DNA of 36,182 nt from IMG/VR virus record IMGVR_UViG_3300020439_000031, positions 1-36,182 of that record; one strand, written 5' to 3'. The notes below the pieces were generated by a model. That model did no database searches and was not told the DNA's origin. It saw nothing but the letters and a program-made list of their open reading frames with translations. Positions 1 through 36,182 of this stretch are shown here, piece by piece. Each line of letters opens with the position of its first letter. Position 1 is the stretch's first letter. This stretch comes from a virus. A program made the translations under genes and the position numbers.

Positions 1-169
1 TAGGTTTTAATTTAAGTTCATGCATTTTTTGCCATGCTGCGGCATGTATTCTTTTCTCATATTCTTTTGTCTTTTCAGGTGTATAAGCGTAACCTTTACG
101 AGTAAAACGAGGCCGACCTTTACCTTGAGGTTGACCTGACACTTCAAACTCTACTTTAATCAATTCCAT
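1..169 (-). CDS. rusA: RusA-family Holliday junction resolvase, 3' part outside window
   Basis: The first 56 codons of a minus-strand gene cut by the window edge. The N-terminus contains GQPQGKGRPRF and GYAYTPEKTKEYE, the typical start of RusA-type endodeoxyribonucleases, which cut Holliday junctions in phage recombination and replication intermediates. The catalytic aspartates lie further along and are not visible here. ATG is at 167-169; no good Shine-Dalgarno is seen, but a UUCG hairpin lies just upstream. It is the second gene of a short minus-strand pair with 216-587. Family assignment is strong from the motif; activity cannot be judged from the fragment. Confidence 0.85.
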   Translation of the reverse strand, partial: MELIKVEFEVSGQPQGKGRPRFTRKGYAYTPEKTKEYEKRIHAAAWQKMHELKLKP

Positions 170-188
170 AAAGACACTTTATATCAGA

Positions 189-206
189 TAGCCCCCGAAG
201 GGGCTA
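189..206 (-). other. UUCG-tetraloop hairpin between two minus-strand genes
   Basis: TAGCCCC pairs with GGGGCTA around a TTCG loop on the minus strand, closed by C-G: an unusually stable RNA hairpin. On the minus strand it is not followed by a T tract; on the plus strand it is followed by CCTTTTAATTT. It may be an mRNA-processing or stability element between 216-587 and rusA, or a terminator for plus-strand transcription entering from outside the window. Confidence 0.6.
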
Positions 207-215
207 CCTTTTAAT

Positions 216-587
216 TTATAAGCTTAACTGTTCAACTGCACCTCGCAGTTTATTTTCATAAGTTCTGCTCCATATACTTCCATTTTTTCTTAGCTTTGGT
301 ACTTTTATTTCTACTTCTGGAAGTTTTAACCCTGCTTCATATAAGTCTTCCTTATTTTCTTTATTTTCATCAGTTCCCCACACTCCTGCAGGTGACCATG
401 TAAAATTTTCATGTTTTGAAGCATCATACAGATTAATAGTTATCCAAGCATCATCTAGATTGTATAAGCCACTCCATGCAAATCTTACTTCTTGTAAAAC
501 TGCCATAATAGCGGCCTCTTTAGTTTCTCTGATGGCGTGTGAATTACCACCACCAATAAAAACCAACGCGAGATAATGTTGTTTCAT
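216..587 (-). CDS. Hypothetical phage protein, 123 aa
   Basis: Not recognised. A soluble, mixed-charge protein without membrane segment or signal peptide, with a charged C-terminal part (residues 72-115). The start ATG is preceded by AAAGGAG with good spacing, so the start is firm. It is divergent from the plus-strand gene at 790 across a 200-bp control region, and is followed by a UUCG hairpin and rusA. This position suggests an early or accessory gene, but no function can be assigned. Confidence 0.75.
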   Translation of the reverse strand: MKQHYLALVFIGGGNSHAIRETKEAAIMAVLQEVRFAWSGLYNLDDAWITINLYDASKHENFTWSPAGVWGTDENKENKEDLYEAGLKLPEVEIKVPKLRKNGSIWSRTYENKLRGAVEQLSL

Positions 588-789
588 GACAAAACTCCTT
601 TACTGCTTTTTTCAATTGTCAAATAACGTACAAGTTAAAATTTACTTGTATGTAAAGTTTACAATACTTTTTTGTAAATGTCAACATATATTTTTGTAAA
701 GTGACGTAGCGTAATTTACTAAATTAGTGGTTGATGTTTACAATTTTATATGCTATTGTTTACATATAAGCAAAAAGGAAGTGTTAAGA
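588..789. promoter_or_regulatory. Divergent control region with repeated TTTACA/TGTAAA sites
   Basis: The intergenic stretch between 216-587 (minus) and 790-984 (plus). TGTAAA occurs at 651, 673 and 695, exactly 22 bp apart, and its complement TTTACA at 658, 737 and 759, the last two again 22 bp apart. 651-663 is a perfect inverted repeat (TGTAAA-G-TTTACA), and 712-726 is another (TAATTT-ACT-AAATTA). TTGATG at 731 and TATTGT at 754 (17-bp spacer) could be the plus-strand promoter. The same TTTACA pair at the same spacing occurs upstream of the regulator gene at 34060-34239, which suggests a shared operator. The sites are seen directly; the binding protein is inferred. Confidence 0.65.
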
Positions 790-984
790 ATGAATACAGA
801 AACTTTAGATTTTAACAATGTTTATCATAAAGCTTTTATAGAAGCACTAGAAATGCTTGATATGTCTGAAGGCTTAGAACCCCGATCTGCACTCAAGCAA
901 TCTGCAAGTCACTACGGAATTGCTGAAGGCGAAGACTTAGGAAAATTCGTTAAGTGGGCAGAAAAACAGCTATACGGTGAATGA
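790..984 (+). CDS. Hypothetical phage protein, 64 aa
   Basis: A small acidic, helical protein, not recognised. The frame is open from 727, but ATG at 790 is chosen because AAGGAAG lies at good spacing before it and the upstream residues would cover the operator/promoter repeats. It is the first gene of the plus-strand accessory operon; its 3' end overlaps the next start by 8 bp, so translation is probably coupled. No motif allows a functional call. Confidence 0.75.
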   Translation: MNTETLDFNNVYHKAFIEALEMLDMSEGLEPRSALKQSASHYGIAEGEDLGKFVKWAEKQLYGE

Positions 985-1252
985 AATGAATTACTCAGTA
1001 AGCACAGAAATTGAAATAGAAGTTCGCGGTCAAGACTTTGTCATAGATATTTTTGCAGACGTAGATGGTGACCGAGTACCAGACAACATAGAATTAGCAT
1101 GGCGCAATAACAAAGGTTACATGAAAGATTTACCACGTCGCATGAAAGCATACGTCGAAAAACATTTTGACGATGAAATACACAGTGCAATTTGTTCAGC
1201 ACCCTTAGATTATGATGATACAGCCTATGATGCATATAAGGAGGATTTCTAA
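977..1252 (+). CDS. Hypothetical protein with a calcium-loop-like motif, 91 aa
   Basis: Residues 28-39 read DVDGDRVPDNIE, which resembles the calcium-binding loops of thrombospondin type 3 or dockerin repeats (acidic residues at positions 1, 3, 5, 9 and 12), although the usual glycine at position 6 is arginine. The rest is acidic and unassigned. The start overlaps the preceding gene by 8 bp and the stop overlaps the next ATG by one base, so it lies in a coupled operon. A second in-frame ATG (codon 4) is an alternative start. The calcium-binding idea rests only on the motif. Confidence 0.7.
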   Translation: MNEMNYSVSTEIEIEVRGQDFVIDIFADVDGDRVPDNIELAWRNNKGYMKDLPRRMKAYVEKHFDDEIHSAICSAPLDYDDTAYDAYKEDF

Positions 1253-1521
1253 TGGCTAAAAAAGAAAAAGCAGAACCAACATATACAAAAACATTAATTA
1301 GAACAGTGTCGCATTACAATGAACATGAAAGTGAAAGCTTGTTACATGTACAAACAAATGTTTTTCGTCACCCTGACGAAGCAAACAACTACGAGCATTT
1401 ATCTGTTGAAGACCCACATGGTGAATATCAATACGTTTTTATTCACTCCCAAGAGCAAGCAATAGAATTAATGCGAGCAATAAAGGCAGCAGGCAGAGAA
1501 ATAGGATGGTTTGATGATTGA
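1252..1521 (+). CDS. Hypothetical phage protein, 89 aa
   Basis: A small charged protein, not recognised. The start ATG is preceded by AAGGAGG at good spacing, and its first base is the last base of the preceding stop codon. The last bases overlap a small membrane-peptide gene at 1514. The N-terminus is lysine-rich and the C-terminal third (residues 66-85) is probably helical. It belongs to the plus-strand accessory operon; no function can be given. Confidence 0.75.
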   Translation: MAKKEKAEPTYTKTLIRTVSHYNEHESESLLHVQTNVFRHPDEANNYEHLSVEDPHGEYQYVFIHSQEQAIELMRAIKAAGREIGWFDD

Positions 1522-1609
1522 TTGGCAAGATAAAATAATTTTTGTTCTCATGATTGTATTTATGACTATAATTGCTCTTAACATTGATAGCTTTATGGTG
1601 ATGCAATGA
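1514..1609 (+). CDS. Single-pass membrane microprotein, 31 aa
   Basis: A 31-codon frame, MIDWQDKIIFVLMIV then further hydrophobic residues to about residue 23, ending NIDSFMVMQ. It has one predicted transmembrane helix (about residues 8-24) after a short charged N-terminus. The start overlaps the end of the preceding gene and the stop overlaps the next ATG (ATGA), so it fits between its neighbours with overlaps on both sides, which is strong evidence for a real coupled gene. The Shine-Dalgarno is weak (GGATGG). Function unknown; small phage membrane peptides can act on host membrane proteins or lysis timing, but nothing here shows which. Confidence 0.6.
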   Translation: MIDWQDKIIFVLMIVFMTIIALNIDSFMVMQ

Positions 1610-1980
1610 TACATAATAATCCATATGAAAACCCATATGACGAAAACGAATTTTTAAACCCTGACTGTGATTGTTATGGATGTGCAACTATGCGTCACGC
1701 TTGTCAGTATGAAAAAAAAGAAAGAAGAACAATGGAAAAAAGAACCAAACCACCTATGAACGCTATAGACCTAGAAAATTTTGTTTTGCAACATATAGCC
1801 GCTTGGGTAGAGGAAGCCGTTGAACGTACAGACGGTGAAACGAAAAACTTTTATGAATATCCAGAACTTTTTAGAGATAAAATGGACAGATTTACTAACT
1901 CGACACGTAATAAATGGTTTGCTTATGAAAAGCGTTATAAATTAAGAGAGGCAGAAAATGGAAATAAAACCAGAGGATAG
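1606..1980 (+). CDS. Hypothetical protein with N-terminal Cys cluster, 124 aa
   Basis: Residues 21-33 contain C21, C23, C26, H31 and C33, a spacing compatible with a small metal-binding knuckle. The remainder is charged and helical (EKRTKPPMNAIDLENFV onward). The start overlaps the preceding stop (ATGA). An internal ATG at codon 43 could be an alternative start giving a protein without the Cys cluster. The 3' end overlaps the next small gene by 23 bp. Family not recognised. Confidence 0.7.
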   Translation: MIHNNPYENPYDENEFLNPDCDCYGCATMRHACQYEKKERRTMEKRTKPPMNAIDLENFVLQHIAAWVEEAVERTDGETKNFYEYPELFRDKMDRFTNSTRNKWFAYEKRYKLREAENGNKTRG

Positions 1981-2137
1981 GGACACTCGAGACAGTATAA
2001 AAAGAGAAATAGATAGGCTAGAACCACTAGCCTTACTACCCAACGCACCGCCATCGGTTAAACAAGATTATCGAGATGCACAAAAAGCTATGGAAACATT
2101 AATTAACAAACTCAGGGAGGAAGGAGTTAAAATATGA
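1958..2137 (+). CDS. Small hypothetical protein, 59 aa
   Basis: A 59-residue frame beginning MEIKPEDRDTRDSIKREIDR and ending LINKLREEGVKI. It is charged and helical with a central proline-rich turn (LLPNAPPSV). ATG is preceded by GAGAGG; the stop overlaps the next ATG in an ATGA junction, and an AGGAAGGAG ribosome site for the next gene lies inside its last codons. These overlaps support a real gene. No function recognised. Confidence 0.65.
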   Translation: MEIKPEDRDTRDSIKREIDRLEPLALLPNAPPSVKQDYRDAQKAMETLINKLREEGVKI

Positions 2138-2406
2138 AACCTTATGAGCAACTAAGAAGAAAACAAGCTTTAGAGATTAAAGAGTTATTCGAAATGTTTA
2201 GCCATTTGACTATTACAGAAGCGTCAAGAGCTATGGGAATAGATGATAAGTCATTGAGAACATATGCATTTAGATTTGGCGTTGCCTTTGCAAAAATGCA
2301 TGGCGGTCACACAGCTGTTGAAACTGACCAACAAAAAATAAATAAGCAGCTGATAAGTTTACCAAAAGTTCCTTGGGATATTGGTGAGGAGACTAAACGT
2401 CACTAG
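2134..2406 (+). CDS. Putative helix-turn-helix protein, 90 aa
   Basis: Residues about 25-52 (LTITEASRAMGIDDKSLRTY) look like a helix-turn-helix: a helix, a tight turn at MGID and a recognition-like helix. This suggests DNA binding, perhaps regulation within the accessory region. The start has a strong purine-rich ribosome site (GGAGGAAGGAG) and overlaps the preceding stop. The HTH is visible only as a pattern, so the call is moderate; the C-terminal 35 residues are unassigned. Confidence 0.65.
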   Translation: MKPYEQLRRKQALEIKELFEMFSHLTITEASRAMGIDDKSLRTYAFRFGVAFAKMHGGHTAVETDQQKINKQLISLPKVPWDIGEETKRH

Positions 2407-2474
2407 TGGACATCAACAAGATAACCAGAAACAGCCTCCCCAAAATTCTTATAAACAAACGAGCAGGTTATACA

Positions 2475-2681
2475 ATGGAATATTTTACGCTTTTAACGGT
2501 TTACTATAACTTTCTTGATTATCCTATGGAGTTTAGTGTTTGGTTTTACAATAAAAATGATTGTTGGGATGCAGTAATCAATAAAGTTTCTATTTATAAA
2601 ATTATTGAGGCAACAGAAGCTATTTGCCAAGAAACTGATATGATATCAAAAGCTATCGCACCTAAATTAAGACCTTGGTAG
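2475..2681 (+). CDS. Hypothetical phage protein, 68 aa
   Basis: A small aromatic-rich protein starting MEYFTLLTVYYNF and ending SKAIAPKLRPW. ATG at 2475 has an AGG seven bases upstream. The frame is also open from a GTG at 2406 that overlaps the preceding stop by one base, giving a 91-residue alternative with a weaker ribosome site. It is the last gene of the plus-strand operon, and a strong promoter starts immediately after its stop. The compact N-terminus and conserved-looking tail suggest a real folded protein, but the family is not assigned. Confidence 0.65.
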   Translation: MEYFTLLTVYYNFLDYPMEFSVWFYNKNDCWDAVINKVSIYKIIEATEAICQETDMISKAIAPKLRPW

Positions 2682-2709
2682 TTGACAAAAAAAACAAATA
2701 TTGTAATAT
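2682..2709 (+). promoter_or_regulatory. Strong sigma70-type promoter
   Basis: TTGACA (2682-2687) and TAATAT (2704-2709) are separated by 16 bp. The -35 box is perfect and the -10 box matches 5 of 6. Transcription should start near 2716. There is no credible coding frame before the terminator at 2758-2798. Confidence 0.7.
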
Positions 2710-2715
2710 GAAAAT

Positions 2716-2796
2716 ATCCTATTTGATTTAAGTTGAATCATAAGATGAATTTGTAGTAGGGGCGTGTAGAGTATGAGCTATACGCCTCTTTTACTT
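2716..2796 (+). ncRNA. Putative phage small RNA, about 80 nt
   Basis: A transcript is predicted from the promoter at 2682-2709 to the intrinsic terminator ending near 2796. It would hold a 5-bp hairpin (TGATT 2724-2728 with AATCA 2736-2740), a short linker, and the 12-bp terminator stem. The only ATG near the start overlaps the -10 box and encodes seven codons. It lies between the plus-strand accessory operon and the convergent lysis gene. The promoter and terminator are seen directly; that this is a functional RNA is inference. It could instead be a boundary element. Confidence 0.55.
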
Positions 2797-2798
2797 TT
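2758..2798 (+). terminator. Intrinsic terminator, plus strand
   Basis: A 12-bp stem (2758-2769 with 2778-2789, two G-U pairs), an 8-nt loop AGTATGAG and a trailing TTTTACTTTTAT. The T tract is on the plus-strand side only, so it ends plus-strand transcription just before the convergent late operon. Confidence 0.8.
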
Positions 2799-3225
2799 AT
2801 AACCAAGCTTTAACAGAAAAACACGGACAAGCTTTTGAAGCGTACTCGTTGTGACCAGACACTTTTGTAATAGAAGGAAACTGTTTTTTATAATCTTCTA
2901 TTAACTGCCGCAATGATGCTTCCTGTTCTGGGGTAAAGTTATCCGAAAAATTTCCGTCAGCAATGCCGCCTCTACCTCCTACTAGGCTCACCCCTATCGT
3001 AGTCTTGTTTCGGCCTCCTACGTGCGCTCCTGTGCGCTCTACAGGGCGTCCGTAGCCTACTGCACCATCTCTATGTATAACGGCATGATATCCTATGTCA
3101 GACCACTTGCGCTCTTCAACGTGCCACCGCCTGATTTCTGCAACAACATCATCAACAGGTTTATCTGCCATCCAACTTGGATTTGTAGCAGTAGCGTGGA
3201 TAATTATTTCGTCTATTTCTCGCAT
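2797..3225 (-). CDS. Endolysin: T7 lysozyme-type N-acetylmuramoyl-L-alanine amidase
   Basis: A zinc amidase of the Amidase_2/T7 lysozyme family that cuts the bond between muramic acid and the peptide stem of peptidoglycan at the end of infection. The zinc ligands are probably H10, H125 and C133, with Y46 (in IGYHAVI) and K131 matching catalytic residues of T7 lysozyme; the H125-K131-C133 spacing equals the T7 spacing. Length (142 aa) is near the family norm of 150. There is no signal peptide, so export needs a holin; holin-like genes lie immediately upstream in the operon. It is the last gene of the late operon and overlaps the upstream stop by one base. T7 lysozyme also inhibits T7 RNA polymerase; no such polymerase gene is in this window. 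Confidence 0.92.
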   Translation of the reverse strand: MREIDEIIIHATATNPSWMADKPVDDVVAEIRRWHVEERKWSDIGYHAVIHRDGAVGYGRPVERTGAHVGGRNKTTIGVSLVGGRGGIADGNFSDNFTPEQEASLRQLIEDYKKQFPSITKVSGHNEYASKACPCFSVKAWL

Positions 3226-3608
3226 TATTTTCTCCTAATAAACTGTTTATAGCCTTTCACACCGAAAGAGGCTGATATTGCTATACCTAAACTGTAAAAA
3301 TACCAGTCAGGCGCTTTATCCAATTGTTCAAAACCTCTAGCAACCCATCCTTCGGCTGCAGGTATCCAACATAAAATTAATGGCAAACTTAAAATTATTA
3401 CAAACCATTCGTCTTTCCAAGATGAGCCACTATTTTCAGCCATAATACGCTCCCAATCGGCAACGCTTGTTTTTTCTGACAATAATATTTTCGCTTTGGC
3501 TTCTGCCTCTGTAAGTTTTAACTTTGCCTCAGCTGCTTGCTTTGTAGTCTTTGCATCAAGCCAAGACCCTGCTAAACTTGCAATCGGTCCTAAAAACTGT
3601 CCTATCAA
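3225..3608 (-). CDS. Holin-like protein (resembles the 3TM gene-transfer-release holin family)
   Basis: A 127-residue protein with a hydrophobic N-terminal stretch (2-16), an alanine/lysine-rich helix (20-45), then two clear membrane segments at about 68-84 and 102-118, ending in a basic tail (KQFIRRK). The pattern resembles the GTA_holin_3TM family that permeabilises the inner membrane and lets endolysin reach the wall. It sits directly upstream of the amidase with a one-base overlap and overlaps 3605-3913 by 4 bp: a lysis cassette. The family name is from the overall pattern, so moderately sure. Confidence 0.75.
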   Translation of the reverse strand: MIGQFLGPIASLAGSWLDAKTTKQAAEAKLKLTEAEAKAKILLSEKTSVADWERIMAENSGSSWKDEWFVIILSLPLILCWIPAAEGWVARGFEQLDKAPDWYFYSLGIAISASFGVKGYKQFIRRK

Positions 3609-3913
3609 TTTTCTTTACCACCCATGTTTGTAAAACCATAATAACTAGCAACTATAGCAGCAATACTGACGTAATATATATTGCTCATGCTAGACAGCAT
3701 TACCGAAGCTTGCGGTAACTCCATCCATTCTGTAAAAACTACGCCAAAGGGAAAAAGCAACATGCCAAACAAACTAAACCAACACATGCGTCTTTGAGCG
3801 TCCCTCCGTGCATCTTGGTCAATCATGATGCGACGTCTATCTTCGAGCATTATTTCACGCTCTTCAGGGTCAATCTTGCCGTTATCATTTAAATCATATT
3901 GCTTTTTAGGCAT
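3605..3913 (-). CDS. EF-hand-bearing membrane protein, possible holin/antiholin
   Basis: A 102-residue protein. Residues 7-18 (DLNDNGKIDPEE) form a textbook EF-hand loop: D7, N9, N11, G12, I14, D15 and E18 sit at the canonical positions. A basic, Arg-rich helix (24-42) follows, then two membrane segments at about 45-64 and 74-96. It lies in the lysis cassette, upstream of the holin-like protein and amidase. A calcium-sensing or calcium-stabilised holin or antiholin is a reasonable inference; the EF-hand and membrane segments are seen directly, the role is not. Confidence 0.7.
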   Translation of the reverse strand: MPKKQYDLNDNGKIDPEEREIMLEDRRRIMIDQDARRDAQRRMCWFSLFGMLLFPFGVVFTEWMELPQASVMLSSMSNIYYVSIAAIVASYYGFTNMGGKEN

Positions 3914-4016
3914 TCAAAAATCCTCTCGCAACTTTTAAGTCACTAGTTTGTATTACAACCTTACCATTTTTTGCATATACCACAAACCTATTTCTTTTAA
4001 CCTCAACAAGTGTCAC
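3906..4016 (-). CDS. Microprotein, 36 aa
   Basis: A GTG-started frame reading MTLVEVKRNRFVVYAKNG then KVVIQTSDLKVARGFLNA. It fits exactly between its neighbours: the GTG overlaps the upstream stop (GTGA) and its TAA ends inside the next gene (8-bp overlap). The composition suggests two beta strands around a KNG turn and a basic character. The two-sided overlap and folded-looking sequence support a real gene; no family is recognised. Confidence 0.55.
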   Translation of the reverse strand: MTLVEVKRNRFVVYAKNGKVVIQTSDLKVARGFLNA

Positions 4017-4468
4017 CTAAACCAATCTCGAATATCAATCCATTCCATGTAGTGGAGATACGCACTGGCTCCAACAAACGTAAAAATTAATAGCACAATT
4101 ATTCCAACTATGGTAATTATTAATTCTTGACGCTCTATAGCTTCACGCCTTGCCTGTGCTTCTGCTTCTCGTTTTTCTTGCAAAACCTCTTTGCGGATGC
4201 GGAGTAATGCTTGCCATTGACTTAAACCTAAATTGTTCGTCACCCACTCGCGCAATTCCTCTTCTGCCTGTGCCGCCTCACGCTCTTTTGCCCATCTGTC
4301 GAGAGCTACACTATTGACATCAGAACTAGTAACACCCTTTTTTTGTAATTTTTTCTTAGCAGCATCAGTAGCGTCAAAAAAGTTGCCAATCTCTTTTGAT
4401 AGGCTTGCGACGGTCTTGCCTGCGGCCAAACCAGTTTTCAGTCCCGCGAGAATGGTCAATGGGTCCAT
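4013..4468 (-). CDS. Tail-anchored coiled-coil membrane protein, 151 aa
   Basis: A glycine/alanine-rich N-terminus (5-30), a long charged helical region (58-115, rich in E, R, K, A and Q) and a single strong membrane segment at about 116-138, followed by a short aromatic tail. This is a tail-anchored topology, with most of the protein on the cytoplasmic or virion side. It lies between capsid-associated genes and the lysis cassette, so it could be a spanin- or holin-associated protein, or a minor virion protein. No catalytic motif is visible. Confidence 0.65.
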   Translation of the reverse strand: MDPLTILAGLKTGLAAGKTVASLSKEIGNFFDATDAAKKKLQKKGVTSSDVNSVALDRWAKEREAAQAEEELREWVTNNLGLSQWQALLRIRKEVLQEKREAEAQARREAIERQELIITIVGIIVLLIFTFVGASAYLHYMEWIDIRDWFR

Positions 4469-4470
4469 AA

Positions 4471-4851
4471 TTACATCCCATCTTTACGAGTAAACTCTAC
4501 TGTCTTTTCAAGAATTGCTACGCGAGATTGTAACTGAATTAACTGGGTAAAGTAGTTGACCATATTATCTACTTCATCCCATAATTCTTTGTCGGCCTCT
4601 TCCATCTCATCATAAATTTCGGCAAGAATATCAATCATTTCATCAATATTTTCGCTGTTGTTCTCAACATCTCTGATTAGATTGGTGCGGTCTGTCGCGT
4701 TGTTCTCAATCGTCAATCTTTCTACTTGTGAAGTAAGCCCTTCAATAATTGATGCTTGCTGTGAAGCATACCAAATACCACCGCCCACTGTACTGACAAT
4801 TGCTACCACCGCCGAAGCAGCAACAGCAATATTTACCTTGGGCATATCCAT
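4471..4851 (-). CDS. N-terminally anchored coiled-coil protein, spanin-like
   Basis: A 126-residue protein with one N-terminal membrane segment (about 8-29) followed by a long heptad-like helix (33-118) rich in E, D, L, I and N. This is the arrangement of inner-membrane spanins (Rz-like) and some antiholins. It is located with other membrane proteins just upstream of the lysis genes. No separate lipoprotein partner (o-spanin) was seen, which leaves the role open. It starts one base after the preceding stop. Confidence 0.6.
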   Translation of the reverse strand: MDMPKVNIAVAASAVVAIVSTVGGGIWYASQQASIIEGLTSQVERLTIENNATDRTNLIRDVENNSENIDEMIDILAEIYDEMEEADKELWDEVDNMVNYFTQLIQLQSRVAILEKTVEFTRKDGM

Positions 4852-5127
4852 TTAGTAACCGTTAGCAACCAACTTACTAAACTCACCAGACATTAGTTTT
4901 TTCTTGATGTATTCGTTTAGCTCTTGGCTACCTAGTTTTGCGCCACATTCTTTCATCCACATTTCAATCACAACAAAAGGTATTGAACCTGCAAGCCTCA
5001 TATCTGACTTACGGTTATGACCATCTATATTACGCTCTTTGTTAAAATCCAAAATGCGTTGGATATCCTGACTGCGGTTAATTATAATTTTACCGTCTTC
5101 ATCAAAATATCTTGTTTGTACACTCAT
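4852..5127 (-). CDS. Conserved phage protein downstream of capsid, 91 aa
   Basis: Contains DIQRILDFNKERNIDG, RLAGSIPFVVIEMWMKECG and a basic C-terminal part. This resembles a small protein often found just after capsid genes in podoviruses, which has no firm function but is probably head- or DNA-related. It overlaps the preceding gene by 4 bp and abuts the next one. No membrane segment or enzymatic motif. Confidence 0.7.
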   Translation of the reverse strand: MSVQTRYFDEDGKIIINRSQDIQRILDFNKERNIDGHNRKSDMRLAGSIPFVVIEMWMKECGAKLGSQELNEYIKKKLMSGEFSKLVANGY

Positions 5128-5381
5128 TTTTTAGCTTTCTTTTTCTTTGGTGGTTTTCCACCCTCCCAAGCTTCATTGACGTCAGGGGTTGAAGGGTCGT
5201 CCTTTTTTAACTGTCCTTTAGAGTTTCTTGCTCTTTTAGGCTCAGAACCACCAACAGCTTCAGCAAAACCTGCTTGCAATAAAATTGTTGCCTCTTCGCT
5301 GCTTACTTCCACAGTTTCACCTTTCTGTGCAGGTTTACCATTTGCCCAAGGTTTTCTATCAGTAGTAATTTTAATTTTCAT
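5124..5381 (-). CDS. Small head-associated protein with lysine-rich tail, 85 aa
   Basis: The N-terminal 45 residues (KIKITTDRKPWANGKPAQKG onward, ending around AGFAEAV) resemble small domains found beside capsid genes in many phages; the last 40 residues are charged and disordered, ending PPKKKKAKK. Such tails could contact DNA or the capsid interior. The ribosome site AGGAG is sequestered in a small hairpin with CTCCT just upstream, which may hold its level far below that of the capsid protein. Confidence 0.65.
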   Translation of the reverse strand: MKIKITTDRKPWANGKPAQKGETVEVSSEEATILLQAGFAEAVGGSEPKRARNSKGQLKKDDPSTPDVNEAWEGGKPPKKKKAKK

Positions 5382-5387
5382 TTTAGT

Positions 5388-5419
5388 CTCCTGTTAGGAG
5401 TGGGGCATTGCTGCCCCAC
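5388..5419 (-). promoter_or_regulatory. GNRA hairpin plus Shine-Dalgarno-masking hairpin after the capsid gene
   Basis: Seven bases after the capsid stop, GTGGGGCA-GCAA-TGCCCCAC forms a perfect 8-bp stem with a GNRA loop (5400-5419). Immediately next, CTCCT-AAC-AGGAG (5388-5400) pairs the ribosome site of the 85-residue gene with its complement. There is no T tract on the minus strand, so this is probably an mRNA stability/translation control element rather than an intrinsic terminator. Confidence 0.65.
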
Positions 5420-5425
5420 CTATTT

Positions 5426-6418
5426 TTACGCTGCGTTTACGTCTGCAACGATACCATGTGCTTTTTGCGATGTGACTTGTAAGCCATATTCGCATGAAAT
5501 TAATCTGCGCTCTGACAAACCAGTTTTTGCAAGAGGTTCTTGCTTTGCTGTCTGTAGATAAGCAACTTCAGCATATGATGGGTCTAAGACAAATACATCT
5601 GGTGTATAGTCTACAGCGGTAACTGTTCTTACCCGCATGTGACGGTTTGGAACGATTTGGACTTCTCCGAAGTCGCTGATATATACGTCGATTGCAGCAT
5701 TCAATTTGCTGTCCTCGGCCTCTTTGTACCGTGTAGCGTTACCAGTAAAAGTAGAAATTTTCTGCTTTTGACCAGAACCACACATTACAATAGTTGGTGT
5801 AGCACCTGCGTTCCAACAATCAGCAATGACTCCTTTGAGAAGTGCTTCCGTTAATGGGCGTAGTGTTCCATCAGTTGCAGCTGCGTTAACAGAACCTGCT
5901 TCACCTGCGCCTGATGTTGTACCATTAGCACCACCTGCACCGCGAGATACGTTAGACGTTAGATATGCAGGTAAACCTGCAGTCTGTCTAGCTGTACCTG
6001 AAGCACCTGCGTTGCTCGCCACGTTATCAAGAAGCATTGCCTCCATATCACGCTTCAACTCGCTCAGTTTGTAAGCAACTTGTTTTGCAACTGTTTGTGC
6101 GTTTGCAACGCCATTAACCGCTTGGTTGGTAGAAGATACTTCGACCACTTTCGCTGAAATTTGCGTGTACGCACCTTTTCTTACGGCATTTGTAGGAGCA
6201 GTGTTTGCTATTCCTACGTCGCCCTCGATTTGGCGGTTGGCACCCGTTGCGGCAAGGTCAACTTCACTCCACTCGAAATAAGTGTTGTCAACGTTGCGTG
6301 TTCCAATAGTAGACATAAAAATAGTCTCTGTTGGGGTTATAGATGCCATTGCCTCAGATAAATCTTCTCTGATTGTTGTGACATCGTAAGTTTCGTTGGT
6401 ATTGGCTGAAACGGCCAT
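5426..6418 (-). CDS. Major capsid protein (SU10-type/DUF5309-like)
   Basis: A 330-residue protein with MAVSANTNETYDVTTIREDL at the start and characteristic segments such as SITPTETIFMSTIGTRNVDNT, resembling the SU10-type major capsid family with an HK97-like fold. It forms the icosahedral head. It has a good ribosome site (AAAGGAAAC) and follows the scaffold gene by 15 bp. A stable hairpin after its stop may protect the message. The position near the far end of the late operon, 23 kb downstream of the terminase genes, is unusual for a tailed phage. Confidence 0.9.
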   Translation of the reverse strand: MAVSANTNETYDVTTIREDLSEAMASITPTETIFMSTIGTRNVDNTYFEWSEVDLAATGANRQIEGDVGIANTAPTNAVRKGAYTQISAKVVEVSSTNQAVNGVANAQTVAKQVAYKLSELKRDMEAMLLDNVASNAGASGTARQTAGLPAYLTSNVSRGAGGANGTTSGAGEAGSVNAAATDGTLRPLTEALLKGVIADCWNAGATPTIVMCGSGQKQKISTFTGNATRYKEAEDSKLNAAIDVYISDFGEVQIVPNRHMRVRTVTAVDYTPDVFVLDPSYAEVAYLQTAKQEPLAKTGLSERRLISCEYGLQVTSQKAHGIVADVNAA

Positions 6419-6433
6419 GATAGTTTCCTTTCA

Positions 6434-7438
6434 CTATGACAAGAGATATTTAGCAACGTCATCGACGTTACCAGTTTTCTGCATATTAGAACGGACTATT
6501 TGTTGCTGTTTAACTTTATTAGCACTAGCTGATTTTTTGGCACCTGCTTTGACCATCGGTCTAGCTTTCTTAGTCTTCTCAACAACTTTTGTTTTTGAAT
6601 TTTTAAGTTTTTGGTACCTAACTGCATCGTGAATAATTTTAAATTCCCAACTATGCACTAAGTTACCTAATATTTCGCTCGGAACACCATAATGGTCTAC
6701 AACCACCTTTTGAATTTCATCCATCATTTCTTTACTTTTCTGAGGGTCTTTCAATTCTGGCATTTCTTCACGCAATAATTCGGCTTGCTGTTGTGCGTAT
6801 CGTTGTGTTTCTTCAGTTTGCACTTGCTGTCGTTTTTTTAATTGCTCTTCATAGTCACCCATAAAAGAATTATATTTTTCGACATCTTGACGATATTCCT
6901 CCATTGCTTCCAGGTATCCTAAAGGGTCACTAGCTTGTAGTTCCTTTGATGGCATAACTGGTTTTTGTGGAGCATCACCGTTTTCTAGCACTTGTACAAG
7001 TTCAGTTAATTTAGCTCGTTCTGCTTGCAATTCTTGGGTGGATTGCTCTAGTTCCTTTCTGACTTTAGCATTTTGTTCCATACCCTTTTGGATGTAATCT
7101 TGTCCCGCGGCATTTCGCTTTAGCTCCCCTAAGGTTGCCCTCTTTATTTCACCATCGCTTTTATACTCAAGTTCCATATCATCAGAGAGTTCTATGGGAA
7201 CGGCTGTATCCTCTTCTAGCTCATCCTCATCAGCAAGTTCTATTTCTTCAGCCTCATCGCTCTCGCTGATAGCGACATCCTCGTTCTCGGTAACTTCTTC
7301 AGTTTCTTCAGTCTCAATGTCTTGAGGTTCCTCTGTAACTGCCTCCACTACTTCACTTAGATTTTCTTCAGGCTTTGGTGGCTCTGTTATCATGTTTGCA
7401 ATATCTTCAAAGCTACCTGTGTTAGGTTCAGTCGTCAT
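6434..7438 (-). CDS. Capsid scaffolding protein
   Basis: A 334-residue protein with a very acidic N-terminal third (about residues 20-95, mostly E and D), a central helical coiled region (115-215, rich in Q, E and K), and a basic C-terminal tail (about 275-315). This charge pattern and the position between portal and capsid genes are typical of scaffolding proteins, which direct procapsid assembly and contact the capsid through a basic C-terminus. It overlaps the upstream gene by 4 bp (ATGA). Confidence 0.85.
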   Translation of the reverse strand: MTTEPNTGSFEDIANMITEPPKPEENLSEVVEAVTEEPQDIETEETEEVTENEDVAISESDEAEEIELADEDELEEDTAVPIELSDDMELEYKSDGEIKRATLGELKRNAAGQDYIQKGMEQNAKVRKELEQSTQELQAERAKLTELVQVLENGDAPQKPVMPSKELQASDPLGYLEAMEEYRQDVEKYNSFMGDYEEQLKKRQQVQTEETQRYAQQQAELLREEMPELKDPQKSKEMMDEIQKVVVDHYGVPSEILGNLVHSWEFKIIHDAVRYQKLKNSKTKVVEKTKKARPMVKAGAKKSASANKVKQQQIVRSNMQKTGNVDDVAKYLLS

Positions 7439-7677
7439 GACGGTGCCGTTCCTTTTCTTTCCATGAGTTTTTCAGCGTCTACATCCGCCCTTAATAAAAA
7501 CTCTATTTCATTTAACGCCCGATAAATGGCATGAGCATCCTCACGTTTTTCCACCTCTGACGCACTTGTATTCGCAATCAACCTTAATTGGTTTTCTCGC
7601 AAATCCTTTATAATGCCTTGAAATTCATCGTTATTTAATAAATTTCTGGCTCTAATAGCTCTCTTCTTGTAATCCAT
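7435..7677 (-). CDS. Small protein between portal and scaffold, 80 aa
   Basis: A helical, charged protein (MDYKKRAIRARNLLNNDEF at the start). It overlaps the portal gene by 26 bp and the scaffold gene by 4 bp. Small proteins in this slot are common in podoviruses and are probably head-assembly factors, but no family was firmly recognised. Conserved-looking central helix EKREDAHAIYRALNEIEFL. Confidence 0.65.
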   Translation of the reverse strand: MDYKKRAIRARNLLNNDEFQGIIKDLRENQLRLIANTSASEVEKREDAHAIYRALNEIEFLLRADVDAEKLMERKGTAPS

Positions 7678-9796
7678 TCATCATTTCTTCATTATGCGGT
7701 CTTACTTTATCTTGCTCGCTTTTTATAAATTGCGTGTCAACTGCTTGAGCATATTTTCCTTCTATTTCAGCAACACGGAGCATAAGCTGCTGAACAAGCT
7801 CATCACGCTGCAAATCGTCTTTCATAGCAAGTTCATGCATTTTCATATCTTTATCACTTGCATGTTTCTGTGCATCTAACTGTATTTTTGCTAAATCAAC
7901 CTGCGCTTTTGTTTGTGTTTTCATTGCTTCAGTTGCCATAAACGCTTGTTGTGGGTCGCCCTGAGGCTGCAGCGATGCCATTTGTGCTTGTCTTTGTGCT
8001 GCTTGCTCACGTTTTTTCTGAATTAATTCTTTTTCACTATCCATAGTAACAGGCAAATAATATCTGTCGCTATTTCTTAAACCAACTGATGCTAATAAAT
8101 CTGTTAAGGTGTTTCTAACATTAGTCATTGTTACAAGACCATTTTCAACACCATATTGCTGCCACACTGACATTTGCATTTGAAGCGTTTCACGCAATAC
8201 TGCAGCTTTTTGTGATTCCTGACCAGTACCTATACCAACATTTACAATCATGTCAGCATCAGCATTCCAACTTCTTGGGTCAACAGTTACAAATTCGTTA
8301 TTTAATCTTATTATTTCTTCGCGGTCAGCATTACTTATTATGCAGTTTGCAATAAGCTTAAACAGTCTTTTCATACCGCCTTCAGCTAAATTTCTTGCAA
8401 TAACTTCAGCTTGACCTGCGGCTGCTTGCATAGTGGCAGCAATGGCTGTTGCACTAGCTGATTGTAAAACATTTGCATCAAGACCCTGTGATGCTTTACT
8501 TACTCCAGTTTTGTTTTCTACTAAGCTATCAAAATACTGTAATGCAGGAAGCGTAGAACCTGCAGTAAATGGAACGACTTGCTCACGAATAGCTCCAGAC
8601 TGTTTTACTCTGACAATTCTGCCTATTTCATTGTTAAGCAAATCATCGACTGAAACCTGACCATCAATTATTTCAAGTCCTGGATTATTTGTTAAGGCAA
8701 CATTGTCTAAAACACCTCTAAGCATTGATGTTGCTGCATCTTGGTCGTCCATAACTAAATCAACCAAGCTACTGCCAAAAAATGCATGAGGTTCAGGGTC
8801 AACTTCAAAAATTGCAAAAGGCACATCTTCTGCCAACTCGCACGACAAAACTTTGTAACTAGAACCGCCTAAAATAAACCTATACATCGCGGGTTTACCA
8901 GTGCCTTCTTTATCAAGCTTCATATAGGCTTCTGTTACAACAACCTTGCGACTTGTTGGGTCAGCACTTTCATCTTCGTCCTCATCAACAGCGTAATTTC
9001 TACGTTCAAACTCGCTTTCAGCTTCAAATGTTGCCATATTGCCTTGCAGATTGTGTACCTCTTCGTGGTCAAAGCCCATTTCTAACAAGTCGGCTATTGT
9101 CATGTCAGTACGATGACCAATTACGAAAAAGTCATCTATACTCCTGGCGTTTCTATCAACGAAAAACTCTTCAGGCGGTATTGATGTTATAGAAATGTCA
9201 CCAGATGTTATTTCACGGCTAATTTTAACATCATGCCTAATTTCTTCAATTTCCAAACCCTCTTCACTTAATGATGCTTCAGAGTTTTTTGTATGCTCAA
9301 GGATAGTTATTTCATCAGGCTCAACTAAAAAATTAAACTCATCGTCGCTTAAATTATGCAACTCATGAATTTCGCTTTTTGTTGTGTCTTCAAACATAAC
9401 TTTTGCGATACCTGTTTTTTTAACCATCGCGTCTTGGAAAACATCGTTTAGCAGCCTATAACCGTTATTTTGCATAAACTTATAGTTTGCATATTTTGTC
9501 ATTTGTTCACATACGTCTATATCTTCAGGCATACGCGGAACAAATTCGACTACGTTTTCAGTGCTTAGAAAAACGCGCTGTATTGCAGGTTTTAAACTTT
9601 TGACTACTTCCCTGCATTTAGTTGCAACAACCCTTGAGCGGCCTTCTTCGTAGCCTATATCAACCTCACCATCGTAATATCGTTGAGATTTAATTCTAGG
9701 CTCTTCAATTTCAGCCTCAATAAAATCAACAGCATCCTCTACAGCTTTTTGTATAATGCCCTCAACTGTTTCATCGTCCATTGCCTCAAGTTTCAT
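7652..9796 (-). CDS. Portal protein (P22-like large portal class)
   Basis: A 714-residue protein with the typical portal N-terminus (FIEAEIEEPRIKSQRYYDGE, GRSRVVATKCREVVKSLKP) and the stretch DDQDAATSMLRGVLDNVA. The last 150 residues (from about 590) are glutamine- and alanine-rich helix, like the barrel/crown region of large portals. It forms the dodecameric ring at one vertex through which DNA is packaged and ejected. The ribosome site GGTGGAG is good. It is followed by a small protein, scaffold and capsid. Confidence 0.92.
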   Translation of the reverse strand: MKLEAMDDETVEGIIQKAVEDAVDFIEAEIEEPRIKSQRYYDGEVDIGYEEGRSRVVATKCREVVKSLKPAIQRVFLSTENVVEFVPRMPEDIDVCEQMTKYANYKFMQNNGYRLLNDVFQDAMVKKTGIAKVMFEDTTKSEIHELHNLSDDEFNFLVEPDEITILEHTKNSEASLSEEGLEIEEIRHDVKISREITSGDISITSIPPEEFFVDRNARSIDDFFVIGHRTDMTIADLLEMGFDHEEVHNLQGNMATFEAESEFERRNYAVDEDEDESADPTSRKVVVTEAYMKLDKEGTGKPAMYRFILGGSSYKVLSCELAEDVPFAIFEVDPEPHAFFGSSLVDLVMDDQDAATSMLRGVLDNVALTNNPGLEIIDGQVSVDDLLNNEIGRIVRVKQSGAIREQVVPFTAGSTLPALQYFDSLVENKTGVSKASQGLDANVLQSASATAIAATMQAAAGQAEVIARNLAEGGMKRLFKLIANCIISNADREEIIRLNNEFVTVDPRSWNADADMIVNVGIGTGQESQKAAVLRETLQMQMSVWQQYGVENGLVTMTNVRNTLTDLLASVGLRNSDRYYLPVTMDSEKELIQKKREQAAQRQAQMASLQPQGDPQQAFMATEAMKTQTKAQVDLAKIQLDAQKHASDKDMKMHELAMKDDLQRDELVQQLMLRVAEIEGKYAQAVDTQFIKSEQDKVRPHNEEMMNGLQEESY

Positions 9797-9800
9797 TTTT

Positions 9801-11615
9801 TTACTCCACCGACATTCTTGCGCCTTGTTGTGCAGCTAACAATCTTATAATTTCTTGTGCTTCTGGCGACCCAATTTCACTACCTTGCGCTAGTTTTTGC
9901 AGTGGTCCCATATCATTTTGTGCAGCCTTGTTTACCGCCCTTAAAAACCTTTGACTTGTAAGAGCATAACTAGCTCCTGTTAATACAGTTCCTAAAATAC
10001 CCGCCAATATGACTTGACCTGTTAGAGCACCACCTAAAACAAGGCTACCTGTTAAAGCTACCTGACCAGACCTTGACACGTTTGTTTCTAGACCCGCTAA
10101 ATTTGCTCGTTTTAAGATTTTTGTTAAATCGTCTAAATCTTTTGCCTTTTCGCCAAACATTACTCTTTTTGCATCTGGCTGTATTTTTTCTAAATTAGTA
10201 GCAAATGTTTTTATTGAAAACTCTTGGCCTGTTGCCCTTACCCCCGCATTAGGGTTGCCAAGCTCGTTTATCATTGTTGCTGTAAAATTGTCAAACTCTT
10301 CTTTTGGCAGTGCCTTTTTAATTTGTGCAATTTTTGTAGTGCTTTGTTTTGCATTACCCGCTAGTAAAGTTCGTGTAACTGCATTATATGCCCCTTGGCT
10401 GTTTTCAGCCTTCATAATGTCTTTTAACGCATCGTCAATCAAAGTCATTCTTTTTGAAGTGTAATCGTTTGCTCTTTGCCATGCTGTCATAGCATCTTTA
10501 CCTTTAGCCGACGCTGCCGCTTTCATATCTAGCGTTAAGGCTTTGTAAATTCTGTCAACATTTTCTTGGCCAATGGTTTTTGTAATTTCACCCGCAGGAT
10601 TTTTAATATTTTCACCAAAACGTGTTCTTAATGTTTTTAGTGTTTTGTAATCAACGCCTGATTGTAAGTCTTTTAATATATCGTCAAAACTACTATAACC
10701 TATAAAGTCTCGAAGTGCCGTTTTACCAGACGCCGCACCTGACAGTTCCTCAAAAAGCTTGTTTGTATTTGTTGTCACAACAGGCGTTTCTGGCGGTATA
10801 AATTTATCAACTTTATTATAAAGTGCTGTTTGTGTTTTTCTAAATTTATTGCCAAAGGCTTCGGCTCCTAATTTTAAATCTCTGCCTGCCTCTTCCATTG
10901 TTTTGATTGTGCCAGTATTTTCAGCTATGTCTGATGCTACTTTTTGCGCTTGGTCTATTATTTTGTCTTTGCTTTTAGAAATAAAACCACCGCTTATTGG
11001 GTTAGCTTCTAACGTGCTTTCGAGTATAGCTTGCGGCCTACCAAACATTCCAAGGTTTGGATATATACCTAAGTCTGCCGCACTTTTAGCATCTTCCATA
11101 CGTTGTGTCATAGCACCAATTGGTCTAGCACCTTTGACATCACCAACTGCAACTTGCCGACCTAATCTACTAACTCCGCTAGTAACACCTGACGTTGGGT
11201 TTATTGGTATTTCTAAACCCATCATTGTATCTCTAGCTAATTTTCTTTCTTGTGTTTTGTCACCACCTAATTCACCTACAAGACCTGCAAAAGCAGAGAA
11301 CGGCAATGCTACAGCTGATAATGCTGTCATGCCCGCATCGCCTGCTCTTTCTGCAACGCTTCTATTAGGCGCAATGGTTTGCCCTGCATAGTAATTTAGT
11401 GCTTGCCTTGGGTTTTCAGTTGCTTTTGCAATAGTATCGCCAAATCTTTCACGATATTCAGGGTTAGGTGAACCACTGTCAAATGCACTTGGCACCATTT
11501 TGTCTAAGTTTTGTTTCGCTAGATATGCCTCAAGTTTTTTTGCTGCTAGTTTCCTATTAGGAGCATCGACAGAATAATTTACACCCGCAACATCATCAAA
11601 ATTAAATTTGGGCAT
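9801..11615 (-). CDS. Internal virion / DNA ejection protein, 604 aa
   Basis: A large, mostly helical protein rich in A, K, T and G, with a hydrophobic glycine-rich segment near residues 520-555 (GQVALTGSLVLGGALTGQVI onward) that could insert into a membrane. It lies next to the muramidase-containing protein and the portal, where podoviruses keep proteins ejected with the DNA to build the trans-envelope channel. No enzymatic motif. Start ATG overlaps the preceding stop and has GTGGAG upstream. Role inferred from context. Confidence 0.75.
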   Translation of the reverse strand: MPKFNFDDVAGVNYSVDAPNRKLAAKKLEAYLAKQNLDKMVPSAFDSGSPNPEYRERFGDTIAKATENPRQALNYYAGQTIAPNRSVAERAGDAGMTALSAVALPFSAFAGLVGELGGDKTQERKLARDTMMGLEIPINPTSGVTSGVSRLGRQVAVGDVKGARPIGAMTQRMEDAKSAADLGIYPNLGMFGRPQAILESTLEANPISGGFISKSKDKIIDQAQKVASDIAENTGTIKTMEEAGRDLKLGAEAFGNKFRKTQTALYNKVDKFIPPETPVVTTNTNKLFEELSGAASGKTALRDFIGYSSFDDILKDLQSGVDYKTLKTLRTRFGENIKNPAGEITKTIGQENVDRIYKALTLDMKAAASAKGKDAMTAWQRANDYTSKRMTLIDDALKDIMKAENSQGAYNAVTRTLLAGNAKQSTTKIAQIKKALPKEEFDNFTATMINELGNPNAGVRATGQEFSIKTFATNLEKIQPDAKRVMFGEKAKDLDDLTKILKRANLAGLETNVSRSGQVALTGSLVLGGALTGQVILAGILGTVLTGASYALTSQRFLRAVNKAAQNDMGPLQKLAQGSEIGSPEAQEIIRLLAAQQGARMSVE

Positions 11616-13144
11616 TAATCTATCTCCACTCTATTAACTTCTGGCTGTGTTGTATCTGTGCTAGCGTTAGAGTTAAACGGTGTTACTCGCTGAGTCTGAG
11701 TTTCAACAGGGCTATCAATTTGCACATCTATTGTTTGCGCTGCTTGTCTTTCCGCAATATTTAGGTAGTCGCTCAACCTTTGTTGAAGCGCATTTAAATT
11801 ACGTATAAAACTATCGACACTTTGCACCCTTGTTAAGTTTCCAAGGCCTTCGATTGCTATTTGTAATTCGTCTTTGGTAATAGCACCCGCACCTCTCAAA
11901 CTTTGATATGCTTGCGTTCCAACTAAACCCGATAGACTATCAATGTCAGTTATCAAATCAATTTGTTGTTGGTTGAAGACTTTTCCTTTTATTCCTTCTT
12001 TTGGTATAACGCCCCTAACAGAGCCAAGAATCATTGGCAGAACATTGCGTTGTTCTTTTATTCTATCAATTAATACAAATGCAGCATTTGTGTCCACTCT
12101 AGCTTTTTCTATTGCGCCTTGAGCGGTAACTTTTTCCTTACTTTTCTCTTCAGCCATTACATTTTCTTCAACTTCTGCAGCAATATTTTTATCTATGGTG
12201 TAAACCACGTCACCAGTTTGTTTATCCATAAAGCCCCACTTAGTACCAAGGTCTACTTTATCGTAACCTTTTGTATTTAATTTGAAACCTTTTGGTAATT
12301 TTGTAATTTTTATGTTGCCTCCACTGCCCAACTGCAGGAGCTGTTTTTCGCCTGTTTCTTCGTTAACTATAATTTGTGGAGTTAATGAATAGTTTTCGTC
12401 TGGGTCACCTTTTGTTGCCTTAAACCAATCTTCATACATTTGTTTAGGGTCTAATCCTGCATCTATTCCGTCTGCAAAAATTTCCCCACCTTCCTGGCTT
12501 CTCAAATATGCTGCCGTCCTGTTGGCAATATTTTTTGTCCGCAATCTGGTCATATCAGCGTTCGCAAGAGCTAATTGATTTCTTCCTATTTGACCTCTAC
12601 TTAATGATGCCAGTGCAAGTCGGGTTCTTGGGTCTCTCAAAAATGGCATTAAACCTTTTTGTTGCGGCTGCATACCTAAATTTTGCATAAGAGGGCTTGC
12701 CATCCCCGAACTCATATTCATTGTTTGATTATTTGGTAATGCCATCGACTTTATTTCCTTTTGTCCTCTCGGTCCCTTGTAACCTTCCCATGCATCAACG
12801 CCCTGTGTGTTAAAAATATACCGTCCTATTTTATCTTGTAAACTTTTACTAAACTTTTCATCGCCACTTAAATTTAAATCTTCTTTTGCTTGTCTTAATG
12901 TTTTGCCTACAACCTGATAGGCTCCGACTGGTGTTGATATTGTACCTTTGTTATTTGCACTAACGTAATTTGCATATGCACCTCTTGGATTAGTAAAATT
13001 TAACACCTCATCAAGGGTCATGTCCGTCAATTTTATATCACTGAATAAGCCATCCTTTCTGTTTTGGTAGTTAAATAAAGCATTATAATCACCGCCGCTC
13101 TCACCTGCAAAAATGTATGGCTGTGCTTGCTCAAAAGTTATCAT
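11615..13144 (-). CDS. Ejection protein with N-terminal muramidase/lytic domain, 509 aa
   Basis: The first 130 residues (FAGESGGDYNALFNYQNR, then KLTDMTLDEVLNFTNPRGAY, TPVGAYQVVGKTLRQAKEDL and YIFNTQGVDAWEGYKG) look like a lysozyme/transglycosylase-type domain, with E15 as the likely catalytic acid. It would open a local hole in peptidoglycan during DNA entry. The remaining part is helical and structural. It lies between other internal virion genes; this arrangement matches ejectosome proteins. The lytic domain is well supported by pattern; exact bond specificity is not known. Confidence 0.85.
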   Translation of the reverse strand: MITFEQAQPYIFAGESGGDYNALFNYQNRKDGLFSDIKLTDMTLDEVLNFTNPRGAYANYVSANNKGTISTPVGAYQVVGKTLRQAKEDLNLSGDEKFSKSLQDKIGRYIFNTQGVDAWEGYKGPRGQKEIKSMALPNNQTMNMSSGMASPLMQNLGMQPQQKGLMPFLRDPRTRLALASLSRGQIGRNQLALANADMTRLRTKNIANRTAAYLRSQEGGEIFADGIDAGLDPKQMYEDWFKATKGDPDENYSLTPQIIVNEETGEKQLLQLGSGGNIKITKLPKGFKLNTKGYDKVDLGTKWGFMDKQTGDVVYTIDKNIAAEVEENVMAEEKSKEKVTAQGAIEKARVDTNAAFVLIDRIKEQRNVLPMILGSVRGVIPKEGIKGKVFNQQQIDLITDIDSLSGLVGTQAYQSLRGAGAITKDELQIAIEGLGNLTRVQSVDSFIRNLNALQQRLSDYLNIAERQAAQTIDVQIDSPVETQTQRVTPFNSNASTDTTQPEVNRVEID

Positions 13145-13147
13145 TTA

Positions 13148-13783
13148 CTATCCAAACAATGAATAACCTGCAGGCAAACTGCCAATACTTGTTAAAATAT
13201 CAAACAGTCCAGGCTTTTCTCCTTCAACAACTGTATCACTAGGAAGCGTGTTAAATAAACCTGCATAAATAGCTAATGCTTCCTCTGGGTAGCCTAATTT
13301 TGATAATGTTTCTGCTCTAGCAGCATCAAGCAACTGCTGTTCGTCTCTTCTTGCACTATCAGAAAGTCTTTGCTGTTCACGCATACCAGTTAAGCCTTGC
13401 CCAAACATTTGTGAACCTAAACCAGTTAAACCTGATGCCCCTGTTGATTGAGCATTTTGTGCAAACTGATTTGCTCTGTCAAAACCTTGCTGCCTTGCTT
13501 TTGCTGCTATGTCGCCAAAATTTTTGTCATATTCAGAGGACAACAATGCATTTTGGATACCTTGCCGTGAACCACCGAAAGCCCCTGCAGCGTTAGCTTC
13601 TTGACCTAAGCTGTTCATAGCCATTTGACGACTTTGCTCCATATCATTCCGAGTTCTATCAATTACGTCGTCGATGTAAGGATTCATATAATCTAAATAG
13701 GAACTCTGAGCCATATTTCCGTATGTATTTACTGCAGTATTTTGTGCGTTCATCGCAGTATCAAATATGTTGTCGCCTATCAT
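13148..13783 (-). CDS. Internal virion protein, 211 aa
   Basis: An Ala/Gln/Asn-rich helical protein (NSLGQEANAAGAFGGSRQGI, AKARQQGFDRANQFAQNAQS) with a hydrophobic C-terminal end. The composition is like P22 gp7/T7 gp14-type ejection proteins, which are small, helical and membrane-active. It is flanked by genes for the muramidase-containing ejection protein and another unassigned virion protein. Start has GGAGGTGG upstream and overlaps the neighbouring stop by 4 bp. Role by context. Confidence 0.7.
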   Translation of the reverse strand: MIGDNIFDTAMNAQNTAVNTYGNMAQSSYLDYMNPYIDDVIDRTRNDMEQSRQMAMNSLGQEANAAGAFGGSRQGIQNALLSSEYDKNFGDIAAKARQQGFDRANQFAQNAQSTGASGLTGLGSQMFGQGLTGMREQQRLSDSARRDEQQLLDAARAETLSKLGYPEEALAIYAGLFNTLPSDTVVEGEKPGLFDILTSIGSLPAGYSLFG

Positions 13784-14463
13784 TTGCCACCTCCGAAAAA
13801 CCTGCTTACATCGTCTCTAACTGTGCTGTACATATTAGATAAATCTTTACCAATTTTGTTAATATGGTCGCTTAGAGTATAATCAAAGGGATTATCATCT
13901 CGCCTTTTATACCCCGCCGCCTTCGCAATACTTGGGTCAACTTGTCCACTATTATAACCAACTGATACAATGTCGCCGTTATCATTTTGACCGTAATAAA
14001 GACGTGTTTCTGGGCTTTTGTCGTTTTTAGAATAATCAGTTCTATTATGCCCTGCTAATGGGTCAAGTGTTCTATTGCCTCTACGTCTTCGACCTGAAGT
14101 AGATGCAGGTGCAGCTGATGCTGTAGCTCTATTTATAAGTTCATTATATAACGATGGGTTTGCTGCTGCAAATGCAGCTTCTATATCTTTTTGATAAGGT
14201 TCGCTTGAATATACATTCATTCCACCAATATCTACGGTTGGCAAATCTGGTCGTGCAACGGTGTCAAGACCTAGTGCAGCGAGCAAATTATTACCGCCAC
14301 TGTACGATGTTTCTGGAGTAACAGCATAATATTTAGGAACGCTTATCGGCCCACGCTCATAATTTTCCATCATTTTTTCAAGAATAAAATTAGTAGCTGC
14401 GCGTGACCTATCGTCCATACGCGATTGCTCTGGTGTTCCTAACAAAAAATCAAAAATACTCAT
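13780..14463 (-). CDS. Putative minor virion protein, 227 aa
   Basis: Begins MSIFDFLLGTPEQSRMDDRS, a hydrophobic opening often seen in internal virion proteins. The middle part has a serine/arginine-rich linker (STSGRRRRGNRTLDPL), and the C-terminus is acidic-basic mixed, ending DDVSRFFGGGK. Good ribosome site GGAG. It sits in the ejection-protein block, so a virion role is likely, but no family is recognised. Confidence 0.6.
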   Translation of the reverse strand: MSIFDFLLGTPEQSRMDDRSRAATNFILEKMMENYERGPISVPKYYAVTPETSYSGGNNLLAALGLDTVARPDLPTVDIGGMNVYSSEPYQKDIEAAFAAANPSLYNELINRATASAAPASTSGRRRRGNRTLDPLAGHNRTDYSKNDKSPETRLYYGQNDNGDIVSVGYNSGQVDPSIAKAAGYKRRDDNPFDYTLSDHINKIGKDLSNMYSTVRDDVSRFFGGGK

Positions 14464-14514
14464 TGGACGTCTCCATTTATCACTCTATAGCACATTTTTT
14501 ATTTATTTACACCC

Positions 14515-14862
14515 CTAGTACGTTGTTAAATTAGCACGTTTCCAAATTGCTGTAGAGCCATCATAATTTGCAGTGCAGATATAAATATAATTAGTGTCCC
14601 ATGCTATCATTCCAGTTACATCACCTGTTGACCCTGTGCTTGACGAAGGTGTTGTTTGTTTCATAGCTAATTGTTTAAATTCATTTTGCGCAGAAACAAC
14701 AGGATAGTTTTTATCTTCGTCCCATAAAAATATACCGTTTTCGCTTGGATTATCTTCAGCCGACTTAAAAAATATTTTTCCTAAATTGCTGTTTAAAAAT
14801 AAATTTAACTGCCTCCCCCACTGTCGTATGTCGGGGCCAATAAGAGGTGACCTAACAGGCAT
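14515..14862 (-). CDS. Small tail/fibre-associated protein, 115 aa
   Basis: Contains MPVRSPLIGPDIRQWGRQLN and a beta-rich C-terminal part (TGMIAWDTNYIYICTANYD). The latter resembles short fibre-tip or fibre-attachment segments in marine phages. It has an AGGAGG ribosome site and its start overlaps the stop of the giant tail gene. Likely virion component; role inferred from context and composition. Confidence 0.6.
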   Translation of the reverse strand: MPVRSPLIGPDIRQWGRQLNLFLNSNLGKIFFKSAEDNPSENGIFLWDEDKNYPVVSAQNEFKQLAMKQTTPSSSTGSTGDVTGMIAWDTNYIYICTANYDGSTAIWKRANLTTY

Positions 14863-17800
14863 TAACGTCTACCTCCTGTTTTTGTTTCTAACCTCATAAC
14901 TCCTACGTTCCAGTTAGTTGCTGTATCGCCTTCAACCCTCATTTTTATTTGGCGGCCAGAAAATCTTACAGATGTTGGGTTGCTAGGATTAAATGGGCCA
15001 TATGTTCTTTCTGTGTCATTAGGGTAAAACTTACTTTTAAATTTTAAATCAACATTTCCTTGTGTTTTTTCGTCAGGAATAACATCTGTAACTTTCATAA
15101 TTTTATCGCCGTTACCAATACTTATTGGCCCCGTTTCACAAAAAACAGTAGCGCCATCATAGTTAAAACCTTGCTCGTGATTTTGTAAGTTGGTAACTGT
15201 TGTATGGTCTGTCATTAAAGGATTAGCAAAAACACCTCTTGCTGCCCCTGCTGTCCTAGACAAATTGCCTAAAAGCCAGTGCCTATCAGCATAGTTATAT
15301 CCCACATACCTATCGACTTCTAAACTACCGCCTGATGGATAAAACCACCAAATCTCGTTTTCACCACCTAACGCCATACCCCAAACTTTTGATTGTTGGT
15401 CTTGGTTAAAATCGCTAAAAATATAGTCTCTAACTTCGCATGGCAATTCTTGAACACTGTTACCATCAAAAAAGTGAAAACTTTCTTGCCCAAACCAAAA
15501 CACACCGTAATCAGTCGATACAGCACTTAATCTTGAAATAGCTCCGCAATGTTCACCTATTTTTTGAAACCCATAAACGTAAGGTGGGCCAATATATGAA
15601 GCCGTGTGAGCATCGGTATCCGTAATGATTAAAACCTGACCTCTCGTTCTAATGCCTTGCATAATTTGGCCACTTGTTGCTAACTCTATATCTCCTGCTT
15701 CATTTGTTGGTAATGGGTTCCATACAGTATTTTGTTCTTTATCACACCATTGGACTTTACGAGCATTGCCACCTGCTCCCAAAGCAAAGATAAAACGCTC
15801 CTCTGTTACAACAACTCCTTTATTATTTATTGGAGCATTTTCTATAGGTTCAACTACAGTTTTTTGTTTTAAGCTTATGTTATCTATATCAAAATTAGGT
15901 GTATCATAAGCTTGCGGTATTATTTCTATCTTAGCTTGCGTATCGTCTGTGCCAAATCTAAAAATATTAAAACCCACTGATAAGGTTTCATGCACATAAA
16001 CTGTTGTCGTATTAACACCAGTAATTTTTACTTTTACATCTGGGATTGTTGCTACATTTGCATCGTCATTAGGGTCAATCAATGTAACCTCTAAATCGAA
16101 TGTGTCTTGGTTATCACCAATATTGTGAGTAAATGTGTGAGCCGTACCTAAATTTTTAATTAAAGTGTGTGCTGAACCTATGTCTTGCCTAAAAATATGA
16201 GCAGAGCCAATATCTTGTCTAAACGTATGACCAGTGCCAACACCTACGCCAGTGATATCTATAGCTGAACCCCCTGACGTTGCGGATAATTGAAACTCAG
16301 TGCCAGACGAATTTATTATGAAGTAATTCGTACCGTTGACTAGCCCTGCTATATCAGTACCACCACCATTAGAATAGACAACTTCTTGACCATCCGAAAA
16401 CGTGTTACTTACTATGATTTTATCGTTCGTTGCATCTACAACTGCCGTATCTGTGCTATCTATAGTAACAGTAGCGTTATCACTTAAAGCTATTGCTGCA
16501 CCGCCTGATGTAGCTGACAATTGAAAATCAGATGCACTAGCGTTTACAATAAAATAATTTGTGCCATCAGTTAATCCGTCTATCGCCGCACCGCCGCCAA
16601 CGTTGTAAACAACTTCGATGCCATTTGTGAAAGTATTTGCAACAATAATTTTATTATTTGTCAGATCGACAGAAAAACCAATGTGATTAAAAACATGGTT
16701 ATTACCAACACCCACGCCCGTAATATCAATGGCTGAACCGCCAGAAGTAGCTGCTAACTGAAATTCCGCACTTGTTGCACTTATGATAAAATAAGTTGTG
16801 CCATTACTTAATCCTGCAATATCAGTGCCGCCACCATTGGAATATGTAACTTGGTCGCCATTAGAAAACGTATTTGATATAATAATTTTATCGTTTGTAG
16901 CATCGACTACTGCTGTGTCAGTGCTGTCTGTAATGGTTACTGTTTTATTGGCGCTAGCATTGTCAGCATCAAAAGTAACCTGATTATTAGCTGTTAATGT
17001 GATTGGCGTACCACCTGACGTTGTAGATAATTGAAATTCTGTTGCAGATGCAGAAACCACAAAATAACTTGTACCGCTTGTCAAACCACCAATATTGACA
17101 CCGCCACCATTATTATACGCTACACTATCGCCAGTAACAAAACTGTTTGTTGACACAATTTTATCGTTAGTTACATCCACAATTGCAGAATTGTCTGCGT
17201 CAAATGTAAGACTTAACGGTGATGTCAAATCAATAGCTGTACCACCTGAAGTAGCAGCTAATTGAAATTGTGATGAACTGCTACCTAAAACAAAATAATC
17301 GGTGTCATTTACTAGGCCGCCTATATCTGCACCGCCACCATTTGAGTAACGAACTTTAGTATTTGCTGCAAATGTATTCGCAACAACAATGTTATCGGTA
17401 GTAACATTGACCACAGCAGTATCATCAGCGTTAATAGTTACTGCATTTGTCTGGGGTAATATACCTGTTACGGTTTGGTCTAAGTTACCAAAATTTATAC
17501 GTTTTAACTCATGCGAAGAACCAATGTCTAATCTTACAATGTGCGCAGAACCAATGTCTTTATCAAAAGTATGTGTCGCACCTATTACTTGCGTAAAACT
17601 GTGGTTAGTTCCTGCCCCTAATGCTGTTAAATCAATTGCTGCTCCACCTGCTGTTGCGCTCAACTGAAACTCTGCTGCTGTAGCATTGACAATAAAATAA
17701 TTTGTAAGATTAGTCAGACCAGTAATGTCTGTTCCGTTGCCGTTAAAATATTGGACTTCCTCGCCATTAACAAAAGTGTTTGCTATAACAATTTTGTCCG

Positions 17801-19478
17801 TTGCCAGTACCGCCACAGCACCGTCGCTACCATCTACCGTAACCGCTTTAGGGGCTGTTAAGTTTATCGCTGCGCCGCCAGACGTTGCAGCTAGTTTAAA
17901 TGTGTTTGCCGCCGCAGAAACTACAAAGTAATCAGTACCATTTACTAACCCGTTTATATCTGTGCCACCGCCATTTGCATACTTTACCTCGTCGCCATCG
18001 GCTAAACCATGCGCTGTTGAAGTTATAGTTTCTGTTGCAAAATCAATAGTTTGTGCGTTATCAATCGTTGTAATAGCATTGCCCATTGCCGCGCCATGAG
18101 TAACGCATTGGTATGTCAAGTTTGCAGGTGCGTTCGAAGGAACTGCAAAGGTAACCGTAGCGCCCGCTTGCCCTTCTGTTCCGTTAACTGTCACTCCTGT
18201 TGTGTACGCTGTAGCGCCATCAAAGAAGCCTATAGGGTGCGTAGCATTTGACGCATCACTAACATCAAAAGTATAAGTTTGGCCTCGTACCAATCTCAAT
18301 GTTGGCTTTTCTGCGCCATCTAATGCAAATATATTATTGCCACCTACATTTACGACTGTCACCGCATAATTGATTGGGCCAACCACTGTGTTATTAGGGT
18401 CTATAGTTGTTGTTGGGTCAGCAGTTAAATCTATAGCAGCGCCACCCGACGTTGCAGAAAGTTGAAACTCTGTAGCACTAGCCCCAACAATGAAGTAAGA
18501 AGCATCATTAGTAAGACCACTAATATCTGTACCGCCGCCATTGTTATATGTAACCGCGTCACCGTTTGTAAAAGTGTTTGCTACGACTATCTTGTTATTA
18601 GCAATGTCTTTAACAGCGCCATCATCTGCATCAAAAGTAACCTCATAATTTGGCGTTATGTCTATCGCTGCACCACCAGAGGTTGCTGCTAATTTAAAAT
18701 TATTAGTTGTAGCAGATACGATAAAATAATTTGTTCCTGTTGTTAGACCGCCGATAGCTACCTGTCCTGTTGGAACAGTGTAAGTTACTTCGTCATTATT
18801 AGCAAACTTATGTGCGGTGATTGTAATTGTGTCATTTGCTGCATCAACAATTGTAGCGTCATTTGCGTTAATGGTAGGTTTATATAATTGATATTCCGCT
18901 ACACCACCTGCTATTGACCAGTTTGTACCTTTAGTCCAATCGCTGTCTGCGGCAAAATCGCCATTCGTAACTAACTCTGGGCCAACATACGTTGACAAAT
19001 CCCACTCCCATAAACGCCCATCATCGTAGTGAAAACCTATAAGATTTTGACCAAAGTTATCAAGCTGCCATGTTGTAGCTTCTTGTGGAATACTAGCACT
19101 ACTGGAGGGTCTTGGCTGTCCGTAATAACCAGTGCCATAGAAACTGTTTCCGAACCCTGTACCTACTGCTGCATCTTCTCTACCTGCCGCTAAATCATCA
19201 GGCGTTAGATTGTATTTGAAACCGCCACCTGTCATGCCACACAACTGATCGTGCGAACCTCCTGCAATCCATGCAGTGCCATCGTTTGATTGCCATGTGT
19301 GCAAACCTCTACACACATTATTGAGAAATGTGCTTTTTCTTAACTGCCAACCACCGACAGGACGTAAGCTACCATCTACCCAACGAACGAGGTTCCCATC
19401 ACGCCATCTGTATGAACCTTCGTATTCTGTTCCGTTTCTGTAAAAGCCAGGGGGAAGTTTTAGAGGTACTAAAGTCAT
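14862..19478 (-). CDS. Giant tail hub protein (P22 gp10-like) with nested repeat and cupredoxin insertions, 1538 aa
   Basis: Residues 1-160 and 1210-1538 (start LKLPPGFYRNGTEYEG; VTEERFIFALGAGGNARKV; GVFWFGQESFHFFDGNSV) look like the beta-propeller packaged-DNA-stabilisation/tail hub proteins of podoviruses, normally 450-700 residues. Residues 168-198 (PELVTNGDFAADSDWTKGTN) look like the first strands of a carbohydrate-binding jelly roll, and 1122-1205 (ending NFDIDNISLKQ) like the end of the same domain. Between them lie nine copies of a 77-residue repeat and, at 370-470, a cupredoxin-like domain. Decapeptide repeats with a regular histidine occur at 628-662 and 1078-1125. The hub plugs the portal; the insertion probably extends from the tail as a host-binding appendage. 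Nested insertion is an interpretation of the visible segments. Confidence 0.8.
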   Translation of the reverse strand: MTLVPLKLPPGFYRNGTEYEGSYRWRDGNLVRWVDGSLRPVGGWQLRKSTFLNNVCRGLHTWQSNDGTAWIAGGSHDQLCGMTGGGFKYNLTPDDLAAGREDAAVGTGFGNSFYGTGYYGQPRPSSSASIPQEATTWQLDNFGQNLIGFHYDDGRLWEWDLSTYVGPELVTNGDFAADSDWTKGTNWSIAGGVAEYQLYKPTINANDATIVDAANDTITITAHKFANNDEVTYTVPTGQVAIGGLTTGTNYFIVSATTNNFKLAATSGGAAIDITPNYEVTFDADDGAVKDIANNKIVVANTFTNGDAVTYNNGGGTDISGLTNDASYFIVGASATEFQLSATSGGAAIDLTADPTTTIDPNNTVVGPINYAVTVVNVGGNNIFALDGAEKPTLRLVRGQTYTFDVSDASNATHPIGFFDGATAYTTGVTVNGTEGQAGATVTFAVPSNAPANLTYQCVTHGAAMGNAITTIDNAQTIDFATETITSTAHGLADGDEVKYANGGGTDINGLVNGTDYFVVSAAANTFKLAATSGGAAINLTAPKAVTVDGSDGAVAVLATDKIVIANTFVNGEEVQYFNGNGTDITGLTNLTNYFIVNATAAEFQLSATAGGAAIDLTALGAGTNHSFTQVIGATHTFDKDIGSAHIVRLDIGSSHELKRINFGNLDQTVTGILPQTNAVTINADDTAVVNVTTDNIVVANTFAANTKVRYSNGGGADIGGLVNDTDYFVLGSSSSQFQLAATSGGTAIDLTSPLSLTFDADNSAIVDVTNDKIVSTNSFVTGDSVAYNNGGGVNIGGLTSGTSYFVVSASATEFQLSTTSGGTPITLTANNQVTFDADNASANKTVTITDSTDTAVVDATNDKIIISNTFSNGDQVTYSNGGGTDIAGLSNGTTYFIISATSAEFQLAATSGGSAIDITGVGVGNNHVFNHIGFSVDLTNNKIIVANTFTNGIEVVYNVGGGAAIDGLTDGTNYFIVNASASDFQLSATSGGAAIALSDNATVTIDSTDTAVVDATNDKIIVSNTFSDGQEVVYSNGGGTDIAGLVNGTNYFIINSSGTEFQLSATSGGSAIDITGVGVGTGHTFRQDIGSAHIFRQDIGSAHTLIKNLGTAHTFTHNIGDNQDTFDLEVTLIDPNDDANVATIPDVKVKITGVNTTTVYVHETLSVGFNIFRFGTDDTQAKIEIIPQAYDTPNFDIDNISLKQKTVVEPIENAPINNKGVVVTEERFIFALGAGGNARKVQWCDKEQNTVWNPLPTNEAGDIELATSGQIMQGIRTRGQVLIITDTDAHTASYIGPPYVYGFQKIGEHCGAISRLSAVSTDYGVFWFGQESFHFFDGNSVQELPCEVRDYIFSDFNQDQQSKVWGMALGGENEIWWFYPSGGSLEVDRYVGYNYADRHWLLGNLSRTAGAARGVFANPLMTDHTTVTNLQNHEQGFNYDGATVFCETGPISIGNGDKIMKVTDVIPDEKTQGNVDLKFKSKFYPNDTERTYGPFNPSNPTSVRFSGRQIKMRVEGDTATNWNVGVMRLETKTGGRR
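16104..16247 (-). repeat. Decapeptide (30-bp) repeats with periodic histidine
   Basis: Codons 1078-1125 of the tail hub read GTGHTFRQ-DI-GSAHIFRQ-DI-GSAHTLIKNL-GTAHTFTHNI-GDNQ, in register every ten residues with one His each. A shorter related run is at residues 628-662 (about 17493-17597: IGATHTF, IGSAHIV, IGSSHEL). The regular His ladder could bind metal or form a solenoid/trimeric stalk. Confidence 0.75.
16224..18863 (-). repeat. Nine-copy 77-residue (231-bp) repeat array inside the tail hub gene
   Basis: Each copy ends in a Y-F-(I/V)-(I/V) strand followed by FQLSATSGGAAID or a close variant. The tyrosines fall at residues 251, 328, 517, 594, 728, 805, 897, 975 and 1052, so the base period is 77, with larger steps where a cupredoxin-like domain (about 112 extra), a His-decapeptide linker (57 extra) and a short spacer (15 extra) are inserted. 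Beta-rich, adhesin-like. DNA copies have diverged, so this is an old or selected array. Confidence 0.85.
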
Positions 19479-20518
19479 TAGGTTGTCGCTCCAAATATTG
19501 TTCCGTTGTTTACAAGGGTATATGTGTTACCAGTAGGCTCTACTCCCTTACCACCTGCACCCCCAGTGCCGTTTGTAGTACGTCCTCCTGCTCCATGACC
19601 GCCTCTAGCGCCCCAACCGCCTCCACCTGCGCCTAAAGATGAGTTTCCTGCTCTTTGACCTACAAAACCTGCTTGACCACCTGCGCCACCAGTAGCATCA
19701 GTACCCCACTGCGTCACATAGGCTGTTGTTGGGTTACAATCCGCGCCTGGTAAAATACGTCCACCACCACCTGCGCTACCACCTTGTATTTCGCTTCCAC
19801 TACTGTTTTCCGTTGCGTAGGAACCTACACCACCTGCTTGTGCGGTTTGTGATGTTACTTGAGCAGGTTGAGCAGCAGCAGCATTTAAAACCGCTCCCGT
19901 ACTCCATGAGCCAGTAGTATGGGCAACACCACCGTTTTTAACACAAGTTCCTCCAGTGCCACCACCTGCACCGCCTCCGCCGCCACCACGACGCTGACCA
20001 GTGCTATTTTGTGTAGCGCCACCTCCGCCGCCACCTGCAATAAATGCACCACTGTTATTGGTTATGCTAACGTTAGACACACCAGAATTTATGCGAATTG
20101 CAGGGCCACCTGCGGTTCCATTATAACCAATAGTTCCTGCACCATTTCCACCTTTACCAATAATGTAGCCATTGTTTATAATTGTGCATGGAATATCAAT
20201 TGTCATACCTGCATTAGACGTATTGTCTGACCAAATCCACCAACCGCTAGGAATTGTTAAGACGCCGCCGCTACTTATGTAGTCACTTACAGTAATTTCT
20301 TGCAGTGAATTTTGACCGTTTATAACAACAGGATTTGCTACACTATCAAGGTCTACAATACTTGAAGCACCATAAAAATCGCTAAATGATATAGGATTAT
20401 TATTGCCAGGAATACCATCAGCAGCAGCAAAATACTCACTTATACTAATAGGATTAGTGCCACCAAATTCAGTTTGAATTGCGCTAAGTGATATTGCACC
20501 GCTTGTAGGTAGTGCCAT
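19478..20518 (-). CDS. Glycine-rich tail fibre adhesin, 346 aa
   Basis: Starts MALPTSGAISLSAIQTEFGG, a common opening of marine phage fibre proteins, probably the part that attaches to the tail. Residues about 160-325 contain six glycine-rich blocks (for example 162-167, 178-190, 246-253, 297-312, 318-324) separated by short loops. This resembles gp38-type adhesins of T-even phages such as S16, where polyglycine helices pack into a sandwich and the loops between them bind the receptor. So this is a candidate host-range determinant. The fold is inferred from composition and spacing. Confidence 0.75.
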   Translation of the reverse strand: MALPTSGAISLSAIQTEFGGTNPISISEYFAAADGIPGNNNPISFSDFYGASSIVDLDSVANPVVINGQNSLQEITVSDYISSGGVLTIPSGWWIWSDNTSNAGMTIDIPCTIINNGYIIGKGGNGAGTIGYNGTAGGPAIRINSGVSNVSITNNSGAFIAGGGGGGATQNSTGQRRGGGGGGAGGGTGGTCVKNGGVAHTTGSWSTGAVLNAAAAQPAQVTSQTAQAGGVGSYATENSSGSEIQGGSAGGGGRILPGADCNPTTAYVTQWGTDATGGAGGQAGFVGQRAGNSSLGAGGGGWGARGGHGAGGRTTNGTGGAGGKGVEPTGNTYTLVNNGTIFGATT

Positions 20519-20522
20519 TTAA

Positions 20523-20996
20523 TTACACCCCTTTAGCTGGTATAGTTCCAAAAGCTGTTATATCACCTGAACAAATTAAATTTCCTGAAGTGTCTAGCAT
20601 CAAATGGTCTGTGCCATTTTTAGAAAAATATAACCGACCATTACTTTCTTCTATTCTCCAAGTAGAAAAGTCTACTTTTTCTGCCTTTATTTCACCTGCC
20701 GAACCGTAAATAACAGCTTTTCCATTAACAACTGTGTTTGCTGCAGAACCATCTAGTAGGTTAAGTTCAGAACTTTCTAGTGTATTAGCAACACCATCTA
20801 GAACATTTAATTCTTCAGCAGAAACAGTAACGGCTGTACCGCTTATTTTAAATGCTCCTTGCTCTAAGTTAGGTGCTGTTGTGCCGCCACCTGTCCCATT
20901 AACACCATCTACAATAACATCTAATGCATCATTTATGGTTTGACCCCACGTATCCTGAGAACCTCCAACTGTTGGTTTTGTAATTGTAATAGCCAT
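20523..20996 (-). CDS. Tail fibre protein, 157 aa
   Basis: Starts MAITITKPTVGGSQDTWGQT, and contains SAEELNVLDGVANTLESSEL, the ELNLLDG-type motif common in phage fibre shafts, followed by beta-rich C-terminal repeats (GRLYFSKNGTDHLMLDTSGN). It belongs to the fibre block and is read just before the glycine-rich adhesin. Ribosome site AGAGG. Likely trimeric shaft component; receptor unknown. Confidence 0.8.
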   Translation of the reverse strand: MAITITKPTVGGSQDTWGQTINDALDVIVDGVNGTGGGTTAPNLEQGAFKISGTAVTVSAEELNVLDGVANTLESSELNLLDGSAANTVVNGKAVIYGSAGEIKAEKVDFSTWRIEESNGRLYFSKNGTDHLMLDTSGNLICSGDITAFGTIPAKGV

Positions 20997-21033
20997 ATTA
21001 AAACCTCTTTGTTTGCTTCATTGTATCAAATAA

Positions 21034-21597
21034 TTATTGTTCCGTCCATGTATTAGATAAATTAACATCTTGTTGTTCTAGCCAATTACTTTCCGTAATA
21101 TTATCTGTTTGCTCTGTCCAGAAATCACTAGGATTTGTTGCATCACCATAATCTGGAACTTGCGGAGAAAATTCTGTATATTCTGTTGTCGGTATTTCAA
21201 TAATGTTAAATGGAAATCCTGTATCACCAAATATTACATTAATCGTTATATTGCTTTGGTTTAAATTGTGGTCTTGAGTAATAACTGGATTACCTGCAAT
21301 GGTATTTATTGTTAAATTGGTTGATGAAAGATTTTGCGTTTGATTTAACAAAGTAAGCGTTGTTAAGCTTGTGTTTGCTGTAATATCTACGTTTGCTAAG
21401 TTATGAATTTGCGTTAATGTCTGTGGAGCTAAACTAGGATTAACTGTAATATCATTGATACTAATAGCTACAACATCTGGCGTTAACACTGGCGTATTAG
21501 TTACTGTATTTATTGTTAAATTAGGCAGACTAATACTTGATAACAGACTGCCAACACCTGAAACTGTTGAACCTGCTATCGGTGCAAAGCCTAACAT
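21034..21597 (-). CDS. Tail protein with short beta repeats, 187 aa
   Basis: About five imperfect repeats of roughly 20 residues built around NLTINTxxxxPVxT (for example at NLTINTVTNTPVLTPD and NLTINTIAGNPVITQD), then a Trp-rich C-terminus with WTEQ near both ends of the last 30 residues. This resembles the Thr/Leu-rich repeats of marine phage structural proteins. Its ATG shares a base with the stop of the radical SAM gene, so it is translationally joined to the modification island; it is a candidate substrate for that island by position only. Confidence 0.7.
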   Translation of the reverse strand: MLGFAPIAGSTVSGVGSLLSSISLPNLTINTVTNTPVLTPDVVAISINDITVNPSLAPQTLTQIHNLANVDITANTSLTTLTLLNQTQNLSSTNLTINTIAGNPVITQDHNLNQSNITINVIFGDTGFPFNIIEIPTTEYTEFSPQVPDYGDATNPSDFWTEQTDNITESNWLEQQDVNLSNTWTEQ

Positions 21598-22490
21598 TAT
21601 CTATAATCCTTCAGAGAAAATTCTGCGCCGTTCATAACGTTTTCCTTTGCATAATTGCTATACACTAAAACCTCGCTGTCTTCTATTAAGAAATCGCAAT
21701 CCTTACAAAAACTTGGATAATCACCATTTTTGTGCTGCTGTCTAAGATTTTGGTATGTTTCCCCTGTGTATATTTCTTGGAATGTATTAGTATATATATT
21801 TCCTAAAGTAGCCTCTGTGTCGCGCCCTAAAACCTGACAACAGGGGTGAACAGCTCCATTTGCTCTAATTACTGCATCAGGACTAAACGGCCTTCCACAC
21901 GTTCTTTTTTTACCTTTTCTGTCACTATGATAAACGCCTGACCAATTATGCATTTTCCATATCTCCACCAAACCACCGTCACTTAGCTCTAAATATTTTT
22001 GTTTTTCATATTCGATATTGTTGTTGTCTAAAATTAAATGGTAACTGGCAACCTGACATTGTTTAGCGTAGTCTCGCATCATTTGCATATTTTCTAACAC
22101 CCAGTAGAATGAACGGCTATTCATCCACTTAGCATAAAGTTGTGGTGTATAACCTATGATAGAAAATCTGTAAAAATCTAACCCTGCATCAACGCAATCT
22201 TTCATAAACTGATTACGCATTTTTAAACCGTTAGAAAACAAATAAGCCTTTGCTCCTACTTCCTTAATAGCTTCTATATATTTTGGTAATTGTTTTGTAA
22301 GTGTAGCTTCGCCAGAACCATCTAGATTAACAACATTAGGTTTTAATTCTAACAACAAACCTTTAAATGTGCTAAGAGGCATTTCTGTCAAAAAATCTGC
22401 ATCCCTACCATCTGTTTGTGGACACATATTGCAGCTATAATTGCAAGCACCGTTAACTTCTATGACTGCCCTATCTATGTACATAAACAC
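21597..22490 (-). CDS. Radical SAM protein with SPASM-type C-terminus, 297 aa
   Basis: C16-x3-C20-x2-C23 (ACNYSCNMC) binds the SAM-cleaving 4Fe-4S cluster; GSGE at 58-61 is the SAM-binding GGE-like motif. C198, C217, C218, C262 and C265 form a SPASM-like set for extra clusters, as in enzymes that modify peptides or sugars. It overlaps the FkbM gene by 20 bp and the next tail gene by one base. Substrate unknown: candidates are a glycan, a virion protein or a host component. It is most similar by organisation to the other radical SAM protein of this island. Confidence 0.88.
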   Translation of the reverse strand: MFMYIDRAVIEVNGACNYSCNMCPQTDGRDADFLTEMPLSTFKGLLLELKPNVVNLDGSGEATLTKQLPKYIEAIKEVGAKAYLFSNGLKMRNQFMKDCVDAGLDFYRFSIIGYTPQLYAKWMNSRSFYWVLENMQMMRDYAKQCQVASYHLILDNNNIEYEKQKYLELSDGGLVEIWKMHNWSGVYHSDRKGKKRTCGRPFSPDAVIRANGAVHPCCQVLGRDTEATLGNIYTNTFQEIYTGETYQNLRQQHKNGDYPSFCKDCDFLIEDSEVLVYSNYAKENVMNGAEFSLKDYR

Positions 22491-23118
22491 AATCTTTCTG
22501 ACGAAAAACTTTATCTTTAGTATATCCTAATTCTATCAATTTTCTATCGCATAAAACTGTTGCCTCTCGCAGAGGTTTTTGCTCCATAATAATGACAGGT
22601 TTGTATTTTTTAATTGTCTCTAATGAACCTTGCAAAGATAAATACTCATGCCCTTCAACATCAAATTTTATTAAATCGACATTTTCTACATCTAAACTAT
22701 CAAGAGTTTTTACTTCAGTAAGAAAGGTTTTCATTGTTCTTTTCCATCGGTTCCAATTATCTAATGACGGTTTTTCATATCTATTTGTTCCATCATTTCT
22801 AGTAAAATATAGTGTTTTATTTTTTTCTGCCTGGTCACTTATACCAAAATTATAGGTATTAACATTGTCTTGAGCATTTAGCACCAAACAAGCATAAGCC
22901 TCTGGGCTTGGCTCAAAACTATAAACAGTATTAAAAAATTCTGCCATTTGATTAGCTATTAGACCATAGCAACCGCCTATATCTATTGCCGCTCGTTTAT
23001 TTTTACATAATGACTGACAGTAAGCTATCATACCTGCGTGATATTGTTTGCCTTTTGAAACAACATCAAAAACATGGTCACTTGGAGCCGACAGCCATAT
23101 GCCGTTAAGCTGAAACAT
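22471..23118 (-). CDS. FkbM-family SAM-dependent methyltransferase, 215 aa
   Basis: SAM-binding motif I is AIDIGGCYG (44-52), followed by FEPSP (68-72) and LIKFDVEGHE (149-158), the signature of FkbM methyltransferases. These usually O-methylate sugars or small molecules. It overlaps the flanking radical SAM genes by 14 and 20 bp, so the three are co-translated. A role in methylating a glycan made or altered by the island is plausible. Length is within the usual range. Confidence 0.88.
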   Translation of the reverse strand: MFQLNGIWLSAPSDHVFDVVSKGKQYHAGMIAYCQSLCKNKRAAIDIGGCYGLIANQMAEFFNTVYSFEPSPEAYACLVLNAQDNVNTYNFGISDQAEKNKTLYFTRNDGTNRYEKPSLDNWNRWKRTMKTFLTEVKTLDSLDVENVDLIKFDVEGHEYLSLQGSLETIKKYKPVIIMEQKPLREATVLCDRKLIELGYTKDKVFRQKDCVYVHR

Positions 23119-23881
23119 GCTGCAAATTTTTCATTCTGACTAAAAACTCTACACTGCATTGAATATTACATTCGTTACATGGTGACATACTGCGCTTGCC
23201 TTTAATTAAAGTGCTTCTGTATTCGTTTAATCTTTTGTTTTTTGTCGTGTAATCTTTAATAGGCTCATCAAATATGTTGCTGAGAACCTCTATATCTTTC
23301 CAGACGTCGCAACATAAATTATAATCACCGTTCCAATTAATATACACCACCTCAAACGGTTTGTGGCACATTTCACCATAAATGTGATGATTATATTCTG
23401 GTTCTGGGTTTATCTGATTTGGTATATATCCCGACCTTGTTTTCCAGTTTCTAAAAAATGGGTCTTTTTTATTCTTAATTCTAAAATTTGGATATTTTCT
23501 TTGTATTGATTGCGGTGTTTCTAAGTTTTCAGCATAGACATTATAAACAACGTCATCGAACTGCTCTATTAAATCTAAATATTCATCTACCCTATTTCCG
23601 TTTGTATTCATTTCAATTTCAACGGGCGCTCTACTTTTTAAGTCAATAAGAAGCTCCGCTATTGCACCAAAGTTTTTTGCTAGGGTAGGTTCACCTCGAC
23701 CTGCTAACTGCACTGCAACAGGCTGTCCTAGCTCCTCTAGCTGTTTTACAATTGTTTTTGCTGTTTCTACAGACATGTGAACATTGGTATTTGGGTATCC
23801 ATGACCTCTAGGGCAAAAGTTACAAGTGTAATTGCACAACTCAGATAAATTAAGCTCTACATATTTAAGCAGTTTGTTCAT
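23105..23881 (-). CDS. Radical SAM protein with SPASM-like Cys set, 258 aa
   Basis: C16-x3-C20-x2-C23 (LCNYTCNFC) and GRGEP (61-65) are the radical SAM motifs; C172, C190, C191, C235, C238 and C242 make a C-terminal SPASM-like set. Start is clear from the overlap with the oxygenase gene (17 bp). It lies two genes from a second radical SAM protein of similar layout; the pair may act in sequence or on related substrates. No precursor peptide gene is evident nearby. Confidence 0.87.
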   Translation of the reverse strand: MNKLLKYVELNLSELCNYTCNFCPRGHGYPNTNVHMSVETAKTIVKQLEELGQPVAVQLAGRGEPTLAKNFGAIAELLIDLKSRAPVEIEMNTNGNRVDEYLDLIEQFDDVVYNVYAENLETPQSIQRKYPNFRIKNKKDPFFRNWKTRSGYIPNQINPEPEYNHHIYGEMCHKPFEVVYINWNGDYNLCCDVWKDIEVLSNIFDEPIKDYTTKNKRLNEYRSTLIKGKRSMSPCNECNIQCSVEFLVRMKNLQHVSA

Positions 23882-24398
23882 CTCTAGGCCGTTCTAAGAA
23901 TTGGTTTATAGTCACACGAAAGCTACCTCTGGGGCAGTGATAATCATGCCAGGTTACATCATCTTGCGCTGCAAAAATTAAAGCTCGATTAGGCTTCCAT
24001 TCTATTTCTTTTATTAATTTTTTGTTTTTATCATATAATCTTGTGCCAGAGTTTTCTATTGGGTCAACATAAACTACACAGCTTAACACTTTTCTTTGTG
24101 CCTCATCATGTATCGGATATCTGTGTGGCCCTCTAAGAAAGTTAACTTCCCAAAATAAACTAATTTCTGAATATGGCCTATGATATGTTAATTGGTCAAA
24201 GTAACTTTCATTTATTTTATTACTTTCTATGGCTTGTTTAAGTAATTCGTTATCAGGAAACGGAAAAGCTTGTTTTCTTGTTTCTCTGTCTATGTTTTTG
24301 CTCAAAAACCGTTTTGCTTCTGTCTGTATAGTTTTGAAAACATCTGCATCATAGTAATTGTCTATGACGATATGCTCCCAAGGTTCCGTAATTACCAT
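23865..24398 (-). CDS. 2OG-Fe(II) oxygenase-like protein, 177 aa
   Basis: The core has YPIHDEAQRKVLSCVVYVDP then GTRLYD, WHDYHCPRG and FRVTINQFL. Probable iron ligands are H97, E99 (H-x-E rather than the usual H-x-D) and H151, with R161 as the 2-oxoglutarate anchor. Such phage proteins hydroxylate unknown targets. It overlaps both neighbours (glycosyltransferase and radical SAM) by 7 and 17 bp. The H-x-E variant may alter activity. Fold assignment is fairly secure, substrate unknown. Confidence 0.75.
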   Translation of the reverse strand: MVITEPWEHIVIDNYYDADVFKTIQTEAKRFLSKNIDRETRKQAFPFPDNELLKQAIESNKINESYFDQLTYHRPYSEISLFWEVNFLRGPHRYPIHDEAQRKVLSCVVYVDPIENSGTRLYDKNKKLIKEIEWKPNRALIFAAQDDVTWHDYHCPRGSFRVTINQFLERPRDEQTA

Positions 24399-25303
24399 TT
24401 ATGCACCTCATAATCCGTCATGTTTTGTTTTTTGTACTTATGTAATTTTTCTAGTAAACGGTCTTTGTAATCCTCTTTGTGAAAATCTATACAAACTCTA
24501 CCGTAAAACCAGTTAAGCCATTTAATTTTATCTTTATAAGGAACAGCTTTAACATCTAAAATACTATCATCTGTTTCTACTAACGGCACTATATCGGTTG
24601 TCATACTTGGCCCGCGCAACGTGCAAACTGGCTTGTCATGTAAAATAGCCTTAAATGTTAAACCGCTATCTATGCTTACAACCCTATCCGCACCTTTAAT
24701 AAGCTCTTCCGACCTACATCCATCTACTAACTCGGTGTATTCGCTTAGAATGTTATGTTTTTTAGCTATATCCCATAAAATGTCGTAGTGCGTATTACCA
24801 CCTGCACATGGATGCGTTTTAAATATAGTGTATGTTTTTGAAGCTGTTGCCCAAGCAATATACTTAATTGTTCCTAATAAATCTTTTTCACCTGTCATTT
24901 GCAAAGGAAACAAAGTATACGGTCTTTGCTTTTCAAAAATACCTTTATGCTGTCCATACCTATCATTAGAATATTGTGCAAAATAATCTAAAATAGTTTC
25001 GTCTTCTGGTGCATCTTTATAAAAACCCCAAATAGGAAAAGCGTCTATATAAAACCCTTTACTGAAACGCATAAGGTGAAAATTTCCGTAACCGCCAGTA
25101 TATCTATATTTCCTAACCTTTTCTTCCCAATCTAACTCGTAAGGCTCCACATGACCTTGTATAGCATCACCAAACATTTTTATGTATTTTAGATTGATTA
25201 GTTTGTGATGCACACCTTTACGATTTGCATAATATATCTTGTAATAATCTTTTGGCTCTGAATTTTCAAAATCATGTAGCCGCCTGTTATCGAACGAAAC
25301 CAA
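24392..25303 (-). CDS. Capsule-type (KpsC/KpsS-like) glycosyltransferase-like protein, 303 aa
   Basis: The C-terminal half has TIFKTHPC (159-166), then ADRVVSIDSGLTFKAILHDK (205-224) and PVCTL: the K-x-HP and S-x-x-x-x-x-A-x-x-x-x-K-P-V pattern of capsule polysaccharide synthesis enzymes that transfer Kdo-like or related sugars. The N-terminal half is unassigned. The start is TTG at 25301-25303 with AGGAGG seven bases upstream, inside the end of the preceding gene. A role in glycan building or remodelling within the island fits; alternatives are other nucleotide-sugar-binding proteins. Confidence 0.65.
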   Translation of the reverse strand: MVSFDNRRLHDFENSEPKDYYKIYYANRKGVHHKLINLKYIKMFGDAIQGHVEPYELDWEEKVRKYRYTGGYGNFHLMRFSKGFYIDAFPIWGFYKDAPEDETILDYFAQYSNDRYGQHKGIFEKQRPYTLFPLQMTGEKDLLGTIKYIAWATASKTYTIFKTHPCAGGNTHYDILWDIAKKHNILSEYTELVDGCRSEELIKGADRVVSIDSGLTFKAILHDKPVCTLRGPSMTTDIVPLVETDDSILDVKAVPYKDKIKWLNWFYGRVCIDFHKEDYKDRLLEKLHKYKKQNMTDYEVHKW

Positions 25304-25778
25304 AAGAAAACCTCCTGCCCGCAGTCCACACGCAATGCCAAAAAGGTTTGTCTTTGTTTATATCGAAACTCCTAACTGTCCAACCTTCATCATCCCAATC
25401 CTCGATAATTTCACCAGTATCGGGGTCTGCGTATTTAAAAACAGCTTTATCTAATGTAAAAGTATAATAAACCCTATTGCCTTCATTATTGCTATTTGTG
25501 TGCCAAAACATACCTGACATTGGGCTATAATGTGCAGCATTTACTATTTGCTTTGCTTTTAAAACATTTTTTGCATTTAGCAAATATGGGTGTTCATAAC
25601 TGTCAATAGTCAGACAACCACCTGCATTTGTTAAATCTTTTTTAGGTATTAGCCACTTACTAAAATCTTCATAAAGAATAGGTCTTTGCGTAATAAATCC
25701 ATTCCATGTCTTCATTGTAGACTGAATGAATTGACCTAAAGCGTTTTTTACTTGTGGGTTAACTTTTTCACGTTTCAT
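25287..25778 (-). CDS. Putative double-stranded beta-helix oxygenase-like protein, 163 aa
   Basis: The second half has GMFWHTNSNNEGNRVYYTFT (89-108) and DKPFWHCVWTAGRRFSFGF (143-161). H93, H148 and R155/R156 in this order suggest a non-heme iron, 2-oxoglutarate-type beta-helix enzyme; the motif conservation looks like an active centre. I do not recognise a named family. It overlaps the preceding gene by 11 bp and the glycosyltransferase by 17 bp, and opens the enzymatic part of the island. Confidence 0.6.
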   Translation of the reverse strand: MKREKVNPQVKNALGQFIQSTMKTWNGFITQRPILYEDFSKWLIPKKDLTNAGGCLTIDSYEHPYLLNAKNVLKAKQIVNAAHYSPMSGMFWHTNSNNEGNRVYYTFTLDKAVFKYADPDTGEIIEDWDDEGWTVRSFDINKDKPFWHCVWTAGRRFSFGFVR

Positions 25779-26193
25779 CGGTGTTTAAATAGCTCATAAT
25801 ATCTTCGATTTCTTCATCAGTAACAATATCATCAGCTAAAATTTCTGCAACTTTGTCAGCGCCTAAGTATTGCGTAGCAACCATAGATAGCATGTCAAAA
25901 TCGTCTGTTCTTGCGCTTGCAGGAACTAAAGACATTTTTTGTAATTCTTCTATTAACCACTCTTTACCTTCGTCTGTAGCTAAATTTTTAAGATTTGGGT
26001 CTTTAAACATTGTATTGTTATCTGGGTCATAAAACATACTATCCCAATACTGTTTATCAATATTGTCAAAACAAGCAGGGTCTACGTCCACAATTTTTAC
26101 ATTTTCCATTTCATAAACAGCAGGTGGTATAAGTTTTCCGTCCGTTTCAATACAGCATACTGAATTATCAGACTTGTTAATTGCTATTTTCAT
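25768..26193 (-). CDS. Hypothetical acidic phage protein, 141 aa
   Basis: An acidic protein (many D and E, ending DEEIEDIMSYLNTDET) with no recognised motif. It is read between the large fibre gene (one-base overlap) and the oxygenase-like gene (11-bp overlap). It may be a fibre chaperone or attachment protein, as such small acidic proteins often follow fibre genes, but this is inference from position only. Confidence 0.6.
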   Translation of the reverse strand: MKIAINKSDNSVCCIETDGKLIPPAVYEMENVKIVDVDPACFDNIDKQYWDSMFYDPDNNTMFKDPNLKNLATDEGKEWLIEELQKMSLVPASARTDDFDMLSMVATQYLGADKVAEILADDIVTDEEIEDIMSYLNTDET

Positions 26194-28184
26194 TATGAAT
26201 ATGTCCTATAAACTTTTCTAAATCTGTATGCATTACCTGTTGCGCCATCTGAGCTAATTGTAACGGTGTAAGTGCTTATTTGACAATACATACAAGGCCA
26301 AGTATTAGCGTCCATCGCAGCAAAACCGTAATACCCCGCATTATATGCAGAAGTCGTTCCTGAGTTTGTCCAACTATCATACAATAAGTCGCTAAAAGTT
26401 ACACCGCCCGACGGCAAATTAGTAAAATTATTTCCGTCTAAATAATATGAACCTTCTTGCCCATCTAATGTGTCACTATCTAATCCTGACCCCGTACCAT
26501 CTACAGATTTCACTGCGGTAAGAACATCTGATGCTGTTAATGTTGTTGCTATAGACGCATCTGCGCCGCCGTTAAAACTTGCTGTACCTGTTACTGGCCC
26601 AGTCAAAGCAATGTTTCTTGATGTTTGTAAAGTTGAAGCTGTTGTCGCGTTACCCGTTACAGCACCCGTTACATTTCCCTCTACATTAGCAACGATTGTA
26701 GCTGTAGAATAACTAGAATGGCTTGTGTCTATCGCTCCTTGTGGAACTGGGTCATATTCGTCTGTCAGTTTCCATTTTGCATCAGTAACATCAAAAAACA
26801 AACCAACGTGTGTATAACCAACGCCTGATGTGCCAGTATTACGGTTTGACCAAAAACCAGTGTCTACATTTGTTGGCCCTGCTGTACCTGTCCACACATC
26901 ATTAAGTGTATGACCTGTCGTTGCACCAAATTCTACATAGATGTTATCGGCACTATGAATTAGTTGCTTATCGCCTGTTATTGCTGTGCCTGAGGATTGT
27001 GTGGTTGCAAAGTTATCTGTCGATACGGCAAATGTATCGGCTGCGCCGCCAGTGCCATCAATTTTTACATAGTAAGTTGTTGATGTTGTGCCAGTAAAGT
27101 GACCTGAGAAAAAGGCATCATCTAAGCCACTACCATTAAAGGTTGTACCTGCCTCACCGATGCTGTCACCTTCGTTAGCTCTATAGAACGGAGCACCTGC
27201 AACCACATTGTTTGAAGATGTTGACGTAGTTGTGCCAACAACATTTAAATCACCATCAACTGTTAAATCGCTACCGATATGTGCAGATGTCCTAACTCTA
27301 AAACTATTAACAGAATGGTTTTGCTGATTAACTAATAAAATACCATTAGAAGCGTCTGAGTTTACAACCCAACCTAAACACATAGGATAGTTAGGATACA
27401 CTGGTGATGCATTTTGCACCGCTCCTGCTGTTAAACCTACAAAAAAGTTTGTTCCTGCTGTCAGTGCGCTTGTATCAAGTCCTGTTAACTGACCTGCTAT
27501 GATACAATACCCATAAGCACCATCTGCAATATCTGATGCCGCTAAACCTTGAGCATTATATGCATTTACATCTGTTGCATTTGCTAAGCCAACTGTAGGA
27601 ACATCTATATCACCCGATACATAATTTCCTGAGAAATATAACGGTTTACCTTTACCAATAGTCGAACCAGTGTTGTTATAAACTCTTTGATGTTCTTCTA
27701 TACCTAATTCGTGAACAACATTTACGTCATCAGAATAGTAATTTAGGGTTTTGTGTATGCTGTCATACCATAAACGCCCCTCGTTATGCGCTGCATGAGC
27801 AGACTGTATATCTAAGTCTATATGGCTTCCTACGGTCAAACTACCGCTACCAATATCTACATTGGCATTATTATCTTTGTATAAAAATTTTGCCGCGGGA
27901 ACTGTTACAAATATATCTTTGTCACCTGCTCCCCAATCTACTGCTGCATCACTGTTACTACTTTCTAAAACGGCTGTCCTAGCTAATGTGCCACCTGATG
28001 CTGTGTAAGTACCTAAACCGACTTCGTAATTAGTAGAATTATCTGTTACAGCATAATAAGTTGTGTTGCCATCACCTATTGCATCGAAACCTTGGAACCC
28101 TGATGCGGTAGCTCCAATAGTGTAAGCACCTGTGCCAGTAGTTGTTGTCTGAGCTTTTACCCTATCAGCTATTACCAACGCCAT
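26193..28184 (-). CDS. Large tail fibre protein, 663 aa
   Basis: Beta-rich, low-Lys, Gly/Thr/Ser-rich protein. The N-terminus (MALVIADRVKAQTTTTGTGA) is typical of fibre proteins attached to the tail; the central part has SHIGSDLTVDGDLNVVGTTT, and residues about 510-535 have the GNVTGAVTGNATTASTLQ motif common in marine phage fibres. The C-terminus (YRFRKVYRTYS) may be the receptor tip. Ribosome site AGGAG. It immediately precedes the modification island in the transcript. Confidence 0.82.
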   Translation of the reverse strand: MALVIADRVKAQTTTTGTGAYTIGATASGFQGFDAIGDGNTTYYAVTDNSTNYEVGLGTYTASGGTLARTAVLESSNSDAAVDWGAGDKDIFVTVPAAKFLYKDNNANVDIGSGSLTVGSHIDLDIQSAHAAHNEGRLWYDSIHKTLNYYSDDVNVVHELGIEEHQRVYNNTGSTIGKGKPLYFSGNYVSGDIDVPTVGLANATDVNAYNAQGLAASDIADGAYGYCIIAGQLTGLDTSALTAGTNFFVGLTAGAVQNASPVYPNYPMCLGWVVNSDASNGILLVNQQNHSVNSFRVRTSAHIGSDLTVDGDLNVVGTTTSTSSNNVVAGAPFYRANEGDSIGEAGTTFNGSGLDDAFFSGHFTGTTSTTYYVKIDGTGGAADTFAVSTDNFATTQSSGTAITGDKQLIHSADNIYVEFGATTGHTLNDVWTGTAGPTNVDTGFWSNRNTGTSGVGYTHVGLFFDVTDAKWKLTDEYDPVPQGAIDTSHSSYSTATIVANVEGNVTGAVTGNATTASTLQTSRNIALTGPVTGTASFNGGADASIATTLTASDVLTAVKSVDGTGSGLDSDTLDGQEGSYYLDGNNFTNLPSGGVTFSDLLYDSWTNSGTTSAYNAGYYGFAAMDANTWPCMYCQISTYTVTISSDGATGNAYRFRKVYRTYS

Positions 28185-28193
28185 AGTTTACTC

Positions 28194-28565
28194 CTAAATT
28201 GGGTCTGTAAATTCTATATCCATTGCGGTTAAAGCAAAATTATTACCAGAATAAACCACTTGTGAAGACGTTAGTGCATCTGTAGCTAACAACCTACTGT
28301 TAACGGTATCTACTATGGCATAGTGAGATGCGGTGCCATTGGCGTTAAAACTTCCATTTGTAATAGCGGCAAGCGTTACTTTTCTACCACCTGACGCCCT
28401 GTCAGACGGTGCAGATATATTTATACCTGTTGCGCTACCTAAACTATAGGTTGATGTTGCTTCTGTATAAGTAGTCGCTTCTTGTGAAGTCAAATGAAGG
28501 GCATTTGCCTCCGTATCCAGAACGGATAAGCCGTTATCCATTACCCTGTCTGCTAGTGTTGCCAT
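28194..28565 (-). CDS. Virion-associated protein, 123 aa
   Basis: Starts MATLADRVMDNGLSVLDTEA and is rich in T, S and A with predicted beta strands (GRKVTLAAITNGSFNANGTA). Small proteins of this kind sit between the head-tail adaptor and the fibre genes in marine podoviruses and are probably tail or decoration proteins. Good ribosome site (TTAGGAG); 10 bp from the fibre gene. No family named. Confidence 0.65.
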   Translation of the reverse strand: MATLADRVMDNGLSVLDTEANALHLTSQEATTYTEATSTYSLGSATGINISAPSDRASGGRKVTLAAITNGSFNANGTASHYAIVDTVNSRLLATDALTSSQVVYSGNNFALTAMDIEFTDPI

Positions 28566-29188
28566 TATGCATAACTCCTAATTTGTATTTTACGACCTGA
28601 CCCACTTGTTTTTGCGTTTTCGCTTTCTTGATTTATCATATTAACACCGCTTTTATAAAATGCTGCCCAAGTTTGCGCCCTTTCATCCTCTTGTAAATAT
28701 GGCGCACTGTGCATTAACGCACCATATAAATAAACGTCAGGATGATATTGTAGCACCCAATTTGATGTGTTTGTATTGTTAAGTGGGTTTATTGTACCAT
28801 AGTATAAAATTTCTAAAACATAAGTTGCATCAGGTGTAGGGAATAATTCTATGCTACCATCAAGCAAGGCATAATTTATTGGTTTTGCTGTAGTATTACC
28901 GCTTGCTGCCCTAAGTTTGCTTATTTCTAATGAATTAACTATTTGTAAAACATCTGTTTCCGCAGTGTTTAATGTAAGCCTTATCGACTCTAAAAAATCA
29001 ACTGGTAAAGAACTAAATTGTGCATTTACATTTGCTGTTGACCGCTTTTCCATACGGTAATGCCTTATTTCCCTATTCATAGAGGTTTCAGCTAATGTAA
29101 TAAAGCTAGGAATAGAGGTAGTTAAATCATCACGATTTAGAAAATTTGCTATTTCAGTTTGTAATTCTGCATAAGTTGTTAAAGCCAT
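28565..29188 (-). CDS. Head-tail adaptor protein, 207 aa
   Basis: MALTTYAELQTEIANFLNRD and SFITLAETSMNREIRHYRME, followed by NYALLDGSIELFPTPDATYV, match the common podovirus adaptor class (helical, gp4-like function) that docks under the portal and joins head to tail. It overlaps the next gene by one base. It is separated from the portal gene by about 19 kb, although both proteins assemble at the same vertex. Confidence 0.8.
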   Translation of the reverse strand: MALTTYAELQTEIANFLNRDDLTTSIPSFITLAETSMNREIRHYRMEKRSTANVNAQFSSLPVDFLESIRLTLNTAETDVLQIVNSLEISKLRAASGNTTAKPINYALLDGSIELFPTPDATYVLEILYYGTINPLNNTNTSNWVLQYHPDVYLYGALMHSAPYLQEDERAQTWAAFYKSGVNMINQESENAKTSGSGRKIQIRSYA

Positions 29189-29192
29189 AAAT

Positions 29193-29453
29193 TCACCACT
29201 TTACTTTGTTTGCCCAATACGCGGCAGACATTTTGCCCCTATCAATAAACCTCTTTTGTCTCGCTTTAAACGATTTAGCTCTTGGTGTCATGGTTTTATC
29301 ACCCTTAACGCCTTGTTGACCAAATCGAATAGTTTTAATTTTATTACCTTCTTTAGCAACGACAATATGCGACTTTGTAGGATGGCTCGGTGTTCTTTTA
29401 GGTTTGTTATACCCTGTTACACCTGCCCTTTTTAATCTAGGGTCTTTAGCCAC
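29193..29453 (-). CDS. Conserved small basic phage protein, 86 aa
   Basis: MAKDPRLKRAGVTGYNKPKR, SHPTKSHIVVAKEGNKIKTI and the ending KMSAAYWANKVKW belong to a small basic protein widespread after terminase genes in marine and enterobacterial podoviruses. Function unknown; DNA binding or head assembly is possible from its charge. The start is GTG at 29451-29453, overlapping the stop of the preceding micro-ORF by one base. Confidence 0.8.
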   Translation of the reverse strand: MAKDPRLKRAGVTGYNKPKRTPSHPTKSHIVVAKEGNKIKTIRFGQQGVKGDKTMTPRAKSFKARQKRFIDRGKMSAAYWANKVKW

Positions 29454-29500
29454 TATTTCTTTTTGCCTTTGCGCTTTTTACCTTTATGATATCCAGGCAT
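29453..29500 (-). CDS. Lysine-rich micro-ORF, 15 aa
   Basis: MPGYHKGKKRKGKKK then stop. The ATG overlaps the preceding TAA (TAATG) and the TAG overlaps the next GTG, so it is fitted between coupled genes. Similar tiny MPGY-K-rich peptides occur in this position in related phages, by recollection. It may be a real nucleic-acid-binding micropeptide or a translational coupling device. Confidence 0.5.
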   Translation of the reverse strand: MPGYHKGKKRKGKKK

Positions 29501-29679
29501 TACTTTTTCCTTTTCTTTTTCATAGCTCTAATATTATCGACCATATTTGGATAGGGTCGGCCTGCCTTTTTAGCTGTGCGTTTAGCTTTTGCTTTTTCAG
29601 CACTAGTCATTTTTCGCCGTTTGTTTTTGGGGGTGGGGTTTTTGCTTTCCCAAACGGGTTTCTTTTTAGGTTTTTTCAA
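29500..29679 (-). CDS. Small conserved basic protein, TTG start, 59 aa
   Basis: Reads MKKPKKKPVWESKNPTPKNK, then TSAEKAKAKRTAKKAGRPYP and NMVDNIRAMKKKRKK. The KxPVW and AGRPYPNxVDN pattern is shared by small basic proteins next to terminase genes in many phages. It starts at TTG (29677-29679) with a perfect AGGAGG six bases upstream. It follows the large terminase gene by 43 bp. Probably nucleic-acid binding, role in packaging unproven. Confidence 0.75.
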   Translation of the reverse strand: MKKPKKKPVWESKNPTPKNKRRKMTSAEKAKAKRTAKKAGRPYPNMVDNIRAMKKKRKK

Positions 29680-29722
29680 GGCAGACCTCCTACTTTCTGC
29701 CTCTATAGCATATTATTTTTTG

Positions 29723-30982
29723 TTACGCTATCCCTTTTAGATTGCGTCTAATAGGTTCACCCCAATCTTTTACGGGCTTATAACCAACAGCTAAATATCT
29801 AAAACTATCTGCACCGTGTGATGTCCAGTCATGCAAAGGTCTACCACGCCATGATTTAAGTTTTTCATCAAATTCTCTACGGTACTGCAAAAGTGCCTCT
29901 ATCCCACGTTCACACTTTTGTTCGTCGAACCAACACCTATTGAGCATTGACCTCGCAGCCTGCACACCATCATCAATTCCTAATTTTGGTGCAATCTCGA
30001 TGTTTCTTATGCCTAAATTTTCTAACGTTTCTAACCTGCTTTTACCAGTTCCTAATTCTTTCACCTTAACGTCATGAGGCATGATATGTGCTTCGTAATG
30101 ATAACCTTTATCGCTTAGAACTTTTGCATAGTGGTCTAGCCCTACGCCAGAATTTTCATAATAATCTATCAAATGTATTTCTTGCCCTACAAATTGAGCA
30201 AACCATAATGCTGTACTGTCGCCGATACCAAGGTCATAACTTACGACAACACTTACAGAAGGGTCATAAGGAACTGACGAAACTCTATTTTCTTCTTTAG
30301 CTTTTTTCATTTCGACAGCGTAATAAGCACCTTGGATTGCTGCTTCAAAACTGCATAGAAACTCTTGAGCATATCTATCTTCGCCCATAGTTTCTTTTGC
30401 TTCTTCTAATTCTTTTTTATCTAAAATATCTGTTTCATCTGCTTTATACATCGCACAAAACCAATTATCATTTTTCAGTGCGCTGTTATAAATTTCCCAA
30501 AATTCATTTTTACCTTTTGGTGTGCCTATAAATGTTGCTTTGCCTTTACGGTCTGCTAATGAAGGTCTAATGACAGTCGGCCAAGCATTTGCAGGGAAAT
30601 CTGCAGGTTCGTCTAATACAACTGAATCGAAATACAACCCACGCATAGCATCATAATTATCTGCACCAAATAATCTAAATCGTGCGCCGTTTGGAAAATC
30701 GGCTCTAAGTTCTGCAACGTTATAGACAACACCTTCAACATCTTGCGTATATTCTAGCAAATAATCCCATGCTATGGCTTTTGCTTGTCGATAGTATGGT
30801 GCAATGTAAGCAACTCTTACTTTGTTTCTTTCTGTTGTTAATGCAGTCCTTATAAGGTCATTGATAGCTGCTACAGTTTTACCAAATCGTCTATGAGCAA
30901 CAATAACAGCAAATCTTTCTTGCCTCTTATGGAAATCTTTAACTAATTGTCTAGGTCGGTATTTAATCGTCCTCGTCGTCAT
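29723..30982 (-). CDS. terL: Terminase large subunit
   Basis: The packaging motor ATPase and nuclease. Walker A-like AHRRFGKT (29-36), Walker B VVLDE (121-125), coupling motif GTPKG (153-157), and nuclease acidic residues D250 (SYDLGIGDSTALWF), D304 (MPHD) and D392 (HGADSFRY). Length 419 aa is normal. It overlaps terS by 20 bp. It docks on the portal and pumps DNA into the procapsid. Whether packaging uses cos, pac or terminal repeats cannot be decided here. Confidence 0.95.
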   Translation of the reverse strand: MTTRTIKYRPRQLVKDFHKRQERFAVIVAHRRFGKTVAAINDLIRTALTTERNKVRVAYIAPYYRQAKAIAWDYLLEYTQDVEGVVYNVAELRADFPNGARFRLFGADNYDAMRGLYFDSVVLDEPADFPANAWPTVIRPSLADRKGKATFIGTPKGKNEFWEIYNSALKNDNWFCAMYKADETDILDKKELEEAKETMGEDRYAQEFLCSFEAAIQGAYYAVEMKKAKEENRVSSVPYDPSVSVVVSYDLGIGDSTALWFAQFVGQEIHLIDYYENSGVGLDHYAKVLSDKGYHYEAHIMPHDVKVKELGTGKSRLETLENLGIRNIEIAPKLGIDDGVQAARSMLNRCWFDEQKCERGIEALLQYRREFDEKLKSWRGRPLHDWTSHGADSFRYLAVGYKPVKDWGEPIRRNLKGIA

Positions 30983-31337
30983 CGTCTAACCATTTGTAAG
31001 CAATAACGTGTTCGCCAGTATCACCTGCACCTTCAATACGTTGTGTTTCTTTCCAACCTGCTCTTGTTTTTAAATAAAATATTTGTGCGCCCAAATCACC
31101 ATTTCTTGCTTTTTGTATTAAATTTTGAGCAACAAACCCAACAGCTTTTGCTTGACCCTTTTTATATAGTGCAGAAACCTCTTCGTCTCTGTCTAAAATA
31201 TCAAAGAAAACACGCCTACTTATACCGAAGTAATCAGCTATTTGTTCTGTTGTCAGTACAGCTGCTAATGTTTCTATTTCTTTTTTTTGTTCTGCATTTA
31301 ATTCAATTCTAGGTCTTCCACCTTTGTTTTTAGTCAT
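30963..31337 (-). CDS. terS: Terminase small subunit
   Basis: A 124-residue protein with an N-terminal HTH-like region (LTTEQIADYFGISRRVFFDI), a central helical part (QNLIQKARNGDLGAQIFYLK) and an acidic tail (DDDDEDD). This is the usual small terminase layout: DNA recognition, oligomerisation and TerL contact. It lies directly upstream of terL with overlapping frames, and 8 bp of its start overlaps the Mom-like gene. Confidence 0.88.
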   Translation of the reverse strand: MTKNKGGRPRIELNAEQKKEIETLAAVLTTEQIADYFGISRRVFFDILDRDEEVSALYKKGQAKAVGFVAQNLIQKARNGDLGAQIFYLKTRAGWKETQRIEGAGDTGEHVIAYKWLDDDDEDD

Positions 31338-32037
31338 AGGCTGCCTCTTGTATTGGAGCGTGTAGGTCAGTGCTGCCCTGCCGCTGTGCCAGTTGGGAAC
31401 TAGCCATCGCCTGCTTTACACGCTTTGGATATGGTTCTGATAAATGCTTTATGTCTTCATACATTTGTTTAGTCAGTGCCATTAAGTATCTATGTTTACC
31501 TTTAGTAAAATGTTTAGTTGCTTTTGGGTCTAAATGTTTTCTTATTTCATCTAATGTCTGTCTGACACCTTTGCTATGAATAGTTTTGCTGTGAACTTGT
31601 TTGCCATTAACTATCCAAGAACCAGAAGACCCTGCATTTCTTAACCCTGTGTATATCCAGTTAGTAGCCTGATAAATGCCGCCATGATGGTCTTGGTCTG
31701 CATCTGCATAACTAACTATTAATTTTAATTTAGGAGCTTTTTTTCTTAAAAACTTTATAGCTATTGCCATAATGCGGCTAACAGGTGTTTTATGTTCTGT
31801 AAGAGCTATTCTAACTAATTCGCAACCTTCATCCATTTTTAATTTAAACGGTTTTAGCATATTATTGTTTGCACCTCTACCAAACAATACAACACCTATA
31901 AACTTGTCATTTTCCCATACACCAATTTTTATAAGCTTTCCTACTGGCATAGATTTTGTATAGTGCCAGTTTTCACAAGCATATTTAGAAGCCTCATATG
32001 AAGCCCAATTTAATTTTAAGTTAGGCTTTTCTTGCAT
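31330..32037 (-). CDS. Mom-like DNA modification protein (GNAT-type fold)
   Basis: ASYEASKYACENWHYTKSMP, GKLIKIGVWENDKFIGVVLF, GRGANNN, CELVRIALTEHKTPVSRI and ADQDHHGGIYQATNWIYTG match the Mom family; phage Mu Mom adds a methylcarbamoyl group to adenine and blocks host restriction. The C-terminus (PYPKRVKQAMA, GSTDLHAPIQ) is also typical. The frame opens at 32067, but ATG 32037 gives the usual start and a smaller overlap with the ParB-like gene. Modifies phage DNA late, before packaging, by position next to terS. That this enzyme makes the Mu-type base is inference. Confidence 0.8.
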   Translation of the reverse strand: MQEKPNLKLNWASYEASKYACENWHYTKSMPVGKLIKIGVWENDKFIGVVLFGRGANNNMLKPFKLKMDEGCELVRIALTEHKTPVSRIMAIAIKFLRKKAPKLKLIVSYADADQDHHGGIYQATNWIYTGLRNAGSSGSWIVNGKQVHSKTIHSKGVRQTLDEIRKHLDPKATKHFTKGKHRYLMALTKQMYEDIKHLSEPYPKRVKQAMASSQLAQRQGSTDLHAPIQEAAYD

Positions 32038-32551
32038 CAAACTTTTCACCACAATGAGGACATTCAATATATTTAGGGTCTAATTCATCTAATTGACCTT
32101 GTTCTTCTTCTGAACCCGCATCAAAATTAGGTTCAAAAAATAAATTGCTCAGTTCATCTACCAAAAAACCTGTCAAGTCTGTGTCAAAATTTAAATCTGT
32201 TAATTCTCTAAATTCTATTTTTAATAGACTATCATCCCAACCTGCATTTAACGCTAATTTATTATCTGCTATGACATAAGCTTTTTTTTGCGCTTCAGTC
32301 CAATCTTTAGCCTCTATACAAGGCACATCTTGCAAATTTAATTTTTTAGCTGCCAAAAACCTGCCATGACCTGCTATAATGCCATTATCGCCATCTATTA
32401 AAATAGGATTAGTAAAACCCCATTCTTTTATACTTGCTGCTATCTGTGTAACTTGCTCATCGCTATGAGTACGGCTATTTCTAGCGTAAGGTATCAGCGT
32501 ATCTATTTTTCTTCGCTCTACCTTATCAGCAGGCCAAGACCGTCCATTCAT
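32021..32551 (-). CDS. ParB/sulfiredoxin-like nuclease-domain protein with zinc ribbon, 176 aa
   Basis: DTLIPYARNSRTHSDEQVTQ, GFTNPILIDGDNGIIAGHGR and VIADNKLALNAGWDD are the ParB-N/Srx domain seen in phage ParB-like proteins, often fused to an adenine or cytosine methyltransferase. Here the methyltransferase is absent and the C-terminus ends in a CPHCG half-zinc-ribbon. It is the first gene of the late operon, behind the promoter at 32578, and is followed by the Mom-like gene. It may be a nuclease or CTP-dependent DNA-binding partner in the modification step. The C-terminal remnant may mark a split former fusion. Confidence 0.8.
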   Translation of the reverse strand: MNGRSWPADKVERRKIDTLIPYARNSRTHSDEQVTQIAASIKEWGFTNPILIDGDNGIIAGHGRFLAAKKLNLQDVPCIEAKDWTEAQKKAYVIADNKLALNAGWDDSLLKIEFRELTDLNFDTDLTGFLVDELSNLFFEPNFDAGSEEEQGQLDELDPKYIECPHCGEKFDARKA

Positions 32552-32577
32552 GGGTGCGCCCTTTCTGTTGCTGATTT

Positions 32578-32606
32578 ATTATAACGAAAAAAAATCCCCC
32601 ACGCAA
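32578..32606 (-). promoter_or_regulatory. Late operon promoter, sigma70-type
   Basis: Read on the minus strand: TTGCGT (32606-32601), 17-bp spacer, perfect TATAAT (32583-32578). Transcription would start about 20 bases before the ParB-like ATG, whose ribosome site is AAAGGG. The -35 box lies inside the terminator stem of the previous operon. It is the only clear promoter ahead of the 30-kb late block. Confidence 0.65.
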
Positions 32607-32614
32607 GGTGAGGG
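32587..32614 (-). terminator. Intrinsic terminator of the replication operon
   Basis: Minus strand: CCCTCAC-CTTGC-GTGGGGG (7-bp stem, one G-U) followed by ATTTTTTTT. It ends the regulator/replication operon and overlaps the spacer and -35 box of the late promoter. Confidence 0.8.
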
Positions 32615-32630
32615 AAGTTAGTGAGGTAAA

Positions 32631-32699
32631 TATGTCCTTAAAAAGCAGTAAAAGGCGGACATAATCAAACAGGGAGGAGTTTGTACCTCGATACCTGTT
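32631..32699 (-). other. Two further hairpins in the intergenic region after the replication operon
   Basis: 32668-32699: AACAGG with CCTGTT and an inner GAGG with CCTC, with a 4-nt bulge. 32631-32663: TATGTCC with GGACATA around a 19-nt loop. Both lie between the stop of 32709-33176 and the terminator. They may shape the 3' end of the early message or be a processed small RNA; no coding frame is seen in this 157-bp gap. Confidence 0.4.
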
Positions 32700-32708
32700 C
32701 CTCATTAT

Positions 32709-33176
32709 TTAATTTTTTTTCATATTTTTCAAGTATTCTTTATAGGGCTGCAGTTGTGCCTCCTGCACTAAACCAACTCTTACCATTTGCTCCGCTAGTG
32801 TTCCTATTATGTAACTTTCACCAACCTGTTCACCATTGTTAATTCTATCTGCATTAATTTTTAATTCATTTGGTTCATACTTTTCAGGCTGAAGTTCTCT
32901 AAATTCAGGCCGTTTAGGTGCTATTGCTTTTGCTGATTTGCTTATTTCTTTTGCTGTTGGCCATGTTCTTGTTTCTAAATTAGAAAGTAAATTTTGCTCA
33001 AAATCGTCAAACCATTCATTATAATTTTTGCTTGGAGCTAATTTTACTATTTGATTACATAAAAATTCTGCTTCGCTTTTCATGTTTTCATCATTATTTT
33101 GAACGGCTCTAGGTGCGTTAAGCCTACCCAATAATTTCAAAGTATGTACTTTTAGCTCTTCTTGTCTATGTCCCAT
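32709..33176 (-). CDS. Putative replication partner protein, 155 aa
   Basis: A charged helical protein (SEAEFLCNQIVKLAPSKNYN, TRTWPTAKEISKSAKAIAPK) overlapping the O-like gene by 25 bp. The pair arrangement resembles phage O/P-type origin-binder and helicase-loader genes, but no loader motif is visible, so the role is inference from order. It is the last gene of the early minus-strand operon and is followed by hairpins and a terminator. Confidence 0.55.
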   Translation of the reverse strand: MGHRQEELKVHTLKLLGRLNAPRAVQNNDENMKSEAEFLCNQIVKLAPSKNYNEWFDDFEQNLLSNLETRTWPTAKEISKSAKAIAPKRPEFRELQPEKYEPNELKINADRINNGEQVGESYIIGTLAEQMVRVGLVQEAQLQPYKEYLKNMKKN

Positions 33177-33970
33177 GTGTAAAAACTTTCATCGTAATCT
33201 GTTTCTCTGTGATGGTTAATTATATTAGTAAATAATTCTGCTGCATTTAATTTTTTTTCTTCTTCTTTAGCTTTTTTAATATCCTCTCTTAATACTTTAA
33301 TAGCATTTTCTAATACATCCTTTTGTACATTATCGAGTAAAACCTCATCATGGTCTTGCCATCTCTCTTGATTTAGCCATGTACTTGCGTGAGGTAAAAA
33401 TTGTTTTTTTGTATCTTTGCGATTTTTAACAAAAATATCTAACTTTTCCATAAGTTCTTCGAAACTTATTTTCATCATTGCTTTTGGAAAAGCCTTTTGT
33501 GCGGGCTGTTTAGCTGTCTTTCTAGGGTACTTTTCCCAAAATTCATTAAATTGTTTATCTATAACTGACATTATTAATGGTTCATTGGGTGGTTTAATTA
33601 ATGGTTTAACTGAACCCTGTTCACTGGTAGGGGTGAATGTAATGCAGGGGTCGGGGTGAACGTGCTTCAGTGGTACCCTTGTTGATGGTAACATAGAAAC
33701 TATTTCTAAATTTATCTGATAATCTATTGTATAACCGTTTTTGCACTCTTTTTGCCCTGTCACTTTCAAAATATTTAATGCAAGCATATCTTTTATATGT
33801 ATTCTTACAGCCCGACTAGACATTTCTAAGTCAGCTGCCATGTTACCTTTACTAACCCAAATACCGCTACCATCATCGCTAGCTTTATCTGCCATATACA
33901 TAAGAATTGCTTTTTTAGTTGGTGAACCTATTAATTTTGTTTGTATTAAATTTGAAACTAGGTTACTCAT
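33152..33970 (-). CDS. O-like replication initiation protein with winged helix, 272 aa
   Basis: N-terminal winged helix (about 10-75; SPTKKAILMYMADKASDD, VSKGNMAADLEMSSRAVRIH), a proline-rich linker (95-130), then FNEFWEKYPRKTAKQPAQKA and FLPHASTWLNQERWQD (about 139-207), a C-terminal block common in phage replication/primosome proteins. It is likely to bind the phage origin and recruit helicase. It follows the regulator gene. AAGGAG lies about 12 bases before ATG, a rather long spacing. Confidence 0.72.
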   Translation of the reverse strand: MSNLVSNLIQTKLIGSPTKKAILMYMADKASDDGSGIWVSKGNMAADLEMSSRAVRIHIKDMLALNILKVTGQKECKNGYTIDYQINLEIVSMLPSTRVPLKHVHPDPCITFTPTSEQGSVKPLIKPPNEPLIMSVIDKQFNEFWEKYPRKTAKQPAQKAFPKAMMKISFEELMEKLDIFVKNRKDTKKQFLPHASTWLNQERWQDHDEVLLDNVQKDVLENAIKVLREDIKKAKEEEKKLNAAELFTNIINHHRETDYDESFYTWDIDKKS

Positions 33971-33998
33971 AACTTATGGTTACTCCTTGTAATCTATG

Positions 33999-34014
33999 AG
34001 TATTGTATAATACT
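33999..34014. promoter_or_regulatory. Inverted repeat upstream of the replication gene
   Basis: AGTATT-GTAT-AATACT: perfect 6-bp arms with a 4-bp spacer. It contains TATAAT on the plus strand and TATTAT on the minus strand, so it could be an operator over a -10 box. It differs in sequence from the TTTACA sites. Confidence 0.4.
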
Positions 34015-34031
34015 TCTTCTTTTTTGCTTTT

Positions 34032-34067
34032 AACCCTCGGAGTTTTTAACTTCGGGGGTTTATTCTT
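34032..34067 (+). terminator. Plus-strand intrinsic terminator candidate at the regulator gene's 3' end
   Basis: Plus strand AACCCTCGGAGT / ACTTCGGGGGTT forms a 12-bp stem (34032-34043 with 34049-34060), fully paired when two G-U pairs are counted, followed by TTTATTCTT. On the minus strand these two pairs become mismatches and the following sequence is A-rich, so the signal points to the plus strand. No plus-strand gene precedes it within the window. Confidence 0.5.
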
Positions 34068-34239
34068 GTAAGTAATCAGACAACCTTTCAACTGTTGAAA
34101 ACTTTGGGTCAGTTTGATTGTTTATAATTTGATATAAAACTGGTCTTGATACTTTAGCATTTTTTGCAACAGTTGTTAAGTTTCTATCTCTTAACTTATG
34201 CCGTATTTCATCCAAGCTTAATACAATCTTATTTTGCAT
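34060..34239 (-). CDS. Cro/CI-type helix-turn-helix regulator, 59 aa
   Basis: A short frame beginning MQNKIVLSLDEIRHKLRDRN, then LTTVAKNAKVSRPVLYQIIN and ending VERLSDYLQE. Residues about 20-50 form a typical XRE-type HTH: TTVAKNAKVSRPVLYQI with the AK-V-S turn and a following NNQTDPKFSTVERL helix. ATG at 34237-34239 has AGAGG upstream. It is divergent from the plus-strand early operon and leads the minus-strand replication operon. By position it is a phage lytic/early regulator; TTTACA pairs in its promoter are candidate sites. No second, larger repressor gene is seen. Confidence 0.8.
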   Translation of the reverse strand: MQNKIVLSLDEIRHKLRDRNLTTVAKNAKVSRPVLYQIINNQTDPKFSTVERLSDYLQE

Positions 34240-34330
34240 TTTAACCTCTTATAGTTTACATTTATTTATTTTCTTCTTTACAATACAAAAATTATTAAGT
34301 AAAGTCAAATCAGCAAAAAGGAGAAATATT
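34240..34330. promoter_or_regulatory. Divergent early promoter with TTTACA pair
   Basis: TTTACA occurs at 34255 and 34277, 22 bp apart. The second is a -35 box 17 bp from TAAAGT (34300-34305), giving a plus-strand promoter before the gene at 34331, which has AAGGAG. Reverse complements give possible minus-strand boxes for the regulator. The same hexamer and spacing occur at 651-764. Confidence 0.6.
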
Positions 34331-34567
34331 ATGACAAAACTAAGACCACCGCCTGTTGCAGTTAAACACGCGATAACTGAAGCTGTCTGGGAATATACAC
34401 AAAAGATAGATGAAAAAGCTAACACTGCAAAGCATGAACATTTTCCTACTGGTTGGCATAAGATTGTCGAGGAAGCTATAAACAAAGCTTACGACAATTA
34501 TGATAGCAGCGAAATGGGTAAAATAGAAAACGAATTAGAAAGGCTAGCAAATGCCTTTAAACAGTAA
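34331..34567 (+). CDS. Early hypothetical protein, 78 aa
   Basis: First gene of the plus-strand early operon. It begins MTKLRPPPVAVKHAITEAVW and has a helical, charged character with ERLANAFKQ at the end. AAGGAG lies at good spacing. It overlaps the next gene by 17 bp. Not recognised; first-expressed phage genes often disturb host functions, but nothing in the sequence shows this. Confidence 0.7.
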   Translation: MTKLRPPPVAVKHAITEAVWEYTQKIDEKANTAKHEHFPTGWHKIVEEAINKAYDNYDSSEMGKIENELERLANAFKQ

Positions 34568-34739
34568 AGAAAAGGAGATTATTTGGAAAACTTTTAAAAC
34601 ATTAAGAAATACAACTAATCAGATTACTGAAAATCACGACTTGTGGTTATCAGATGTAAGAAAGATAGAGACTAGCTTTTGGTCTTTATATCATGAATTT
34701 GAATTTATTAGAGACAACATTAAGAAAGAACAGAAATGA
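34551..34739 (+). CDS. Early hypothetical protein, 62 aa
   Basis: A small helical protein (MPLNSKEKEIIWKTFKTLRN) with no recognised motif. It overlaps both neighbours (17 and 4 bp) and has AAAGG upstream, so it is co-translated in the early operon. The last part, FEFIRDNIKKEQK, is basic. Confidence 0.68.
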   Translation: MPLNSKEKEIIWKTFKTLRNTTNQITENHDLWLSDVRKIETSFWSLYHEFEFIRDNIKKEQK

Positions 34740-35320
34740 AAAAACTACCAGAAAAACTTACAGAATTATTAAGTGAGGTAAAACTTACTCAAGCTAATTC
34801 AACATGGGATTGTCACGGTACACCTGTGATATTGCATAAAGCACTCGAAAAGATTGCCAGTAAAAAAGGTATTACTTTTGACGATATGAAAGTAATAGAA
34901 AGCTCAGTAAAAGAAAAATATGCTGTAATTAGTGTTAGAGGGCATTACAAAGAAGCTACTGAGGAATCAATCGGTGAAGCATCGCCATACAACAATAAAA
35001 ACGCATACCCTTTCGCAATGGCAGAAAAACGAGCCAAGGACAGAGTAATACTAAAGTTGCTTGAGTTAAGCGGTGATGTTTACAGTCAAGACGAGGCTGA
35101 TGAGTTTAACCTAGCGCAAGCGTTAAGAGATTTAGAGCCTGATATGCGGCGAAAAATAGAAAGATGGCGAAAAGGTTTTAAATTTTGCGATAGTCAAATT
35201 GCAATGGATGAAAATATAGAGCAATGGAAGAGGTGGAGTAAAGAACACGTTAGAGATAGCGACATAATACAATATGTTGAAGAAGTTTATGACCAAAGAA
35301 AAATGGAGTTAGGAATATGA
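34736..35320 (+). CDS. Putative single-strand annealing/recombination protein, 194 aa
   Basis: Contains WDCHGTPVILHKALEKIASK, GEASPYNNKNAYPFAMAEKR then AKDRVILKLLELSG and VYSQDEADEF. The AYPxAMAEKRAxDRxxLKL stretch resembles the conserved helix of phage Rad52/ERF-like annealing proteins, and the gene is directly followed by SSB with a 4-bp overlap, the usual neighbour. The family is not certain; a general DNA-metabolism role is more secure than a specific annealase activity. Confidence 0.5.
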   Translation: MKKLPEKLTELLSEVKLTQANSTWDCHGTPVILHKALEKIASKKGITFDDMKVIESSVKEKYAVISVRGHYKEATEESIGEASPYNNKNAYPFAMAEKRAKDRVILKLLELSGDVYSQDEADEFNLAQALRDLEPDMRRKIERWRKGFKFCDSQIAMDENIEQWKRWSKEHVRDSDIIQYVEEVYDQRKMELGI

Positions 35321-35691
35321 AAAATATAACTGCCATAGGTTATTTAACCAACGATTGTGAAGTTGTTCAAAACGAAAAACAATCAGTAAGATTTTCTATA
35401 GCTGTCGACGATGGCTATGGAGATAACAAAGGCACTATATTTTTTAGTGTTAGTTACTTTCGCGCAGGTCTTGCACAGTATCTTGTCAAAGGTAAACTTG
35501 TTGCTGTTAGCGGAGATTTAAAGCGTAACGATTATGAAGGTAAAACCTACCTAAACATTTGGGCAAATGAAGTAAAACTTCTTGGCGGTAAAAACAAAGA
35601 AAATACTGATAATAACCGTTATAGCGAAGGGCAAAAAATAGAAGCAAATGAAAACATCGGCGACTTTGACGATGAAATACCATGGAAATAA
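35317..35691 (+). CDS. ssb: Single-stranded DNA-binding protein
   Basis: A 124-residue OB-fold SSB: ITAIGYLTNDCEVVQNEKQS, FFSVSYFRAGLAQYLVKGKL, VAVSGDLKRNDYEGKTYLNI, and an acidic tip DFDDEIPWK at the C-terminus that binds host or phage replication proteins. It coats single-stranded DNA during replication and recombination. The start overlaps the upstream gene by 4 bp. Slightly shorter than E. coli SSB. Confidence 0.92.
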   Translation: MKNITAIGYLTNDCEVVQNEKQSVRFSIAVDDGYGDNKGTIFFSVSYFRAGLAQYLVKGKLVAVSGDLKRNDYEGKTYLNIWANEVKLLGGKNKENTDNNRYSEGQKIEANENIGDFDDEIPWK

Positions 35692-35702
35692 GGAGTAAAA
35701 AA

Positions 35703-35933
35703 ATGCACGATATTACAACACAAGATGGTAACGTATTGCAGCTATTAAAAACAGGGCAAACAATAACGCCTATTGAAGCATTAAATAAATTTGGATGCTT
35801 TAGACTAGCTGCAGTAATTCATAGGCTAAAAAGAGAACATGGATGGCCTATAGATAAAGTAATGGTGGGTGATGGTAAAAAAAGTTGGGCGCAATACTCA
35901 TTAGACCAGAATAAAGAATTATGGCCAAACTAA
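35703..35933 (+). CDS. Winged helix-turn-helix protein, 76 aa
   Basis: Residues VLQLLKTGQTITPIEALNKF then GCFRLAAVIHRLKREHGWPI form a small winged-helix domain (HTH_39-like) found in phage and plasmid proteins. ATG at 35703 has AGGAG before it; the frame opens at 35682 but that would put the start inside the end of ssb without a ribosome site. It overlaps the next start by 13 bp. Probably DNA-binding in replication or regulation. Confidence 0.75.
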   Translation: MHDITTQDGNVLQLLKTGQTITPIEALNKFGCFRLAAVIHRLKREHGWPIDKVMVGDGKKSWAQYSLDQNKELWPN

Positions 35934-36182
35934 AATTACAAGTAATAAAAAATGGGGGGCAGCTGATGCCCTCCACTGAGTATGACGCTATAAAAATAGA
36001 AGAATACAAAGAAGGTCAGGTCTTTGATTTACAGCCGACAGGCAAACGCTCAAATCCACATCACAATTTGTATTGGGCAACACTTAAAAATGTTTGTGAT
36101 GCTACAAACAGATGGCCAACAGAACAACATTTGCACAGCGAATTGAAATGGGCGTGTGGATATGTCAAAATGAGGTGGAACA
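35921..36182 (+). CDS. Phage protein, N-terminal part, cut by window end
   Basis: 87 codons are present: MAKLKLQVIKNGGQLMPSTE at the start and QPTGKRSNPHHNLYWATLKN further in. The GKR-(S/R)-x-x-x-H-x-x-(L/F)-(Y/F)-W pattern and following helix (EQHLHSELKWACGY) resemble small phage proteins of replication regions, possibly of the DUF1367 type; not certain. It overlaps the winged-helix gene by 13 bp. Confidence 0.6.
   Translation, partial: MAKLKLQVIKNGGQLMPSTEYDAIKIEEYKEGQVFDLQPTGKRSNPHHNLYWATLKNVCDATNRWPTEQHLHSELKWACGYVKMRWN

Follow-up and report, generated by a model that had tools for sequence, protein, structure and literature searches.

A conserved enzyme cassette linked to one fibre-tip domain in marine podoviruses, with a possible role in glycosylating and tailoring the tip

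Introduction

Work on host-range prediction or on fibres nearly always takes phage receptor-binding proteins to be plain polypeptide chains. Modification of virion proteins has been considered: glycosylation by phage enzymes is proposed for the capsid of mycobacteriophage Maravista (PMC11256854), and the virus-encoded glycosyltransferases of large DNA viruses are thought to decorate virion proteins (PMC4691112). The host recognition clusters of pelagimyophages have glycosyltransferases and radical SAM cassettes near tail fibres (PMC7029224), and in Alteromonas phages A5 and V22 a fibre end is exchanged between unrelated phages as a module with the gene that follows it (PMC10579305). The locus described here is like both of these. 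Its enzymes also have described relatives. BtrN, a 2-deoxy-scyllo-inosamine dehydrogenase, shares with two of them a CX3CX2C motif at residues 16/20/23 and a Twitch domain; KpsC and KpsS, retaining beta-Kdo transferases (GT107 and related; PMC10148158), share with a third the Capsule_synth family, a predicted GT-B fold, an HP motif and upstream Q and D residues. What is new is the partner of the cassette, one fibre-tip domain common to fibres with differing shafts.

The gene block

The window, i.e. the whole 36,182-nucleotide stretch analysed (IMG/VR record IMGVR_UViG_3300020439_000031), contains a cassette of seven minus-strand genes, g1 to g7, running from 26193 to 21597 between the gene for a 663-aa fibre and that for a repeat tail protein. 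The features, from upstream to downstream, are:

28194 to 28565, minus strand: 123-aa protein flanking the fibre gene upstream, 66% identical to gp62 of Roseobacter phage CRP-6
26193 to 28184, minus strand: tail fibre, 663 aa, with a shaft of residues 1-588 (PHROG tail fiber matches)
26196 to 26420, minus strand: C-terminal tip domain of the fibre, its last 75 aa, ending YRFRKVYRTYS (alignment, HMM)
25768 to 26193, minus strand: g1, acidic protein, 141 aa, first of the cassette
25287 to 25778, minus strand: g2, protein with a predicted 2OG-Fe-oxygenase fold, 163 aa
24392 to 25303, minus strand: g3, putative KpsC/KpsS-like GT-B transferase, 303 aa (Pfam Capsule_synth, Foldseek, motifs)
23865 to 24398, minus strand: g4, 2OG-Fe(II) oxygenase-like protein, 177 aa (sub-cut-off Pfam match, PHROG, conserved residues)
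23105 to 23881, minus strand: g5, BtrN-like radical SAM/Twitch enzyme, 258 aa (Pfam, PDB match, invariant cysteines)
22471 to 23118, minus strand: g6, FkbM methyltransferase, 215 aa, an optional member (Methyltransf_21, TIGR01444)
21597 to 22490, minus strand: g7, BtrN-like radical SAM/Twitch enzyme, 297 aa, a core member (Pfam, PDB match)
21034 to 21597, minus strand: repeat tail-type protein, 187 aa, flanking the cassette downstream and having one base in common with g7

A preliminary description made from the sequence had reported seven overlapping genes at 21597-26193, the last sharing a base with the next tail gene. All the ORFs are indeed present, with overlaps of 1, 11, 17, 7, 17, 14, 20 and 1 bp in order from the fibre/g1 junction, the final 1 bp being that of g7 with the 187-aa gene. 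The start codon of g3 is TTG, with AGGAGG upstream. That of g7 is either GTG at 22490 or ATG at 22484, giving an overlap with g6 of 20 bp or 14 bp, respectively; the ATG is more likely the true start, since the g7 homologues begin there. A promoter scan of the cassette region gave no excess over shuffles, and its few terminator-like sites are not decisive. The downstream repeat tail protein has counterparts of 67% and 61% identity in two of the related contigs (L003 and L005).

Conservation of the cassette and its link to a fibre tip

The order g1-g2-g3-(g4)-(g5)-(g6 FkbM)-g7 is kept unpermuted in 23 other IMG/VR contigs (24 with the window) of varied podovirus backbones. Four genes, g1, g2, g3 and g7, form the core and occur in all 19 of the contigs where the block is complete, whereas g4, g5 and g6 are variable and the FkbM gene is missing from many cassettes. 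The conservation in relatives that had been proposed as a check is thus borne out, with the correction that neither FkbM (g6) nor the earlier of the two radical SAM genes (g5) belongs to the constant core. It had also been stated that such genes occur separately in marine phages, which is only partly right, as the full set is found together in other marine podoviruses too. Against near relatives the cassette genes have dN/dS values of 0.01-0.10 and by this measure are under purifying selection; these values, with the recurrence of the order in 23 other viral contigs, exclude chance ORFs. A DNA-level search of known phages for the island gave no match. The g7 family is much wider, with more than 300 viral relatives, and is common to myophage-like contigs, where in 53 of 84 loci g7 follows a putative transferase (family c3; it looks like one by eye, but has no convincing Pfam match and is regarded as putative only).

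The resolved fibres upstream of the cassettes, all but that of contig L021, end in a common C-terminal domain of approximately 75 aa, detected by alignment and HMM, whose typical last residues are YRFRKVYRT[FY]S; the fibre of the window scores 101 bits with the tip HMM. The shafts to which this tip is joined differ in length (336-1148 aa) and in sequence. A scan of IMG/VR for the tip, with a pattern that was built from cassette-linked fibres, reaches fairly close tips only and leaves the very divergent tip of L021 unmatched, gave 10 confirmed loci, and g1 was the next gene in 10 of 10. Against contig L002 the tip has diverged more than the shaft (dN 0.117 versus 0.015), the faster change being what is expected of a receptor-binding part. 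Tip distances correlate with those of g1, g2, g3 and g7 (r 0.71, 0.73, 0.55 and 0.48), and the g1 and g2 distance matrices with each other (r=0.96). These distance correlations could reflect shared descent.

The 123-aa gene and the fibre shaft of the window recur in CRP-6 (48% identity of the window shaft to gp61 over residues 1-549), which has neither the tip, by HMM, nor any of g1-g7. In L021, which corresponds to CRP-6 gene by gene, g1-g2-g3-g7 form an insertion with the fibre chaperone on one side and a PLOD-like gene on the other, and the second fibre differs at its C-terminus. These sequence relationships are best read as a cassette that moves with one fibre tip from podovirus to unrelated podovirus. 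The original suggestion of a dedicated pathway, its genes being translated along with the fibre, has strong support: the order is conserved, selection is purifying and the tip co-occurs.

Predicted functions of the cassette proteins

The first protein, g1, has a pI of 4.1 and no Pfam, PHROG or PDB match above noise; a weak match to Sigma70_r1_1 was below the cut-off and was rejected. It is a candidate fibre chaperone or adaptor. For g2 also, Pfam and PHROGs gave noise only and no family match. Its AF2 model (pLDDT 92) has a double-stranded beta-helix (DSBH) fold, for which Foldseek returned PHD2, AlkB and ALKBH7 (E~1e-4, TM 0.4-0.58). The preliminary label of ‘beta-helix oxygenase-like’ was right about the fold, that of 2OG oxygenases, but the protein is without their usual HxD: the HX[DE]...H metal triad is replaced by an invariant H93-T94-N95 (12 of 12 alignment rows) with H148 and R156, the iron-binding acid being absent. 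On its model and alignment, g2 is assigned to a new 2OG-oxygenase-fold family with HxN for HxD. The complete HX[DE]...H...R pattern is conserved in g4 (H97-D98-E99, H151, R161), which matches Pfam 2OG-FeII_Oxy_3 below the cut-off (2.6e-4) and phrog_274 at 3.4e-8; PHROG labels of ‘DNA endonuclease V’ and ‘minor coat protein’ were treated as mislabelled 2OG relatives.

A partial Capsule_synth match in g3 (1.2e-7, 32 bits against a cut-off of 20, profile positions 171-261) is accompanied by Foldseek matches of its model, of moderate confidence (pLDDT 75), to GT-B folds including KpsC (6mgb, 8fuw) and WbbB. The motifs Q135..D141, H164-P165 and S-x-D-S are present; family members have HP throughout and an invariant Q and D, mostly as QX5D, with QX3D in one contig (L014) only. 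From profile, motifs and model, g3 is classed as a putative KpsC/S-like transferase. Searches of the PDB with the g1, g2, g3 and g4 profiles gave nothing meaningful.

Both g5 (Radical_SAM 1e-12, SPASM 1.3e-6) and g7 (SPASM 2.8e-12, Radical_SAM 3e-9) have BtrN as best PDB match, at 2e-12 over residues 1-240 and at 5e-11, respectively. The CX3CX2C cysteines, C16/C20/C23, are invariant in both families, and four Twitch cysteines (C172/C190/C235/C238 in g5, C198/C217/C262/C265 in g7) align to C169/C187/C232/C235 of BtrN, with spacings of 18/45/3 in g5 and BtrN and 19/45/3 in g7. The two had been described as radical SAM/SPASM proteins; full SPASM domains they do not have, since instead of the seven-cysteine, two-cluster motif as defined in PMC6231123 they conserve the four Twitch cysteines and isolated extras, from which one auxiliary cluster is expected. 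No RRE domain was matched in the seven proteins with Pfam or NCBIfam, and the overlapping genes leave no room on the cassette strand for a precursor-peptide ORF. For these reasons RiPP maturation was rejected as the main reading, and g5 and g7 are predicted to be Twitch enzymes whose nearest relative is the carbinol dehydrogenase BtrN, and not RiPP maturases. The FkbM domain of g6 is above curated cut-offs for both Methyltransf_21 (1.6e-15; 58 bits versus 22.7) and TIGR01444 (6e-19; 68.8 versus 37.7).

Proposed role and alternatives

On balance the cassette, soluble, cytoplasmic and swappable, probably glycosylates and tailors the C-terminal receptor-binding tip of the fibre. In keeping with this, g7 follows the putative c3 transferase in the myophage-like loci and adjoins an HP-motif protein in polysaccharide clusters of SAR11. 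In such a scheme g1, translationally coupled behind the fibre, would hold or present the tip, and g3 would place on it a sugar from a host-made nucleotide sugar. The best guess for the donor would be CMP-Kdo, because g3 resembles the beta-Kdo transferases and the cassette is without nucleotide-sugar genes. The sugar carbinol would then be oxidised or otherwise altered, BtrN-style, by g7 (always) and g5 (often), g2 and g4 might hydroxylate sugar or side chain, and g6, where present, may methylate a hydroxyl. More tentatively, the tip and the enzymes that complete it may be exchanged as one unit, with recognition depending on a radical-made chemical group that is not in the fibre sequence.

Virion decoration, host surface change and superinfection exclusion had all been offered initially; the tip linkage favours the first, as decoration of the fibre. 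The main rival is a host-surface change, suggested by SAR11 chromosomes, in which g7 homologues (41-46%) sit in surface-polysaccharide clusters that hold nucleotide-sugar dehydratases, a nucleotidyltransferase, GT2, FkbM and a g4-like oxygenase. In that case the cassette would alter the host surface glycan bound by the linked tip, so that progeny or competitors avoid infected cells and debris. Such editing of the receptor would yield an identical tip linkage, g3 is KpsC/S-like, and the pelagimyophage clusters with glycosyltransferases and radical SAM enzymes were read by their authors as modifying O-chains (PMC7029224). It is less likely, however: the cassette, which lies inside the operon of structural genes and is coupled to the fibre in translation, was found to have no gene for a flippase, a polymerase, a membrane protein or nucleotide-sugar synthesis, and g1 is not explained by it alone. 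(A gtrABC-type seroconversion cassette was rejected, with no Pfam match to a membrane flippase or glucosyltransferase and no membrane or hydrophobic segment in any of the seven proteins.)

Less probable again is that the radical SAM and 2OG enzymes act on amino acids in the tip or in g1, by RiPP-like cross-linking, epimerisation or hydroxylation, and that g3 does not glycosylate. Twitch enzymes do include a peptide maturase, SkfB (PMC6231123), the radical SAM proteins have weak similarity to several others, and the folds most like that of g2 are found in protein and nucleic-acid hydroxylases; but the scans found neither RRE domain nor short precursor peptide, the closest structural relative by sequence, BtrN, acts on a small cyclitol, and the KpsC/S-like transferase belongs to the invariant core. 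Small-molecule or unrelated auxiliary metabolism, its genes merely occupying a permissive insertion site next to that of the fibre, is disfavoured as quite improbable: marine phage fibre regions are hypervariable and gather auxiliary genes (PMC7029224), and the cassette GC content (34.7% versus 38.1% for the window) is compatible with acquisition, but the link to one tip is specific, is repeated in several backbones and was not seen elsewhere in the scans, and CRP-6 has site and shaft without tip or cassette.

Significance and comparison with known systems

If the cassette does modify the tip, there is a group of marine podoviruses whose specificity would not be defined by sequence alone, and their fibres, expressed heterologously, would need the cassette in order to be active. 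The cassette is also a small, concrete system in which to find the substrate of the BtrN-like radical SAM family, common in marine viruses and present in the SAR11 polysaccharide clusters.

From BtrN itself g5 and g7 differ in their low sequence similarity and in their setting, a phage locus that holds a transferase and oxygenases instead of an aminoglycoside pathway. In comparison with KpsC and KpsS, g3 is a single short module, mostly with Q-X5-D where they have an invariant QXXXD, and has no membrane anchor or capsule pathway. Glycosylation in Maravista and in large DNA viruses, as outlined in those two sources, is not specific to a fibre tip and involves no tailoring by radical SAM or 2OG enzymes (PMC11256854, PMC4691112). 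In A5 and V22 the module partner is a chaperone only (PMC10579305), whereas here six enzyme-like genes follow. Finally, while the pelagimyophage clusters are large, non-syntenic islands (PMC7029224), the podovirus cassette is short, of fixed order and bound to one tip.

The cassette and its conservation

All seven overlapping ORFs that the preliminary description had placed among the tail fibre genes are found, on the minus strand, with each junction overlapping by 1-20 bp. They are named g1 to g7 by their order along that strand and are flanked as follows.

28184-26193, minus strand, 663-aa fibre gene, on the upstream side of g1
21597-21034, minus strand, 187-aa repeat protein, on the downstream side of g7

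The start codon check gives TTG for g3, with AGGAGG immediately 5′ of it. The g7 start is more probably the ATG at 22484, which matches the starts of its homologues, and even with its use the overlap is 14 bp. The IMG/VR virus record is 36.2 kb in size, and its structural genes, the portal among them, group it with podoviruses (nearest isolate by portal, Octadecabacter Antarctic DB virus 2, 43.8%).

A scan of IMG/VR with g2, g3, g5 and g7, counting contigs that carry two or more cassette genes, gave 23 beyond the window, which represent about 16 lineages since several are near-duplicates. The order g1-g2-g3-g4-g5-g6-g7, for which a search in viral metagenomes had been proposed, is never permuted in these 23. 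Among the 19 contigs spanning g1 to g7 (window counted), g1, g2, g3 and g7 are present in every one, g4 is absent only from L021 and weak in L014, g5 is absent from L014, L021, L197 and L199, and g6 from more than half. Backbones vary: L003, L005 and L199 have window-like terminase-, portal- and tail-type genes, L019 and L197 have phrog_10775-type tail proteins, and L014, L018 and L136 have other backbones again. The relatives L086, L087 and DB2 carry the structural genes that neighbour the cassette, without the cassette itself. Purifying selection on the cassette genes is strong (dN/dS 0.01-0.10 versus L002 and L003). After g7 in L197:8195-9435 and L199:10777-11993 there are an extra 2OG oxygenase (PF13640, 2e-14 in L197) and a 228-232 aa protein without assigned family.

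The fibre tip

The fibres upstream of g1 range from 336 to 1148 aa and have unlike shafts, but all except that of L021 end in a homologous C-terminal domain of ~75 aa, the tip, with g1 directly next (usual last residues YRFRKVYRT[FY]S; matches weak in L136 and L199). Among 256 loci, a tip HMM found no fibre outside cassette contigs. A tip-pattern scan of 2.9 million viral contigs, limited by derivation of the pattern from cassette-linked tips, yielded 10 loci that were confirmed, of which nine lie in contigs already known to carry the cassette and the tenth is a contig end, L254, which runs on into g1.

The cassette's partner is the fibre tip, a link supported by two comparisons. Roseobacter phage CRP-6 matches the window in the 123-aa gene upstream of the fibre (66%) and, at 48% over residues 1-549, in the fibre shaft; its fibre has a different C-terminus and none of g1-g7 is present. 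Gene for gene L021 corresponds to CRP-6, with two fibres, the tail-assembly chaperone PF16778 and a PLOD-like enzyme, but g1-g2-g3-g7 is inserted between the chaperone and PLOD-like genes and the second fibre ends differently. By Mantel correlation, tip distances follow those of g1 (r 0.71) and g2 (0.73) more closely than those of g3 (0.55) and g7 (0.48), though part of this may be common descent. Within the fibre, the tip evolves fastest (dN 0.117 against 0.015 in the shaft versus L002, and 0.312 against 0.061 versus L005), as expected of a receptor-binding part.

Elsewhere, window 14862-19478 encodes a 1538-aa protein with many ~70-aa repeats (NGGGTDIxGLxNGTxYFI...FQLAATSGGxAI) preceding a conserved C-terminal virion domain (phrog_3287); its L199 homologue has only 492 aa.

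The encoded proteins

The product of g1 is acidic, with 141 aa, and family searches gave no match for it. Sequence-based family searches gave none for g2 either, but its AlphaFold model is confident (pLDDT 92) and has a predicted 2OG-oxygenase fold, closest to PHD2, AlkB and ALKBH7, with phage oxygenase-like proteins (BFVD) also among the structural matches. Invariant residues in the g2 alignment include W92-H93-T94-N95, H148 and R156; since H93-T94-N95 is invariant, Asn replaces the usual acid of HxD. g4 is 2OG-Fe(II) oxygenase-like (H-D-E, H and R conserved) and g6 is an FkbM methyltransferase. g3 matches Capsule_synth (KpsC/S) with a score over cut-off, its GT-B matches include KpsC, WbbB and WaaC, and it carries an HP motif and a conserved Q..D pair. 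The KpsC nucleophile sits within an invariant QXXXD motif (PMC10148158), whereas most members of the g3 family have QX5D spacing and one has QX3D.

Both g5 and g7 are radical SAM proteins with a four-cysteine Twitch domain, whose best solved relative is the dehydrogenase BtrN (E 2e-12 and 5e-11). Their auxiliary cysteines align with those of BtrN (spacing 18/45/3 in g5, 19/45/3 in g7), which oxidises an aminocyclitol hydroxyl (PMC9012708). However, Twitch enzymes have diverse functions (PMC6231123), so that the likeness leaves the g5 and g7 reaction unfixed. In Campylobacter phage vB_CjeM_WX1 (L258:237-5771) several radical SAM genes cluster with an amidinotransferase, and one, annotated as BtrN protein, is 25% identical to g5.

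The IMG/VR scan revealed more than 300 viral relatives of g7. Directly before it, in 53 of 84 loci, is a putative transferase family, c3, for which Pfam gave no good match; in most of the others cassette genes hold that position. Myophage-like g7/c3 loci also contain GT25 and GT8-like genes. SAR11 homologues of g7 (41-46%) sit inside surface-polysaccharide clusters with nucleotide-sugar dehydratases, a nucleotidyltransferase, a cytidylyltransferase, GT2, FkbM and a g4-like oxygenase, where a 460-aa HP-motif protein often adjoins them. (g7-type genes recur in SAR11 genomes L203-L213, as tandem pairs in L209 and L212.) These neighbourhoods, with the KpsC/S-like g3 and FkbM, favour carbohydrate chemistry. 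The seven proteins include no nucleotide-sugar enzyme and no membrane protein, so a host-made sugar donor is expected; from the KpsC resemblance, CMP-Kdo would be a guess.

Proposed function

The reading to which we lean, by a small margin over doubt, is that the cassette would glycosylate the fibre tip as the first modification, that oxidation and hydroxylation would follow, with methylation as an optional further step, and that g1 would be a helper that binds the tip. Beyond the cassette-tip linkage, we infer the whole of this scheme. Its chief rival, possible though distinctly less probable, is editing of a host receptor glycan matched to the same tip. Such editing would yield an identical genetic linkage, and it is supported by the SAR11 neighbourhoods of g7 homologues and by the interpretation published for pelagimyophage clusters (PMC7029224). 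Side-chain chemistry alone is unlikely, and unrelated metabolism more improbable still.

Relation to known systems

In CRP-6 (L257:8287-11899, gp60-gp58) and L021:3895-10841 a collagen-like fibre (GXX, KGQKG repeats) and a PF16778 chaperone precede a protein of 589-603 aa in which GT25, PLOD glycosyltransferase and 2OG domains are combined. This protein is a candidate phage lysyl hydroxylase/glycosyltransferase of procollagen type that would act on the collagen-like fibre; Synechococcus phages hold 40-43% relatives of it.

Exchange of fibre and chaperone as a module is already known (PMC10579305). Also known are glycosylation encoded by viruses and the presence of radical SAM genes in host-recognition clusters of phages. 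The literature searched, in which most subscription journals had no coverage, gave no description of the g1-g7 set. As far as could be checked, what is new beside these systems is a fixed enzyme cassette bound to a fibre tip, and the g2 family.
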